Source of the DNA: Streptomyces sp. MBT65
GTDB lineage: Bacteria > Actinomycetota > Actinomycetes > Streptomycetales > Streptomycetaceae
DNA: 58,446 nucleotides
NCBI RefSeq assembly: GCF_016612545.1
Contig: NZ_JAENRY010000010.1
Span: 1-58,446, forward strand
Reading direction: 5' to 3'
The notes beneath the pieces are model-generated. The model had not been told where the DNA came from. It saw nothing but the letters and a program-made list of their open reading frames with translations, and did not search any database. Both the position numbers and the translations under genes were made by a program. Shown in pieces: positions 1 through 58,446 of this stretch (position 1 is its first letter; every line of letters begins with the position of its first letter).

Positions 1-363
1 CACGTCACATACCGCCCTCTGAGAGTCCCCGGTGTCTCTGCGCGGACTCGTACAGCGATCCGCCGGGTCGAAGACCAGGAGATGTGGCCCAACGCGGTCG
101 CCAATGCGCTCTCGTGTTTCGAGCGAGCTTTTAACCAGCTGGGACGCTACCTGGACGCCTCCGAGTTCGAATCGCCCGGAGTGGGAGATGCCCGTGACGA
201 CCTCGAGTGGGCGATGCAGCACCTTCCTCCCGGAGCGCAACGGGACTTGGGCCGACTGATCACACGCATCGATGAGGAATTCGAGCGCCGCACCCTGCCG
301 GAACCCAACAACATCGAGTTGGCGATATTCGGCTGGTGGTGGACCAGAATGCGGGAGCGCTGA
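1..363 (+). CDS. Hypothetical protein, 5' end outside window
   Basis: The frame is open from base 1 to the TGA ending at 363. The first internal ATG (82) has AGGAG directly abutting it, which is too close for a normal ribosome binding site, and no ATG, GTG or TTG lies upstream in frame, so the true start is probably before the window. The visible part is a charged helical protein ending in FGWWWTRMRER. I recognise no domain. An Arg-rich segment before residue 28 and an acidic middle are all that can be described. Confidence 0.5.
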   Translation, partial: HVTYRPLRVPGVSARTRTAIRRVEDQEMWPNAVANALSCFERAFNQLGRYLDASEFESPGVGDARDDLEWAMQHLPPGAQRDLGRLITRIDEEFERRTLPEPNNIELAIFGWWWTRMRER

Positions 364-509
364 CGGGCCCCGGCTCGCGCCCCTGTAATCGAACGACACC
401 GTCACCCTCCGCGAGCGCTCCCCAAGATCTGTGCCAGAACCCAGTTTTTGAAGGCAGTTGGAGCCTTGCGGTGGAACGATCGGTGCGCCTCTCCCGCTGG
501 GGGTCCGAA

Positions 510-731
510 ATGCACCTATCGACGAGCAAGGTCGAACTGTACGCAGCGATCCGCCGTGACCACCGTGCCGGCCTGTCGATGCGCGCTCCGGAGCGCAAGT
601 ACGGGGCGACCTGGCGGACGATCCGCAGGGCCCTCGACTCGAACTGGCCTGAGCCCCGCAAGAAGCAGGCACCGCGTCCGACCCGGCTGGCCCAGACGAA
701 AGCCCAGGCCGAACGCGCGGACGTGAGCTGA
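510..731 (+). pseudogene. IS21-family transposase (IstA-like) N-terminal fragment
   Basis: From the ATG at 510 the product begins MHLSTSKVELYAAIRRDHRA and continues with a helix-turn-helix containing RKYGATWRTIRRALDS. This is the start typical of actinobacterial IS21 IstA-like transposases. About 73 codons remain before a stop; the DDE catalytic core and the partner istB ATPase gene are absent, so it cannot be functional. It lies beside another broken gene, which suggests an old insertion and deletion scar. Confidence 0.7.
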
Positions 732-734
732 ACC

Positions 735-1059
735 ATGCACACAGCCACTGAACTGGCGTCGTTTGCCCACGACCGATTGGACGAAGAGGAACGCGACGCC
801 GCACTCTTCCACGAACTCGACTGCCCGGTCCCACACGAGACGAGGCGCATCAGCCGCTGCGGCTGATCCCTGCCCCGCCCGGATACTCGACCGGATCGCC
901 ACCCTCCGGATCCTCCTCCGGCGCTGCGAGCAGCGGATCAAGCGCGGGCAGGAAGTGGATGTGTGGTCCCTGGACTCGATCCTCGCGTTCCAGAGCATGA
1001 AGGCACTCGCGCTGCCCTTCGAACTGCATCCCGACTGGCGGGACAACTGGTATCCCTGA
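735..1059 (+). pseudogene. DUF6221 family protein, frameshifted
   Basis: The ATG at 735 opens MHTATELASFAHDRLDEEER, the usual DUF6221 start, but this frame stops at 866. The following frame, from about 862 to 1059, carries the family's C-terminal part: a residue-counting helix (RILDRIATLRILLRRCEQR) and the ending LALPFELHPDWRDNWYP, close to the usual LALPYADHPDYR.EW.P. Together the two pieces make one gene broken by a frameshift. DUF6221 proteins are small Streptomyces proteins of unknown role, often in accessory regions. Confidence 0.6.
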
Positions 1060-1202
1060 GTAGCTGTTGTCCTACCGGCCTTGGGGGTTGTTGATCGAAT
1101 GGGAGTCGCGATTGGCTGGTCGCGGGGTGCTCGGCGCATACGAGCGGGGCCTCCTGAACAGCTCGTGGAGCCGGCAACAGCTTCTCACCGAGGTGAACGC
1201 GG

Positions 1203-1874
1203 CTAGGACCGCGCCAGTGTGCCTCTGATCAGTGCGGCAAGGGCATTCTCCAGGGTGGTGCGCAGGTCCAGACGGAGTTCGAGGACGGTGGGGTCGGCCT
1301 CGTAGGCGGCGAGCGCGGTGGCGGAGTGTCGGCAGTGGGCCGACAGGGTGCCGGCCATGATCATGGTCATCATGGTGATGGTCCGGTCGTTGTCGCCGAG
1401 CTCCGGCACGTGCCGGCGGAGGAGGCCGGCCATGATGGTGATGTTGGCGATGGTGGACCGCTTGTTCTGCAGGACGACCTCGAAGGACAGATTGTGGTCC
1501 AGCACGTTGGTCTGCGCGTTGAACAGGTCGCACAACACCGTCTGGCGTGCGAGGGACGCGCTGAGCACAGCGGCCATCTGGTCGCCGCGCTCGTGTGCGG
1601 AAAGGTGAGGGTCGACGCCTGCGGCAAGCTCGGACGACACGTCGGCCATCCACCTCTCTAGGGCGCGGTGCAGCAGTTCGAGCAACACCGCCTCACGGGA
1701 CTCGAAGTAACGCAGCACGTTCGACGTGGCCAGCCCGACCCGTCGGCTCAGCTCGTTGAGGCTCACCTCGGCCACCGGCATCTCGTCGAGCATCGCCGCG
1801 GCCGTGTCAAGGATCGTCTGGCGCCGGATCTCGCGCTGTTCCTTGCTGCGCGCTCGTTGGAATGTCATGGCCAC
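1203..1874 (-). CDS. TetR/AcrR family transcriptional regulator
   Basis: 223 aa. An N-terminal TetR helix-turn-helix spans about residues 16-66, with the recognition-helix region GLATSNVLRYFESREAVL. The C-terminal ligand-binding half is helical and lacks an obvious diagnostic motif. The gene is divergent from the SDR gene at 1963 with only 88 bases between the start codons. It probably represses that gene and possibly itself through the inverted repeat described at 1896-1924. It starts at ATG 1874 and the next in-frame Met is two codons later. The ligand is unknown. Confidence 0.9.
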   Translation of the reverse strand: MAMTFQRARSKEQREIRRQTILDTAAAMLDEMPVAEVSLNELSRRVGLATSNVLRYFESREAVLLELLHRALERWMADVSSELAAGVDPHLSAHERGDQMAAVLSASLARQTVLCDLFNAQTNVLDHNLSFEVVLQNKRSTIANITIMAGLLRRHVPELGDNDRTITMMTMIMAGTLSAHCRHSATALAAYEADPTVLELRLDLRTTLENALAALIRGTLARS

Positions 1875-1895
1875 AGTTTACGGACCGCTGTTCTC

Positions 1896-1924
1896 TTGAC
1901 CGTAGACCACCGGTCGCTTAGTGT
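1896..1924 (+). promoter_or_regulatory. Promoter with embedded inverted repeat ahead of SDR gene
   Basis: A -35 box TTGACC (1896-1901) and a -10 box TAGTGT (1919-1924) are separated by 17 bases. Within the element, GACCG (1898-1902) and CGGTC (1911-1915) form an inverted repeat with an 8-base spacer, so a bound dimer would block RNA polymerase. The TetR gene next door is the natural candidate. The start codon of the SDR gene follows 38 bases after the -10 box. Confidence 0.55.
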
Positions 1925-1962
1925 CGACTTCATAAAAGATCGGCGTTCTGTTAGGGAGTGAC

Positions 1963-2856
1963 ATGAAGTGGACCGAGCGTGACATACCCGACCAGCAGGG
2001 CAGGGTGGCGGTCGTGACCGGGGCCAACGGCGGCCTGGGCTTCGAAACCGCCAGAGCGCTGGCAGAACACGGGGCAACGGTCGTGCTGGCCGTGCGGGAC
2101 GTCGAGAAGGGAAAGAAGGCGGCCGTACGGATCGCGGGCAACGTCATCGTGCAGGAGCTGGACCTGACGTCGCTGGAGTCGATCCGCGCAGCCTCAGCCG
2201 ACCTGCACGGAACGTTCCCGGCCATCGACCTGCTCATCAACAACGCCGGCGTGATGTACCCGCCGAAGCAGACCACCCGGGACGGGTTCGAACTGCAATT
2301 CGGCACCAACCACCTCGGGCACTTCGCGTTCACCGGACTGCTGCTGGACCTGCTGCTGGCCGCGCCGGACTCCCGGGTGGTGACGGTCAGCAGCGTCGCC
2401 CACCGCGCCGGGGGCGGCATCCACTTCGACGACCTTCAGTGGGAACGTTCCTACAACCGGAACGCGGCCTACGGGCAGTCCAAACTCGCCAACCTGATGT
2501 TCACCTACGAGCTGCAACGCCGGCTCATACGTCACGGCACCACCATCGCCGTGGCCGCACACCCAGGTTTCTCCAACACCGACCTCATGCGCAACTCCCC
2601 CGCCGTCGTGCGCGTGACCGCCCCTGTGATCACGCCTCTGATCAGCCAGAAGGCAGAAATGGGCGCACTGCCGACCCTGCGTGCGGCCACCGACCCCGCC
2701 GTCCTCGGCGGCCAGTACTACGGCCCGGACCGGCTGGGCGGGACCCGGGGACACCCGCAGGTCGTCACATCGAGCCCGGAGTCCTACGACGTGACCGTCC
2801 AGCAGCGCCTGTGGGCCGTCTCCGAGGACCTCACCGGCGTGAAGTTCCCTGCCTGA
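1963..2856 (+). CDS. SDR family oxidoreductase (retinol-dehydrogenase-like)
   Basis: 297 aa classical or extended short-chain dehydrogenase. The nucleotide-binding glycine motif TGANGGLGFETA lies near residue 20, and VLAVRD follows the second beta strand, favouring NADP. The NNAG motif is in INNAGVMYP, the catalytic Ser region is VVTVSSVAHR, and the YGQSK motif supplies Tyr and Lys. The family closest by look is the WW-oxidoreductase/retinol-dehydrogenase type, which reduces lipophilic aldehydes or ketones; the real substrate is unknown. It is divergent from a TetR gene that probably controls it. Confidence 0.9.
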   Translation: MKWTERDIPDQQGRVAVVTGANGGLGFETARALAEHGATVVLAVRDVEKGKKAAVRIAGNVIVQELDLTSLESIRAASADLHGTFPAIDLLINNAGVMYPPKQTTRDGFELQFGTNHLGHFAFTGLLLDLLLAAPDSRVVTVSSVAHRAGGGIHFDDLQWERSYNRNAAYGQSKLANLMFTYELQRRLIRHGTTIAVAAHPGFSNTDLMRNSPAVVRVTAPVITPLISQKAEMGALPTLRAATDPAVLGGQYYGPDRLGGTRGHPQVVTSSPESYDVTVQQRLWAVSEDLTGVKFPA

Positions 2857-2912
2857 GGACAGACGGATGGGTGCTGAGTCCTGACGGTGCCGGAGATCGC
2901 AATGGTGCAGCA

Positions 2913-2945
2913 CCACCAGCGCCGAGGCGATGGCGGTGCTGGTGG
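2913..2945. terminator. Hairpin downstream of SDR gene
   Basis: CCACCAGC (2913-2920) pairs with GCTGGTGG (2938-2945) over a 17-base loop. It lies 57 bases after the SDR stop codon and just before the convergent remnant gene. There is no T-run, as is common for actinobacterial terminators, so the assignment rests on position and stem only. Confidence 0.4.
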
Positions 2946-2955
2946 ATAATCCGGC

Positions 2956-3443
2956 TCATGACCCGCCGTCCGGCCCGGCCGCACCCGCAGCGGGGGTGAA
3001 CCGGCCCGGCTCAGGCTCGGCGAGCCAGCCGCGGGCCACCAGGCGTTTCGCCTTCGACCGCAGTGCTTCCACCCGCGCCGGCACCACGTCCATACCGAAC
3101 GCTGCGGCCATCTCCTGGCAGGTCAGCGGCCTTTGATGGAGCCGGGCCCGGTCCGCGAGCGCCTGCAGGATGCGCTGGCAGTTCACCGACAGCGCCGACC
3201 AGGCCAGACCCTCACGCCACACCGGCACCTGCGACCTCACCTTCGCCGCCTCGGTCGCCTGTGACGACTTCTCGGTGGCAGACGACGTGAGCGGGGGTGG
3301 GGCCTGGATGGGGGAGGCGGCGCGAACTGGTCGGCGGCGGTGCGCAGTTCGAGGCCGGGAAGTTTCCCCCAGTTAGGGGGGCTGACCCGGCGAAGCGGCC
3401 TTCTCGGACCCCCTGCAGCGCCCTGGGAGGTGGTGAGTGTCAT
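2956..3443 (-). pseudogene. Winged-helix-like protein, split by a frameshift
   Basis: The 3' part (2956-3240) encodes a helical, winged-helix-like domain (NCQRILQALADRARLHQ, CQEMAAAFGMDVVPARVEAL). Reading upstream in the same frame gives Pro/Ser/Thr linker sequence as far as a C-run near 3313. The upstream part, ending AADQFAPPPP, is in another frame starting at ATG 3443. Adding one C to that run would fuse the frames into one protein of about 160 aa, so I call it a one-base-deletion pseudogene. I do not recognise the family. Confidence 0.45.
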
Positions 3444-3463
3444 CCGGGCCGCCTCAGCGGGGA

Positions 3464-4183
3464 TCAGTGCGGCGCGGCCGAGGCGGGGTCGCGGTGCTGT
3501 GTCTGCTCGGTCGCGTAGGTGTGGATGTGGGCCAGGACGGCGTCGAGACCGGTGCGCAGGGGGGTGGTGTCGCGGCGGGTCTGGGTGAGGAGGAGTCCGC
3601 CTTGGAGTGCGACGAGCAGGGCGAGGGCGAGGGCGTCGGTGTCGGTGTCGGGGCGCAGGTCGCCTCGGGTGCGCATGCGGGCCAGGCCCTCGCGGATCGG
3701 AGCCTCCCAGCGTTCGAAGCTGTCGACGAGGTCCGCTCGTGCGTGGGGGTCGTTGTCGGCCAGTTCGGCCGCGATCGATCCGATGGGGCAGCCGCCGACG
3801 CAGTTGCGCTGCTCTTGCAGGCCGACGAGCAGGTCACGCCAGCGGTAGAGGTTGTCGAAGCTGTCGAGTTCGTCGAGGACGGGTCGTTGGGCGGCCAGGA
3901 TGCCGTCGGTCTGGTGGGCGATCACGGCCCGGATCAGGTCGTCCTTGTCGGTGAAGTAGTGGTAGAGCTGCGACGCGCTGACACCCGCTCGACGCTGGAC
4001 GTCCTCGATGCCGGTGCGGGCCACGCCGTGGGCGAACACCAGCTCGGCGGCGGCGGTGACGATGCGAGCCCGGGTTGCCAGACCCTTCGTCGTGAATTTC
4101 CGCGCTGCCCTGGGGGTGGCCTCGACGACCGCGCCGGTCCGATCCGTGCGGTCTGTCTGGCTTGCGGGTGTCGGCTGGTCCAT
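3464..4183 (-). CDS. TetR/AcrR family transcriptional regulator
   Basis: 239 aa from ATG 4183 (MDQPTPAS). The helix-turn-helix is at about residues 30-78, with RRAGVSASQLYHYFTDKDDL. The C-terminal half contains CVGGCPIGSIAAEL, a Cys-rich turn seen in one TetR subgroup that senses small electrophiles or aromatics, though the ligand cannot be named. The gene is divergent from the SDR at 4272. The intergenic region holds two palindromes, and part of the first recurs ahead of the propeller gene at 5463, so this protein probably controls both transcripts and itself. Confidence 0.9.
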   Translation of the reverse strand: MDQPTPASQTDRTDRTGAVVEATPRAARKFTTKGLATRARIVTAAAELVFAHGVARTGIEDVQRRAGVSASQLYHYFTDKDDLIRAVIAHQTDGILAAQRPVLDELDSFDNLYRWRDLLVGLQEQRNCVGGCPIGSIAAELADNDPHARADLVDSFERWEAPIREGLARMRTRGDLRPDTDTDALALALLVALQGGLLLTQTRRDTTPLRTGLDAVLAHIHTYATEQTQHRDPASAAPH

Positions 4184-4200
4184 GGGGTCAGCATACCCGA

Positions 4201-4254
4201 TTTTGGAGTTGACACTCCAAAAATATCGGAGCATGGTTTGGAGTGTTCGCTCCA
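4201..4254. promoter_or_regulatory. Tandem palindromic operators between TetR and SDR genes
   Basis: The first site is TTTTGGAGT, then TGAC, then ACTCCAAAA (4201-4222), a perfect 9-base palindrome. It overlaps a consensus -35 box TTGACA (4209-4214) facing the SDR gene. The second is TGGAG, then TGTTCG, then CTCCA (4239-4254), close to the expected transcription start. Both share the TGGAG/CTCCA half-site. The adjacent TetR protein is the likely ligand. Confidence 0.65.
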
Positions 4255-4271
4255 CTAGCTGAGGGGTTCCC

Positions 4272-5021
4272 ATGACCACCGATCTGACCGGCTCCACCGC
4301 CCTGATCACCGGCGCCACCAGCGGCATCGGCAAAGCCACCGCCGACCGTCTGGCCGCCCTGGGAGCGCACGTCATCGTGTCCGGCCGGGACAAGACGCGC
4401 GGCGACGCCGTCGTAGCCGGCATCCGCGCCGCCGGCGGTAGCGCGGACTTCGTAGCGGCCGACCTGGGCGACGAGCGCAGCGTGCGGGAACTCGCCGCCC
4501 GCGCCGCCCAGGCGGGCGGCGGCCACGTCGACATCCTCGTCAACAGCGGCGGCATCTTCCCCTTCGGCGCCACCGCCGACACCCCGACCGACCAGATCGA
4601 CGAGGTCTTCGCCGTCAACGTCAAGGCGCCCTACCTGCTGGTGGCCGCACTGGCCCCCGCGATGGCCGAACGCGGCCACGGGGCGATCGTCAACATCACG
4701 ACCATGGTGTCGGAGTTCGGCATGAACGGGATGGGCCTCTACGGCTCCAGCAAGGCCGCCCTCATGCTGCTGACCAAATCCTGGGCTGCTGAATTCGGCC
4801 CCGCCGGGGTCCGCGTGAACGCCGTCAGCCCCGGTCCCACCCGCACCGAAGGCACCATCCCCATGGGCGAGGCGCTGGACCAGCTCGCGAAGGGCGCGCC
4901 GGCCGGGCGCGTCGGGAAGCCCGAGGAGATCGCCGCCGCCATCGCCTACCTCGCCACCGAGGAGGCCAGCTTCATCCATGGTGTGCTGCTGCCGGTCGAC
5001 GGCGGCCGTCTCGCCGTCTGA
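4272..5021 (+). CDS. SDR family oxidoreductase (FabG-like)
   Basis: 249 aa, the normal length of a classical SDR. It has cofactor motif TGATSGIG near residue 14, then DLGDERS, the NNAG-equivalent VNSGG (Asn and Gly altered), catalytic ITTMVSEFGMNG, and YGSSKAA with Tyr and Lys. The C-terminus is PVDGGRLAV. The usual Ser of the tetrad is represented by Thr/Ser in NITTMVS. It likely acts on a beta-keto or secondary alcohol substrate with NAD(P)H. It is divergent from the TetR gene with strong operator sites between them. Confidence 0.9.
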   Translation: MTTDLTGSTALITGATSGIGKATADRLAALGAHVIVSGRDKTRGDAVVAGIRAAGGSADFVAADLGDERSVRELAARAAQAGGGHVDILVNSGGIFPFGATADTPTDQIDEVFAVNVKAPYLLVAALAPAMAERGHGAIVNITTMVSEFGMNGMGLYGSSKAALMLLTKSWAAEFGPAGVRVNAVSPGPTRTEGTIPMGEALDQLAKGAPAGRVGKPEEIAAAIAYLATEEASFIHGVLLPVDGGRLAV

Positions 5022-5339
5022 CACCTCGACCGCCTGCGAAGCATCAAACGTCTGAAGCCCGGTCATGTGAGCCGGCCGGCTCCGCTCCGTCCGGACACGG
5101 ACCCGGGCGGAGCGGAGTCGGGCGGGACCGCGATATCCACGTCCGGGGTCGACGGCGGCACCATCCGTGCCGTGCGCCAGGTCATCGCCGACGCGGTGCC
5201 CCGGCGCGCAATCCGCACCGGGCCGTTGCCCTCGTCGGCGTCGATCTCACGCACTCCGACACGCGTGCCCGTCCCCCCAGTCCCACGGATCACCGCCGAA
5301 GCCGCCCGGCCGGGCGAACGGCGGCCTGATGCGGCGTAG
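5022..5339. other. Intergenic stretch without a convincing gene
   Basis: Short open frames exist on both strands, but none has a good ribosome binding site, a recognisable domain or consistent third-position GC bias. The forward reading contains RAVRQVIADAV, which may be an eroded coding remnant. I see no repeat or hairpin worth naming here. Confidence 0.3.
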
Positions 5340-5374
5340 GTGCGAAATGCTTTCACGGACCGCTCAGATTTTGT

Positions 5375-5407
5375 AGTTGACACTCCAATTTTGAGCATAA
5401 AATGGAG
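5375..5407 (+). promoter_or_regulatory. Second copy of TetR operator/promoter ahead of the propeller gene
   Basis: The 14-mer AGTTGACACTCCAA (5375-5388) is identical to bases 4207-4220 in the TetR/SDR intergenic region and again contains TTGACA. CTCCA (5383-5387) and TGGAG (5403-5407) form an inverted repeat around an A/T-rich centre. TAAAAT (5398-5403) is a possible -10 box at a tight 15-base spacing. The A/T content is locally far above the surroundings. Confidence 0.6.
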
Positions 5408-5462
5408 CGATCCCTACAAAATGTGTGGGCGGTACGCCACTGAGAGCGGCCAGGAGACCATC

Positions 5463-6650
5463 GTGAACACGATTGACCAAGTCACCCCGCGGTCGGCGGG
5501 AGCTTTGACCTTCAGCCCCGCCGGAATCCTCTTCGTGGGCGACAGCAAGCTGGGGGCCGTCTTCGCCTTCGAGACGGACCGGGGCCAGGCTCCGGCCTCG
5601 CTCGATCCCTTCCTCTTCGAGTCGATCGACGAGAAGATCGCCGCGGCGCTGGGTGTCACGGCAAAAAGCCTGGTGATGAACGGTATGACCGTACACCCTG
5701 TGACGCGCGAGCCGTACCTGTGGGTCGGGGTCCGCAACGGCGATCGCCTGGAGCCCGCGGTCGTGAGCGTCTCGCTGGCCGGCGAGGTCCGCCCGTTCGA
5801 CCTCTCCTCCTCGAACGCGACGGTGCACCAGCTGTCCGACGTTCCCGACGAGGGCAAGACCTTCAAGTCCCGGGCCGGCACGTTCCCCATGCCACCGGCG
5901 TCCTACTTCGACGAGAAGGCGCGAACGCCGCTGCGGTCCATGACGATCGTGGACCTGAAGTTCCACGCCGGAGAGGTGTTCGTCGCCGGCGTCTCCAACC
6001 AGGAGTTCTCCTCCATGCTGCGGCGGATCCCCTACCCGTTCACCGGGGATGCCAGCGAGACCCAAGTGGAGATCTACCACCTCGCGCACGGCATGTACGA
6101 AACGCGTGCGCCGATCCGGGCCATGCAGTTCGCCACCCTTGACGGCGAGGACACCCTCATCGCCGCCTACGCCTGCAGCCCGCTGGTCACCATCCCGGTC
6201 GCAGAGCTCAAGCACGGAGCGACGGTGAGGGGCAAGACGATCGGCGACATGGGCAACGGCCAGCCCATCAGCATGGTCGCCTACCGCGACGGGGACGAGG
6301 ACAAGCTGTTCATCACCAATCTCAGCCGCGGCCCCGTCGTGGTCCCGCTCTCCGGAATCCGCACCGCCGAAGGTTTCACCCCCGAGAACCGGCCGACCCA
6401 GGGCCCGATGCTGGACCAGTCCCCCTTCATGCCGGCCGGACCGGTCGGCAAGCAGGTGCTGTTCGTCGGATCGTCGCTGCGCGCGGACCTCTTCAGCGAC
6501 CGCTTCTTCGTCTCGCTGACCCGCTACCCGGACACCGGCGATCTGACGCTGGAGACCCTGATGGTCGCCCCGCTCCCCGCGCGGCTGGACAAGATCTGGG
6601 TGGAGATGGATTTCCCGGGCGTCGAGAGCCCGCACAAGCGGGCGGCGTGA
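5463..6650 (+). CDS. Beta-propeller (YVTN/WD40-like) protein of unknown function
   Basis: 395 aa from GTG 5463, preceded by AGGAG six bases upstream; longer in-frame starts lack a ribosome binding site. Repeated blade-like segments are visible: FSPAGILFVGDSKLGAVFAF, LWVGVRNG, VAGVSNQEFSSMLRRI, LIAAYACSPLVTIPV, KLFITNLSRGPVVVPL and VLFVGSSL. No signal peptide is evident, so it is probably cytoplasmic. The Ig-like gene 16 bases downstream is almost certainly co-transcribed. The operator copy upstream puts it under the TetR at 3464. Substrate or partner is unknown. Confidence 0.75.
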   Translation: MNTIDQVTPRSAGALTFSPAGILFVGDSKLGAVFAFETDRGQAPASLDPFLFESIDEKIAAALGVTAKSLVMNGMTVHPVTREPYLWVGVRNGDRLEPAVVSVSLAGEVRPFDLSSSNATVHQLSDVPDEGKTFKSRAGTFPMPPASYFDEKARTPLRSMTIVDLKFHAGEVFVAGVSNQEFSSMLRRIPYPFTGDASETQVEIYHLAHGMYETRAPIRAMQFATLDGEDTLIAAYACSPLVTIPVAELKHGATVRGKTIGDMGNGQPISMVAYRDGDEDKLFITNLSRGPVVVPLSGIRTAEGFTPENRPTQGPMLDQSPFMPAGPVGKQVLFVGSSLRADLFSDRFFVSLTRYPDTGDLTLETLMVAPLPARLDKIWVEMDFPGVESPHKRAA

Positions 6651-6666
6651 ACGGCAGGCTTCAACG

Positions 6667-7434
6667 ATGAGAGCGCCCCGGATGCCGATCCCGACTTCCC
6701 CACAAGCGCCCATCCGCATCTCTCCCCACGCCGGGGTGCTGCCCGCCAACACCCTGCGTTTCTACCTGCATTTCCCCAGGCCGGGAGAGGCGCACTTCGA
6801 TCGTGACCGCCTCCGGCTGCTGGATGAGGAGAAACAGGTGGTGCGTGAGCCCTTCCTCGTCCTGTCCTCTGAGCTCTGGTCCCTCGACGGGCGCCGCCTG
6901 ACCGTCCTGATGGAGCCAGGAAGGATCAAACGCGGTCTGGGAGCAGACACCTCCCACGAGTCAGCGCTGGTCGTCGGGCAGACGTACAGCCTCGTCGTCA
7001 CGGCGCTCGGGCAAACAGCGCGCCATACCTTCCGCGTCAGCGATCCAGTGCTGGAGGCGGTCGACGAGACCCGCTGGCGTCTCGTCTCCCCGACAGCGGG
7101 GAGCCTTGATCCCGTCCTCGTGCACTTCGACAGGGTGATGGACGCCGCCCTCTGCCAGGACGAGATCGCAGTCCTGGCCCCTTCGGGAGCGGCCGTTGGG
7201 ACGCGTGTGTCACTCGCACCGGACGGAACCGCAGCACGGCTCGTCCCCAGTCACCCGTGGCACGCCGGGGAACACCGCCTCCTGGTCTCCGAACGCCTCG
7301 AAGACGTCTGTGGCAACAGGCTGGGCGAGGCCCTGGACCACGACCTGGGAACGCAAGGAGCACCACGAGCCGGAATGATCAACTTCACTACACGCAGCCC
7401 GGTCGCGGCCCTGTCCGCTCAAGCGGCGCGCTGA
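6667..7434 (+). CDS. SbsA/Big-type Ig-like domain protein
   Basis: 255 aa from ATG 6667; ATG 6682 is an alternative start. Two beta-sandwich repeats are suggested: residues about 15-125 (GVLPANTLRFYLHFPRPGEA, then LLDEEKQ and RRLTVLMEPGRIKRGL) and about 135-245 (SPTAGSLDPVLVHFDRVMDA, then LVPSHPWHAGEHRLLVS and DVCGNRL). The second matches the SbsA Ig-like pattern of a putative protruding loop followed by D.CGN. No signal peptide is visible, which is odd for such domains. It is paired with the propeller gene and the two probably form one complex. Confidence 0.7.
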   Translation: MRAPRMPIPTSPQAPIRISPHAGVLPANTLRFYLHFPRPGEAHFDRDRLRLLDEEKQVVREPFLVLSSELWSLDGRRLTVLMEPGRIKRGLGADTSHESALVVGQTYSLVVTALGQTARHTFRVSDPVLEAVDETRWRLVSPTAGSLDPVLVHFDRVMDAALCQDEIAVLAPSGAAVGTRVSLAPDGTAARLVPSHPWHAGEHRLLVSERLEDVCGNRLGEALDHDLGTQGAPRAGMINFTTRSPVAALSAQAAR

Positions 7435-7702
7435 TGCGGCCGGGTACGCGGAACATCACAGCATCTGCTGCCGCACCAGCTTGACTCTTTCGCCCTGGAG
7501 CGGCGACTGAAGGCCGTACTGGCGGACGAGGACGACGAGTAGGCGCGACCGGTCAGCTAACCAGGGGACCTGCGTCCGTCCACCGACGCTTGGGACCGGT
7601 CGATCGGCTTCATAGGGAAATGCCACGTTCATGAGACTGAGCCGCTCTGCCATCGATCTGAGACAGCCGAAGAACCGCTGGTCAGTGAGCACAGTCTCTG
7701 CC

Positions 7703-8113
7703 ATGAGCGGCAAGAACCTACACGTGAACGTAGGTTCGTCCGCCGCGCTCACCGCCTACTACCCCGTCGCCTACACCGCCAGCAAGTGGGCCCTGCGCGG
7801 GGTGTCGAAGATCGCGGCAACCGAATTGGGACCGCGAGGCATTCGTGTCAACACCGTGCACCCGGGATACATCGAGACCGAGATGACCGCAACCGCCACC
7901 CCGGCATTCCGGGAGGCGATGTTCCGGGAAACGCCGCTCGGGCGCAGCGGCACCGTCGACGACATCGCACCCCTCGTCGTCTTCCTCCTCTCCGACACGT
8001 CCTCCTTCATCACCGGAGCGGAGATCCCCGTGGACGGAGGGCTCACTGCCCACGGCGGGGTCAAGTCCGTCTCGGACGCCATGAGGCCGGAGGCAGAGCA
8101 ACACGGGAGCTGA
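7703..8113 (+). pseudogene. SDR oxidoreductase, N-terminal half missing
   Basis: The readable part begins just before the catalytic strand (NVGSSAALTAYYP) and contains YTASK with Tyr and Lys, NTVHPGYIETEM and the C-terminal IPVDGG. The Rossmann nucleotide-binding half, with its TGxxxGxG motif and NNAG segment, is absent upstream, so no cofactor could bind. The 3' end runs to a normal stop after a short tail. It is the third SDR in 6 kb and may be the scar of a recombination between paralogues. Confidence 0.7.
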
Positions 8114-8361
8114 CGTCAGCAGCATCCGAGCCGATCGCCTCTCGGCCATCACCGAAAACGTCATGGACGGGATGACGGAGTGACAGAACCGGCCGCTGGA
8201 TGCGGCTTGGGTTCTGTCGGTGGTCGCGAACGTTTCCGGAGGAGAGCGTTCGGATGCCGACGTACGCCCCCGGCAAGATGCCGAGTTCAGCAGCCGCCTG
8301 CCTGACGCCTGGTTCAGGGGCCGTACCAGCGTTCGCCCACGCAATCTGTAACATCCGCCGG

Positions 8362-9111
8362 ATGGACGTGGTGATGGGGGCGCTGCCCCGAGGGCTCGGG
8401 CTGGTGGAGCGGGTTGTCCGCGGGGAGTTGGATCCCCGCGGAGGACCCGGTGTGGTCCGGCTGGCAGAGGAGAGCGGGCTGGACAAGGGGCAGGCGTCGC
8501 GGCTGCTGCGTGATCTGGTCGATTCCGGGATGCTGGTCCGGGCGGGGCACGAGTTCCGCGCCGGGGCCGATCTGCTGGCCGTCGCGGCGGAGGCCGGTCC
8601 GTGGGGTGTGGAGAGCCGGGCGCTCTTGCGAGGGCTGGTGATCCGGTTCGGGGCGTGCGCCTACGTGGACGTGCTGTGCGGAGCGATGGTGCTCTCGGTA
8701 CGGGCCGAACTGGCGGCCTGGGCCGAGTTCTCCTGGGCGCGGGCGGGGCGGCTGACGCCGGTCTGGTGCACCGGAGCGGGACGGGCGCTGCTGTTCGGTC
8801 AGTCGCATGAGGGGATCACCGAGCTCCTCGGTGGCGAGGACTTCATCGGGGCGGGCGGCCCCTACGCACCACGGACAGTGGACGACCTGCTGCTGCGGGT
8901 CACCGCCGACGCCGCGCGAGGGGTCGCGGTGTGTGAGAGCGAGTACGACGAGGACGTACTGGAGGTCGCCGCGCCGGTGCGGGATCCGCGCGGGGACATC
9001 GTCGCGGCGGTCAGCGCGGTCGTTCCGCACGCGGCGGCCCGGGACGACCGGGAGGAGCTCGTCGCCGCGATCAGTGACGCGGCGGCGCGGCTGGAGCGTC
9101 TGCTGGGCTGA
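8362..9111 (+). CDS. IclR-like transcriptional regulator
   Basis: About 249 aa from ATG 8362; ATG 8374 is possible and the open frame extends upstream without a good ribosome binding site. The N-terminal winged helix-turn-helix spans about residues 5-65 (GLGLVERVVRGELDP, LDKGQASRLLRDLVDSGML). It is followed by the IclR effector domain, including WCTGAGRALLFGQ and the C-terminal EVAAPVRDPRGDIVAAVSAV. It is convergent with, and paralogous in plan to, the IclR gene at 9244. The effector is unknown. Confidence 0.8.
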   Translation: MDVVMGALPRGLGLVERVVRGELDPRGGPGVVRLAEESGLDKGQASRLLRDLVDSGMLVRAGHEFRAGADLLAVAAEAGPWGVESRALLRGLVIRFGACAYVDVLCGAMVLSVRAELAAWAEFSWARAGRLTPVWCTGAGRALLFGQSHEGITELLGGEDFIGAGGPYAPRTVDDLLLRVTADAARGVAVCESEYDEDVLEVAAPVRDPRGDIVAAVSAVVPHAAARDDREELVAAISDAAARLERLLG

Positions 9112-9115
9112 GCGT

Positions 9116-9160
9116 TCAGCCCCGGTCCGCCGAACACAGCGCAGCCGGAAGCCGGTTGCT
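9116..9160 (-). repeat. Duplicated IclR C-terminal tail
   Basis: On the minus strand this reads as a peptide ending NRLPAALCSADRG with a stop at 9116-9118. It closely matches the true C-terminus of the neighbouring IclR protein, WLTAALCSAAEE. The 19-mer CCGCCGAACACAGCGCAGC occurs exactly at 9127-9145 and again at 9255-9273. I read this as the last codons of a lost tandem IclR copy. Confidence 0.5.
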
Positions 9161-9243
9161 CCGACCGCTCGACGGGCTTTTCTCCGGGCACGCCGAACGC
9201 GCCGCGGCGGAAACGCAGTTGCCTCACCTGCCGGGTGCAGTCC

Positions 9244-10014
9244 TCACTCCTCGGCCGCCGAACACAGCGCAGCAGTGAGCCAGGTGCTCCAGCGCACCAC
9301 TGAGTCGGCACACACCGCGGTCGCGGGCTCCAGCCGGTGGCGGGGGCCGACGACCTGGACGGCGGCGACGATCTCGCCGCGGAAGTCCCTGACCGGGGCG
9401 GCGAGCGAGTAGAGGCCGGGCTCGGCCTCCTGGTCGACGATCGAGTAGCCCCGCTTGCGGGCTGCGTCCAGCCGGGTCAGGAAGTCGCCGAGATCGGCCG
9501 GCGTGTTGGGGCCGTGCCGTACGAAGTCCGTACGGGAGAACACGGCCGCGATCTCGGTGTCGTCGGCGTCGAAGAGCAGGGCCTGTCCGGCGTCGCTGCA
9601 GTACGCCGGATAGCCACGGCCCACCCAGGACACGAACGAGGACAGGGCCGGCGGCATCGATTCGAGGACTGTCACGGAGCTGGCGCCTCGCAGGACTCCC
9701 AAGTAGGCGCACTCCCCGGTGTCGGCGGCGACGCCCTCGAGCGCGGTCCGGCCGTCCCGGCGCAGCCGCGCCTCGGTGATCTGCTGGGCCCGCGCGTACT
9801 GCTCCCAGGCTACGGAGTAGCGCAGCGACGCGCGATCGCGGCGCAGGAACCGGGCGGCTTCCAGGCTCCGCAGGATGCGGGAGACCTGGCTGCGCTCCCG
9901 GCCCAGGAGTACGGCGACCTCGGCCGCGGTGTGGCCGCGCGGATCCCGCGGTGGGTGCTGGGCGAAGAGGCTGAGCACGGCCAGGCCGCGTTTGAGGCTG
10001 CTGTCGGTGGTCAT
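9244..10014 (-). CDS. IclR family transcriptional regulator
   Basis: 256 aa from ATG 10014 (MTTDSSLKRGLAVL); an upstream ATG at 10050 is in frame but less typical. The winged helix-turn-helix (GRERSQVSRILRSLEAARFL) covers about residues 1-65. The IclR effector domain follows, with YLGVLRGASSVTVLES, YCSDAGQALLFDAD and LAAPVRDFRGEIVAAVQVVG. It is divergent from the amino-acid ABC operon starting at 10187, which it most likely controls through the intergenic inverted repeat at 10069. Confidence 0.88.
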   Translation of the reverse strand: MTTDSSLKRGLAVLSLFAQHPPRDPRGHTAAEVAVLLGRERSQVSRILRSLEAARFLRRDRASLRYSVAWEQYARAQQITEARLRRDGRTALEGVAADTGECAYLGVLRGASSVTVLESMPPALSSFVSWVGRGYPAYCSDAGQALLFDADDTEIAAVFSRTDFVRHGPNTPADLGDFLTRLDAARKRGYSIVDQEAEPGLYSLAAPVRDFRGEIVAAVQVVGPRHRLEPATAVCADSVVRWSTWLTAALCSAAEE

Positions 10015-10068
10015 CGCGTGCCCGAGCATAGCGCCGGGCGCCGGTGCCACCGTGCGCGTTCATTGCGG

Positions 10069-10083
10069 GAACATTGCAGGTTC
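10069..10083. promoter_or_regulatory. Candidate IclR operator
   Basis: GAAC (10069-10072) and GTTC (10080-10083) flank a 7-base spacer, giving a 15-base imperfect palindrome. It lies within a run of similar words (CATTGCGGGAACATTGCAGG). It sits between the divergent IclR and transporter genes, 34 bases upstream of the predicted transporter -35 box. Confidence 0.35.
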
Positions 10084-10116
10084 ATGGCAGCACCCGTGCA
10101 TCATGGACAACACGAC

Positions 10117-10144
10117 TTGTTTATTACGCACCACTGGATAGTCT
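10117..10144 (+). promoter_or_regulatory. Predicted promoter of the amino-acid ABC operon
   Basis: TTGTTT (10117-10122) and TAGTCT (10139-10144) are spaced by 16 bases and lie 43 bases before the TTG start codon at 10187. The region is locally A/T-rich compared with the flanks. Confidence 0.4.
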
Positions 10145-10186
10145 CCACCCCATCCCCTCGGAAATCAGGTTCTTCAGGAGTTCCCC

Positions 10187-11083
10187 TTGTCCGCTCTGCG
10201 CCCGCTCGTACTCCTCGGCTCCGCGACGCTGCTCCTGGCGGGCTGCGCCGACCCCTCCACGACGACCGGTTCCTCGTCCGCGTCGGCCGGTGCCTCCTCC
10301 GTCGCCTCGATCGCGGAGAACACCGCACTCTCCGCCAAGGTCCCGGCCGCGGTGAAGGCGAGCGGGATCACGGTCGCCAGCGACGTCAGCTATCCCCCGA
10401 TGGACTTCTTCGCCACCGACAACAAGACGGTCATCGGCGCCGAGGCCGACCTCGACAAGGCTCTCGGGACGGTCCTCGGCGTCAAGGTCACCATCACCAA
10501 CGTGCCCTTCGACTCGATCATCCCGGGGCTCCAGGCGGGCAAGTACCAGCTCGGCATCTCCTCGTTCACCGACACCGCCGAGCGGGAGAAGGTCGTCGAC
10601 TTCGTCACCTACTTCAACGCGGGCACGTCCCTGCTGGTCCCGGCGGGCAACCCCAAGGCGCTCAAGGCCGAGGGCGACTCCCTGTGCGGCCGGACCGTCG
10701 CCGTGGCGAAGGGTTCCACCCAGGCGCTGGTGGACCTGCCGGCCCGCGCCAAGACCTGCAAGACCCCGATCAAGGTCAGCACCTATCCGGACGGCACCGG
10801 CGTGAACCTCGCCGTCACCAGCGGCCGTGCCGACGCCGCCCTGGCCGACTCGCCGGTCGCCGCCTACGCCGCCAAGCAGTCCGGCGGCAAGCTCGACGTC
10901 GCCGGCGACTCGTACGGCGACGCGCCGTTCGGCATCGCCGTACCGAAGAACAGCGAACTGACCGGCCTGCTGAAGTCGGCCCTGGCCGACCTCAAGGCGA
11001 GTGGCGGCTACCGGCAGATCCTCGCCAAGTGGGGTCTGGAGTCCGGGGCTCTCGACACGTTCGAGATCAACGCGGCCTCGTGA
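10187..11083 (+). CDS. Polar amino-acid-type ABC transporter substrate-binding lipoprotein
   Basis: 298 aa from TTG 10187, supported by CAGGAG at 10175-10180. A type II signal peptide ends in lipobox LLAGC (Cys 20), followed by a Ser/Thr-rich linker. The mature part is a SBP_bac_3 fold: VASDVSYPPMDFFATDNKTV, GAEADLDKALGTVLG, FDSIIPGLQAGKYQLGISSF and a C-terminal KWGLESG helix. It captures an amino acid or related polar compound outside the membrane and feeds the permease that overlaps it by one base (TGATG). Linkage to a homocysteine methyltransferase suggests a methylated sulfur amino acid as ligand. Confidence 0.9.
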   Translation: MSALRPLVLLGSATLLLAGCADPSTTTGSSSASAGASSVASIAENTALSAKVPAAVKASGITVASDVSYPPMDFFATDNKTVIGAEADLDKALGTVLGVKVTITNVPFDSIIPGLQAGKYQLGISSFTDTAEREKVVDFVTYFNAGTSLLVPAGNPKALKAEGDSLCGRTVAVAKGSTQALVDLPARAKTCKTPIKVSTYPDGTGVNLAVTSGRADAALADSPVAAYAAKQSGGKLDVAGDSYGDAPFGIAVPKNSELTGLLKSALADLKASGGYRQILAKWGLESGALDTFEINAAS

Positions 11084-11910
11084 TGGAGGAGCTGCCGATA
11101 CTGCGCCGCCGCCGGCCCGGCCAGTGGATCCTGACCCTCGCGGTCCTGCTGCTGGCCTCGGCCCTGGTGCGGTCGCTGATCACCAACCCGCGCTTCGGCT
11201 GGGACACGGTCGGCGCGTGGCTGTTCAGCCGGACCGTGCTCAGCGGCCTGCTCGCCACCCTGGAACTCACCGCCGCGGCCATGGTGATCGGCTTCGCGCT
11301 GGGCATCGCGCTGGCGCTGATGCGCCTGTCGGACAACACCGTTGCCCGGGCGGTCAGTTGGGCGTACATCTGGCTCTTCAGGGGCACACCGCTGCTGGTC
11401 CAGCTGCTGTTCTGGGGGTTCATCTCCGCGCTGTACCCGACGCTGTCGCTGCACCTGCCCTTCCTGCCGGCGATCGGCGACGTCCCCGCGAACTCCGTCG
11501 TCACGACCTTCACCGCGGCCCTGCTCGGTCTCGGCCTCAACGAGGCCGCCTACCTCGCCGAGATCATCCGGGCCGGGATCGTCTCGGTCGACGAGGGACA
11601 GACCGAGGCCGCGGAGGCGCTGGGCCTGTCCCGGGCCAGGACGCTGCGCCGGATCGTCCTGCCCCAGGCGATGCGCGTGATCATCCCGCCCGTCGGCAAC
11701 GAGACCATCTCCATGCTCAAGACGACGTCACTGGTGAGCGTGCTGGCCTACGCGGAACTCCTGTACTCCGTGCAGATCGTGTACTCCCGCACCTATCAGA
11801 CGATCCCGCTGCTGATCGTCGCCAGCATCTGGTACCTCGCCGTCACGACCCTCCTCAACATCGGCCAGCACCACTTGGAGCGCCACTTCGCGAAGGGAAG
11901 CCGCCGATGA
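11083..11910 (+). CDS. Amino-acid ABC transporter permease (HisM/GlnP type)
   Basis: 275 aa from ATG 11083, overlapping the binding-protein stop. Several membrane segments are clear: residues about 15-33, 50-80, 95-120, 140-165 and 225-255. The EAA-type cytoplasmic loop is EAAEALGLSRARTLRRIVLP, which docks the ATPase. RGTPLLVQL is the hallmark of the polar amino-acid permease family. A single permease gene implies a homodimer. It overlaps the ATPase gene by four bases (ATGA). Confidence 0.92.
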   Translation: MEELPILRRRRPGQWILTLAVLLLASALVRSLITNPRFGWDTVGAWLFSRTVLSGLLATLELTAAAMVIGFALGIALALMRLSDNTVARAVSWAYIWLFRGTPLLVQLLFWGFISALYPTLSLHLPFLPAIGDVPANSVVTTFTAALLGLGLNEAAYLAEIIRAGIVSVDEGQTEAAEALGLSRARTLRRIVLPQAMRVIIPPVGNETISMLKTTSLVSVLAYAELLYSVQIVYSRTYQTIPLLIVASIWYLAVTTLLNIGQHHLERHFAKGSRR

Positions 11911-12659
11911 TGGTCCAGGCGACAGGGGTCCGCAAGTCCTTCGCCGGGCAGGAAGTGCTGCGCGGCGTCGACCTGTCCGTGCCACGCGGGACGGTCACCT
12001 GCGTGATCGGCCCGTCCGGGTCGGGGAAGTCGACCTTCCTGCGCTGCGTGAACCACCTGGAGCGGCCCGACGGCGGCCGGGTCCTGGTGGACGGCTCACC
12101 GATCGGCTACGAGGTCCACGGCAAGGGGCTGCGCGAACTGCGCCCCCGCGACCTGGCCCGGCAACGCCGCCGGATCGGCATGGTCTTCCAGCGCTTCCAC
12201 CTCTTCCCGCACCTGACGGCACTCGCCAACGTCGTCGAGGGACCGGCCGGCGCCGGCCGTCCCCGCGCCGAGGCCACCGACGAGGCCATGGCCCTGCTGG
12301 ACCGGGTCGGCCTGGCCGACAAGCGCGACGCCTACCCCGCCCAACTCTCCGGCGGCCAGCAGCAACGCGTCGCCATCGCCCGCGCCCTGGCCATGCGACC
12401 GCAGCTCATGCTGTTCGACGAACCGACCTCGGCCCTCGACCCGGAACTCGTCGGCGAGGTCCTGGACGTCATGCGCGACCTCGCCGCCGACGGCATGACC
12501 ATGCTCGTCGTCACCCACGAACTGGGCTTCGCCCGCGAGGTCGCCGACGAGATCGTCTTCTTCGACGACGGCCGCATCCTGGAATCCGGGCCGCCCGCCC
12601 GGGTCCTGACCGCCCCCGAGCATCCCCGAACCCGCGACTTCGTGACGAGAGTGCTGTGA
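11907..12659 (+). CDS. Amino-acid ABC transporter ATP-binding protein (GlnQ type)
   Basis: 250 aa. It has Walker A GPSGSGKST near residue 33, Q-loop VFQRFHLFPHLT, signature LSGGQQQRVA, Walker B LMLFDEPTSALD and switch His in VVTHELGFA. It energises uptake through the permease encoded just upstream. The start ATG 11907 is inside the permease stop, and its own stop overlaps the mmuM-type GTG start, so translation is coupled. A decayed homologue lies at 18966-19323. Confidence 0.95.
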   Translation: MMVQATGVRKSFAGQEVLRGVDLSVPRGTVTCVIGPSGSGKSTFLRCVNHLERPDGGRVLVDGSPIGYEVHGKGLRELRPRDLARQRRRIGMVFQRFHLFPHLTALANVVEGPAGAGRPRAEATDEAMALLDRVGLADKRDAYPAQLSGGQQQRVAIARALAMRPQLMLFDEPTSALDPELVGEVLDVMRDLAADGMTMLVVTHELGFAREVADEIVFFDDGRILESGPPARVLTAPEHPRTRDFVTRVL

Positions 12660-13546
12660 CGACCACCTTCCGCGACGCCCTGACCGCCGGCCCCCTCGTC
12701 CTAGACGGCGGCATGTCCAACGAACTCGAAGCCCAGGGCCACGACCTCGGCGGCACACTCTGGTCCGCCCGCCTCCTGCGCGACGCCCCCGACGCGATCA
12801 CGGCCGTCCACCGCGCCTACTACGCGGCAGGCGCGCAGGTCGCCATCACCGCCAGCTACCAGGCCACCTACGACGGCTTCGCCCGCATCGGCATCACCCG
12901 CGCCGAGACCACGAAGCTCCTGCACCGCAGCGTCCGGCTGGCCCGCGAGGCCGCGGCCGGGACAGGCTGGGTCGCGGCATCCGTGGGCCCCTACGGCGCC
13001 ATGCTGGCCGACGGCTCGGAATACCGGGGCGACTACGGACTCACCGTGGCCGAACTCACCCGTTTCCACCGCCCCCGGCTGGAAGCTCTGGCCGAGGCAG
13101 CCCCCGACGTCTTCGCCATCGAGACCATCCCCGACCTGCGGGAGGCCGAAGCCGTACTGAACGCCCTGGACGGCCTGGGCATCCCGGCCTGGCTCTCGTA
13201 CAGCATCCGCGGGACGACCACCAGCGCGGGCCAGCCCCTGACCGAGGCCTTCGCCCTGGCTCGCGGCAGCGACTCCGTCATCGCCACGGGAGTCAACTGC
13301 GCCCCTGCCGCCGAAACGGCCCCGGCCCTCACCCTGGTCTCCGGTCTCCCCGGCGTCGCCTATCCCAACGGCGGCGGAGTCTGGGAACCCGAAGCGCGCG
13401 GCTGGCTGGGCGCCGAGGACGAGATCGCGGAACTGGCCCCCTCCTGGCTCGCCGCCGGCGCGGCCCTCATCGGCGGCTGCTGCCGGGTCGGCCCCGCCGA
13501 GATCAAGGAACTGACCGCCCGCCTCAGCGCCTCAGCGGCAGGCTGA
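12656..13546 (+). CDS. mmuM: Homocysteine S-methyltransferase (MmuM type)
   Basis: 296 aa from GTG 12656. It is a single-domain Zn-dependent TIM barrel: LDGGMSNELEAQGHDL at the N-terminus, ITASYQATYDGF, and the Zn-binding Cys residues in GVNCAP and GGCCRVGP. The family moves a methyl group from S-methylmethionine or S-adenosylmethionine to homocysteine, yielding methionine. Its four-base overlap with the transporter ATPase implies the imported compound is the methyl donor or acceptor. S-methylmethionine is the simplest guess. Confidence 0.9.
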   Translation: MTTTFRDALTAGPLVLDGGMSNELEAQGHDLGGTLWSARLLRDAPDAITAVHRAYYAAGAQVAITASYQATYDGFARIGITRAETTKLLHRSVRLAREAAAGTGWVAASVGPYGAMLADGSEYRGDYGLTVAELTRFHRPRLEALAEAAPDVFAIETIPDLREAEAVLNALDGLGIPAWLSYSIRGTTTSAGQPLTEAFALARGSDSVIATGVNCAPAAETAPALTLVSGLPGVAYPNGGGVWEPEARGWLGAEDEIAELAPSWLAAGAALIGGCCRVGPAEIKELTARLSASAAG

Positions 13547-13649
13547 GCCCCCGCCCGTGACACGCACCGGCCACTGGGCACGGCACCACGGCCGATCACC
13601 GGCCCCGCTCTCCCCTCCCGCACCCTCCACCCAGGAAACGCCGCCACCC

Positions 13650-14639
13650 ATGGATCAGCTCATCTCACTCCCGGTGATCGACCTCTCCGACCTCGACCCC
13701 GACGCACTCCACCGGGCCGCCCGCGACGTCGGCTTCTTCCAACTGGTCGGCCACGGCATCACCCCCGCCGAGCAGGCCCGGCTGCTGGGCGCCGCCCGCG
13801 CCTTCTTCGCCCTGCCCGAGACCGATCGCCACGCGATCGACAACCTCAACTCCCCGCACTTCCGCGGCTACACCCGAATCGGCAACGAACGGACCCAGGG
13901 CCGCCGCGACTGGCGCGACCAGCTTGACATCAGCAACGAGCTTCCCCCTCACGCACCCGCCCCGGGCGAACCGCCCTACTGGTGGCTGGAGGGACCCAAC
14001 CAATGGCCCACGGCCCTGCCCGAGCTGCGGCACATCTCGCTGGAGTGGATGGACCGGCTCAGCACGGTCGCCCACCGGCTGCTGCACGCCCTGCTCGCGT
14101 CCATCGGCGGCCCCGAGGACTTCTACGACGACGCCTTCTCCGGAAACCCGCGCAACCACCTGAAGCTGATCCGCTACCCGGGGCAGGCCCCGGAAAGCGA
14201 CGACCAGGGCGTGGGCGCACACAAGGACTACGGCTTCCTGACCCTGCTGCTGACGGACGAGGTACCCGGCCTGGAGGTGGAGGCCCCGGAAACCGCGCCC
14301 GGCGGCTTCATCAAGGTGCCCCATCTGCCGGGCGCGTTCGTGGTGAACCTGGGCGAACTCCTGGAGGTGGCCACCAACGGCTACCTGAAGGCGACCAACC
14401 ACCGCGTCCTCTCCCCGCCCGGAGCACGCGAGCGCTACTCCGCACCCTTCTTCTACAACCCGCGCCTGGACGCCCGCATCGCCCCGCTCCCCTTCCCCGG
14501 CGCGTCCCATGCCACAGGCGTCACCGAGGACCCGGGCAACCCGCTGTTCGCGGAGTTCGGGTGGAACGAACTCAAGGGCTGGGTCCGCGCCCACCCCGGC
14601 GTCGTGAAGAAGCACCACCCCGAGCTGGCGATCGGCTGA
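13650..14639 (+). CDS. Isopenicillin-N-synthase-like 2OG/Fe(II) oxygenase
   Basis: 329 aa from ATG 13650, preceded by AGGAAAC; the frame is open further upstream but without a good start. A DIOX_N region (PVIDLSDLDPDAL, VGFFQLVGHGI) is followed by the double-stranded beta-helix. Fe ligands are the His and Asp of GAHKDYGFLTLLL and the His of KATNHRVLSPPG, and RYSAPFFYNP supplies the Arg-x-Ser motif for 2-oxoglutarate. It probably hydroxylates or desaturates a small molecule linked to the upstream uptake and methyl-transfer genes. Substrate is unknown. Confidence 0.88.
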   Translation: MDQLISLPVIDLSDLDPDALHRAARDVGFFQLVGHGITPAEQARLLGAARAFFALPETDRHAIDNLNSPHFRGYTRIGNERTQGRRDWRDQLDISNELPPHAPAPGEPPYWWLEGPNQWPTALPELRHISLEWMDRLSTVAHRLLHALLASIGGPEDFYDDAFSGNPRNHLKLIRYPGQAPESDDQGVGAHKDYGFLTLLLTDEVPGLEVEAPETAPGGFIKVPHLPGAFVVNLGELLEVATNGYLKATNHRVLSPPGARERYSAPFFYNPRLDARIAPLPFPGASHATGVTEDPGNPLFAEFGWNELKGWVRAHPGVVKKHHPELAIG

Positions 14640-14641
14640 CG

Positions 14642-14671
14642 CGGGAGTGTCATGAATGCAGGACACTCCCG
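14642..14671 (+). terminator. Stem-loop terminator after the oxygenase gene
   Basis: CGGGAGTGTC (14642-14651) pairs perfectly with GACACTCCCG (14662-14671) around a 10-base loop, starting three bases after the oxygenase stop codon. It probably ends the 10187-14639 transcript. There is no T-run. Confidence 0.7.
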
Positions 14672-14679
14672 GCGACATG

Positions 14680-14955
14680 GCCGCCGGACACGAGTTGCCG
14701 GGGCGGAACCTGGCGCTCTCGGCACGGCCGGAGGACTCGTGTGGCCGGGGCAGACGGCGCCCCAGGGGGCGAGATGCTTGACGGAGGCGAACCGCGGCAT
14801 GTCGCCGCAGGCTTCGGCGATCGCATCGGCGACGGCCTAGCTGATTCCGGCGAAGGTATTCCGGAGGTCGAGCGCGTGGCCAACGGGGGCCATCGCCTCC
14901 TCGACCCGCTCCTCCAGTTGTCGGATCGCATCGGAGGTGTTGCAGCACAATCGCT
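14680..14955 (-). pseudogene. IS110-family transposase C-terminal remnant with in-frame TAG
   Basis: Read on the minus strand, the frame gives IRQLEERVEEAMAPVGHALD, then TFAGIS, a TAG codon, then AVADAIAEACGDMPRFASVK and HLAPWGAVCPGHTSPPA. This is the Transposase_20 region of IS110 enzymes (compare a GIS.-.A..I-GDM.RF-HLASWAG.CPG pattern). The stop sits where an aromatic residue is usual. No N-terminal DEDD domain is present. The remnant separates the oxygenase operon from the two-component operon. Confidence 0.7.
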
Positions 14956-14986
14956 TCCGGCACAACCGACGGCGGACCAACCGCCG

Positions 14987-15667
14987 TCAACCGTCCTTGC
15001 CGCCACCGACAAGCCCGTTCTCGTACGCGAAAATCACCGCGTGGACGCGGTCGCGCAGGCCGAGCTTGGCGAGGAGATGGACCATGTGCGTCTTGACGGT
15101 GGTTTCCGACAGGCCGAGCCGCTGTGCGATGAGGGGGTTGCTGAGCCCGGCCACCACCAGGGTGAACACGTCCCGCTCCCGGGCCGTCAGCACCGACAGG
15201 AGGTCGTGGCGGCGGACCGGTACCGGGTCTCTGCCGACGCCGAAGACGTCCGCGTAGGTGTCCAGCAGCCGGCGTGTCGTACGCGGTGACAGGATCGCCT
15301 CGCCGGCGGCTACCGCTCTGATTCCGGCGAGCAGTTCCCCGGGACGCGTGTTCTTCAGCAGGAATCCGCTCGCCCCGGCGCGCAGGCTGTCGAAGGCGTA
15401 CTCGTCCAGGTCGAAGGTGGTGAGGATGACCACCCGGGATGCCGGGTGGTCCGCGACGATCCGCCGAGTCGCGGCGATGCCGTCGAGCACGGGCATACGT
15501 ACGTCCATCAGCACCACGTCGGGTCCCGCGGAAGCCGCCAGAGCCACCGCTTCCGCGCCGTTCGCGGCGAGGCCCACGACCTGCATGTCGTCCTCGGCGT
15601 CGATCAGCAAGGAGAACCCGAGCCTGAGCAGCGGGTGGTCGTCGGCGAGAAGGACGCGGATGGTCAT
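14987..15667 (-). CDS. LuxR-family two-component response regulator
   Basis: 226 aa from ATG 15667. The receiver domain (about 1-120) has acidic pocket ADDH, phospho-acceptor Asp in VVLMDVRMP, Thr in LTTFD and Lys in FLLKNTRP. The C-terminal LuxR helix-turn-helix is LTARERDVFTLVVAGLSNPL followed by ETTVKTHMVHLLAKL. Its start overlaps the kinase stop by four bases. The gene order ATPase, permease, kinase, regulator suggests it controls its own ABC exporter. Confidence 0.93.
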   Translation of the reverse strand: MTIRVLLADDHPLLRLGFSLLIDAEDDMQVVGLAANGAEAVALAASAGPDVVLMDVRMPVLDGIAATRRIVADHPASRVVILTTFDLDEYAFDSLRAGASGFLLKNTRPGELLAGIRAVAAGEAILSPRTTRRLLDTYADVFGVGRDPVPVRRHDLLSVLTARERDVFTLVVAGLSNPLIAQRLGLSETTVKTHMVHLLAKLGLRDRVHAVIFAYENGLVGGGKDG

Positions 15668-16878
15668 CGGTGCGGGGACCCCTCCGTGAGGGGCAATGTG
15701 GCCGTCGTCTGCCACCCTCCACCAGGCCGGGGACCGGCCTCGATCCGGCCGCCGAACAGGGACGCGCGCTCGCGCATCCCGGTGATGCCGTGCCCGGTCG
15801 CCTCTTCGGGCCGGGGCAGCGGCAGGGGGTTCGTGAGTGCCTCGATGCCGTCGTCGCGAACGGTGATGTCGATACAGGTACGGGTGGACCGTATGTCCAC
15901 CGTGACATGGCGGGCCTCGCGGGCGTGCTTGAGGATGTTCTTGAGGGACTCCTGGACGATCCGGTACACGGCGAGCTGCACGGTGGCAGCGACCGTGTCC
16001 AGGCCGTCCGACATGGTCAGCCGGACCTCGGGACCCGCCGAGCGCACCGCGGCGACCAGGGTCGCGAGGTCGCCCACTCCCGGTTGGGGGGACAGTTCGG
16101 CGCGGTCGCCGGTGCGCAGGACGCCGAGCATGCGGTGCATCTCGTCGAGGGCTTGACGGCCGACCTCCGAGGCCTGTGCAATCGCGTCGCGTTGCCTGCC
16201 CGGCGGACCGATGGCGACGGCCGCGTCATTGAGGGTGATCATGACCGAGATGCTGTGCGCCACGACATCGTGCATCTCCCGGGCGATACGCGCCCGCTCC
16301 AGCGCGACCGCGATCTGGGCGCGCGCGTCGCGGTCACGCTCCGCGCTCTCGGCGCGCTCCCAGATGGAGGCGACGTAGGCCCGGCGGGTCCTGGTGTACA
16401 CGCCGAGCAGCCAGGAAGCGGCGACGGTCACGCTGAGCAGGAACCCGCCGAACCAGATGTTGTCCGGATGCCAGCGGATCGTGGCCAGCACCACTCCGAG
16501 CTGCGCACCGCACGCCAGAGCCGCGAGAATCCGCACCGGGGTCTCGCTCAGGCCGAGCAGGAACAGCGCGACCAGGACGGCCAGATCGCCGACCGCGGGC
16601 ACGCCGTACAGCCACTGCGTGAAGCTGACAATCCCGAGGAGCAGGACAGCCGCGACCGGTCGGCGCCGGCACAGCACCAAGGGCGCGGCCAGCGCGAGAT
16701 CCCATCCGGCCGCGCCCAGGGCCTGGTGTTCGAACAGGCCTTTGTGCACCCCGTCCAGCAGCGCCGATGCGGCCGCGAAGCCACCGGCCAGCGCCACGTC
16801 CATGCGGAGTGACCGGTGGTCGTGACGTCGCGGCAGCCGCGGCCGTCGTCCCGGGACCACCGGTCGACCCGCCTTCAC
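15664..16878 (-). CDS. NarL-group sensor histidine kinase
   Basis: 404 aa from GTG 16878. About five membrane helices occupy the N-terminal 150 residues with little extracytoplasmic loop, which suggests intramembrane sensing. HisKA_3 dimerisation region: ARIAREMHDVVAHSISVMI, with the phosphorylated His in MHDVVAH. The ATPase domain has YRIVQESLKNILKHA (N box) and GHGITGMRERASLFGG (G box). It lies 9 bases after the ABC permease and overlaps the response regulator, its cognate partner. Confidence 0.92.
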   Translation of the reverse strand: MKAGRPVVPGRRPRLPRRHDHRSLRMDVALAGGFAAASALLDGVHKGLFEHQALGAAGWDLALAAPLVLCRRRPVAAVLLLGIVSFTQWLYGVPAVGDLAVLVALFLLGLSETPVRILAALACGAQLGVVLATIRWHPDNIWFGGFLLSVTVAASWLLGVYTRTRRAYVASIWERAESAERDRDARAQIAVALERARIAREMHDVVAHSISVMITLNDAAVAIGPPGRQRDAIAQASEVGRQALDEMHRMLGVLRTGDRAELSPQPGVGDLATLVAAVRSAGPEVRLTMSDGLDTVAATVQLAVYRIVQESLKNILKHAREARHVTVDIRSTRTCIDITVRDDGIEALTNPLPLPRPEEATGHGITGMRERASLFGGRIEAGPRPGGGWQTTATLPLTEGSPHR

Positions 16879-16887
16879 TCGCGCTCC

Positions 16888-17730
16888 CTACACGTCACGG
16901 CGACGCAGCAGGGCCGCGGCGCTCACGAGCGCCCCCACCGTCCAGGCGAGGAGGACGGACAGCCCGGTGCCGGGACTGAGGGTGTGGTCCTGATGAAGGC
17001 TCGTGATGAAGCTTTCCCCGGCGTTGCTGGGCAGGTATTCCGCCACGTCCTTGCCCCAGTTTCCCAGCAGCTCGCCGAAGATGATCGGCACGACCAGGAT
17101 CAGGCCCAGGAAGGTGACCAGTGCGCCCGGCGTGTTGCGTACGAGCCAGCCCACCGCACCGCCGAGCACTCCGATGAGCGTCAGGTACAGGGCGGTGCCG
17201 AAGACCGCCCGGGGCACACCGGGATCGGTCAGGGAATATCCGGCGCGGTAGTGCGAGAGCAACCCCTGCGAAGACAGGAAGGCCACGAGGACCGCCACGG
17301 TCATGGCCACCCCGACCACGGCGACGAACACCATCGCCTTGGCCCATACAGTGGGCAGCCGCGTGGGTATTGCCGCGAACGTCGAGCGGATCATGCCCGT
17401 GCTGTACTCACCCGAGACCACCAGTACCCCGAGCGAGCCGATCAGCAGCTGGGCCAGGAGAAAGCCCTGCATCGTCGACGACGGAGCGAGATCCTCCGGT
17501 TGGATACTGGGCGTCACATGCCTGGTGTTCCAGGCGACGATGAGCCCGATGCCCGTCAGAGCGACCACGGCCGCCGCCAGAATGACCCAACTCGACCTCA
17601 GCGTACGTAACTTGATCCACTCCGAGACCACCGCACGCGGCACGGACACGGGTTCGCTGTGCACCTCCGAGCGCACAGGCCCCGCCGCCTGTCCGGCACC
17701 CGCCTCGCCGGCCAGCGTTCCCACGCTCAT
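16888..17730 (-). CDS. ABC-2 type transporter permease
   Basis: 280 aa. The N-terminal region carries EWIKLRTLRSSWVILAAAVV, a pattern typical of actinobacterial ABC-2 permeases, followed by about six membrane segments (for example AKAMVFVAVVGVAMTVAVLV, ALYLTLIGVLGGAVGWLV and FLGLILVVPIIFGELLG). It forms an exporter with the ATPase encoded immediately upstream; the genes overlap by four bases (ATGA). Substrate is unknown; peptide antibiotics or lipids are typical for this arrangement. Confidence 0.9.
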   Translation of the reverse strand: MSVGTLAGEAGAGQAAGPVRSEVHSEPVSVPRAVVSEWIKLRTLRSSWVILAAAVVALTGIGLIVAWNTRHVTPSIQPEDLAPSSTMQGFLLAQLLIGSLGVLVVSGEYSTGMIRSTFAAIPTRLPTVWAKAMVFVAVVGVAMTVAVLVAFLSSQGLLSHYRAGYSLTDPGVPRAVFGTALYLTLIGVLGGAVGWLVRNTPGALVTFLGLILVVPIIFGELLGNWGKDVAEYLPSNAGESFITSLHQDHTLSPGTGLSVLLAWTVGALVSAAALLRRRDV

Positions 17731-18641
17731 GCCGCCTCCTTCGCACGGTACTCCACGGAGTCCTCGGTGAGCGCCATGTAAGCCTCCTCCAACGACCCCG
17801 TCCGGGGGGCCAGTTCGTACAGGGTGACCTCGGCCTTGCGCGCCACCGTCCCTATGTCGTCGCTGGTCAGTCCTTCGACCTCGAAGGTCCCGGACTCACC
17901 CGCGTCGTGCACGATCGCGCCCTCGCGCGCCAGGAGTTCGCTAAGGGTGCCTGCCTCAGGCGATCGCACCCGAACCCGCTCGGCGCCCGAGTCGGCGATG
18001 AAGGAGGCCATCGACTGGTCACGCAGCAGTCGGCCGCGCCCCATCACGATCACATGATCGGCGGTCACAGCCATCTCGCTCATCAGATGGGACGACAGCA
18101 AGACCGTCCGTCCTTCGGCGGCGAGTTCCCGCAGCAGGAAGCGGATCCAGCGGATCCCGTCGGGATCGAGACCATTGACCGGTTCATCGAGGATGAGGAT
18201 CTCCGGATCGGCCAGGAGGGCCGACGCGATGCCCAGCCGCTGCCCCATGCCGAGCGAGAAACGGCCGGCGCGTCGGCCGGCGGCCTCCTCGAGCCCCACG
18301 ATGCCCAGGACCTCGTCCACCCGCTGCCGGCCGATCCCGGCGGTCGCGGCCTGGGCGAGCAGGTGACCGCGGGCCGACCTGCCGGGGTGGATGGCGCGTG
18401 CCTCCAGAAGCGCGCCCACCGCCTTCAGCGGCCGTTCGTGCCGGCTGAAATGGCGCCCGTTCACGGTCACCGTTCCCGAGGTCGGGGCGTCCATTCCCAT
18501 GATCAACCGCATGGTTGTGGACTTGCCGGCCCCGTTGGGCCCCAGAAAGCCGGTGACAACGCCCGGCCGAACCGTAAAGGTCAGGTCCTGCACTGCCGCC
18601 TTGTCGCCATATCGCTTGGTCAGTGCCTCAGCTTCAATCAT
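17727..18641 (-). CDS. ABC transporter ATP-binding protein (ABC-2 exporter)
   Basis: 304 aa from ATG 18641 with GGAGG seven bases upstream. Walker A is GPNGAGKST near residue 35, the signature FSLGMGQRLGIA (variant of LSGGQ), Walker B ILILDEPVNGLDPDG, and switch His in LLSSHLMSEMA. A C-terminal DUF4162-like segment follows. It is the first gene of a four-gene operon with the permease, sensor kinase and response regulator, a layout known for drug- or envelope-stress-induced exporters. Confidence 0.93.
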   Translation of the reverse strand: MIEAEALTKRYGDKAAVQDLTFTVRPGVVTGFLGPNGAGKSTTMRLIMGMDAPTSGTVTVNGRHFSRHERPLKAVGALLEARAIHPGRSARGHLLAQAATAGIGRQRVDEVLGIVGLEEAAGRRAGRFSLGMGQRLGIASALLADPEILILDEPVNGLDPDGIRWIRFLLRELAAEGRTVLLSSHLMSEMAVTADHVIVMGRGRLLRDQSMASFIADSGAERVRVRSPEAGTLSELLAREGAIVHDAGESGTFEVEGLTSDDIGTVARKAEVTLYELAPRTGSLEEAYMALTEDSVEYRAKEAA

Positions 18642-18965
18642 GCAATCCTCCGTGGCGCGGTTTCCTGCACGCTATCCACGGGGCCGGTCACTGCACGTCC
18701 CCCACCTGGCGCGACTTCCGCGCTCTGGACCTCATCCGGTCGGACGAGCCGCATACTCCAGTGGTAGAAGGCCAGCCAGACTTCGTCGCCGACAGCCGTC
18801 TCGGCCTACGCAAAACCCTGACTGTCCATCCCCTGGGTCAGAGCCCGGTCCCGGCCTTCGAATCAAGACTGGCAAGCTCATCGCGCTCGCCGTGGCGTGA
18901 GGGGGAGCGGTGCAGGGACGGCAGTCGTCCGACACGACCACCGAACTCCGACCGGCGTGGGTACG
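18642..18965. other. Leader of the ABC/two-component operon and non-coding remnant DNA
   Basis: The first 70 bases, read on the minus strand, must hold the promoter of the ABC operon; I cannot pick out a convincing -35/-10 pair. The rest has an open forward frame (RLGLRKTLTVHPLGQ) with no ribosome binding site or known domain, probably eroded coding sequence. Confidence 0.3.
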
Positions 18966-19323
18966 ACGCCCACCAGGCTTCCGGCACGAGGCCGTCGTCG
19001 AAGAAGACGAGCTCATCGGCGACCTCGCGGGCGAGAGACAGTGCGTGGGTGACCACGAGCGCCGTCACGCCGTCGGCGGCGACGGCGCGCATGACGTCCA
19101 GGACCTCGCCGACGAGTTCCGGGCCGAGCGCCGATGTCGGCTCGTCGCACAACATCAGCTTGGGCCGCATGGCCAGGGCGCGGGCGATGGCGACTCTCTG
19201 CTGACGGCCGCCGGACAGACGGGCGGGGCAGGCGTCCCGCCGGTCGGCCAGGCCGACCCAGTCCAGCAGCGCCATCGCCCCCTCGGTGGTCTCGGCCCGG
19301 GATCGCCCCGCGCCGACCGGCGA
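18966..19323 (-). pseudogene. Amino-acid ABC ATPase, C-terminal half, decayed
   Basis: Starting at SPVGAGRSRAETTEGAMALL, the frame runs through LSGGRQQRVAIARALAMRP, Walker B LMLCDEPTSALGPEL and VVTHALSLAREVADELVFFD. It mirrors the intact ATPase at 11907 almost residue for residue over this span. Walker A is missing, the Asp after Walker B in SALD has become Gly, the switch region lost its Glu, and the C-terminus runs into unrelated sequence. It must be non-functional. Confidence 0.8.
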
Positions 19324-19429
19324 CGGCCACCGCAGCCCCTGTCCTTGACCTTTCCGGTCCGGACACATCCGTCGTCCCCGCCCACCGAATCGTCGACGGC
19401 GACACCGGCCCGGCCGCCCGCTGATCCCG

Positions 19430-19600
19430 ATGAAGACCGACCGGCGCGTCACCCACCGCACGATCCATTGGCCCGCGTTCCCCGACACCTTTCGGGAGAA
19501 GATGCGGCTGACGTCCTCGGCCTCGGTCAACGGCGACCTGCCGTCGGCGTTCCTGCGCGAGCGCCGCTCGATCACCGCCCCTGTGACCGGCTGGGACCGG
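19430..19600 (+). pseudogene. Possible tyrosine-recombinase/integrase remnant
   Basis: The forward frame from ATG 19430 gives VTHRTIHWPAFPDTFREKMR followed by LPSAFLRERRS. This resembles the N-terminal SAM-like region of some Streptomyces tyrosine recombinases (IHW.AFP.T.RE..RL....NG.LP..FL..R). The frame then degenerates into low-complexity sequence, and no catalytic Arg-His-Arg-Tyr domain is present. The match is from memory of the family's style, so it is tentative. Confidence 0.35.
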
Positions 19601-19941
19601 CTGACGGGACGTGCTGCCGGCGCAGGAGCATCCCTGCTGGCCGCCACAGGGCGATGGCCAGGCCGAGGCCGAGCGGGATCTGCAGGAACTGCTGGATCAC
19701 CGGCGGCCCGGGCTCGTCCCCCACGCCTGAGCGGGGCACGGCCCTGGGGATCGACGGTCACCGTGTAAGTGCCGCCCACCACCTACTTCCAGCCTATGAG
19801 CGCGTTCACTTCGAACGGAGCAAGCGGTGGGCCGTCGAGGACGGTGACTGTGCAGAGGCGCGCGCTGTCACCTATGCCGTCGCCTGCGGACCACTGAATC
19901 CGTCGGACCCTGACGTGTTCGGTACGCCCGCGCTGGTGCAG
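19601..19941. other. Decayed DNA without a gene
   Basis: Read on the minus strand, fragments such as VIQQFLQIPLGLGLAIALWR and GTYTVTVDPQGRAPL are in different frames and look like pieces of lost genes. No intact frame, repeat or hairpin stands out. Confidence 0.3.
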
Positions 19942-20229
19942 TCACTGCTGATCCAGCTCCTTGTTCTGGAGGAACAGCACCCCGACGACGCACACCGCGC
20001 ACAGCAGCCACCGGAGGTCCAAGTACCAACACGAGCACAGGAGTACGCAGCCGAGGAGGATCGCCAGCGCGCACAACGCGTCGATCCACTGGGCATACGC
20101 GACGAAGGCCGTGCGCACGATCAAACGCACGATCGCCCACAGCACCACCGCAGCGCCCGTGCTCGCGGCGCCCACCAGCGCCCGCCGCCCCACGCTTGTC
20201 CGCCCTGCGCCTGCTTCCTCCGCGCTCAC
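19942..20229 (-). CDS. Small hypothetical membrane protein
   Basis: 95 aa from GTG 20229 with AGGGGTGA just upstream; the frame extends to 20307. Three hydrophobic segments are visible: ALVGAASTGAAVVLWAIVRL, WIDALCALAILLGCVLLCSC and WLLCAVCVVGVLFL. It ends in a polar NKELDQQ tail. Cys is unusually frequent (six in about 45 residues). I recognise no family. It stands alone in a decayed region, so it may itself be a fragment. Confidence 0.5.
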   Translation of the reverse strand: MSAEEAGAGRTSVGRRALVGAASTGAAVVLWAIVRLIVRTAFVAYAQWIDALCALAILLGCVLLCSCWYLDLRWLLCAVCVVGVLFLQNKELDQQ

Positions 20230-20377
20230 CCTCACCCCTGCTCTCGACGAATCCGCCGACCTGGTGGTGCACGCACTCAATGTATGGATTGTTGAACGAT
20301 CCTTCAATAGAATGGCTCAACATCCTGTCCTCTGGTTCGCGGACGCGGAACGGCAACCAACCGGAGGGCAGCAGGAG

Positions 20378-20626
20378 ATGAGCTGGTATCAGTTCGAACA
20401 GGTCGACGACCTCGGGCGGATCCTGTTCTGCGACGACCCCGCGCTGCAGCTCGAGTGCGTGCTGGGGGGCCTGGAGACCGCGCAAGGCACAGTCACCCTC
20501 GATCCCGCACAGACACCCCGCCTGCCCACCGATCTCTTCGAGTTCAGGCATGCCCGGGGCATGGGCTACTTCGGGTACGTCGTGCCGAAGAGAGCCTCGC
20601 TCGACGAGATACCCGAGGAGCCGTAG
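20378..20626 (+). CDS. Hypothetical protein, probable 5' part of a split gene
   Basis: 82 aa from ATG 20378 (MSWYQFEQVDDLGRILFCDD), with GCAGGAG abutting the start. It ends at a TAG (20624-20626) right after EIPEEP. The same frame continues open through IEGAILFG into the next hypothetical protein. Restoring a sense codon at the TAG would give one protein of about 213 aa. No known domain; mixed alpha/beta composition, cytoplasmic. Confidence 0.5.
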   Translation: MSWYQFEQVDDLGRILFCDDPALQLECVLGGLETAQGTVTLDPAQTPRLPTDLFEFRHARGMGYFGYVVPKRASLDEIPEEP

Positions 20627-20650
20627 ATCGAAGGCGCCATCCTGTTCGGC

Positions 20651-21019
20651 ATGAGGCGCCTACCGCCCGACGTCTACTGCGACCTGCCCTGGATCCCCGG
20701 ATGGGAGCTGCACGAGATACCCGATGAACAGCCAAAACTGGCGCAGTGCTACGGATACACGTACTCCCGGCTGGAACTGCGGACGCCCGACGGCGAGATC
20801 TACTCCCGGACCTGGGTCCCGCACGACCCCGAGTGGACGGCCGCCGCCCGGCGTCACGGCTACGTCGTGTGCCTGTGCGGCGTAGAACTGGGGATCCGCG
20901 CACCGTACGCGACGACGGACGGCAAGCACACCCCGCACATGCGCTACGAGGCCTTCCGCCGCGGATGCGCGCTGGGCCTGACCGTCGGCGGGCTCGTCGC
21001 CTCCGTCGACCACCGGTGA
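20651..21019 (+). CDS. Hypothetical protein, probable 3' part of a split gene
   Basis: 122 aa from ATG 20651 if translated separately, but no ribosome binding site precedes it and the frame is continuous with the upstream piece across one TAG. It contains YCDLPWIPGWELHEIPDEQP, TYSRLELRTPDGEIYSRTW and VCLCGVELGIRAPYATTDG, then an Arg/Gly-rich end. Codon bias is normal, suggesting the nonsense change is recent. Function unknown. Confidence 0.5.
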   Translation: MRRLPPDVYCDLPWIPGWELHEIPDEQPKLAQCYGYTYSRLELRTPDGEIYSRTWVPHDPEWTAAARRHGYVVCLCGVELGIRAPYATTDGKHTPHMRYEAFRRGCALGLTVGGLVASVDHR

Positions 21020-21122
21020 CACACAACACTGAACCGGCATCCATCGAGTACGAACCGGCCGTGACCCGGCGTCCGAGCGGACCCTGCGGACGAGACGGTT
21101 CATCGGCAGCAGGCACCTCACC

Positions 21123-21344
21123 GTGCGCCTCGCCCCGGCGTGCGCACGCGGCTGCTCACTTCAACTGCGCCCGCACGAACCGGCCGATCGCATTGTGGCC
21201 GAGGCCCAGGTGTCCGGTACCGGCGACTGGCAGATGGGGTCCTTGCCTCTCAAACACAAGGTCACCGGATCGCACGACCTCTACGTCGTGGTGAAGGGCG
21301 CCGGCCGGGTGGCCGCGCTGGACCGGCTGACCATCAGACCCTGA
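21123..21344 (+). pseudogene. CBM6-like carbohydrate-binding tail fragment
   Basis: The final 55 codons read IVAEAQVSGTGDWQMGSLPL, VTGSHDLYVVVKG and AALDRLTIRP. This is the ending pattern of CBM6-type beta-sandwich modules (TGDW-VTG.HDLY.V..G-..L). The front of the module and any catalytic domain are missing. It lies beside a carbohydrate-enzyme cluster and probably derives from a deleted secreted hydrolase. Confidence 0.55.
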
Positions 21345-21371
21345 CCAGCGGTGCGGGAACGCGTGCGGATC

Positions 21372-21411
21372 GCCGGCTCCGGGGCAGGCCCCATGGACCG
21401 CCTCGGAGCCG
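21372..21411 (-). terminator. Stem-loop after the GH95-like gene
   Basis: CCGGCTCCG (21372-21380) pairs with CGGAGCCGG (21403-21411) around a 22-base loop that itself contains GGGGC/GGCCCC. It lies 27 bases past the stop codon of the GH95-like gene on its downstream side. Confidence 0.45.
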
Positions 21412-21437
21412 GTGACGGGCTCGCGCTGCCGTGTCCC

Positions 21438-23777
21438 CTACGGCAGCCCCCAGGGCGCCCCCGACTCACTGACGGCAACGGGCGCGATGACGAGATCGGG
21501 ACGGGAACCGGCGTGGACCAGCACCTCACGGCCTCGGGGAAGGTCGATGGCGAGGGTGCCGTCGCCCAGTTCGTGGGTGTGGGCGGGAGTGCCGTCGTCC
21601 AGGAGGACGGTGAGGGTCCCGGCGAGGCCGTGCCGGAGCTTGAGCGGCTCCCCCGCCAGGCTCCTGATCCTGATGAACCGGGTCACCCCGGCCTTTCGCA
21701 CGGCGCTGACCAGGAAGGCGCCCTGGGTGCGGAAGTCGTGCAGCGTGGCGTCCGCCCAGGAGGACGGGACGGCCGGGAAGACACGGATCACGCCACCCCA
21801 GCTCTGGCAGAACATGTCGTGCAGGGACTGCGAGGCGGACAGCGGCGTCTCGATGACCGGACCGGCCTCGGTGTAGTGCGTGTTGGCACGGCAGGGGTAG
21901 CGCGTGGTGGGATCGAAGAACTTCCGCAGGTACGTGATCGCGGTGTCCCCGTCACCGGTCATCGCGTACATGGAGGCGGCCCCGGTGTAGCTGTAGCCCC
22001 GGTGGGCGCCGGTCAGCGCGTGCCAGTGGGTCACCGACTTCGCGATCAGGTCGCGGCTGCCGGGCTGGTCCCAGTTCACGAGATACAGCGGATACACCAT
22101 CAGCAGGTGCGAGTAGTGGCGGTGGGACTGCGCGTACGGGGTGTCGGCGCCGATCATGAAGCCGTTGTCGTCGACCGGGTACGGCGTGAGCCTGGCCAGC
22201 GTCTCCTGCCACCGTGGAATCAACTCGTCGTCGACTGCCAGCAGTTCGGCGGACTCGATGAGCGTCTGGCAGCCCCATCGGATCAGGGCCAGGTCGTAGT
22301 TCGTGTCCTGGGGCGGCACGACGGGGTATTCGGGCGAGAGCGTGCTGGGCAGGTGGAGCCTGCCGTCGCTGCCCGGGGTGAGGAAGTGCAGGTAGTAGTT
22401 GATCGCCCGGCGCAGCACGGGATAGATCGTGTCGCGCAGCAGCGCCTTGTCCATGGAGTGCCGGTAGGACAGCCACACGTTGTGCAGCGCCCAGGTGAGG
22501 TCGCCGGTCTCGGCGCCCGTTCCCGGTCGGCCCACTTCACGGTTGGCGAACATGTCGGAGCTGCGGCCGATGCCGGAGCTGTCCGCCCGGTAGGCGGTGG
22601 GCACGTTGGCGGCGAGCTGTTCCTGGTTCTGCCGCAGGGTGGTGGCGAGCGCGTCCAACTCCGGGTGGTTGAAGCCGTGGATGAGCCAGTACTCCAACTG
22701 CACGTTGAGGTTCCACCAGACCGCGGGCCAGGGCGTGGGCTCCAGCCACGGCCCGGAGGTGGCCATGACGGGTCCGCCGGAGCGGCTGGCGGAGGCGACC
22801 TTGTAGAGCTGGATCCAGTGGAAGCTCTGCAGGCGCTGGTCGGGGAACGAGACGAAGCTCTTGCGGTAGAACGCGTGCCACCACCGGGTGTGCCGTCGCC
22901 TGAGGGTGCTGTACGAGGCCGCGCGCCGGAGATTGCGCAACGAAGCGGCCTCGGCTGCGGTGTCGGAGGGCGAGCTGTGTCCGACGCTGAGCAGCAGGTC
23001 GTGGCCGTTGCGGCGGTAGGCGGTGGCGGTCTGGCCGCCGGTGAGGGGCTGGAGCACCTGCTGGGTGCCGTCGGCCGAAGTCCGGGTGGTCCAGGGCGGG
23101 TTGACGGTGTAGCCCGCGGGCGGAGCTTCGCTGATGCGCCGGGGGCTGAGTGCTTCCTCGGGGTGGAAGGTCCAGGTGACCCGTTCGTCGCCGGCCGCCG
23201 TCACACGGGCGGCGAAGACCTCGTCGTGGATGAGGGCGGAGAGGGTGAGCGTGCCCGCGGTGGTGGTGACGGTACCGGTGAGCTCGGCGTTCCACAGGCT
23301 CAGCCGCCAGTCGACGGAGGTGATGGTGCCGACCGGTTCGAGTGTGAGGTGGCCGACCGGCAGCCGGCAGGTGCCCCAGCCGCTGCCGAACTCGGGCCGG
23401 TGGTCCTGGACCCGGCCGTGCTGAACGGTGAAGCGGATCTGGTTGGCGCCCGGCTCCTGGTACACCATGCTGCCGAGCTGGCCGTCCCCCAGGAACGGTC
23501 CCTCGTGCCAGAGGGTGGGCAGTCTGCTCCACAACAGGTCCTGGCCCCGCAAAAACTCTTCCCAGGCTCCGTCGGCACGCATGGTGTCACGGAGTTTCCA
23601 AGGACTCCTCCGGGCCCGGGCCGCCGGCACGACGTCGGCCGCCCCCTCCGCTCGTAGCGGCTCGTCGGCGTGGGCCGTCCCGCCGGGCAGGGCCGCGGCC
23701 GCGGCTCCTCCCAACGCGGTGCCGAGTAAGACTCTGCGAGGCAGTGGCGAGTGCTTCCCCGGCTGCGAGGTCATCAT
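21438..23777 (-). CDS. Secreted GH95-like glycoside hydrolase
   Basis: 779 aa. A Tat-type signal (LPRRVLLGTALGGAAAAALP, cut after AHA) directs export. An N-terminal beta-sandwich (FLGDGQLGSMVYQEP and a WRLSLWNAELTGTVTT region) precedes an (alpha/alpha)6 barrel with WWNLNVQLEYWLIHGFNHPE and SHRHYSHLLMVYPLYLVNWD. The C-terminal beta domain has MFCQSWGGVIRVFPAVPSSW. This is the GH95 (alpha-fucosidase / alpha-galactosidase) layout, although an exact substrate cannot be stated. A strong promoter and operator precede it. Confidence 0.75.
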   Translation of the reverse strand: MMTSQPGKHSPLPRRVLLGTALGGAAAAALPGGTAHADEPLRAEGAADVVPAARARRSPWKLRDTMRADGAWEEFLRGQDLLWSRLPTLWHEGPFLGDGQLGSMVYQEPGANQIRFTVQHGRVQDHRPEFGSGWGTCRLPVGHLTLEPVGTITSVDWRLSLWNAELTGTVTTTAGTLTLSALIHDEVFAARVTAAGDERVTWTFHPEEALSPRRISEAPPAGYTVNPPWTTRTSADGTQQVLQPLTGGQTATAYRRNGHDLLLSVGHSSPSDTAAEAASLRNLRRAASYSTLRRRHTRWWHAFYRKSFVSFPDQRLQSFHWIQLYKVASASRSGGPVMATSGPWLEPTPWPAVWWNLNVQLEYWLIHGFNHPELDALATTLRQNQEQLAANVPTAYRADSSGIGRSSDMFANREVGRPGTGAETGDLTWALHNVWLSYRHSMDKALLRDTIYPVLRRAINYYLHFLTPGSDGRLHLPSTLSPEYPVVPPQDTNYDLALIRWGCQTLIESAELLAVDDELIPRWQETLARLTPYPVDDNGFMIGADTPYAQSHRHYSHLLMVYPLYLVNWDQPGSRDLIAKSVTHWHALTGAHRGYSYTGAASMYAMTGDGDTAITYLRKFFDPTTRYPCRANTHYTEAGPVIETPLSASQSLHDMFCQSWGGVIRVFPAVPSSWADATLHDFRTQGAFLVSAVRKAGVTRFIRIRSLAGEPLKLRHGLAGTLTVLLDDGTPAHTHELGDGTLAIDLPRGREVLVHAGSRPDLVIAPVAVSESGAPWGLP

Positions 23778-23800
23778 CGTCCTCCAGAACTGGCGGTCAG

Positions 23801-23818
23801 TGATACATCGGGTGTATC
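23801..23818. promoter_or_regulatory. Operator ahead of the GH95-like gene
   Basis: GATACA (23802-23807), TCGGG, TGTATC (23813-23818) is a perfect 6-base palindrome. It lies just downstream of the minus-strand -10 box, where a bound repressor would block initiation. Read on the minus strand, its centre is CACCCGATGTATC, matching the sites at 23947 and 27281. Confidence 0.6.
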
Positions 23819-23822
23819 GAGG

Positions 23823-23851
23823 AACCTAGGCATGCCTCTGGCGCCTGTCAA
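23823..23851 (-). promoter_or_regulatory. Promoter of the GH95-like gene
   Basis: On the minus strand, TTGACA (complement of 23846-23851) and TAGGTT (complement of 23823-23828) are separated by exactly 17 bases, close to the housekeeping sigma consensus. The start codon lies 45 bases further on. Confidence 0.65.
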
Positions 23852-23946
23852 TGACCGCAACCGATGGCCCTTCCTACCGAACGAGCTTCTAACTCCGGCC
23901 ACTTGGGAAGAAGCGCATGCATCCACGACCCCACCCCAAGTTCTTG

Positions 23947-23963
23947 ACTCATCCGATGTATTG
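23947..23963. promoter_or_regulatory. Operator copy ahead of the jelly-roll protein gene
   Basis: ACTCATCCGATGTATTG shares the CATCCGATG core with the site ahead of the alpha-galactosidase gene and GATGTAT with the GH95-like site. It overlaps TTGACT (23944-23949), a plausible -35 box facing the gene at 24177. A convincing -10 box is not visible. Confidence 0.5.
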
Positions 23964-24176
23964 CGGTTTCCTGCGTTCGCGTTCCGCACCGCTCGTTCCG
24001 CATCCGGCCCACGGCTGACCCCCACCAGAAGGACGGCGCCCCATGCGCACAGCACGGGCAGCGTCGTCGCGCTGGACGACTCGATCACCGACGGGTACGG
24101 ACATCCGTCCCGGACGCCGACCCACAGGCGACGGCCGCCAGGATCAACCTCCACTCCCCCACCGAAAGGACACCCC

Positions 24177-24857
24177 ATGAACAGGAGATCACTCTTACGG
24201 GCCGGCGCCGGCCTGCTGGCCGGCGGCGCCGCGCTCACCCTGCCGCCGGCCTCGCTCGCCGAAGCGGCGCCGGCCGTCTCCCCGACCGACGGCTGGACAC
24301 AGACCTCGTTCACGTACAGCTGGCAGAAGCCCTGGGACCTGGACCTCAGCGAGCGGCACAGCTACAGCGACGGCGTCCACAGCATGTGGGTGTACGCCAC
24401 CGACGAGCCGTTCGAGGAGGGCAGTTCCACCGACCCGCGCACGGAGATGCGCTGGAAGATCGACTACACCACGGGCAATCACCTGTGGGACGCCGACGTC
24501 CGGCTCCCGTCCGGCACGGACGGCGCCTCCTTCGTCCAGATCCTGCGCAGCGTCCACCCCTCGGACACCCCTGCCACCGACATCATGCTCAACGTCTACG
24601 ACACGGGCGGGGGCACCGTACGTCGCTACGACGGCACGGTGCTGAAGACAGGCGCCTACGACACCTGGTTCAACGTGAAGATCGCCCACCAGGCGAGCAG
24701 CGGGACCGGAACGATCAAGGTCTACTTCGACGACTCTCTCGTCCTGACCGTCGCCGATCGGGGTCCCGCCACCCGCTACTTCAAGAACGGCGTGTACGAC
24801 CACGGTTCCGGCCGTGCGGAGGCACGCTTCCGCAACCTCCGCTACTGGACGAAGTGA
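24177..24857 (+). CDS. Secreted concanavalin-like jelly-roll protein (polysaccharide-lyase-like)
   Basis: 226 aa from ATG 24177 with GAAAGGA upstream. The Tat signal is NRRSLLRAGAGLLAGGAALT. The mature part is all-beta: WTQTSFTYSWQKPW, DPRTEMRWKIDYTTG, VQILRSVHPSDTPATDIMLN, WFNVKIAHQASSGTGTIKVY and YFKNGVYDHGSGRAEARFRN. The RTEMR and YFK.GVY motifs are those of jelly-roll lyases such as PL7/PL20-like proteins, but I cannot assign a family or a polymer. It is convergent with the alpha-galactosidase gene, 24 bases away. Confidence 0.65.
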   Translation: MNRRSLLRAGAGLLAGGAALTLPPASLAEAAPAVSPTDGWTQTSFTYSWQKPWDLDLSERHSYSDGVHSMWVYATDEPFEEGSSTDPRTEMRWKIDYTTGNHLWDADVRLPSGTDGASFVQILRSVHPSDTPATDIMLNVYDTGGGTVRRYDGTVLKTGAYDTWFNVKIAHQASSGTGTIKVYFDDSLVLTVADRGPATRYFKNGVYDHGSGRAEARFRNLRYWTK

Positions 24858-24881
24858 CCGCCCGGCCGGGACCGCGGGCCG

Positions 24882-27185
24882 TCAACCGCTGGTCGTGAAG
24901 TCGGTGAACTCGTCTTCGCTCGGGTAACCCGGGTTGGCGGCGGTGCCGAAGAGGCCGACGTCCTGGGCAGGGGCGGCGGAGGGAACGTCCGCGGTGCTCA
25001 GTCGGGTCCAGTCGGTGCCGTCGGTGGAGTAGTAGCCGGTGAACGTGGTGCCGGAGCGGACCAGCCGGACCCAACTGGGCAGCACGGGCTTGCCGACGCC
25101 GGAGCCGTTGGGTGCGGTGCCGGCGTCGAGCCGTCCGTCGCCATCGGCGTCCCACTGCATGAAGTAGCCCTTCTTCGCGCTCACACCCACGGTCACGAAG
25201 CCGGGCGAACCGCTCGCGCCGGTGATGTCGTTGCGCACCATGATTCCGGTCTTGGCCCCGGAGTTCTGGTACCGCTGCCAGGTGACACGAACCGTCGTGA
25301 CGGAGCCGTCGTGTTCCGCGCCGGCGGCGTAGAGCGCGCCGTATTCGTTCTTCGGTCCGTAGACGCCGGCGCCGGCCGCGCGAATGCCGAGGGCGGAGCC
25401 GACCTGTGAGAAGTCCGCGGGCTCCGGGGAGGAGGAGAAGGTGTGGAGCGGGGCGCGAACGGGCTCGTCGAGCAGAACGGACGTGTGCCCGCGGGCCGAG
25501 CCGGTGGCCCGTGCCCCGCGGCCGGCGTTCCAGTGGAAGCGGGCGTAGCCGTCGAGCCGGACCGTCGGGAAGAGCTGGGTGATGGACGCCGGTGGCGTGA
25601 CCCGGTAGGCGGCGCGCACCGTCGCGCCGGGCGCGACGGCGGCGAAGGAGGTGGGTGAGACGGGGGTGGCCGTCCAGCCCTTCGGGACGGGCAGGGCCAC
25701 GTGGACACCGGTCGCGACGACGGTGCCCCAGTTGGTGAAGTCCGCGTTGACGGTTGCCTGTTGACCGGTCCCCAGGGTGTCGGGGGCGGTCACGGTGAGG
25801 CCGGTCTGCGGTCGCCCCGACGTCTTGCCCGCGGCCCAAGGACGTATCCGGAACAGCGCCGCGCCGTGCACGGGGACCGAGGCGGCGACGGTGGCACCGG
25901 AGGACCGGGTGACCTCGTGCGTCCACAGGTTGTCGAGACGGTACGAGGAGGACGCGGGCAGGCCGGCCGTCGCCGCGGCCACGGAGACGGTCTGTGCGAC
26001 GGACCCGGTGTTGAACAGCCCCAGGATCACATCACCGTTCGGCTCCGTCTTCGCGAAGACCTGGGCGGTCGCGCTCCTGCTCACCCGGGAGGCATTGACG
26101 CTGTCCTGGTCCACGGCGATCACGTCGCGATTCGCCAGCAGCCTCAGATCGGCGGCGTCGAGCCTGGTCAGGTCCGTACCGAGGAGCAAGGGGGAGGACG
26201 CCAGCGACCACAGGCTCAGCTGGCTCTGCCGCTCGTCGGGGGTCAACCCGCCGTCGCTCCCGTTGCCGACCTCGATCGAGTCGTAGTCGTTGAACGCGCC
26301 GGAACCGCCGAACGGTTGCCAGGCCGCGACCTGGTCGAACCGGGCCGACGTCCGCTGCCAACTGGTCAACGGGGTACTGGATCCGTTGACGCCGCAATAG
26401 CACTCGATGTCGCCGCCGGTGCGCCAGCCGTTGCTCGTGGCCTGCCAGGTGGCGGCGTCGGCGATACTCAGCGAGTTGGAGAGCTCAAGGTGCATCGGAC
26501 GGCCGGTGGCGAGGATCGCCTGGTGCCACGCCCGCATCTCGGGACGGTTGTCCGCGGGGACAAGACCGCCGCCGGGGCCGACGAAGTCCATCTTGATGTA
26601 GTCGACGCCCCAGGAGGCGAACAGGTCGGCGTAGCCCCGCACGTACTCCTCCGCGCCGGGCTTGCCGAAGTCGATGCGGTAGGAGTCGTCGTGGGTGTTG
26701 CCGGGCTGTGTCGGGTCCGCGATGTCCTGCATGTGGTACGCGGTGCCCTGGACCGGCAGGTTCTTCTGGTACGCCTCGATCGGGATGCCCGGCGTGAGAT
26801 AGATGCCGAACTTGAGCCCCAGGCGGTGCAGATACGCGGCGAGGGCGGGGATTCCCTCGGGAAAACGAGTGGTGTCCCAGGCGTTTCGCCCGTAGCCGTC
26901 CAGGTGGTCGGACCAGCCGGCGTCGATGTTGATGTAGCGGTAGCCGTAGCGCCACAGCTTGTCGCGCATGACCCGCGCCTGAGCCTTGATCCCGTCCTGG
27001 GTCAGGCCACTGCCTTCGCGCAGCGCGCTCCAACTGCTCCAGCCCATGGGCGGTGCGGACGAGACGGGCGCGGTGACGCCCGTCGGGGCCACGGGTGCGG
27101 GCGCGGCCACCGCGGGCGACACTCCCGCCGCGAGCCCGAGAAGAAGTAATAGAGACAGCAGACATCTGATCAATCTGGCATGCAT
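24882..27185 (-). CDS. Secreted GH27 alpha-galactosidase with accessory C-terminal domains
   Basis: 767 aa from ATG 27185, which has GAGGAG seven bases upstream; a TTG at 27215 is less likely. The signal peptide is LLSLLLLLGLAAGVSPAVAA. The GH27 barrel has PPMGWSSWSAL, YRYINIDAGW, nucleophile Asp in YIKMDFVG, and general acid Asp in WRTGGDIE. A beta C-domain (VFAKTEPNGDVILGLFNTG), an NPCBM-associated NEW3 domain (about 485-560) and a final jelly-roll with GYYSTDGTDWTRLS follow. It releases alpha-linked galactose or L-arabinopyranose outside the cell. Promoter and operator are at 27248-27293. Confidence 0.88.
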   Translation of the reverse strand: MHARLIRCLLSLLLLLGLAAGVSPAVAAPAPVAPTGVTAPVSSAPPMGWSSWSALREGSGLTQDGIKAQARVMRDKLWRYGYRYINIDAGWSDHLDGYGRNAWDTTRFPEGIPALAAYLHRLGLKFGIYLTPGIPIEAYQKNLPVQGTAYHMQDIADPTQPGNTHDDSYRIDFGKPGAEEYVRGYADLFASWGVDYIKMDFVGPGGGLVPADNRPEMRAWHQAILATGRPMHLELSNSLSIADAATWQATSNGWRTGGDIECYCGVNGSSTPLTSWQRTSARFDQVAAWQPFGGSGAFNDYDSIEVGNGSDGGLTPDERQSQLSLWSLASSPLLLGTDLTRLDAADLRLLANRDVIAVDQDSVNASRVSRSATAQVFAKTEPNGDVILGLFNTGSVAQTVSVAAATAGLPASSSYRLDNLWTHEVTRSSGATVAASVPVHGAALFRIRPWAAGKTSGRPQTGLTVTAPDTLGTGQQATVNADFTNWGTVVATGVHVALPVPKGWTATPVSPTSFAAVAPGATVRAAYRVTPPASITQLFPTVRLDGYARFHWNAGRGARATGSARGHTSVLLDEPVRAPLHTFSSSPEPADFSQVGSALGIRAAGAGVYGPKNEYGALYAAGAEHDGSVTTVRVTWQRYQNSGAKTGIMVRNDITGASGSPGFVTVGVSAKKGYFMQWDADGDGRLDAGTAPNGSGVGKPVLPSWVRLVRSGTTFTGYYSTDGTDWTRLSTADVPSAAPAQDVGLFGTAANPGYPSEDEFTDFTTSG

Positions 27186-27247
27186 CGAGCGACTCCTCAG
27201 ATTGGCCAACGGCAACTTGCCTTGTCCTTACCGGTAGAACCGCACAT

Positions 27248-27293
27248 GTTCTATGCGCGATCCACTGCCACGTCAACACATTCATCCGATGAA
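27248..27293 (-). promoter_or_regulatory. Promoter and operator of the alpha-galactosidase gene
   Basis: On the minus strand, TTGACG (complement of 27271-27276) and TAGAAC (complement of 27248-27253) are 17 bases apart. Immediately upstream is the palindrome TTCATC-C-GATGAA (27281-27293). It shares its CATCCGATG core with the sites at 23801 and 23947, which supports common control of the three secreted enzymes. Confidence 0.6.
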
Positions 27294-27653
27294 TCACTAA
27301 GCGGAGTCCCGCAGACCCACTTCGCACACCACGCGGCTCCGGTCGCCTCCCCCACGCCGACCCGGCACCGACATCTCCGATGCGCGCCGCGTACGAACCC
27401 GTCCCGGAGCGGATCACCCTCCGGAAATCCGTGCCCCTCCGCCTCCGCTCAGCAGCTGCCGGACTGCCCCCACTCCCGGCGAGCGCCCACCCCCGCACAC
27501 CGCCGACAGCCCGCCGAATCGATACACCCACCACCGCACTTCACCCCGTCGGCCACAGGAACCGTCCGATCGAACAGCTGCCAATCTCGATCAGTTATGA
27601 CCGTTTCCGATGAGAGGGTTTGGCCCCTCGCCGGGGCCGTGCAGGATGGGACC
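27294..27653. other. Intergenic region ahead of the large ATPase gene
   Basis: No gene is supported here. The frame of the ATPase is open throughout but lacks a ribosome binding site before the GTG at 27654 (AGGATGGG upstream). ATG 27597 is the only reasonable alternative start. Confidence 0.3.
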
Positions 27654-29696
27654 GTGTCAGGCAACCTCCCAGTCATGACGACCAGCTTTGTCGGCCGCGA
27701 AAGCGAACTCGACACAGTCAGAACGGCGTTGGCCCAGCGGCGCTGCGTCACGCTCACCGGTGGTGGCGGTGTCGGCAAGAGCCGGCTGGCGCTGCGCGTC
27801 GCGGAGCAGCTCCGGGACCGGTACGCCGACGGGGTCTGGTGGGTGGACCTGTCCAACCTCTACGACGACCGGTTGTTCACCGCCACGGTCTGCGACGCGG
27901 TCGACCTGCTGGACCACAATCCGCGCGCCCCGGTCGAGGCGCTGTGCGAGTGGCTGACCGGTCGCCAGGTGCTGCTCGTCTTCGACTGCTGCGAGCGCGT
28001 GCTGGCCTCCTGCCTGCTCCTGGTGAGTGAACTCCTCGCCGCCGCGCCTCAGTTGACCGTTCTCGCCACCAGCAGGCAGGCCATCGGGGTCCGGGGCGAG
28101 CACCGTATCGAGGTGTCCCCGCTCTCCATGGACGACGAGGGCGGCAGCGGAGACGCCGTACGCCTGTTCCGCGAGCGCTGTGCCACGGCCGCCCCCGCGG
28201 TGTCCCTCGACTCCCCCGACTCGGCCGAGGCCGCCCTCGCCATCTGCCGCCGTCTGGAGGGGATCCCGCTCGCCGTCGAACTCGCCTGCGCGCGCCTGCG
28301 GGAGAGCAGCCTCACGGAGATCGCCGAGCGGCTCGGCTCGCGGCTCGACACGCTCGTGGACGAGACCGTGTGGCCGAGGCGGCACCGAGCCCTTCGTACG
28401 GCGATCGGCTGGAGCCATGAACTGTGCTCCCCGCTCGAGCGGTTGCTGTGGGCCAGGCTCTCCGTCTTCCGCGGCCCCCTGGAGACGGCCGACGCGCAGT
28501 CCGTCTGCGCGGGCGGCCCGCTCGACGCCGACGACATCCCCCGACTTCTGGAGCGGCTGGTCGACCAGTCGGTCCTCCAACAGGTGGGCACTCGCTTCCG
28601 GATGCTCGACACGCTCTGCGAGTACGGCGCCATGTGGCTCACGGAACTCGGTGAGAGGGACACCCTGGCCCGGCTCCATGCGGCGCACTTCGCCGACATG
28701 CTGGCCGACGCCGAGGCCGGCTGGCTCAGTGAGCGGCAGGTCGCCTGGTACGCGCGGATCGCGGCGACCCACGCCGACGTACGCGCCGCGCTCGACCACC
28801 TCATCGAGACGGATCCCGACGCCGCCGTCGAAATGGCCGGTCGTACGGGCCTGTTCTGGCCCTGTTGCGGGCACCTGCACGAATCCCGCGACTATCTCGA
28901 ACGCGTCCTCGCCCTCGACACCCCCGCGGGTCCGTCCCGCACCCGCGCGCTCTGGGCCCTCGGGATCACGCTCACCCTCCAGGGCGACCACGGCACCGCC
29001 CTGCGTATCGGGGAGGAGTGCACGGAGGCGGCGCGCGAGGACGGCACACCGCAGTCCGAGCTGTTCGCCGCCCACACCCTCGGCCTCACCCACCTGATGG
29101 CCGGCCGTCCCCAGGACGCGTTCGACGTGAGCGACCACGCCCTGATCACCCACGGCACGTCACCGCCGTCGGGCGCGCCCCAGCTCTGCTGCATGGTGAT
29201 CAGGGCCTTCGCCCACTCCGCGCTGGGCCGCCTGGCCGAGGCCTACGAGGCGGCCATCGCCCTGCGCCGGCTCAGTGTCCGCTACGGCGAGCACTGGGCG
29301 CGGTCGTACGCGTTCCACCAACTCGCCTTCATAGACCTCCTCCAGGGCCGCGCGCACGACGCCGAGCTCCATGCCCGGGCCATGCTCACCAGCAAGCACA
29401 ACCTCAACGACAACCTCGGGATCGCGCTCGCCCTCGACCTCCTCACCGGGGCGAACGCGGTCCAGGGCAACGGCATCGCGGCCGCGCGCACCTCCGGCAC
29501 CGGAAACACCTTCTGGCGCATGCTCGGCCACCCGAACCACGGCACACCCGAACTCTCCGAGGTCCGCGACCAATGGGAGCTGCAGGCCCGCAAGTCGGTC
29601 GGCGACGACGCCTACGACAAGGCCTTCCATCACGCCCTGAACGACGACGCCGAGCAGGGCCTCGCCCTGGTGATGCAGGGGCCGCTTCCCTCCTGA
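27654..29696 (+). CDS. NB-ARC/TPR STAND ATPase lacking a DNA-binding domain
   Basis: 680 aa from GTG 27654. The start NLPVMTTSFVGRESELDTVR is the usual beginning of LuxR- or SARP-linked NB-ARC modules. P-loop TGGGGVGKSRLALRV, Walker B LLVFDCCERVL, sensor ATSRQAIGV, GIPLAVELACARL and RALRTAIGWSHELC follow. The C-terminal 300 residues are TPR-like helices. The chain ends AFHHALNDDAEQGLALVMQG, exactly where relatives continue into a LuxR helix-turn-helix; none is present. It is probably a signal-transducing partner rather than a regulator acting alone. The 3' end overlaps the next gene. Confidence 0.8.
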   Translation: MSGNLPVMTTSFVGRESELDTVRTALAQRRCVTLTGGGGVGKSRLALRVAEQLRDRYADGVWWVDLSNLYDDRLFTATVCDAVDLLDHNPRAPVEALCEWLTGRQVLLVFDCCERVLASCLLLVSELLAAAPQLTVLATSRQAIGVRGEHRIEVSPLSMDDEGGSGDAVRLFRERCATAAPAVSLDSPDSAEAALAICRRLEGIPLAVELACARLRESSLTEIAERLGSRLDTLVDETVWPRRHRALRTAIGWSHELCSPLERLLWARLSVFRGPLETADAQSVCAGGPLDADDIPRLLERLVDQSVLQQVGTRFRMLDTLCEYGAMWLTELGERDTLARLHAAHFADMLADAEAGWLSERQVAWYARIAATHADVRAALDHLIETDPDAAVEMAGRTGLFWPCCGHLHESRDYLERVLALDTPAGPSRTRALWALGITLTLQGDHGTALRIGEECTEAAREDGTPQSELFAAHTLGLTHLMAGRPQDAFDVSDHALITHGTSPPSGAPQLCCMVIRAFAHSALGRLAEAYEAAIALRRLSVRYGEHWARSYAFHQLAFIDLLQGRAHDAELHARAMLTSKHNLNDNLGIALALDLLTGANAVQGNGIAAARTSGTGNTFWRMLGHPNHGTPELSEVRDQWELQARKSVGDDAYDKAFHHALNDDAEQGLALVMQGPLPS

Positions 29697-30832
29697 TCGG
29701 CCGGGCGCAGCCGCCAGAGGGACGTGGTCTCGGCGCCGCGTGCCGTGTGGAGGGGGTCGGTGACGTCCTGGGAGCGTGGGTGCCGGGGCTTGGTGTCGAC
29801 CTTGTCCACCACGCGGAGGTGTGCTGCCCGGATGGCGTCGAGCAGGTGCTGACGTGTCCGGAGGCCGAGGTGCTCCGCCAGGTCGGACAGGATGAGCCAG
29901 CCCTCGCCGCCCGGCCGGAGGTGGGCCGACAGTCCGGCGAGGAAGCCGTGGAGCATGGTGCCGTCCGGGTCGTAGACGCCTTGCTCGACGGGGCCGGTCG
30001 GACGGGCGGGTAGCCAGGGCGGATTGCACACGACGAGGTCGGCGAGACCTTCGGGGAACAGGCCTGGACCCGACACCTCGATACGGTCGGTCAGTCCGAG
30101 CCGGTGGGCGTTCTCCCTCGCGCAGGCCAGGGCACGTGGGCTGATGTCGGTGGCCACGACGCGGTCGACTCCGCGGCGGACCAGGACCGCGGCGAGGACA
30201 CCGGTTCCCGTGCCGAGATCGAACGCGGTACTGGTGGCGGGACGGTGGAGCACCGCCGCCCGCAGGGGCGCACGGGCGACCAGGTCGACGTACTCACCTC
30301 TGACCGGCGCGAACACGCCGTAGTGGGGATGGACATGGGCGCCGAGCGCCGGCACGTCGACCCCTTTCACGCGCCACTGGTGAGCGCCGATCACTCCCAG
30401 CAGTTCCCGGAGAGACACCGCCATGGGTCCCGTGGGTGGGCCGTAGGCCTCCAGACACGCCTGGCGTATATCGGGCGCCCGGCGCAACGCCAGGGTGTGG
30501 TCGTCGTCCAGCGGCACCAGAAGCTTCCCGAGCACCAGGGCACGGTGGCCGCTCCTGCGTCGGTGCAGGTGGAAGGACTCGCTCGGGGAAGTGGCGGACC
30601 CGGGCGTTCTACGGTCGATACGGCGGCCCATCGCCAGCAGCAGTTGGCGGGCGTTGTGGAAGTCGCCCTGCCAGATCAGAGCAGTTCCCTCACACGCCTG
30701 GCGATAGGCGTCGTCGGCCTTCGTCCGGTCGTCGGCGACGACGGTCCGCCGCGGAAAGGAGGTGTCGTTCTCGGAATGCCAGCGGGCGGACTGCCGGGTG
30801 TCGCCCGTGGTCCAGTGGATGGTGGACACCAC
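29630..30832 (-). CDS. Class I SAM-dependent methyltransferase (HemK/N5-Gln or RlmG-like)
   Basis: 400 aa from GTG 30832 with CGAGGAG nearby. The N-terminal ~120 residues (DDAYRQACEGTALIWQGDFH and a basic stretch) are not a domain I recognise. The methyltransferase core has FDLGTGTGVLAAVL (SAM loop), VVATDISPRALACARENA and the NPPW catalytic motif in VVCNPPWLPARP. NPPW points to methylation of a planar nitrogen in protein, RNA or a small molecule. Its last 22 codons overlap the convergent ATPase gene by 67 bases, so the C-terminal tail may be an extension. Confidence 0.8.
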   Translation of the reverse strand: MVSTIHWTTGDTRQSARWHSENDTSFPRRTVVADDRTKADDAYRQACEGTALIWQGDFHNARQLLLAMGRRIDRRTPGSATSPSESFHLHRRRSGHRALVLGKLLVPLDDDHTLALRRAPDIRQACLEAYGPPTGPMAVSLRELLGVIGAHQWRVKGVDVPALGAHVHPHYGVFAPVRGEYVDLVARAPLRAAVLHRPATSTAFDLGTGTGVLAAVLVRRGVDRVVATDISPRALACARENAHRLGLTDRIEVSGPGLFPEGLADLVVCNPPWLPARPTGPVEQGVYDPDGTMLHGFLAGLSAHLRPGGEGWLILSDLAEHLGLRTRQHLLDAIRAAHLRVVDKVDTKPRHPRSQDVTDPLHTARGAETTSLWRLRPADQEGSGPCITRARPCSASSFRA

Positions 30833-30844
30833 GTACTCCTCGTT

Positions 30845-30878
30845 GTCGAAAGTGCAGGGGCCCGAAGAGCACTTCGAC
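30845..30878. other. Hairpin in the methyltransferase leader
   Basis: GTCGAAAGTGC (30845-30855) can pair with GCACTTCGAC (30869-30878) with one bulged A around a 13-base loop. It lies only 12 bases upstream of the GTG start, next to the ribosome binding site, so it could modulate translation. Confidence 0.35.
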
Positions 30879-31122
30879 GGGGAGCGGGCTGAACCGACGC
30901 CTGTGCATCGGACAGGCTTAGGCGTTGAGGCAGGTGGCCGTTACCGCTCTGGCGTCGAAGCGCGAGAGCGGACGTCCCAGACGACCATGCCGAGCATCAG
31001 GGCCGGCCCTTTCGGAGGAGTGCAAGCAGAATCGCACAGATACCGCCCGGCAAGGAAACCGAAGGCGACCGGCTCGGCCGACGAAGCGTCATGCTCGGCC
31101 GGGGCGCTGGAAGACTGGTGAC

Positions 31123-31977
31123 ATGTTCACCGAGGAACTCGTCGCCGTGTCACGGCAACCGCGTGTCGAACTGTTCGTCGCCCGGACGACAGGGCCTTCG
31201 CACCGCACGGTGCTGGTGATCCACGGCGGTCCCGACTGGGACCACACCTACCTTCGGGAACCTCTGAGCAAGCTCGCCGGAACACACCGCCTCGTCATGC
31301 CCGATCTGCGGGGATGCGGACGCTCCACCCGCGGTCTGTCCGACGACCAGTACACCCCGGACACAGCCGTCGACGACCTGATCATCCTCATGGACACCAT
31401 CGGGGTGGACCGGGCCGACGTCCTCGGCTTCTCCTACGGCGGACTCCTGGCTCAGCGACTCGCCCTCGCGGCACCCCACCGAGTACGTCGCCTCGTCCTC
31501 GCCTCCACCACGGTCGAGGCCGTCCCCGCCGACGCCTTCGACGACTGGCCGGATGCGCTGGAACGTCGCGCAACGGGAGCCCGCGTCTGGTCGAACCCGC
31601 ACCTGGCCGGACCGGAACTGACCCGCGCGGCAGCCGTCGCGGCCGCACCGGCGAACCTCTGGCGCCACGAGCTGCTCCCCGCCTACCTGCGCCGCTTGGA
31701 GTCCGTCCGCTTCTCGGCCGAGTGGCTGAGGCCCCTGCGCGCCGGCATCCTGCCCCAGGCGGTCCTCGAAGACGCCGTGCCCCGTCTCGCAGCCCTCGCT
31801 ATCCCCATGCTCTTCCTGCACGGCCGGTACGACATGACGTTCCCGGCCCACCTCGTCCAGCGGGCCGCCGGCACGATCCCCTCCGCGGGCGTCAAGATTC
31901 TGGAGTCGGCTGGGCACATGGCCCATGTCGACCAACCGGACGCATGGCTCGCGGCCGTATCCCCATTCCTTGACTGA
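31123..31977 (+). CDS. Alpha/beta hydrolase (proline-iminopeptidase-like)
   Basis: 284 aa from ATG 31123; the frame is open upstream but without support. The oxyanion motif HGGPDWDHTYL is of the prolyl aminopeptidase HGGPG type. The nucleophile elbow is GFSYGG (Ser), the acid Asp probably in LHGRYDMTFP, and the catalytic His in SAGHMAHVDQP. It is a soluble serine hydrolase; the substrate is unknown and esters, lactones or N-terminal peptides are all possible. It stands between a divergent methyltransferase and the convergent LysE operon. Confidence 0.85.
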   Translation: MFTEELVAVSRQPRVELFVARTTGPSHRTVLVIHGGPDWDHTYLREPLSKLAGTHRLVMPDLRGCGRSTRGLSDDQYTPDTAVDDLIILMDTIGVDRADVLGFSYGGLLAQRLALAAPHRVRRLVLASTTVEAVPADAFDDWPDALERRATGARVWSNPHLAGPELTRAAAVAAAPANLWRHELLPAYLRRLESVRFSAEWLRPLRAGILPQAVLEDAVPRLAALAIPMLFLHGRYDMTFPAHLVQRAAGTIPSAGVKILESAGHMAHVDQPDAWLAAVSPFLD

Positions 31978-32125
31978 GCTCGGCACCGCTGGCTCGGCCG
32001 CGCAAATGACCGCGGCCCGCCATCGTCAACTGTGTCGACGGACAGGCGCAGTTGGGGAATGCCGTCCCTGCCCACGCACCGTTCCGACCCGTCTCCCGGC
32101 CCGCTGCGAAGAACAGCCGTCGCCC

Positions 32126-32770
32126 TCAAGCCGCGGCCCCCGGATGCGACTGATCCGTCGCCAGCAGCACCGCGAGTGCAGCGAGAGCGGATCCCGTGAT
32201 GTACCGCTGTACCCGCAGCCAGGCTGGTCGCGCGGCGAGGAACTCCGACAGGGTTCCCGCGGCCATGATGATGACCAGGTTCGCGCACACGCTCACGGCG
32301 ACCTGGATGCCGCCGAAGGCGAAGCCCTGGAGCAGTGGGTTGCCCGCGCGGGTGTTCACGAACTGTGGGATCAGCGAGAGGTACAGCAAGGCGATCTTGG
32401 GGTTGAGGAGGTTGGTGACCAGCCCCATGGTGAAGAGCCGACGGGTGGAGGTGTCGGCCACCGCGCGCGGGGCGAAGACGGACGCGCCGTCCGATCGGAA
32501 GGCCTGGCAGGCCAGCCAGCCCAGATAGGCGGCGCCCACGATCTTGAAGGACGTGTACAGCACGGGGACGGTTCTCAGCACGGCCATCAGGCCGAGGTTC
32601 GTCACCACCACGAAGACCAGGGCGCCGACCGCGACGCCGCCCAGCGACACCACCCCGGCGCGGCGGCCCTGGGCGATGCTCCGCGAGACCATGTACATCA
32701 TGTTCGGCCCCGGAGTGACCACGACCCCGAGGGAGATCGCGGCCACGCTGATCCCGTCGTTCAGGTTCAC
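32126..32770 (-). CDS. LysE/RhtB family amino-acid exporter
   Basis: 214 aa from GTG 32770, overlapping the flavoprotein stop by four bases (GTGA). The family start ISLGVVVTPGPNMMYMVSRS carries the LysE PGPN motif. Six membrane helices are readable, including GALVFVVVTNLGLMAVLRTV, YLGWLACQAF and NLLNPKIALLYLSLIPQF with the conserved NPK. It exports small amino-acid-like molecules. Being last in a three-gene run, it likely removes the product of the flavoprotein and radical-SAM-like enzymes. Confidence 0.9.
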   Translation of the reverse strand: MNLNDGISVAAISLGVVVTPGPNMMYMVSRSIAQGRRAGVVSLGGVAVGALVFVVVTNLGLMAVLRTVPVLYTSFKIVGAAYLGWLACQAFRSDGASVFAPRAVADTSTRRLFTMGLVTNLLNPKIALLYLSLIPQFVNTRAGNPLLQGFAFGGIQVAVSVCANLVIIMAAGTLSEFLAARPAWLRVQRYITGSALAALAVLLATDQSHPGAAA

Positions 32771-34587
32771 CGTCGGTGCTCCCCATCACCGTCGCCGTCG
32801 TGGGGCCCTGCTTCACCACGACGTACGGGCTTCCAGACGAGTTTCCCGGAGTCGTGCACGACGGCGTTGCCGGTGACGTGGTCGGCCGTCGACGGAAAGT
32901 CCTCGCGGTGGTGCGCGCCTCGTGACTCCTCGCGGAGCAGCGCGGACTCGACGATCAGCCGGGAGGCCAGCAGGAGGTTTCCCAGGTCCAGACACGTCTG
33001 GACCTGGCCCGCGGCCCTAGGCCCGGAGGCGATGTCCAGTTCCTCCCGGCGCTCGTCCAGCGCCGCGATCGTCTCGGTCATCGCCAGGAGGCCACGGGCC
33101 GTACGGATCGGACCGGCCTTCAAGTACATCTCCCGGCGCAGGAGTTGGAGCAGGGCCTCGGGGCAGGCGCCGTCCGGGGAGACGTCCATGCGGTAGGGCC
33201 CGGTGACCCGGATGTGCTGTTCCCCCGGCGTTGCCGACGAACCCGTACCGGCACGGACGGCAGCCGCATGACGGCCGGCGATCCGGCCGAAGACGAGGGC
33301 TTCCGACAGACCGTTCCCGCCGAGGCGGTTGGCGCCGTGTACGCCGCCCGCGGTCTCGCCCGCGGCGTACAGGCCGGGAATCGTCGTGCGGGCCGTGCTG
33401 TCGATCCGGAGTCCGCCCATCAGGAAATGGGCGGTCGGGCGCACGGCGAGGACCGATGCGCCCGCCGCACCGAATCCCGGCCTGATCAGACGGAGACGTT
33501 CGTACAGGGCCGGATAGCGCTCCGGTATGACGTGCGCGCAGGCACCGAGATCGAGGTGGACCGTCGCGTCCGGGAATCCGCGGCCCTCCATGATCTCGCG
33601 GTACGCACCGCGCGACACCTTGTCCCGGGTGGCCCGTTCGCCCAGCGGGTCGTAGCGCAGCATGAACCGCTCGCCGTCACGGTTGAGGAGGGTCGCGCCG
33701 TCGAACCGTACGGCTTCCTCGACCGGCATTCCGTCGTACGTCGGTACGTCCGACGCGAGCCCGGTGGGATGGAACTGGACGTACTCCATGTCGATCGCCT
33801 CGGCGCCGGCCCGCAGGCCGAGGGCGAGACCGTCGCACGTCTTGTCCGTGGAGGCGGCCGACGGGGCGTACATCGAGGTGCCGCCGCCGTCCGCGAGGAT
33901 CACGGCATCCCCGGCGATCTCCAGGATCTCCAGGCTCTCGACGGACAGCGCCTCGAGCCCGCACACCTTGCCGTCGGCGTCGAGCAGGATCTCCGTGGCC
34001 CGCAGCCCCGAGCGGACCTCGACACGGCCCTCCTCGACGAGTCCCGCCAGTCGTTCACCGAGCACACGCTGGATGTGGAAGCCGAGCCGGTCCTCCAGGT
34101 GGACAGCGCGGGGTGCGCCGTTGCCGCCGAACGGACGGGTGGCGAACTGTCCGTCACTGCCCTTCTCGAAGGCCAGCCCGAGGCCTTCCAGCCATTCCAC
34201 CAGGCCGTACGCGCCCTGACACAGCGTCCGTACGATGTCCTCGTCGCCCGCGAACGCCCCGCCTGCGAGGGTGTCCTTGATGTGGGCCTCGATGCTGTCG
34301 TCCGGCGCGACGGCCGCGTTGAAGGCGTGGGTCTTCCAGGTGCAGCCGCCGGCCGAGGCCCAGCGGTGCCGGGCATGCTCGTAGACGGCCTTCGTGACGA
34401 GTACGACGTGTGCGCCCTCGGCGGCGGCCTCGATGGCGGCGGCCAGGCCCGCGCCACCGGCGCCGACGACGATCACACGTGGGGCCCGCGACGCGGGTAC
34501 GGACCTCGTCCCGGCCGTATGCGCCGTCGTACTCGCCGACTTCACCGATGCCGTCGCGCTCCCGAACGTCGTCCTCTTCGTCTTCAT
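32767..34587 (-). CDS. FAD-dependent dehydrogenase/oxidase of the SdhA-FrdA-NadB family
   Basis: 606 aa. A ~35-residue Ser/Thr-rich leader precedes the dinucleotide motif VIVVGAGGAGLAAAIEAA. Further family signatures: HARHRWASAGGC (position of the SdhA His-FAD loop), EYVQFHPTGL, LLNRDGERFM, RPTAHFLMGGLRID, GLYAAGETAGGVHGANRLGG and a C-terminal helical domain. The FAD-binding fold is certain, but no iron-sulfur partner gene is present, so it probably acts alone as a desaturase or oxidase on an amino or carboxylic acid, as NadB does. It is coupled to the LysE exporter and follows the radical-SAM-like gene. Confidence 0.85.
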   Translation of the reverse strand: MKTKRTTFGSATASVKSASTTAHTAGTRSVPASRAPRVIVVGAGGAGLAAAIEAAAEGAHVVLVTKAVYEHARHRWASAGGCTWKTHAFNAAVAPDDSIEAHIKDTLAGGAFAGDEDIVRTLCQGAYGLVEWLEGLGLAFEKGSDGQFATRPFGGNGAPRAVHLEDRLGFHIQRVLGERLAGLVEEGRVEVRSGLRATEILLDADGKVCGLEALSVESLEILEIAGDAVILADGGGTSMYAPSAASTDKTCDGLALGLRAGAEAIDMEYVQFHPTGLASDVPTYDGMPVEEAVRFDGATLLNRDGERFMLRYDPLGERATRDKVSRGAYREIMEGRGFPDATVHLDLGACAHVIPERYPALYERLRLIRPGFGAAGASVLAVRPTAHFLMGGLRIDSTARTTIPGLYAAGETAGGVHGANRLGGNGLSEALVFGRIAGRHAAAVRAGTGSSATPGEQHIRVTGPYRMDVSPDGACPEALLQLLRREMYLKAGPIRTARGLLAMTETIAALDERREELDIASGPRAAGQVQTCLDLGNLLLASRLIVESALLREESRGAHHREDFPSTADHVTGNAVVHDSGKLVWKPVRRGEAGPHDGDGDGEHRR

Positions 34588-34642
34588 CAGCCCCCGTGCC
34601 TTTCTGAAGGTCCCGTGCTCGTGTCGGAGTCGAGTGCTCGTG

Positions 34643-36337
34643 TCAGAGCTGCGCGCAGATCTCGTCGAGCAGTCGTCGCTCGGCCGCCTCGTCGTCGTCG
34701 ACTCCGCCGAGCATGTAGCCGCCGAACTTCATGTGTCCGCGCTCCCGGCCGAGCGCGATCACGCCCCGCCCGACATCGGCGATGGCGGCTTCCACGTCCG
34801 CGAGTTCGACCTCTGTGTTCTCGCGGACGTACAACTCGGTGAGACGTCGGGCCGGAATGATCTCGCCGTGTGCGGCACGTACTTCGGGGTGAGTGCGGAA
34901 ACTTTCCCAGTACATCCGCGAGCCCGGGATCACACCGGGTGCCGCGACCGACACCGTGGTGATGGTGTCCCGATAGGTCTCCGCGAGGGAGAGCCAGGAG
35001 TCGACCTCTTCGTGGAGTTGTTTCCGGGTGGTACCGGGCAGACCGAGAATTCCCGAGGCGTAGATCTTGTAGTCCAGCTCCTGAGCGAGTTCGAGTGCCT
35101 CATAAACCCGGTCGGGCCCTTTGTTGATGCCCTTGGAGTCGCCCTTGAGGAGTTTGGGGTCGAATGCCTCCAAGCCGACGTTCCACGTGCGTACGAAGCC
35201 CTGGCACAGCTTGGCCGACTGGAGGAACTCGAAGACCAGGCCGTAGGCGAGGAGGAACCGGTGGTCCCGGAGAACCGGTGAGGCCGCGCAGCGTTCCGCG
35301 AGTTCGTCGAGGTAGCCGATGTCTCCGGACCACTGCGCCCGGGAGAAGCCGAGGGTGGAGTCCCCGGCGGCGTAGACATTGGCACCGAGGCCGCCGACCA
35401 CCTTCTCGAGTGCGGGAACGATCGTGTCGATCCGGGCGAATTTCGGAGTGAGCCCCTGGATCGAGCAGTGCTTGCACCGGCGTCCGGGGCGCGTTCCCCA
35501 GGTGCAGCCGGCGTCCAGAGGGAGCGTGACCATGCGTTTCAGGTCGTAGTGATGGGCGTACCAGACGTCGAACGCCTTGTCGTAGTACCGCTCGAGTTGG
35601 TCTTCTATGAGTCCGTAGTCGGGGAGGACGCGGCGGTCGAGCGGATACGTGGGGGCCGGTTGATTGACGACCTGAAGGTGGTCGCGATAGGCGAGCGAAG
35701 GGACGCGTTTCAGATCGAGTTGGCCCCGTAACGCGTACAGGAGGCCGAGCATGGTGAAGGGGCCGTTGTTGCCCGTGCTGACGAAATCGACGAGCCGGTG
35801 ACCGTAATGACCGGTGAGGATTTCGCGGTGGAGGATTCCGGCGTGGTCGTTGCCGAACACGACGACCGCGTCGGGGTTCACCCGCTTGATCTCCGCGGCG
35901 ACGATGAAAGCCCACAGTGCGGTGGCGGTGTAGACGGTGAACGCCGCCACGTCCGGGGGATCCGCGGCGATGGCGGCGCGGACGTCGTCCCACGGGACAT
36001 GGCTCAAGTCGAGGTATTTCCAGGAGAGTTCGGGGATGTACTGCTCCTGGTAAGTGATCATCTCGACCAGGCCGGAGTGGGGGTAGACCGTCCCCTCGTT
36101 CCGATACCGCTCCTGGCCGTCCACGCCGTCCACCAGGGCACCGCCGCCGGAGTGGCCGCCGCGGTGGGCGGAGGTGAGCGGCAGGGCGAAATACCAGACG
36201 GACCGGGGAGCGGAGGCGGGGCGAGGACCGGAGCCTAATCGCGGACCCGAACCGGGTCCGGTAGCGCCGGGCGGAGGGAACGTCCACTGGAACCGACCAT
36301 CGACGCCGACGACTTCCTCGGTCGGCTCCAAGCTCAT
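34643..36337 (-). CDS. B12-binding-domain radical-SAM-like enzyme with non-canonical Cys motif
   Basis: 564 aa from ATG 36337; the frame extends to a TTG at 36484, but codon bias is poor in that stretch. Residues about 75-200 look like a B12-binding Rossmann fold (DVAAFTVYTATALWAFIVAA, VVVFGNDHAGILHREIL, where GGPH-type proteins have a loop). A TIM-barrel-like segment follows, with GCTWGTRPGRRCKHCSIQGL: Cys-X9-Cys-X2-Cys instead of the usual Cys-X3-Cys-X2-Cys. Later LGLPGTTRKQLHEEV and NVGLEAFDP are normal radical SAM features. A C-methylation or rearrangement role is plausible but inferred. It is first in the exporter operon. Confidence 0.75.
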   Translation of the reverse strand: MSLEPTEEVVGVDGRFQWTFPPPGATGPGSGPRLGSGPRPASAPRSVWYFALPLTSAHRGGHSGGGALVDGVDGQERYRNEGTVYPHSGLVEMITYQEQYIPELSWKYLDLSHVPWDDVRAAIAADPPDVAAFTVYTATALWAFIVAAEIKRVNPDAVVVFGNDHAGILHREILTGHYGHRLVDFVSTGNNGPFTMLGLLYALRGQLDLKRVPSLAYRDHLQVVNQPAPTYPLDRRVLPDYGLIEDQLERYYDKAFDVWYAHHYDLKRMVTLPLDAGCTWGTRPGRRCKHCSIQGLTPKFARIDTIVPALEKVVGGLGANVYAAGDSTLGFSRAQWSGDIGYLDELAERCAASPVLRDHRFLLAYGLVFEFLQSAKLCQGFVRTWNVGLEAFDPKLLKGDSKGINKGPDRVYEALELAQELDYKIYASGILGLPGTTRKQLHEEVDSWLSLAETYRDTITTVSVAAPGVIPGSRMYWESFRTHPEVRAAHGEIIPARRLTELYVRENTEVELADVEAAIADVGRGVIALGRERGHMKFGGYMLGGVDDDEAAERRLLDEICAQL

Positions 36338-36521
36338 CTCCACGACGTCTCCCACCGCTGTCGGTACCAGGAGCGCCCCAGCGTCATCGCCCGCTCGGGG
36401 CCCTGTCACGCGCCGTTCCGCTGAGCGGACCCGCCTTCGCGCTCTTCCAGGTGCGTGGCCCGACTCCAGGTGACGTTCCGTCAATTTCCCTCGCGGGCAG
36501 CGGTGTTGAGCGACTTCACCG

Positions 36522-37202
36522 TCACAGCACAGGAAGATCGCCAGGGTTCACCAAGCCGCTCCGGAAGGCGAGGACGACGAGTTGGGCGCGGTCGCGGGCG
36601 CCCAGTTTCATCATCGCCCGGTTGATGTGGGTCTTCGCGGTGAGCGGAGAGACGTACAGCCGCTCCCCTATCTCGTCGTTGGAGAGCCCGGCGGCGACCA
36701 GGGCCATGATCTCGCGCTCCCGCTCGGTGAGGCAGTCGAGTTGGACCGGGCTGGGCAGTGGGCCCGGGTTCGGCTGGGAGAGGAAGCGGGCGATGAGGCC
36801 GCGGGTGGCCTTCGGTGACAGCAGGGCGTCGCCTCGGGCGACGACCCGGATGGCCTCCTGGAGGTCGGCCGGTTCGACACTCTTGCTGAGGAACCCGCTC
36901 GCGCCGGCGTGCAACGCGCGCAGGACGTTCTCGTCGAGTTCGAAGGTGGTGAGGATCAACACCCGTACGCCTGCGAGGTCTTCGTCGGCGGTGATGAGCC
37001 GGGTCGCCTCGATGCCGTCCAGTTCCGGCATCCGGATGTCCATGAGGATCACGTCGGCGCGGGTGCTGCCCGCGAGGTCGACCGCCTCGCGGCCGGTCGT
37101 CGCCTCGCCCACCACCTCCAGGTCCGGCGCCCCGCCGACCAGGACGCGGAAACCGGCCCGGATCAGTGTCTGGTCGTCGGCGAGCAGCACGCGGATCGTC
37201 AC
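36522..37202 (-). CDS. LuxR-family two-component response regulator
   Basis: 226 aa from GTG 37202, overlapping the kinase stop by four bases. Receiver: LLADDQTL, phospho-acceptor Asp in VILMDIRMP, LTTFELD, and Lys in FLSKSVEP. LuxR helix-turn-helix: LTEREREIMALVAAGLSNDE followed by LTAKTHINRAMMKLG. It pairs with the kinase encoded upstream. A multicopper oxidase gene lies divergently beyond the kinase and is a candidate target. Confidence 0.93.
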   Translation of the reverse strand: MTIRVLLADDQTLIRAGFRVLVGGAPDLEVVGEATTGREAVDLAGSTRADVILMDIRMPELDGIEATRLITADEDLAGVRVLILTTFELDENVLRALHAGASGFLSKSVEPADLQEAIRVVARGDALLSPKATRGLIARFLSQPNPGPLPSPVQLDCLTEREREIMALVAAGLSNDEIGERLYVSPLTAKTHINRAMMKLGARDRAQLVVLAFRSGLVNPGDLPVL

Positions 37203-38389
37203 GTGGGGGTGTCCTGTCGGTCGGGTGCCGCGGGAAGGAAGGCGTCGACGGTGAAGCGGCCGTCGTCGCGCGCGGTGCGGACGCTCCCGCCGACCGAACT
37301 GACGCGTTCCCGCAGGCCGATGAGTCCGTGGCCGCAGCCGTCGGTGTCCGGTTCCGGGCGGCCGACGGCGTTCTCGACCAGGATCTTGAGGCCCGCCGGA
37401 GTGTAGTCGAGCCGCAGCCGGGCCGCCGGTTCGCTGCCGTGCTTGTGGGCGTTGGTCAGGGACTCCTGGACGATGCGGTAGGCGGCGAGGTCGACCACGG
37501 AGGGCAGGGGGCGGGCCTCGCCCCGCTGCCGGTGGTCGACCCGCAGTCCGGCCGCGGCCAGCGAGTCCAGCATCGACGCCAGCCGGCTCAGGCCCGGTGG
37601 CGGCTCGGTCGTGGAGTCCGTGCCATCGGCGTCCCGGTCCTCGGAGCGCAACACGTCCAGCACGGTAGATAGTTCGGCCAGTACGGTGCGGGCGGCCTGC
37701 CGGACGTGGGCCAGTGCCTCCTCCGCGTCGTCGGGCCGCTCGCGCAGCAGGTGGGCGGCGACGCCGACCTGCACGTTGATGACGGCGATGTGGTGCGCGA
37801 CGACGTCGTGCAGGTCCCGGGCTATCCGCAGCCGCTCCTCCACGACCCGGCGTCGGGCCTCCTCGTCGCGGCTGTGCTCGGCCTGCCGGGCGCGTATCTC
37901 GACGGCCTCCAGGTTGGCCAGCCGGATGCGGGTGGCGTCGCCGACGACGACGGCCAGCGTGCCCCACACCACGATCGCGGCGTTCTGCGGGTCCAGCCAG
38001 CTCCGGCCGGCGCCGATGACGACCGCGACGTACACGGTCACGACGGTGATCGTGCCCGTCACCGCGGCGGTCCGTCGGTCGGTGCGGGAGGCGACCGTGT
38101 AGGTGCAGATCACGTTCGCGGCGAGCAGCGGGCCCACGAGTGCCGCGTGCAGGTTGAACGCCGCGCCGACCACGGTGACCGCCGCGAAGACGGGCAGCGG
38201 CCATCTGCGGCGGGCGGCGATCAGCGCGAACGCAAGCGTCCCCGCGAGGAAGTCCTCGGCGCGCAGCGGGCGTCCGGCGCGGACGGCGAGCAGGATCACG
38301 GTGACGACCAGCAGGCCGAAGGCGACGTCCACGGCCTGCGGGTGGGACGTGACACGGCCTCGGATGCGGGACAACCGGTAGTCAGCCAT
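37199..38389 (-). CDS. NarL-group sensor histidine kinase
   Basis: 396 aa from ATG 38389. The N-terminal 140 residues contain about five membrane helices (VDVAFGLLVVTVILLAVRAG, LAGTLAFALIAA, VFAAVTVVGAAFNLHAAL, GTITVVTVYVAVVIGAG). The HisKA_3 region RLRIARDLHDVVAHHIAVIN contains the phospho-His. ATPase boxes: YRIVQESLTNAHKHG and GHGLIGLRERVSSVGG. No extracytoplasmic sensor domain is visible. The promoter region toward 38390-38536 contains a large inverted repeat. Confidence 0.93.
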   Translation of the reverse strand: MADYRLSRIRGRVTSHPQAVDVAFGLLVVTVILLAVRAGRPLRAEDFLAGTLAFALIAARRRWPLPVFAAVTVVGAAFNLHAALVGPLLAANVICTYTVASRTDRRTAAVTGTITVVTVYVAVVIGAGRSWLDPQNAAIVVWGTLAVVVGDATRIRLANLEAVEIRARQAEHSRDEEARRRVVEERLRIARDLHDVVAHHIAVINVQVGVAAHLLRERPDDAEEALAHVRQAARTVLAELSTVLDVLRSEDRDADGTDSTTEPPPGLSRLASMLDSLAAAGLRVDHRQRGEARPLPSVVDLAAYRIVQESLTNAHKHGSEPAARLRLDYTPAGLKILVENAVGRPEPDTDGCGHGLIGLRERVSSVGGSVRTARDDGRFTVDAFLPAAPDRQDTPT

Positions 38390-38412
38390 GCGCCGCACGG
38401 TATCGAACGCCC

Positions 38413-38514
38413 GTCCGTGTCCACGTCGTCCGGGCGCGGTACGGACCCCGGTGCCGGTGTACCGCGTCCGCGGTATGCCGGATCCACCGCGTCCGGACGA
38501 CGTGGACGACGGAC
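38413..38514. repeat. Long nested inverted repeat between kinase and multicopper oxidase genes
   Basis: The arm 38413-38440 and the arm 38486-38514 are reverse complements over about 28 bases with one indel and one mismatch. The perfect 15-base core is GTCCACGTCGTCCGG (38419-38433 region) against CCGGACGACGTGGAC. The spacer holds a second perfect palindrome, TACCGCG-TC-CGCGGTA (38460-38475), and CGCGGTA also occurs at 38435-38441. This occupies most of the 147-base divergent promoter region. Confidence 0.75.
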
Positions 38515-38536
38515 CGTGTCGCCCATCGTCTCCGCC

Positions 38537-40141
38537 ATGACCGAACCACCTGGACCCGAGCGCCGACGGTTTCTGCGCACCATGGCCGCGCTCACCGGCG
38601 CCGTGACACTCGGGACGACGGCCGGCTGCAAGTCCCCGGGCCCGGACGCGGCCGCCTCCGGCGCGGCCGGTGCCGAATTCGGCGGCCGTACGCTCACGTC
38701 CGCCGCCGCGTTGCCGAAACCGTTCACCGTCCCCCTTCCGATCCCCCCGGTGAAGCGCCCGTCCCGGAGCACCGCCGACACCGACTACTACGACGTCACC
38801 GCGCGGGAAGCGAGCGTGGAGATCCTGCCCGGCCTGCACACGACGATCATGGGCTACGACGGGATCTTCCCCGGGCCGACGATCGCGGCCCGACGCGGCC
38901 GCAGGACCGTGCTGCGCTACCGCAACCAGCTCGGCGTGCCGACGGTGGTCCATCTGCACGGCGGGCACACCCCGTCGGAGAGCGACGGTTTCCCGACCGA
39001 CCTCGTGCTGCCCGCCACCGGCGGCGCGCGCTTCGCGGACCAGGCCGTCGGCGGTACGGCCACCACCGGCACCCGCGACTACACCTATCCGCTCGACCAG
39101 CGGGCCGCGACGCTCTGGTACCACGACCACCGGATGGGCTTCACCGGCCCCCAGGTCTGGCGCGGGCTGGCCGGGTTCCTGCTGCTGACCGACGACGAGG
39201 AGCAGGCCCTGCCGTTGCCGCGCGGCGACCGTGACGTCCCGCTGATGATCGCGGACCGCGCGTTCGGCGCGGACGGCGCGTTCGACTACCCGGCGATGGA
39301 CCCCGACTTGACCAGCATGGCGGGTGTCGACGCCGCGCACATGGCGGGCGCGGCCGGTGACGTCGTCCTCGTGAACGGGGCGCCCTGGCCGGAGTTGGAG
39401 GTCGACGCGGCCCGCTACCGGTTCCGTCTCCTCAACGCCTCCAACGCGCGCCGCTATGAACTCGCGCTGGACCCGGCGCCCACGGGCGGCCCCTCGTTCA
39501 CCCAGATCGGCTCGGACCAGGGCCTGTTGGCAGCGCCGCTGCGGCACACCGTCGTCCCGATCGCACCGGCCGAACGGTTCGACGTGGTCGTCGACTTCTC
39601 CCGCTACCCGGTCGGCACCCGGGTGACCCTCACCAACAGGGCGGGCCGGGGCGGCACTTCACGGGTGATGCGGTTCGTGGTCGCCCGCAGGGCGACCGAC
39701 GACAGTCGGATCCCCGCCCGGCTGTCCACCGTCGAGGCCCTGTCGACCGCGTCGGCGACGACCCGGCCGTGGATGTTCCGCAAGGGCAAGGTCACCAACA
39801 TGGGCGCGAACACGACCGGTTGGGTCATCAACGGCCGCGAGTTCGACCCACGGCGCATCGACGCGGCTCCGCGCCTCGGCGAGGTCGAGATCTGGCGCCT
39901 CGCCACCGACGCCTACCACCCCGTGCACATCCATCTCTCGCCGTTCCAGGTGCTCTCCCGCAACGGCGGCCCGCTCGATCCGGGCGACCACGGGTGGAAG
40001 GACACCATCGACCTCCGCCCCAAGCAGTACGCCGACATCGCGATCCGCTTCGACGACCACGCCGGCCGCTACCTCCTGCACTGCCACAACCTCGAACACG
40101 AGGACATGGCCATGATGGCGACCTTCGAGACCACCCGCTGA
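38537..40141 (+). CDS. Multicopper oxidase (CotA/laccase-like), Tat-exported
   Basis: 534 aa from ATG 38537; a GTG at 38516 is possible. Tat signal: ERRRFLRTMAALTGAV, with a Cys in LGTTAGCK. Three cupredoxin domains. All four copper motifs are present: HLHGGHTP, WYHDHRMG, HPVHIHL and HCHNLEHEDMAMM (Met as axial T1 ligand). It oxidises phenols, metals or similar substrates with reduction of O2 to water, outside the membrane. It is divergent from the two-component pair through a complex inverted repeat. Confidence 0.92.
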   Translation: MTEPPGPERRRFLRTMAALTGAVTLGTTAGCKSPGPDAAASGAAGAEFGGRTLTSAAALPKPFTVPLPIPPVKRPSRSTADTDYYDVTAREASVEILPGLHTTIMGYDGIFPGPTIAARRGRRTVLRYRNQLGVPTVVHLHGGHTPSESDGFPTDLVLPATGGARFADQAVGGTATTGTRDYTYPLDQRAATLWYHDHRMGFTGPQVWRGLAGFLLLTDDEEQALPLPRGDRDVPLMIADRAFGADGAFDYPAMDPDLTSMAGVDAAHMAGAAGDVVLVNGAPWPELEVDAARYRFRLLNASNARRYELALDPAPTGGPSFTQIGSDQGLLAAPLRHTVVPIAPAERFDVVVDFSRYPVGTRVTLTNRAGRGGTSRVMRFVVARRATDDSRIPARLSTVEALSTASATTRPWMFRKGKVTNMGANTTGWVINGREFDPRRIDAAPRLGEVEIWRLATDAYHPVHIHLSPFQVLSRNGGPLDPGDHGWKDTIDLRPKQYADIAIRFDDHAGRYLLHCHNLEHEDMAMMATFETTR

Positions 40142-40155
40142 GGAACCCCCGGCAC

Positions 40156-40785
40156 TCAGCCGGGCGACCCGAGGTACTCCCGAACCCGCCCCAGTGGCCA
40201 CACCTCGCCGATCTTGTGCTTGATGTCGAAGAGGTTCGCCGCGTGGACGCCCGGGTCCCGGTCGCCCACCGCCTCCTCGACCACGATCGGTACGAATCCG
40301 TGCTGCATGGCGTCCAGGGCGGTGGCACGGACGCAGCCGCTGGTCGACAGTCCGCCGATGAACAGGGTGTCGATGCCGTCGGCCGTGAGGCGGTCGGCCA
40401 GTGCGGTGCCGAAGAAGGCGCTGGGGCACTGTTTCGTGACGGTGAGGTCGTGCGGTGCGGGGGCCAGGCCGTCGATGAACTCACCGAACGGGCTGCCCTC
40501 GGCGAACACCCGCAGGACGGGCACCTTGCGCAGGAAGAGACCGCCGTCGGCGCCGTCCGCCCGCAGCAGCACCCGCGTGATGATCACCGGGATCCCGGCC
40601 CGGCGCGCGTCGGCCAGGAGGAGCCTCATCGCGTCGGCCGCCGGTTCCACCCCGGCGTAGAGCGGGCAGTCCGGGTCGACGTAGGCGCGGGCGGGGTCGA
40701 CCAGGATGAGGGCCGGGGACGTGCCGGGGGTGAGCCGGCCGTCGAACCCGGCGCGCTCGTAGTCCTCCTGCGGGGAACCGGTCAT
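40156..40785 (-). CDS. Isochorismatase-family amidohydrolase (N-carbamoylsarcosine amidase/RutB-like)
   Basis: 209 aa from ATG 40785. The cysteine-hydrolase triad is visible: Asp in ALILVDPARAY, Lys in TVTKQCPSAFFGT, and nucleophile Cys in GGLSTSGCVRATALDAM. The fold and SGCVRATALDA motif are most like N-carbamoylsarcosine amidases. In the context of the RutA-type oxygenase upstream, a carbamoyl- or ureido-acid hydrolase step (RutB role) is the natural inference. Its start overlaps the MFS stop by four bases, so the three genes form one operon. Confidence 0.85.
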   Translation of the reverse strand: MTGSPQEDYERAGFDGRLTPGTSPALILVDPARAYVDPDCPLYAGVEPAADAMRLLLADARRAGIPVIITRVLLRADGADGGLFLRKVPVLRVFAEGSPFGEFIDGLAPAPHDLTVTKQCPSAFFGTALADRLTADGIDTLFIGGLSTSGCVRATALDAMQHGFVPIVVEEAVGDRDPGVHAANLFDIKHKIGEVWPLGRVREYLGSPG

Positions 40786-42293
40786 GGCGATGTCCTTCGT
40801 GAAGTGGCGGACTCCGGTGGGGTGTTGACGGTGGCTGCCTCGGCGGTACGGGATGCCCGCAGCGAAGTGGGGAACGCCAGGCAGACGACTCCCCCGACCA
40901 CGACGATGCCGGTGAGGAGGAACCCGGTGGCGCGGAGGTTGGCGACGAAGCGGTTCAGCTCGCCGGACGCGAGCACGTTCAGGGTGTTCAGTGTTCCGTC
41001 GTAGGCGGCCTGTCGGGCCGGTTCGCTCAGGCCCGTCGTGGTGAACGCGAGGGCGAGGGCCGTGCTGAGCAGATAGCCCACGTTCTGTGTGGTGGAGCGC
41101 AGGCCGTTGGCCGTTCCGCGTCGGTCGGCCGGCACGCCGAGCATCAGCGCGCTCGTGCTCGGCGTCATGAACAGTCCGGTGCCGGCCCCGACGAGGAAGA
41201 GGAAGGGGGCCACTGCCAAGAACGGCACCACCGTCGTCGAGAGTGTCAGCGAGAAGCCCAGCAGTCCGCACGCGGTCACCGCCATGCCCGTTGTCGTGAG
41301 CGTGCGCGGGCTGAAGCGGTCGAACAGGGAACCGGCGGCGGCCGAGGTGATCAGCGTGCCGGCCGCGACCGGGGTCACCAGCACCCCCGCCTCCAGGGAG
41401 GTGGCTCCGCCCACCGCCTGTTCGTGCAGCGACGCCAGCAGGACGACGGCGTAGCTGCCGACCGCGTTGGCGAGCACGGCCGCGAGCACCAGGGCGATCG
41501 CGCGGGTGCGCAGCAGCGCCACGTCGACCAGGGGGTGCGCGCGCCGGGTCTGGACGACGGCGAAGGCCGTGAACAGCGCGAGGGTGGCGGCGCCGCAGAC
41601 CCACGGCAGCCAGTCTGCGACGGTTGCCGTGACGCCGGGCGTCAGGGTGAGGACGAGCGCGGTCAGCATCGCCGTGGAGAGCAGCGCGCCCGGCAGGTCG
41701 AACGGTTCACGGGCTCGGCCGACCCGCGTTCCGCTCGCCGGGACGGCCAGGACCGAGGCGCCGATCGCGACCAGCCCGATCGGCACGCACACGACGAACA
41801 GACCGCGCCAGCCGAGCAGTTGGGTCGCCGCGCCGCCGACGACCGGCCCGGCGACCTGGGCCGTCGCGGCGACGGTGACGTTCCAGCCGAGGGCCCGGCC
41901 CAGTGTCCGCGCGGGGAACACGTCGGTCAGCAGGGCCGTGTTGTTGGTGATGACGGCGGCGGCACCGACACCCTGCACGAGTCGGGCCGCGATCAGGAAC
42001 CCCGCCGACGGGGAGAGCGCCGCGAGCCCGGTCCCGGTGGTGAAGACGACGAGCCCGGCGAGATACAGACCGCGGCGGCCGACGATGTCGGCGATCCGGC
42101 CGAAGACGAGGATCAGCGCGGTGGCGACCAGCATGTAGCCGAGCATGATCCACTCGGCCTGCCCGGGCGCCGCCCCCAGCTCCCGGGTGATGGTGGGCAG
42201 CGCGACGGCGAGTCCGCTCATGTTGAGGAACACGGCCACCACTCCTACGGCGGTGGCCGCGAACACCCGCCACGGACGTCGACCGACGGTCAC
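40782..42293 (-). CDS. MFS transporter, DHA2 (14-helix) type
   Basis: 503 aa from GTG 42293. It begins FAATAVGVVAVFLNMSGLAV, where AVALPTITRELG matches the D1 region of drug:proton antiporters, followed by WIMLGYMLVATALILVFGRI and ADIVGRRGLYL (motif A). Fourteen hydrophobic segments can be counted. The family usually exports drugs or metabolites. Here it sits between an oxygenase and an amidohydrolase, so it may export or import the pathway's substrate or a toxic intermediate. Confidence 0.88.
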   Translation of the reverse strand: MTVGRRPWRVFAATAVGVVAVFLNMSGLAVALPTITRELGAAPGQAEWIMLGYMLVATALILVFGRIADIVGRRGLYLAGLVVFTTGTGLAALSPSAGFLIAARLVQGVGAAAVITNNTALLTDVFPARTLGRALGWNVTVAATAQVAGPVVGGAATQLLGWRGLFVVCVPIGLVAIGASVLAVPASGTRVGRAREPFDLPGALLSTAMLTALVLTLTPGVTATVADWLPWVCGAATLALFTAFAVVQTRRAHPLVDVALLRTRAIALVLAAVLANAVGSYAVVLLASLHEQAVGGATSLEAGVLVTPVAAGTLITSAAAGSLFDRFSPRTLTTTGMAVTACGLLGFSLTLSTTVVPFLAVAPFLFLVGAGTGLFMTPSTSALMLGVPADRRGTANGLRSTTQNVGYLLSTALALAFTTTGLSEPARQAAYDGTLNTLNVLASGELNRFVANLRATGFLLTGIVVVGGVVCLAFPTSLRASRTAEAATVNTPPESATSRRTSP

Positions 42294-42324
42294 GACCGCA
42301 CGCCCTGCTCCTCCCGCGTGGCCC

Positions 42325-43398
42325 TCACTCCGCCCGCGACCGCGACTTCATCAGCGGCTGGACGCGGGTGCCGAAGTTCTCCAGTCCTTCCAGGAAGTCG
42401 TCGAAGACGAGCATGATCCCCTTGGTGCCCTCGACCTCGCCGACCTCGTCGAGCAGCTTCGCGACGGTCTCGTACGAGCCGACCAGGGTGCCCATGTTGA
42501 AGTTCACCGCGCCCTCGGGCAGCACGATGGTCCGGGCGGTGGAGGTGTCGTCGGCGGTGGTGTCCGTCGCCGATTCACCGGCCATGTACGCCAGCGCGGC
42601 GTGGTCCGCGTTGTCGTGGTAGTCCTGCCACTTCGCCCGCGCGGCCTCGTCGGTCTCGTCGGCGATGACCATGAAGAGGGAGAGCGCGCCGACGTCACGG
42701 CCTGTCTCCGCCGCCGCGTCCACGAGCGAGGCCGTGGTGTCCGACAGCCCGAGCGGGGTGTTGACGCCGCTGCCCAGGATGAAGTTGTACTCGGCGTGCT
42801 CGGCGGCGAACCGGATGCCCGTGGGGCTCTGCCCGGCCGCGACGATGTCGATGTGCCCGTCCGCCGGGCGCGGGGAGAGCACGCAGTCGTCCATCTCGTA
42901 GAACTCGCCCTTGAAGTTGCTGACGCCCTCGCTCCACAGCTCCTTCATCACGGTGACGTACTCGGCGGCGCGCGCGTAGCGGTTGCCGAAGTGTTCGTCG
43001 CCGGGCCACAGGCCCATCTGGGAGTACTCGCCGGGTGCCCAGCCGGTGACGATGTTGATGCCGAAGCGGCCGGGGGCGATGGAGTCGATGGTCGTGGCCA
43101 TGCGCGCGACGATCGCCGGGGGCAGGACGAGGATCGGGGTGGAGGCGTACAGCTTGATCCGCTCCGTGACGGCGGCCAGGCCGGCCATCAGCGTGAACGA
43201 CTCCAGGTTGTGGTCCCAGAACTCGGTCTCGCCGCCGAACCCCTTGAGTTTGATCATCGACAGCGCGAAGTCGAGCCCGTGCTCCTCGGCCTTCTGCACG
43301 ATGGCCTTGTTCAGCTCGAAGCTCGGCTGATACTGCGGCGAACTCTTCGATATGAGCCAGCCGTTGTTGCCGATGGGGATGAAGACGCCGATGTCCAT
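42325..43398 (-). CDS. Flavin-dependent monooxygenase, LLM class, RutA-like
   Basis: 357 aa from ATG 43398 with GAGGAG five bases upstream. It begins [20 protein letters not shown], the N-terminal pattern of RutA pyrimidine oxygenases, then [57 protein letters not shown] and [10 protein letters not shown]. RutA opens uracil or thymine between N3 and C4 using FMN and O2. The full length and these motifs agree, but a related N-heterocycle is also possible. It is the first gene of a three-gene operon. Confidence 0.85.
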
Positions 43399-43437
43399 GC
43401 AGCTCCTCGTTAGGGGTGGGGCGGGGTGAGTCTGACG

Positions 43438-43520
43438 GGGTGACAACGCGCGGACATGATCAAGGGGTTCCATACCCGCTGACGAGACCCCGTTCCCCCG
43501 GATGCCGAGTATTGTCACCC
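43438..43520. repeat. Spaced inverted repeat between RutA-like and PP2C genes
   Basis: GGGTGACAA (43438-43446) and TTGTCACCC (43512-43520) are exact reverse complements 65 bases apart, flanking the divergent promoter region. They could be two binding sites for one regulator or the stem of a long leader structure. Confidence 0.4.
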
Positions 43521-43658
43521 GAGCGGACAGGGGTGGGACTCCGATGCAACTCGGTCTGGAATGCTGCCTGTTGGGAGCCGTGTGCGAGAGCCGGGGGCAA
43601 AGGTGTGAGTCCTGCGCAGCACCGCGTTATGTGAGGCGGGAACGGTAAAATTTACGGT

Positions 43659-46595
43659 ATGAACGCACGTCTGGCTCTGCTCGGCACCGTGGACCCCGGC
43701 GTCGCCGAGAGCGAGGTCTTCCGGCTGGCACTGCAGCACGCGGTGGGCGAGCTGGGTGCTCTCGGCGGAGCGATTCATCTGCGCGGCCCGATGTCCGCGC
43801 TGCGGCTGGTGTCGTCGACCGGTCTGCCACCCGCCCTCACCCGCCCGTGGGAGATCATCGACCAGGAGGGACCGACGGCCCCGGCCAGGGCCCTGCACCA
43901 GGGCAGCGGTGTGTGGGTGCCCGTGTCGGCCGCGCCCACGGATCAGGCCCTGGCCTGGCCCGGCACCGGTCTGGCCGCCGTACCGGTGTCGGGTGGGGAC
44001 CGCAGCATCGGCGCTCTCACGGTCCTGATGGGCGAGCAGGGCGAGCCCACTCCTCAGCAGTGGGGATTCCTCCGCGACCTGGTCGCCTGGACCGAAGAGC
44101 GAATGAGCCAGGCACCGCCGCCCACCGGACCCTCCCAGACGGAGCCGGGCGGCGACCGTGACCGGCTCCGGCAGGCACTGAAGGAGGTCAGCGTCGGTTC
44201 GTGGGACTGGAACATCAGGACCGGCGATCTGATCTGGGACGAGGCGGCCCTGGAGCTGTACGGCACCAGGCCTGAGGACTACACCGGCAAGATCGAGAAC
44301 TGGATGCGGATCGTCCACCCCGACGACCTGGCGCCCACGCTGGACGCGGCCGGGCGGGCGATCCGCGACCACGGCGTGTACGAGGCCGAGTACCGGGTGC
44401 GGCGCCTGGACGGCACGTACGGCTGGACGCAGGCCCGCGGCCGGGCGACCTACGACGAGCACGGCGAGCCCCACCGGATGATCGGCGTGGGCTGGGAGAG
44501 CAACGAGTCCCGCTCCGCCCGGGACGCGCTCAGCCGCGCTTTGCGCCACATGAGCGACGGCTTCCTCGCGGTGGACGAAGCGTGGCGGATCACCTTTGCC
44601 AACCTGGAGGCGGAGCGCACGCTGGGCCTCTCTGAGGAGGAGCTGTTCGGGCGCCTCCTGTGGGAGCTGCCCACGGCGCAGGAGGTTCCCGGCCTGGAGG
44701 ACCGCTGCCGGAAGGCCGCCGCCGAGGAGACGCCCGTCGGCTTCGACGCCCAGTTGGGGGACGCGGGCCGCCGCTATCACCTGCGGCTGGTCCCGGGTCC
44801 CGACGGCGTCACGCTCTACCTCACCGACGTCACGGAGAAGCGGCAGCACGAGGAGGAGCGCCGGGCCTCCGAGCTGGCGGTGGCCCGACGCGCGGTGCGG
44901 ATGGGCGAGTTGACGGCCGCCCTCGCCAAGGCGACGACCTCGCAGGACGTGGTGGCCGCGGTCGCCCGCCGGGTGCTGCCGCCGTTCGCCGCCGCCGGGC
45001 TCCTGGTGCAGGCCGTCGAGGGCGACCGGCTGTACACCGTGGGCGCGGACGGCTACCCGGACCACTTCCTGGGCACCGTCGACGGCCGCGCCCGGACGCC
45101 TGGTGAGCCGGGCTGGGACGTGATCGCGTCCGGTCAGCCGTTGTTCCTCTCCTCGGTCGAGGAGTACGCCGCCCGCTATCCCGAGCTGGCCGCCAGACCG
45201 GAACGGGCGGGGAAAGAGGCGTGGGCGTTCCTTCCGCTGACCGCGTCAGGGAAGACCTTCGGCGTCTGCGTAGTCGCCTTCGAACGCGCCCGTCGGCTCA
45301 CCGACGAGGAACGCACCCTGCTGTCCACGATCAGCGCCCTCGTCGCCCAGGCCCTGGAGCGGGCCCGGCTCTACGACGCCGAGCACACCCGGTCCCGCGA
45401 ACTCCAGCGGAGCCTGCTCCCCCGGGCCCTGCCCGAGCTGCCGGCGTGCACCGCGGCCGCCCGCTATCTGCCCGCGGGGCAGGGCATGGACGTGGGCGGC
45501 GACTGGTACGACATCATCCCGCTCTCCGGTGGCCAGGTGGCCCTCGTCGTGGGCGACGTCATGGGCCACGGCCTCCCGGAGGCGGCGACGATGGGCCGCC
45601 TGCGCACCGCGCTGCACACGCTCGCCGACCTGGAGCTGCCGCCCGACGAGATCATGAGCCACCTGAACGAACTCGTCGCCGGCATGGGCGAGGAGTCGTA
45701 CGTGACCTGTCTGTACGCGCTCTACGACTCGACGACCCAGATCTGCTCCATCGCGGGGGCCGGGCATCCGCCACCGGCGGTGGTCCATCCGGACGGCACC
45801 GTGCACTTCCCTCAGCTGTCGGCCGACCCGCCCCTCGGCGCGGCGGAACCCCCTTTCGAGACAGTCGAGTTGAAGGTGCCCGAGGGCAGTCTCCTCGTGC
45901 TGTACACCGACGGTCTGGTGGAGTCGTCGAAGCGCGAGATGGACGAGGGCATGGCGGACCTGGCCCGGCTCCTGCGCTCGGCGCACCGGACCGAGTCCGG
46001 CGAGGAGGCGGACCTGGAGGAACTCTGCGACACCCTCACGGCGGGCCTGCTCCCCGCCGAGCAGTCGACGGCCGACGACGCCGCCCTGCTGGTCGCCCGG
46101 CTGCACGCCCTCACCAGTGACAACATCGCCTCCTGGCCGCTGCCCGAGGATCCACGGGCAGCCGGTCAGGCCCGCCGTCACGTCCGGGAGCAGTTGCGCA
46201 CCTGGGGCCTGGAGGAACTGGCCCCGACCACGGAACTCCTGGCCAGCGAGCTGGTCGGCAACGTCGTACGCCACGCCAAGGGCCCGGTCAGCCTGCGCCT
46301 CCTGCACGGCGCCGAGCTGATCTGCGAGGTCTTCGACGGCAGCCTGACGATGCCCCGGATCCGCCGCGCCACGGAGACGGACGAGGGCGGTCGCGGACTG
46401 CAACTGGTCACCGCCCTCACCCAGCGCTGGGGCACGCGCTACACGCCGACGGGCAAGTGCATCTGGACGGAACAGGCACTGAGCGCTCCCGCGGGTCGGC
46501 AGGAACTCCCGGACGACGCCTTGGAGTTGATGTTCCCGAACGTGGAGGACTTCACCGGGAATCTCGACGCGCTGCCTTTCGGGGACGAGGACTGA
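43659..46595 (+). CDS. PAS/GAF/SpoIIE-PP2C phosphatase with anti-sigma-type ATPase domain
   Basis: 978 aa. Order: GAF-like N-terminus (about 1-145); PAS (about 165-285, SVGSWDWNIRTGDLIWDEAA); second PAS (about 288-400, SDGFLAVDEAWRITFANLEA); GAF (about 420-575); PP2C/SpoIIE (about 590-805, GGDWYDIIPLSGGQVALVVG and DVMGHG with the metal Asp residues); HATPase_c of the RsbW type (about 830-950, ELLASELVGNVVRHAKG, GGRGLQLV). Streptomyces have many of these; they dephosphorylate anti-sigma antagonists in response to redox, light or small ligands. No antagonist gene is adjacent. Confidence 0.93.
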   Translation: MNARLALLGTVDPGVAESEVFRLALQHAVGELGALGGAIHLRGPMSALRLVSSTGLPPALTRPWEIIDQEGPTAPARALHQGSGVWVPVSAAPTDQALAWPGTGLAAVPVSGGDRSIGALTVLMGEQGEPTPQQWGFLRDLVAWTEERMSQAPPPTGPSQTEPGGDRDRLRQALKEVSVGSWDWNIRTGDLIWDEAALELYGTRPEDYTGKIENWMRIVHPDDLAPTLDAAGRAIRDHGVYEAEYRVRRLDGTYGWTQARGRATYDEHGEPHRMIGVGWESNESRSARDALSRALRHMSDGFLAVDEAWRITFANLEAERTLGLSEEELFGRLLWELPTAQEVPGLEDRCRKAAAEETPVGFDAQLGDAGRRYHLRLVPGPDGVTLYLTDVTEKRQHEEERRASELAVARRAVRMGELTAALAKATTSQDVVAAVARRVLPPFAAAGLLVQAVEGDRLYTVGADGYPDHFLGTVDGRARTPGEPGWDVIASGQPLFLSSVEEYAARYPELAARPERAGKEAWAFLPLTASGKTFGVCVVAFERARRLTDEERTLLSTISALVAQALERARLYDAEHTRSRELQRSLLPRALPELPACTAAARYLPAGQGMDVGGDWYDIIPLSGGQVALVVGDVMGHGLPEAATMGRLRTALHTLADLELPPDEIMSHLNELVAGMGEESYVTCLYALYDSTTQICSIAGAGHPPPAVVHPDGTVHFPQLSADPPLGAAEPPFETVELKVPEGSLLVLYTDGLVESSKREMDEGMADLARLLRSAHRTESGEEADLEELCDTLTAGLLPAEQSTADDAALLVARLHALTSDNIASWPLPEDPRAAGQARRHVREQLRTWGLEELAPTTELLASELVGNVVRHAKGPVSLRLLHGAELICEVFDGSLTMPRIRRATETDEGGRGLQLVTALTQRWGTRYTPTGKCIWTEQALSAPAGRQELPDDALELMFPNVEDFTGNLDALPFGDED

Positions 46596-46633
46596 CGTGG
46601 TCGACCCTCGCCCGGCACACGGCGGTCACGGGC

Positions 46634-47284
46634 TCAGGCCGAGAGGGTCTGTAGCGGTAGTTCGACGATCGCGTACGCGAGGAGCGCGCAGGGCACCGCT
46701 GCCGCCAGCGTGAGCGCGCGCTCCCGGTGCGTGCGGGCGAGGAGCAGCGGGAGAAGGACGAACACCGTGCCGCAGACCCAGGCCTGCGGCACGTGGTGGA
46801 GGACCCGGGCGTACATCAGCCCCTCCATCCCGAAGAGCCCGGCGAACGCGGCCGGTCCGGCGATACGGCTCCACGCGCGCGTACCGTGTCGCCACGCGTG
46901 CGCCGCGACCCCGAACAGCGGTCCCGCCACGCACGCCATGCCCAGCCAGACGAGCGGGAAGTACAGGGAACCCATGCCGTCGCGCCCGAACTCGGCATAG
47001 CCGTAGTACCCGACGACGAGCCCGACTTCCGCGCACAGCCCGGCTGTTACGGCCCTCAGCACCGCGCCCCGCCCGGCGAGCAGCGCTCCGGCGACGAACG
47101 CGGCGGCCGACCAGACGGCGCCCGAGTTGGCGAGCTGGTTCCAGGCTCCCGGGAGCCATCCCTGGGCGAGGTTGGTGAGCACGCCGAACAGCAGCCCGCC
47201 GACGGTCGCCACCGTCGCGGCGGCCCCCGCACCGAGACTCCCGCCCTCTTCCGCCAGGTCGTCCGGGATCACCGTCGCCGCCAT
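46634..47284 (-). CDS. Hypothetical integral membrane protein (DUF6518-like)
   Basis: 216 aa from ATG 47284 with GGAGGGTG upstream; a longer frame to 47347 lacks support. Six membrane segments are evident, including ATVATVGGLLFGVLTNLAQG, VGLVVGYYGYAEFGRDGMG, LVWLGMACVAGPLFGVAAHA and ALTLAAAVPCALLAYAIVEL. The GYYGYAE segment and overall layout fit the DUF6518 family of actinobacterial membrane proteins of unknown function. A remarkable 32-base palindrome lies 55 bases upstream of the start. Confidence 0.75.
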   Translation of the reverse strand: MAATVIPDDLAEEGGSLGAGAAATVATVGGLLFGVLTNLAQGWLPGAWNQLANSGAVWSAAAFVAGALLAGRGAVLRAVTAGLCAEVGLVVGYYGYAEFGRDGMGSLYFPLVWLGMACVAGPLFGVAAHAWRHGTRAWSRIAGPAAFAGLFGMEGLMYARVLHHVPQAWVCGTVFVLLPLLLARTHRERALTLAAAVPCALLAYAIVELPLQTLSA

Positions 47285-47339
47285 GCCACCCTCCACGGTC
47301 ACGCTCGCTCGTGCCGCACCACGTGTGCGTCGCGACGGA

Positions 47340-47371
47340 CTATACACACCACGTATACGTGCGGTGTATAG
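47340..47371. promoter_or_regulatory. 32-bp compound palindromic operator
   Basis: CTATACAC (47340-47347) pairs with GTGTATAG (47364-47371), and the centre CACGTATACGTG (47350-47361) is a perfect 12-base palindrome; only two bases per arm mismatch. It can also be read as two overlapping TATAC-N7-GTATA palindromes sharing the central GTATAC. It is A/T-rich in a GC-rich setting and lies 55 bases ahead of the membrane protein gene. The cognate regulator is not in view; TetR or PadR types bind such sites. Confidence 0.7.
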
Positions 47372-47475
47372 CCGCCGCTCCGGGCGACCCGGTGCCAGGC
47401 GAACAGTTCACGGAGGGCGACCGTGCAGACGGCCGGCTGGACGGCCGGGATCATGGCGTCGAACCACATGCCCAC

Positions 47476-47511
47476 GGTCCCGCGCTCGCCATGGACGGCG
47501 AGCGCGGGACC
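47476..47511 (-). terminator. Strong terminator hairpin of the arabinoside operon
   Basis: GGTCCCGCGCTCGCC (47476-47490) and GGCGAGCGCGGGACC (47497-47511) form a perfect 15-base stem with a 6-base loop, beginning 13 bases after the stop codon of the GH39-like gene on the minus strand. Confidence 0.85.
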
Positions 47512-47524
47512 TTTGCCGGTCGGC

Positions 47525-49294
47525 TCAGCGAGCGGTGAGCTTCCACAGGTGGTCGGCGGTGCCGTTGTCGGACCACTGGAGGACCTGGGCGCCGGAGGTG
47601 GTGCTCATCTGGTCGACGCCGAGCAGGAGCCCGCTGTTGTAGTTGGCGATCTTGGCGTAGCCGTCGCGGGCCGGGATGACCTGCCAGAGGTGGTCGGCGG
47701 TGCCGTTGTCTCCCCAGATCAGGGCGGTGCCACCGTCGCTGGTACCCGCGTTGGTGATGCCGAGCAGCAGGCCGCTCTTCTGGTTGACGATCTTGTAGAG
47801 GCCCTGGCCCGCGGCCACGAGGGTCCAGTTCTGGTCGGTGCCGGTGGTGGACGTGGCCTGGACGACCGAAGTGCCTTGTGCGGTGGCCGCGTTGAGGGTG
47901 TCCAGGGCGAGGCCGCTGTTCTTGTTGGTGATCTGGTAGCGCCCGGCCAGGGACGTCGAGGTACCGCTGGGGGTGATCGTCAGGTGGTAGCCGTCGGCGG
48001 CGTTCATCGTGACCGGCACGGTGATGGAGCCGTTCGAGACGGCGTAGTCCGCGTCGGAGACGGTGATCGGGCCCGGGGAGGCGGTGGTGCGGCCCGTGTC
48101 GGGGCTGTACTCCAGCTTCACGTGGACGGTGCTGCCGTAGGCCGACAGCGAGGAGAGCCCGTTGACCGTGACGGCGCAGGAGCCGGTGCAGCCGCCGGCG
48201 ATGACGCTGATCTGGTTGCCCGCGCCGTTGAGGGAGGCGAGACCGTCGATGCCGGTCTGCGCGGGCGGTGTGGTGGTGAGCATGTTCCCGGACATGGCGC
48301 CGTACCACTTGTACGTCCAGTAGGAGCCGTTGGGCGAGCCGCCGGTGTCGGTCAGGGTGTCGCCGAGGGTGCCGTAGTGGTTCCAGAAGGCCAGCTCGGC
48401 GTCGCGGACGCCCGCGCGCTCGAACTTGGCGGCGTAGCCGATGAGGGCACCGGAGTCGCCCATTTCGGTGGGCGTGCCGTACTCCTCGATATCGATCGGA
48501 CGCGGGCTGATACCGAGGCTGCTCTCCAGCGAGCGGTAGGCCGCGACATGGGCGGCGATGCCGGAGCTGCCCTGGAGCTCGTGCCAGGCGATGACATCGG
48601 GGACCGTGCCGCTGGCCTTGGCGTCGGTGAGGAAGGTGGTCATCCAGGACTGGTTCCACACCGAGTAGCTCGGACCCTGGATCGGGGTGGTGGTGTCCTT
48701 GGTGCGGACCTCCTTGAACGTGCGGGCCCAACCGGCGTCGAATGCACCGGCGTTGGTGGTGTCCCAGGTCCAGTCCGGCTCGTTCCACAGCGCGTACGCG
48801 CTGATGTTGGTGGCACTGGATGCCTTCACCGCGGCGACCTGCTGGTCGACCGCCGACAGCCAGTTGCTCCAACTCACCCACTGGTAGGGGAAGTTCGGGT
48901 ACCAGTCCGGCATCCGTACGACGACCTTGGCACCCGCTGCCGCGGCCTTCGGGGCGACGACCAGGGCGTCGCCCGCGGGGGCGGGCTCTCCGTTGGGGAG
49001 CTGGCTGCCGCCGGGCGCCATCTGGACGAACGTGTTGGGCTTCAGGGCCTGTACGAGGCTGTCGGTGGGGGTGCTCGCACTGGCGAGGCCGTAGAGGCTG
49101 CCCGTGCCGACGTGGGTGACGGAGCGCAAGGTCTGCGCGGCGTTGACGACCAGGGTGGTGGACGACGTGGGGCTCGCCTGGGCGGGTGCGCCCGTCAGGG
49201 CGAGGGCGGTGGCGGCCAGGGCGGCGGCCGTCACGGCGGCGCCGACGCGGCCGAGGGGCGCTCTGGAACGGTGACGGTGGCTCAGGTACGACAT
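47525..49294 (-). CDS. Secreted GH39-like glycoside hydrolase with ricin-type lectin domain
   Basis: 589 aa from ATG 49294 with AGGAGA upstream. The signal peptide is VTAAALAATALALTGAPAQA. A catalytic TIM barrel (about 40-330) has acid/base Glu in YALWNEPDW and likely nucleophile Glu in PIDIEEYGTP, the clan A pattern closest to GH39. A beta domain follows, then a ricin B lectin domain with repeats (YQITNKNSGLALDTLN, YKIVNQKSGLLLGITN, YAKIANYNSGLLLGVDQ). Likely activity is beta-xylosidase or arabinofuranosidase; placement in an arabinose-type operon favours the latter. It follows the transporter genes after a hairpin. Confidence 0.75.
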   Translation of the reverse strand: MSYLSHRHRSRAPLGRVGAAVTAAALAATALALTGAPAQASPTSSTTLVVNAAQTLRSVTHVGTGSLYGLASASTPTDSLVQALKPNTFVQMAPGGSQLPNGEPAPAGDALVVAPKAAAAGAKVVVRMPDWYPNFPYQWVSWSNWLSAVDQQVAAVKASSATNISAYALWNEPDWTWDTTNAGAFDAGWARTFKEVRTKDTTTPIQGPSYSVWNQSWMTTFLTDAKASGTVPDVIAWHELQGSSGIAAHVAAYRSLESSLGISPRPIDIEEYGTPTEMGDSGALIGYAAKFERAGVRDAELAFWNHYGTLGDTLTDTGGSPNGSYWTYKWYGAMSGNMLTTTPPAQTGIDGLASLNGAGNQISVIAGGCTGSCAVTVNGLSSLSAYGSTVHVKLEYSPDTGRTTASPGPITVSDADYAVSNGSITVPVTMNAADGYHLTITPSGTSTSLAGRYQITNKNSGLALDTLNAATAQGTSVVQATSTTGTDQNWTLVAAGQGLYKIVNQKSGLLLGITNAGTSDGGTALIWGDNGTADHLWQVIPARDGYAKIANYNSGLLLGVDQMSTTSGAQVLQWSDNGTADHLWKLTAR

Positions 49295-49419
49295 CAGCGG
49301 CTCTCCTGAGGAGGGAGGGGGACTTCCAGGTGCGGTGAGGAGTCGGCTCGGGGAGCGGCCGACCGATTGCGTGGGGTCACAGTCCTGCGTGGGGCGTGAA
49401 CGGGGCCACGGCGGAGCGC

Positions 49420-49442
49420 GGGCCCGCCCGACCGGCGGGCCC
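49420..49442 (-). terminator. Intra-operon hairpin between permease and GH39-like gene
   Basis: GGGCCCGCC (49420-49428) and GGCGGGCCC (49434-49442) form a perfect 9-base stem with a 5-base loop, 20 bases downstream of the last permease stop on the minus strand. It may attenuate read-through into the GH39-like gene or protect the upstream mRNA 3' end. Confidence 0.6.
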
Positions 49443-49462
49443 GGGACGGTCTGCACCGTGGA

Positions 49463-50284
49463 TCAGTCCTTGACCGCGCCGGCGGTGACGCCCGCGGCCA
49501 CATAGCGCTGGGCGAGGACCAGGAGGACGGCGGCCGGGATCGACGCGACGACGGCGGTGGCCATGATCGCGTTCCACTCCTGGTTGTTGTTCCCGATGTA
49601 CTTGTAGATGCCGAGCGTGATGGGCCGCCAACTGCCGCCGCCGTCCAGGGTGTTGGCGAAGACGAAGTCGGACCAGGCCCACAGGAAGCTGAACAGCGAC
49701 ACGGTGACCACCGCGTTGCGGCTGACCGGCAGCACCACGGACCGGAAGGTGCGCCAGGTGCCGGCGCCGTCGATGCGGGCCGCGGAGATCAGTTCGCCGG
49801 GGATGCCCGACATGAACGCGGTGAAGATCATCACGCCGAACGGCACGGCGATGGTGGAGTCCGCGACGATCAGCCCCCACCAGGAGTTGAGCAGGCCGTA
49901 GTCGAGGAAGATGCCGTAGAAGCCCATCGCCATGACGATGCCCGGGATCATCTGGGCGACCAGCAGGGCGAGTCCGAGGCTTCCACCGCCGAGGGGGCGC
50001 AGTTTGGCCAGGGCGAAGCCGGCCGGGGCGGCGAGGACCAGCGTGAGGGCGACCGTGCCCAGGCCGATGAGCAGGCTGGTGCCGAGGTAGGGCAACTGGT
50101 CGTTCAGGACGGCACGGTAGCCCTCGAAGGTGGGGTGCAGGGGCAGCAGGTCGGGCGGGGACTTGCGCATGTCCTGCTGCGGGGTGAGGGACACGTTGAT
50201 CATCCAGTACACCGGGAACAGCATCACGGCGGTCAGCAGGACACCGATGACGGTGTAACGGCGCTTTCCCGTACGGGACTTCAT
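49463..50284 (-). CDS. Carbohydrate ABC transporter permease (MalG type)
   Basis: 273 aa from ATG 50284. Six membrane helices: residues about 9-30 (YTVIGVLLTAVMLFPVYWMI), 70-95, 105-130, 140-160, 185-205 and 240-262. The EAA loop is ELISAARIDGAGTWRTFRSV. It overlaps the MalF-type permease by four bases (ATGA), and the two form the membrane channel. The operon encodes no ATPase; as in other Streptomyces sugar systems, a shared MsiK-type ATPase elsewhere probably serves it. Confidence 0.93.
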   Translation of the reverse strand: MKSRTGKRRYTVIGVLLTAVMLFPVYWMINVSLTPQQDMRKSPPDLLPLHPTFEGYRAVLNDQLPYLGTSLLIGLGTVALTLVLAAPAGFALAKLRPLGGGSLGLALLVAQMIPGIVMAMGFYGIFLDYGLLNSWWGLIVADSTIAVPFGVMIFTAFMSGIPGELISAARIDGAGTWRTFRSVVLPVSRNAVVTVSLFSFLWAWSDFVFANTLDGGGSWRPITLGIYKYIGNNNQEWNAIMATAVVASIPAAVLLVLAQRYVAAGVTAGAVKD

Positions 50285-51264
50285 GCTTCCTGCCTCCTCT
50301 GGACGCGGATGTAGAGCAGGCCGAAGACGAGCGCGATGAGGATGAGGATGTTGCCGACGGCCGCGCCGGGGCCGAACTTCGGCAGCAGCGTGCCGAAGCC
50401 GAGCTGGTACGACCAGGTCGCGAGGGTGGACGACGCGTCGCCCGGACCGCCCTTGGTCATGATCCAGATCAGGTCGAACACCTTGAGCGTGTAGACCAGC
50501 CCGAGGAGCAGGGTGATCGCCGACACCGGGCGGAGCAGCGGGAAGGTGATCCGGCGGAACTGCTGCCAGGCACCGGCCCCGTCCAGGGACGCCGCCTCGT
50601 ACAGCTCACCGGGGATGTTCTGGAGTCCGCTGTAGAGGATGACGAGGTTGAACGGGATGCCGATCCAGATGTTCGCGATGACGACCGAGGTCAGCGCCCA
50701 GTCCGGCGAGTTGAGCCAGTCCACCGGGGACACGCCCACGAAGTGCAGGGCGTAGTTGATGACACCGGACTCGCTGTTGAACATCCACGACCAGGTCGAC
50801 GCCGACACGATCAGCGGCAGCAGCCAGGGGATCAGGAACAGGGCGCGCAGGGTCCCGGCGAGCCGGAAGTGCCGGTTGAAGAAGACGGCGAGGGCGAGCC
50901 CGGCCACGTACTGGAACGCGATCGACGCGAAGGTGAAGATCACGGTGTGGCGCATGGCCGGGCCGAACGTGGGGTCGTCCAGGACGGTCCTGAAGTTGTC
51001 GAGGCCGGAGAAGGGCGCGTCCCCCTGCACGAACGACCGGACGGTGTAGTCGCGCAGGCTCAGATCGAGGTTGCGGTAGAGCGGATAGAGGTAGAAGGCG
51101 GCGAGGTAGACGACCAGCGGGGCGATGAAGGCCAGCGCGGTGAGCCGGCTGCTACGGCGCTGTCGGCGCCGCAGGTCCGACGCGTCCGTCCGATGTCCGG
51201 TGCCGGTCGCCCCGGACCTGGCCGGGGACCGCTGCGAGCGGCGGTCGACGCGGGCGATGGTCAT
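50281..51264 (-). CDS. Carbohydrate ABC transporter permease (MalF type)
   Basis: 327 aa from ATG 51264. A ~35-residue basic, cytoplasmic N-terminus precedes LTALAFIAPLVVYLAAFYLY. Six membrane helices in all, and an EAA loop ELYEAASLDGAGAWQQFRRI with FPLLRPVSAIT. It is the partner of the MalG-type permease and receives sugars from the binding protein encoded 81 bases upstream. Confidence 0.93.
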   Translation of the reverse strand: MTIARVDRRSQRSPARSGATGTGHRTDASDLRRRQRRSSRLTALAFIAPLVVYLAAFYLYPLYRNLDLSLRDYTVRSFVQGDAPFSGLDNFRTVLDDPTFGPAMRHTVIFTFASIAFQYVAGLALAVFFNRHFRLAGTLRALFLIPWLLPLIVSASTWSWMFNSESGVINYALHFVGVSPVDWLNSPDWALTSVVIANIWIGIPFNLVILYSGLQNIPGELYEAASLDGAGAWQQFRRITFPLLRPVSAITLLLGLVYTLKVFDLIWIMTKGGPGDASSTLATWSYQLGFGTLLPKFGPGAAVGNILILIALVFGLLYIRVQRRQEA

Positions 51265-51345
51265 GCGTACTCCTGGATGCGGGTGGCGTGTTCGGACGGA
51301 CGCGATGGCGACGCGCTTTCCGGAGGGGTGCGGGAGTCGGAGGTG

Positions 51346-52593
51346 TCAGCCCTTGCTCGCGGCCGTCTGAGCGGAGTCGAGGGCCGCCTGCGGGCTCTTG
51401 CCGCCCGACAGGGCGTTCTGCACGGCGGTCCACAACGGCTGGGAGATCGTCGGGTACTTGGTGCCCAGACCGTCGCTGGTGCGGCCGCGCGCCGCCGCCA
51501 CCGCGCCGACCCACGGCTTCAACTCCGGGTTCTGCTTGACCTGTTGGGCCTGCACCTCGGCGGTGGGTGCCACGTACGTCAGGGTCGTGTCGGTGGCCAG
51601 CAGGTTCGTGGAGTTCGTCAGACAGGTGACGATCTTCTTGCTGACGTCGTAGCGGGAGGAGTCCTTCTGCACGGGGACGGTGACGAACTCGCCGCCGGTC
51701 GGCACCGGCGCCGAACCGCCGTTCTGCCCGGGGATGTTGACGATGCCGTAGGCGAAGCCGGCCTTGTCCGCGTTGCCGAGCTGCCAGGTGCCGTTCTCGC
51801 TGAACGCGTAGTCGCCGGTGGCGAACTCCTGCCAGCTGGTGGTCTGGGTGTTCTGGAGGACGTCCTTCGGCGCGTATCCCGCGTCGACCCACTGCTTCCA
51901 CAGCGACAGCGCGGCCACGCCCTTGGCCGAGTCGAGCTTGGTCAGCTCGCCGCCCGCGCCCCAGAACCAGGGCAGGAACTGGAAGCTGCCCTCCTCCGTG
52001 TTGATCGCGGAGAAGGTGATGCCCTTCTTGCCCGCGGACTTGACCTTCTTCAGTGCCGCCGTGAGCGAGGCCCAGTCCTTGATGGACGCGGGGTCGACGT
52101 GGGCCGCGGTCAGGATCTTCTTGTTGTAGTAGAGCGCGAGGGTGTTGGCGCCGATCGGCACTCCGTAGGAGGCGTTGTCGATGACGCCGGCGCCGAGGAT
52201 GTTCTTCTGGATCGACGACGTGTCGAGGCCGAGTTCGCTGGTCTTGTTGAGGATGCCCGCCTCGACGAGCGTGGAGACGACCGGGTTGTCCACCAGCATG
52301 ACGTCGGGGGCGTTGCCCTGCTGGGCGGCGAGCAGCGCCTTGTTGCCCAGGTCCGTGGTGTCCATGCTGGTGCGCTTGACCTTCACCCCGGCGTCGGTGC
52401 CGCACTTGGTGACGAGCTTGCCCCACGCCGAGGACGCGTCGAACTGCGGGTACGGGTCCCAGAAGTTGTACGTCCCGCCGGTCTTCCCGGAACCGGAGGC
52501 GGAGGAGTCGGAACCGCCACCGCAGGCGGCGACAGCGGTGAGCGCGCCGACGGCGGCGATGGCGGTGAGGAGGGTGCGGCGGGTGTTTCTCAC
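51346..52593 (-). CDS. Sugar ABC transporter substrate-binding lipoprotein (family 1)
   Basis: 415 aa from GTG 52593 with GAGG upstream. Lipoprotein signal: RRTLLTAIAAVGALTAVAAC, where the Cys begins the mature protein. The fold is SBP_bac_1: TYNFWDPYPQFDASSAWGKL, LLAAQQGNAPDVMLVDNPV, GVPIGANTLALYYNKKIL and AFSENGTWQLGN. The YGVPIG.NTLALYYNK pattern is typical for oligosaccharide binders. The neighbouring GH127 suggests arabino-oligosaccharides as ligand. Confidence 0.92.
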   Translation of the reverse strand: MRNTRRTLLTAIAAVGALTAVAACGGGSDSSASGSGKTGGTYNFWDPYPQFDASSAWGKLVTKCGTDAGVKVKRTSMDTTDLGNKALLAAQQGNAPDVMLVDNPVVSTLVEAGILNKTSELGLDTSSIQKNILGAGVIDNASYGVPIGANTLALYYNKKILTAAHVDPASIKDWASLTAALKKVKSAGKKGITFSAINTEEGSFQFLPWFWGAGGELTKLDSAKGVAALSLWKQWVDAGYAPKDVLQNTQTTSWQEFATGDYAFSENGTWQLGNADKAGFAYGIVNIPGQNGGSAPVPTGGEFVTVPVQKDSSRYDVSKKIVTCLTNSTNLLATDTTLTYVAPTAEVQAQQVKQNPELKPWVGAVAAARGRTSDGLGTKYPTISQPLWTAVQNALSGGKSPQAALDSAQTAASKG

Positions 52594-52681
52594 GGTGACC
52601 TCGTTGTCTTGGTGCGGCTCGTAGGAAGGGGAGTGCGGGGGGAGGGTGAGAAGCGGGGGGAAGGTGGTGGCTGTGGAGGGC

Positions 52682-54658
52682 TCAGGAGGTGGGCAGCCAG
52701 ACGCGCATGCTGCCGTCCTGGCGGTTGGCCCACGCGTAGTAGGGAATGGCGGTGAGTTCGACCGGCGCACCGTCTGATTCCGGTGCCTCGCTCTCGGCGG
52801 AGGTGTACGGCCACCAGCCCGCGTCGGGGATGCGGCGCCGCCGGCCGACTGCCGTCACCGTGGTCACCCCGCCCAGCAGGTCGGGACGGTGCCGCACGGT
52901 GAGCGGACCGGTGCGGTCCAGGACGATGTCGTCCAGTCCGCCGCCGGGGTTGTCCACCTGCTCCAGGCAGTAGACGAGCGGCCCTCGCTCGATCGCCGCG
53001 CAACCGCGCACGGCGTCCACGCGGGGGTCGGCCGCGGTCAGGCGCGGCGCGAGGGCGAGTTCGAGGACGACCCGGTCGCCGGGGGCCCAGGTGCGCTCGA
53101 GCCGTAGCCAGCCGTCGGCCACGGGGGCGTCGGTCTGGTCGTACTCCGTGTCCCCGCACCGCACCCGGTACTCGGCGCACCACTGCGGGACGCGCAGCGA
53201 GAGGGTCCAGGGGCGGTCGGCCGGGGTCTCCTCGACGGTCAGGCCGATCGCGCCCTGCCACGGGTACTCGGTCTCGACGCGCACCGCGACCGAGGTGCCG
53301 TCGAGGTCGCCCGTGTAGCGACCGGCGGTGTACTGGTGGATCTGGAGGCCCCCGGGGTCGCTGGTGGCGAGGTAGTGCTCCAGCGAGGCCAGCAGCCGCA
53401 TCACGTTCGGCGGGCAGCAGGCGCAGCGGAACCAGCGGGTGCGGCGGGCGGACTGGTCGCCGCCGGGGTCGGTGTGGCCGTCGCGGACCTGGAGCGGGTT
53501 GACGTACAGCCAGCTCTCGCCGTCCAGGGACACTCCGGCCAGGAAGCCGTTGTACAGGGTGCGTTCGATCAGGTCGGAGTAGCGGGCCTCGCCGGTGAGC
53601 AGGGCCATCCGCCAGCTCCACTGGACGGAGGCGATGGCCGCACAAGTCTCGCAGTACGCACGCTCGTTGGGGAGTTCGTACGGGTCGCCGAAGTCCTCCT
53701 CGTCGTGATGGGCGCCGAGGCCGCCGGTGAGATGGGTCTTGGTCGAGGTCATCGCCCGCCACAACCTCTCCCCCACCGACCGGAGTTCGGCGTCCCCGGT
53801 CTCGGTCGCGAGATCGGCGGCGGCCGCCAGCAGGTACAACTGCCGTACGGCGTGGCCTTCCACGGTGTCCGCCTCGCGCAGCGGCACCCGGTCCTGGCAG
53901 TACGCCTCGCCGCCCAGCAGACCGTGGCCGAAACGGTCGACGAAGTAGCCGGCCAGCTCGAGGTAGCGGCGCTCGCCGGTCTCCCGGTACAGCTCCACCA
54001 GGGCGGTCTCGACCTCGGGGTGGCCGTCGATGCCGTCGATCTCCTTGCCGCTGCCGGGGAGGCCGAAGACGGAGTCGATGTGGTCAGCGAACTTCCTTGC
54101 CACGTCCAGGAGTTGGGGACGGCCGGTGGCCCGGTGGTGGGCGACGGCCGCCTGGATGAGATGACCGGCGCAGTACAGCTCGTGACCCCAGCGCAGGTCC
54201 TTGTACCGCTCGCCGCCCTTGAGCAGTTGGAACCAGGTGTTGAGGTAGCCGTCGGGCTGCTGCGCGTCGGCGACGAGGGCGACGATGCGCTCGACCTCGG
54301 TCTCCAGCCCGGCCGATGGCTCCTGGGCCAGCTGCCAGGACGCGGCCTCCAGCCACTTGTAGACGTCCGTGTCCACGAACGGGTACGCGCCCCGGAACTC
54401 GCCCTCGACCGCGCCCGCCGCCAGCCTCAGGTTGTGCAGATTGCCCGCGGACTCCAGCAGTTCGGGGCCCTGCGGGAGCGAGATCCGCGCGTTCACCTCG
54501 CGGCGGATGCTCCAGAAGCCGGCGCGTACCTCGACCGCGGCAGGCGCGAGTGCGGCCTTGGCGCCCGGTCCGAGGCGGACCGGGCCTGGGAGAGTGTCTG
54601 CCGCTTCGGACGGGGCCGGGGCCGAGGAGGAAAGCGCGGTGGAACGTGGGCGGGGCAT
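52682..54658 (-). CDS. GH127 beta-L-arabinofuranosidase (HypBA1-like)
   Basis: 658 aa from ATG 54658. No signal peptide is clear, so it acts inside the cell. An (alpha/alpha)6 barrel has YLNTWFQLLKGGERYKDLRW, GHELYCAGHLIQAAVAHHRA and LTGGLGAHHDEEDFG. Zn/catalytic residues are visible: Glu and Cys in NERAYCETCAAIASVQW, and the Cys cluster in FRCACCPPNVMRLLASLEHY. The enzyme family removes non-reducing beta-L-arabinofuranose from plant glycoproteins or oligosaccharides using a Cys nucleophile. It is the first gene of the operon, controlled from 54768-54818. Confidence 0.92.
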   Translation of the reverse strand: MPRPRSTALSSSAPAPSEAADTLPGPVRLGPGAKAALAPAAVEVRAGFWSIRREVNARISLPQGPELLESAGNLHNLRLAAGAVEGEFRGAYPFVDTDVYKWLEAASWQLAQEPSAGLETEVERIVALVADAQQPDGYLNTWFQLLKGGERYKDLRWGHELYCAGHLIQAAVAHHRATGRPQLLDVARKFADHIDSVFGLPGSGKEIDGIDGHPEVETALVELYRETGERRYLELAGYFVDRFGHGLLGGEAYCQDRVPLREADTVEGHAVRQLYLLAAAADLATETGDAELRSVGERLWRAMTSTKTHLTGGLGAHHDEEDFGDPYELPNERAYCETCAAIASVQWSWRMALLTGEARYSDLIERTLYNGFLAGVSLDGESWLYVNPLQVRDGHTDPGGDQSARRTRWFRCACCPPNVMRLLASLEHYLATSDPGGLQIHQYTAGRYTGDLDGTSVAVRVETEYPWQGAIGLTVEETPADRPWTLSLRVPQWCAEYRVRCGDTEYDQTDAPVADGWLRLERTWAPGDRVVLELALAPRLTAADPRVDAVRGCAAIERGPLVYCLEQVDNPGGGLDDIVLDRTGPLTVRHRPDLLGGVTTVTAVGRRRRIPDAGWWPYTSAESEAPESDGAPVELTAIPYYAWANRQDGSMRVWLPTS

Positions 54659-54767
54659 GGCTCTCCGAAGAGGTAGGTGGGAAGCGAGTCGGGAAGCCGG
54701 CGCGCGACGAGCGTCAGGGCGTCCCTGAGATCGGACGAGCGTTGCTCCGTCTCTCGAACCCGCTGAG

Positions 54768-54780
54768 GAAAACGTTTTTC
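54768..54780. promoter_or_regulatory. LacI-type operator of the GH127 operon
   Basis: GAAAACGTTTTTC has the AAAACGTTTT palindrome with the CG centre usual for LacI-family operators. It lies just downstream of the predicted minus-strand -10 box, 110 bases before the GH127 start codon, with the LacI gene divergently placed at 54919. Confidence 0.6.
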
Positions 54781-54788
54781 TGCCCGGA

Positions 54789-54818
54789 AAGGTAGGAACG
54801 GGTCCGAGTGCGCGTCAA
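54789..54818 (-). promoter_or_regulatory. Promoter of the GH127 operon
   Basis: On the minus strand, TTGACG (complement of 54813-54818) and TACCTT (complement of 54789-54794) are separated by 18 bases. The LacI-type palindrome follows 8 bases downstream. Confidence 0.5.
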
Positions 54819-54918
54819 GAGGTGCGACAAACAATTTCTCTGCTGGGTCGGGTCTGGCCAGCCGCCGCGAACGATGCCAGGATGCAGCTGACGACGTCAT
54901 CTAGGAAAAGGATTGCGC

Positions 54919-55938
54919 GTGACCGCCGTTCCAGATCTTCCGCCCACCGGGCGGGCGAAGCTCACCGACGTGGCAAGACTGGCCGGTGTCAGTGTCGGGA
55001 CAGCCTCAAAGGCGCTGAACGGCAGTGGCAGCATGCGCCCGGAGACCCGGCAACGGGTCCTGGACGCCGTCGAAGAACTGGACTTCCGGCCCAACCAGCA
55101 GGCGCAGAGCCTGCACACCGGCCGCAGTTGGACCGTCGGGCTGATGACGACCGACGGCATCGGCCGCTTCAGTACACCCGTCCTCCTCGGGGCCGAGGAC
55201 GCGCTCGGCGCCGGAAAGATCTCCGTGCTGCTGTGCGACACCCGCGGCGACGCCATCCGCGAGCAGCACCACCTGAGCAATCTCATGGGGCGCCGGGTGG
55301 ACGGCATCATCGTGACCGGCCGAAGGACCGATCCGCGCCCGCCGCTGAAAGGCGTCGAGCCGATACCGACGGTCTACGCGCTCTCGCCGTCCACCGACCC
55401 GGAGGACATCTCCGTCGTGTCGGACGACCGGAGCGGAGCCCAGCTGGCCGTCGAGCACCTGCTGGCCACCGGCCGCACCCGCATCGCGCACATCACCGGC
55501 CCGGCCCACCACGCGGCCGCCCGCGACCGGGCCCACCACACCCTCGAACTGCTCAAGCGCTCCGCCGCGGAACTCGCCACGGGCCGCGTCCACTTCGGGG
55601 AGTGGAGCGAGGCCTGGGGCCGCCGCGCCGCCGACGCGGTACTGCGCACGGCACCCGACACCGAGGCCTTCTTCTGCGGCAACGACCAGATCGCACGCGG
55701 TGTCACGGACGCGCTGCGTGAACGCGGGGTGAGCGTGCCCGCCGACATCGCCGTGGTCGGCTACGACAACTGGGACGTCATGGCCCTGGCCTCGCGGCCG
55801 CCCCTCACCACGATCGACACGAACCTGGCCGAGGTCGGCCGGCAGGCAGCCCTGCTGCTGCTGGAAGCCATCGGCTCCAAGCCGGCGCCCGGCCTGCACA
55901 CCGTTCCCTGCCGTCTCGTCGTCCGCGAATCCACCTGA
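54919..55938 (+). CDS. LacI family transcriptional regulator of the arabinoside operon
   Basis: 339 aa from GTG 54919, with AAGGA six bases upstream. The LacI helix-turn-helix is AKLTDVARLAGVSVGTASKA and the hinge helix region RPNQQAQSLHTGRSWTVGL. The periplasmic-binding-like core shows SVVSDDRSGAQLAVEHLL, TRIAHITGP, FFCGNDQIARGVTDAL and VVGYDNWDV (variant of the GxDD motif). It ends with TTIDTNLAEVGRQAALLLLE. It is divergent from the GH127 operon and probably releases its operator on binding an arabinose-type sugar. Confidence 0.92.
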   Translation: MTAVPDLPPTGRAKLTDVARLAGVSVGTASKALNGSGSMRPETRQRVLDAVEELDFRPNQQAQSLHTGRSWTVGLMTTDGIGRFSTPVLLGAEDALGAGKISVLLCDTRGDAIREQHHLSNLMGRRVDGIIVTGRRTDPRPPLKGVEPIPTVYALSPSTDPEDISVVSDDRSGAQLAVEHLLATGRTRIAHITGPAHHAAARDRAHHTLELLKRSAAELATGRVHFGEWSEAWGRRAADAVLRTAPDTEAFFCGNDQIARGVTDALRERGVSVPADIAVVGYDNWDVMALASRPPLTTIDTNLAEVGRQAALLLLEAIGSKPAPGLHTVPCRLVVREST

Positions 55939-56046
55939 GCCGTTGAGGACGGGTCGGGGACGGCCGAGCACGTCGGGATGCCCCATCCCTCCCCCTGAGC
56001 AGGGTGTTGCAGGAATCCGCAGCATCCGCCCTCGACACCGGCCCGA

Positions 56047-57075
56047 TCAGCGCGGCTCGGCCATGGTGCGGCGGACGACGAGGTGCGGAGCGAGGACGAC
56101 CTCCCGGGGCTCGGTACGGCCCTGGTCGAGGCGTTCCACGGCGGCGGCCACCGCGTAGCGCGCCTGTTCCTCCGCTCCCTGGCTGACCGTGGTCAGGTCG
56201 AAGCAGCTCAGGCGGGAGAGCCTGTCGTCGTCGTATCCCGCGACGGACACCTCGCCGGGGACGGAGACACCCGCGCGGGCGAGACCGGCCAGGACACCGA
56301 TCGCGCTCTGGTCGTTGAACGCGACCACGGCGGTGGGCAGTTCGCCCGCGTCGAGGAGGTGGCGGGCGGCGCGCTCGCCGGCCGCCTCGGTGTTGTCACC
56401 GCGCAGCACGCTGATGTGCGCGTCCAGTCCGTGGCGCCGCATGGCCGTGCGGTAGCCGCGACGCCGGTCGGTGGCGATCACACCCTTGCCGCCGTCGACG
56501 TACGTGATCGCGCGGTGCCCGAGCGCCACCAGCCGGTCGACTATCTGCCCCACGCCGTCGTCGTCCGCGGTGCGCACCACGTCCAGCTCCCCGTCCTCGA
56601 TACGCCGGCCCACGACGATGACGGGGGCCTTGCCGTCGAGCGCGGCGAGCGTGTCGACGGGGGCGGTCGGGCCGAGCAGGATCAGCGCCTCGCTGCGGAA
56701 GGCCAGCAGCGTCTCGACGGCCGTGCGCTCGTCGCGGGTACGGGTCTGGGTGCTCAGGACGAGGTCGTAACCGACCTCCTCGGCGGCCGAGTGCAGATGC
56801 TCGACCAGGTCCGCGTGGAAGGGGCTGTGGATGTCGACCATGACACCGAGCATCCGGGTGCGCCTGCTGGCCAGCAGGCTGGCGGTGCGGTCCACCTGGT
56901 AGCCGAGGTCCGCGGCGGCCTTCAGGACACGTTGCCGTGTGCGTTCACTGGGGCCCGCCACACCGCGCAGCACGAGGGAGACGGACGCGGTGGACACACC
57001 TACGCGTGCCGCCACGTCCTCCAGTCGTGGGCGCTTCTTCGCGGCCGCCCGGCGATGTTCCGCCCCGTCCTCCAC
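56047..57075 (-). CDS. LacI family transcriptional regulator
   Basis: 342 aa from GTG 57075. The helix-turn-helix is RPRLEDVAARVGVSTASVSL followed by VLRGVAGPSERTRQRVL. The core has RTRMLGVMVDIHSPFHADLV, ITYVDGGKG, AVVAFNDQSAIGVLAGLARA and VSVAGYDDDRLSRLSCFDLT. It is divergent from the sugar-binding-protein gene at 57409, whose promoter contains a perfect LacI-type palindrome. It is unrelated in close detail to the LacI at 54919 and is transcribed toward it. Confidence 0.92.
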   Translation of the reverse strand: MEDGAEHRRAAAKKRPRLEDVAARVGVSTASVSLVLRGVAGPSERTRQRVLKAAADLGYQVDRTASLLASRRTRMLGVMVDIHSPFHADLVEHLHSAAEEVGYDLVLSTQTRTRDERTAVETLLAFRSEALILLGPTAPVDTLAALDGKAPVIVVGRRIEDGELDVVRTADDDGVGQIVDRLVALGHRAITYVDGGKGVIATDRRRGYRTAMRRHGLDAHISVLRGDNTEAAGERAARHLLDAGELPTAVVAFNDQSAIGVLAGLARAGVSVPGEVSVAGYDDDRLSRLSCFDLTTVSQGAEEQARYAVAAAVERLDQGRTEPREVVLAPHLVVRRTMAEPR

Positions 57076-57112
57076 CTGCGCCTCCCGGCCGCAATCTTCT
57101 CGCGCAACGCCC

Positions 57113-57163
57113 TTGACACGCTCTCGAAACGAGTCGATAGTACCAGGAATTAAAGCGCTTTAA
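57113..57163 (+). promoter_or_regulatory. Promoter with LacI-type palindrome for the sugar ABC operon
   Basis: TTGACA (57113-57118) and GATAGT (57136-57141) are 17 bases apart. The perfect 14-base palindrome TTAAAGCGCTTTAA (57150-57163) covers the expected start site. CTCGAAACGAG is a second small palindrome between the boxes. The coding sequence starts 246 bases further on, leaving an untranslated leader of over 200 bases. Confidence 0.65.
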
Positions 57164-57408
57164 ATTGTCCTGATGTTCCGACGAAGACCGTTGGCGCGTC
57201 GCCCGCGATCGGCGGGGACACCCGCTCACCGTCGACGCCGCCCACAAGGCGGACAAGCGGTCACGGCCGACGCGTTCGGCCGCCACGGCTCCCTGTGAGC
57301 CACTCCGATCCTCCAAACCGAATCCCCGACCCTGGCCCTGGCCCATCAAGCAGCCGCGGACCTACCGCCCTGCTACCTCTTTCAGTCGCACAGCGAGGTG
57401 CACGAACC

Positions 57409-58428
57409 ATGAGCCGTACATCCCTCCCCCGCTCCCGCAGAGTCCTCCCTGTCGTGGCCGCCGCCACCGTGGCCGCCCTCGCCCTCGCGGGCTGCTCCAG
57501 CAGCTCCGGCGGCAAGAAGTCCGACGAGTCCGCGGGCAACGTCTCCGCGGGCAAGGCGACCACTCCGCGTATGACGATCGCGATGGTCACCCACGCGCCC
57601 TCCGGCGACACCTTCTGGGACACCATCCGCAAGGGCGCGCAGGCAGCCGCAGCCAAGGACAACGTCCGGCTCATCTACTCCAACGACGAGACGGCCGCCG
57701 ATCAGGCCAACCTGGTGCAGAACGCGATCGACCAGAAGGTCGACGGCATCGCGGTCACCCTCGCCAAGCCCGACGCCATGAAGGCCGTCGTCGCCAAGGC
57801 CGAGCAGGCCGGCATCCCCGTCGTGGGCTTCAACGCCGGGCTGAGCGAGTGGAAGAAGCAGGGCCTGCTGTCCTTCTTCGGGCAGGACGAGGCCGTCTCG
57901 GGTCAGGCACTCGGCACCAAGCTCAACTCCACCGGCGTCAAGCACACGTTGTGCGTGATCCAGGCCCAGGGCGACATCAACCTCGAACAGCGCTGCGCCG
58001 GCGTGAAGAAGACGTTCAGCGGCAAGACCGACATCCTCTACGTCAACGGCACGGACATGCCGTCGGTGAAGTCGACGATCACGGCCAAGCTCACCCAGGA
58101 CAAGACCATCGACGACGTGGTCACGCTCGGCGCCCCGTTCGCCCTCACCGCCGTGCAGTCCGTGTCCGACGCGGGCAGCAAGGCGAAGGTCGCCACGTTC
58201 GACCTCAACAAGGACCTCATCTCCGCCATCGAGAAGGGCACGATCCAGTTCGCGGTCGACCAGCAGCCTTACCTTCAGGGCTACTTGGCGGTCGACTCGC
58301 TGTGGCTCTACAAGAACAACGGCAACTACAGCGGCGGTGGTGAAGCCCCCGTGCTCACCGGTCCCGCCTTCGTCGACAAGACCAACGTGAACACCGTCGC
58401 CGAGTTCGCCGCGAAGGGCACTCGGTGA
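57409..58428 (+). CDS. Sugar ABC transporter substrate-binding lipoprotein (ribose type)
   Basis: 339 aa from ATG 57409 with GAGGTG upstream. The lipoprotein signal is VVAAATVAALALAGC, followed by a Ser/Gly/Lys-rich linker. The core is a type 1 periplasmic binding protein: IAMVTHAPSGDTFWDTIRKG, YSNDETAADQANLVQNAIDQ, KVDGIAVTLAKPDAMKAVVA, IPVVGFNAG and FAVDQQPYLQGYLAVDSLWL. Such proteins bind monosaccharides or inositol. The next gene overlaps its stop codon. Likely regulator: LacI at 56047. Confidence 0.92.
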   Translation: MSRTSLPRSRRVLPVVAAATVAALALAGCSSSSGGKKSDESAGNVSAGKATTPRMTIAMVTHAPSGDTFWDTIRKGAQAAAAKDNVRLIYSNDETAADQANLVQNAIDQKVDGIAVTLAKPDAMKAVVAKAEQAGIPVVGFNAGLSEWKKQGLLSFFGQDEAVSGQALGTKLNSTGVKHTLCVIQAQGDINLEQRCAGVKKTFSGKTDILYVNGTDMPSVKSTITAKLTQDKTIDDVVTLGAPFALTAVQSVSDAGSKAKVATFDLNKDLISAIEKGTIQFAVDQQPYLQGYLAVDSLWLYKNNGNYSGGGEAPVLTGPAFVDKTNVNTVAEFAAKGTR

Positions 58429-58446
58429 TGAGTATGACCCAGCATG
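58428..58446 (+). CDS. Start of next ABC transporter gene, cut by window end
   Basis: ATG 58428 overlaps the TGA of the binding-protein gene (TGATG) and reads MSMTQH before the window ends. By position it should encode the permease or ATPase of the ribose-type transporter. Confidence 0.5.

Follow-up and report, generated by a model that had tools for sequence, protein, structure and literature searches.

Several described systems resemble parts of the locus analysed here. In the class 1 cobalamin-dependent radical SAM enzymes (OxsB, TsrM, TokK, CysS), an N-terminal Rossmann domain precedes the radical SAM barrel, the cluster motif is Cx3Cx2C, and a residue of the loop following strand 3 lies under the cobalt of the bound cobalamin. 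The radical SAM diol dehydratase AprD4 is not known to use cobalamin, and its cysteine spacing differs from the one reported below. Among gene clusters, arsQML, for arsinothricin, is likewise a compact combination of a radical SAM enzyme, a tailoring enzyme and a permease for an exported amino acid, as outlined in the relevant parts of PMC8552651. In the gvg cluster, a non-proteinogenic amino acid (4-formylaminooxyvinylglycine) leaves the cell through LysE carriers, and no radical SAM or SdhA-like gene is among those described in the corresponding parts of PMC8067088.

The window, by which we mean the whole analysed stretch of 58,446 nucleotides from Streptomyces sp. MBT65, contains a cassette of three co-directional genes on the minus strand (36337-32126 in the ORF list) encoding a B12-type radical SAM protein, a stand-alone FAD protein and a LysE-family carrier. 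As far as the two cluster descriptions go, LysE export is already known from gvg, and arsQML offers a parallel for three genes, one of them for a radical SAM enzyme, that yield an exported amino acid, although the cassette has no gene like the ArsM and ArsQ genes of the latter. A literature search, run with no positive control over sources that mostly exclude subscription journals, found no described pathway combining these parts. The papers listed dealt with unrelated or parallel systems, bearing out the first-pass annotation, which had known of no named pathway with this trio. In our view the cassette represents a new family of radical SAM proteins, found in a modular setting of amino-acid export.

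Layout of the cassette and its counterpart in Streptomyces sp. P3

The first gene (34643-36337, minus strand) encodes the radical SAM protein of 564 aa. Its open frame begins at 36484, and the Met at 36337 lies within a few residues of the start in most of 31 aligned family members. A gap of 55 bases with no gene in it separates its stop from the flavoprotein gene (32767-34587, minus strand, 606 aa), whose stop is overlapped by four bases (GTGA in the junction sequence) by the GTG start of the LysE gene (32126-32770, minus strand, 214 aa). Third-codon-position G+C was 0.82, 0.86 and 0.91 for the three genes in that order. The position and common direction of the trio, the coupling of its last two genes and the three protein classes had all been read correctly from the sequence beforehand, the classes now being supported by Pfam for the flavoprotein and the carrier and by fold for the radical SAM protein. 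Upstream on the same strand lies a LuxR-type response regulator (36522-37199), the 3′ part of which also adjoins the radical SAM gene in Streptomyces sp. P3 (89.6-89.8% DNA identity). It is a possible regulator of the cassette. A consensus scan found no sigma-70-like promoter or terminator.

P3 carries the trio in the same order. By blastn, window positions 36441-34636 and 34511-32145 aligned with the P3 locus at 91.8% and 89.9% DNA identity, the alignment reaching from about 100 bases upstream of the radical SAM gene to 19 bases short of the end of the LysE gene. Differences at codon positions 1, 2 and 3 numbered 29, 26 and 106 in the radical SAM gene, 37, 33 and 111 in the flavoprotein gene and 13, 7 and 33 in the LysE gene; changes were thus mostly at third positions, as under purifying selection. 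All three genes are frameshifted in the P3 sequence (L012 10100-14211), the radical SAM gene also around its cysteine motif, which reflects either error in a long-read assembly or real decay. The window and P3 are the two loci in which the trio was read directly. A hydrolase and a methyltransferase at 29.6-32 kb of the window are absent from the P3 locus and were rejected as cassette members, justifying the doubt that the first-pass annotation had expressed about them.

The radical SAM protein and its family

Assignment of the first protein to its class rests on fold, because its matches to the B12-binding (PF02310, E 1e-5) and Radical_SAM (PF04055, E 3e-4) domains were both under Pfam cut-offs. 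The model folds like OxsB, CysS, TsrM and AprD4, and its N-terminal Rossmann domain is followed by a radical SAM barrel, the domain order of the class 1 enzymes, with which it shares 13-18% identity in fold alignments. In contrast to their Cx3Cx2C, its triad, Cys278, Cys288 and Cys291, is spaced Cx9Cx2C, and the protein is therefore not a canonical B12 radical SAM enzyme; the earlier label of a B12 radical-SAM-like protein holds for the B12-type class, as judged by fold, and not for the canonical enzyme.

A 5.8-billion-protein set was searched twice, with only about 8,000 candidates scored each time, which yielded 107 relatives (protein clusters), 104 in one search and three more in the other. 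The family is sharply bounded: all 107 share at least 51% identity in the aligned part, and the five proteins that come next fall to 23-26%. Cx9Cx2C is present in 103 of the 107, the exceptions being three short proteins (304-341 aa) and one of 542 aa from which the segment is absent (P0002), while the canonical CX3CX2C motif occurs in none (0/107). Among the 95 proteins of at least 500 aa, the first cysteine of the triad is kept in all 95 and the other two in 94. No further cysteine in this set reaches the 98% conservation line, so a single cluster would be expected. Tyr136 is invariant in the same full-length proteins (95/95) and aligns, weakly (E 0.16), with Asn186 of OxsB, the residue under the cobalt; if this weak alignment holds, a Tyr would occupy the position taken by Asn, Arg or Trp in class 1 enzymes. 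CX9CX2C together with radical SAM and cobalamin was not found among the best 15 of 195 matches in the literature searched, again with no positive control and with subscription journals mostly outside. If these assignments are right, they add a radical SAM family that a search with the canonical CX3CX2C pattern would miss, and one whose cobalt surroundings would be unlike those given in the relevant sections of PMC13331322. Conservation across the family makes the Cx9Cx2C motif and the Tyr directly testable by mutation.

The family is rare in whole genomes. With at most 3-5 candidates scored per genome and overlapping taxon samples, members were found in 6 of the 392 genomes sampled from the genus, one of which is the genome of the window, in 2 of 249 from the taxonomic family, in 2 of 394 from the class and in 1 of 396 from the phylum, the last being again the window's own genome, found with an alignment query. 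Named hosts include Streptomyces, Wenjunlia, Micromonospora, Actinomadura, Nocardia, Actinoplanes, Thermomonospora and an Anaerolineaceae MAG. Viral contigs gave 36 pattern matches and no relatives; plasmids gave one partial match to the radical SAM protein (29.5%) and 93 bases of a LysE gene. Some hosts hold two members: Streptomyces sp. CB02923 has two genes in different settings, about 78% and 68% identical to that of the window (L011 and L026), and the Anaerolineaceae MAG has two under nearby locus tags (H6631_03505 and 03515). In genome G263 the gene (L027 8393-10053) is split over two frames.

The flavoprotein and the LysE carrier

The second protein matched PF00890 (FAD_binding_2, E 4e-67) and PF02910 (Succ_DH_flav_C, E 2e-15). 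It scored under the NCBIfam cut-offs for NadB (TIGR00551, 331.3 bits against 452.75), for SDH/FRD (TIGR01812, 354.1 against 567.3) and for its best model, TfrA (NF004900, 407.1 against 718). When aligned with SdhA, it keeps the His, Glu, Arg, His and Arg columns (HPT, E, TRD, TAHF and GANRL) that we take to be catalytic. The Glu of the NadB-type REGG motif, which presumably recognises the amino group in NadB, is missing, the segment reading RPFGG in the flavoprotein and four aligned relatives and REGG in the NadB of the same genome. L-aspartate oxidase NadB belongs to the same superfamily and acts alone; its identity with the flavoprotein was rejected on the score below cut-off, the missing Glu and the presence of the genome's own NadB at 545 bits. 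Of the two affinities first proposed, SdhA-like and NadB-like, the FrdA/SdhA side is therefore the nearer and the NadB side falls away.

The flavoprotein differs from FrdA/SdhA in carrying an insertion, CTWKTHAFNAA, common to its family, and in having no iron-sulphur or membrane partner gene alongside. Its same-strand neighbours are the radical SAM and LysE genes, and no iron-sulphur partner gene adjoins it, in agreement with its earlier description as unpartnered. Covalent FAD is not claimed, since many relatives have Tyr or some other residue in place of the His of SdhA. In a relative from Streptomyces alanosinicus (P0159, 44% identity), both catalytic His columns are lost and the Arg and Glu columns kept. 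No flavoprotein was found among 69 genomes in the genus of G456 (query A2, no positive control). The third protein matched the LysE family (PF01810, E 9e-31) at 107.3 bits against a gathering score of 25.6, consistent with the predicted amino-acid exporter.

Modular context and proposed function

Ten loci with the radical SAM gene were compared in nine genomes: the window; P3 (L012); CB02923 (L011/L023 and L026); Wenjunlia (L013); G257 (L024); G248 (L025); G263 (L027); G112 (L028); and Thermomonospora (L032). The names CB02923 (G353), Thermomonospora echinospora (G986), Wenjunlia vitaminophila (G1146) and, below, NBC_00083 (G320) are inferred assignments. Since L028 is cut by a contig end, the downstream flank is visible in nine loci, five of which have an exporter gene directly after the radical SAM gene, LysE in the window and P3 and MFS in L011, L013 and L024. 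The MFS genes, that of L013 identified by Pfam, begin 5-6 bases after the radical SAM stop when the earliest start codon is taken, and their proteins are 52-63% identical to one another. The other four (L025, L026, L027 and L032) have no exporter directly downstream. In L025 an NRPS and an L-amino acid ligase (PF18603) lie in a divergent operon beside the radical SAM gene; in L026 it is followed by a regulator, by eye, and in L032 by genes for a solute-binding protein of family 3 and for a membrane protein with no Pfam match. No cobalamin riboswitch was matched at Rfam gathering thresholds in the window, L011, L012, L013, L024, L025, L026 or L032; the Rfam comparison, over nine sources other than L027 and L028, gave no match in four and one tRNA in the other five.

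The flavoprotein family was absent from all seven other radical SAM-bearing genomes tested (best matches 37-39% identical), and its link to the radical SAM gene is therefore not general. Conversely, in G320 (L035) the flavoprotein gene lies between an L-amino acid ligase gene (PF18603) and a gene for a multi-pass membrane protein, MFS-like by eye, whose longer open frame has no Pfam match, and the genome has no member of the radical SAM family (best match 28% identity, E 4e-4). The trio is thus modular, and its parts move separately; conservation of the three together, proposed at the outset as a check, was seen in P3 and broke down in the seven radical SAM genomes and in G320. The flavoprotein clusters at 78-100% identity to that of the window (P0105-P0121, 17 clusters) hold 66 member sequences, close to the 74 members of radical SAM cluster P0001, and from this similarity in size the trio may be commoner than the loci read show; the similarity carries no weight in the readings below.

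Two further settings were observed. In both CB02923 (L011 15503-21540) and Thermomonospora (L032 13322-19590), despite their belonging to different families, a block of sugar-uptake genes (for an amylase-like enzyme, a binding protein and a LacI-like regulator, by eye) is found close to the radical SAM gene. In G257 (L024 15291-19899, L038 47-2254), the radical SAM-MFS pair is followed by a single-NRPS gene, a diaminobutyrate-type aminotransferase and an aspartokinase, a region that, by eye, resembles a poly-diaminobutyrate cluster.

Neighbouring binding proteins give a hint of the substrate. In G257 a gene for a TAXI-type binding protein (PF16868) is the immediate upstream neighbour of the radical SAM gene; G112 has a remnant of such a gene at that place, and in Wenjunlia it is one gene more distant. 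Because a TAXI gene is present somewhere in all seven genomes searched, only its position is informative; G257 and G112 each hold another copy elsewhere, so their linked genes are extra, whereas the TAXI gene of Wenjunlia has a miaB-like neighbour (by eye) and could be the core copy. Family 3 solute-binding domains adjoin the radical SAM gene in Thermomonospora and Wenjunlia, and TAXI or solute-binding neighbours together occur in only four of the ten loci. The hint is weakened by the window, P3, CB02923 and G248 loci, where no TAXI match lies beside the radical SAM gene. A TAXI protein of Vibrio cholerae is reported to be glutamate-specific, and one of Bordetella pertussis to form a TAXI-GltS system (PMC11574862, PMC12344293). 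Taken with the dicarboxylate pocket of the flavoprotein, these neighbours suggest, but do not prove, a molecule resembling glutamate or aspartate.

Our main reading, to which we give a probability of about 40%, is that the predicted cobalamin-type radical SAM protein, the stand-alone flavoprotein and the LysE carrier act together on an acidic amino acid similar to glutamate or aspartate, which they would modify, oxidise and export. We infer the chemistry, the substrate and the use of cobalamin as follows. Cys278, Cys288 and Cys291 would hold one [4Fe-4S] cluster that cleaves SAM, and cobalamin would bind in the Rossmann domain in its base-off form, Tyr136 lying below the cobalt. The substrate would be a small acidic amino acid, and the likeliest reaction C-methylation of its side chain; alternatively, the enzyme would catalyse a rearrangement or form a ring. 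The flavoprotein would then remove two electrons beside a carboxylate and pass them to oxygen or a soluble acceptor, and LysE, or MFS in the relatives, would pump out the product as an antimetabolite or signal. If so, the cassette points to a compact source, marked by its exporter, of unusual acidic amino acids, among which useful antimetabolites are found. The fuller version, in which a new B12 radical SAM branch with Cx9Cx2C and Tyr under the cobalt leads to a glutamate-like antimetabolite that a free-standing relative of fumarate reductase oxidises and an exchangeable exporter secretes, is more doubtful.

The same context bears on a reading in which two modules merely lie side by side, the radical SAM protein making its own amino acid for export or NRPS incorporation and the flavoprotein and LysE forming a separate oxidation and export unit. 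The radical SAM gene without the flavoprotein in seven of seven genomes, the reverse in G320 and an overlap confined to the flavoprotein and LysE genes all favour it, but the common gene order in P3 at 90-92% DNA identity and the short radical SAM-flavoprotein gap argue the other way, and we consider it unlikely while giving it real weight. AprD4, the top VIA fold match of the radical SAM protein at 15% identity, suggests a further alternative in which no cobalamin is used, the Rossmann domain is only a scaffold, and dehydration or rearrangement precedes a redox step. We regard this AprD4-like chemistry as rather improbable. No aminoglycoside genes were seen in the cassette. That the radical SAM protein, by the logic of ArsL, uses SAM as donor of a 3-amino-3-carboxypropyl group and so turns an acceptor into an exported glutamate analogue would match the gene economy of arsQML (radical SAM enzyme, tailoring enzyme, permease) and its α-amino acid product, as given in part in PMC8552651. 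The same source gives ArsL as 428 aa with CX3CX2C, against 0/107 in the family here, and the cassette has no arsM-like gene, which together make this very unlikely; kinship with ArsL was rejected, and ArsL is kept solely as a parallel in logic. Still less probable is self-protection or detoxification, in which the cassette would act on a toxic amino acid produced elsewhere, altering it and removing it from the cell: an exporter does follow the radical SAM gene in 5/9 loci and the window cassette has no core assembly-line gene, but a relative lies within the NRPS and ligase region of L025, and radical SAM chemistry is costly for detoxification.

Elsewhere in the window, positions 27180-29696 encode a STAND-type NTPase with TPR repeats (NB-ARC, TPR_12) that gave no clear defence-system match in PADLOC. 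An ABC transporter, a sensor kinase and a response regulator, by eye, are encoded at 14987-18641; three of these genes have relatives close to the flavoprotein operon of NBC_00083 (L035 14262-17519), where a response regulator comes after them, which may be due to chance.
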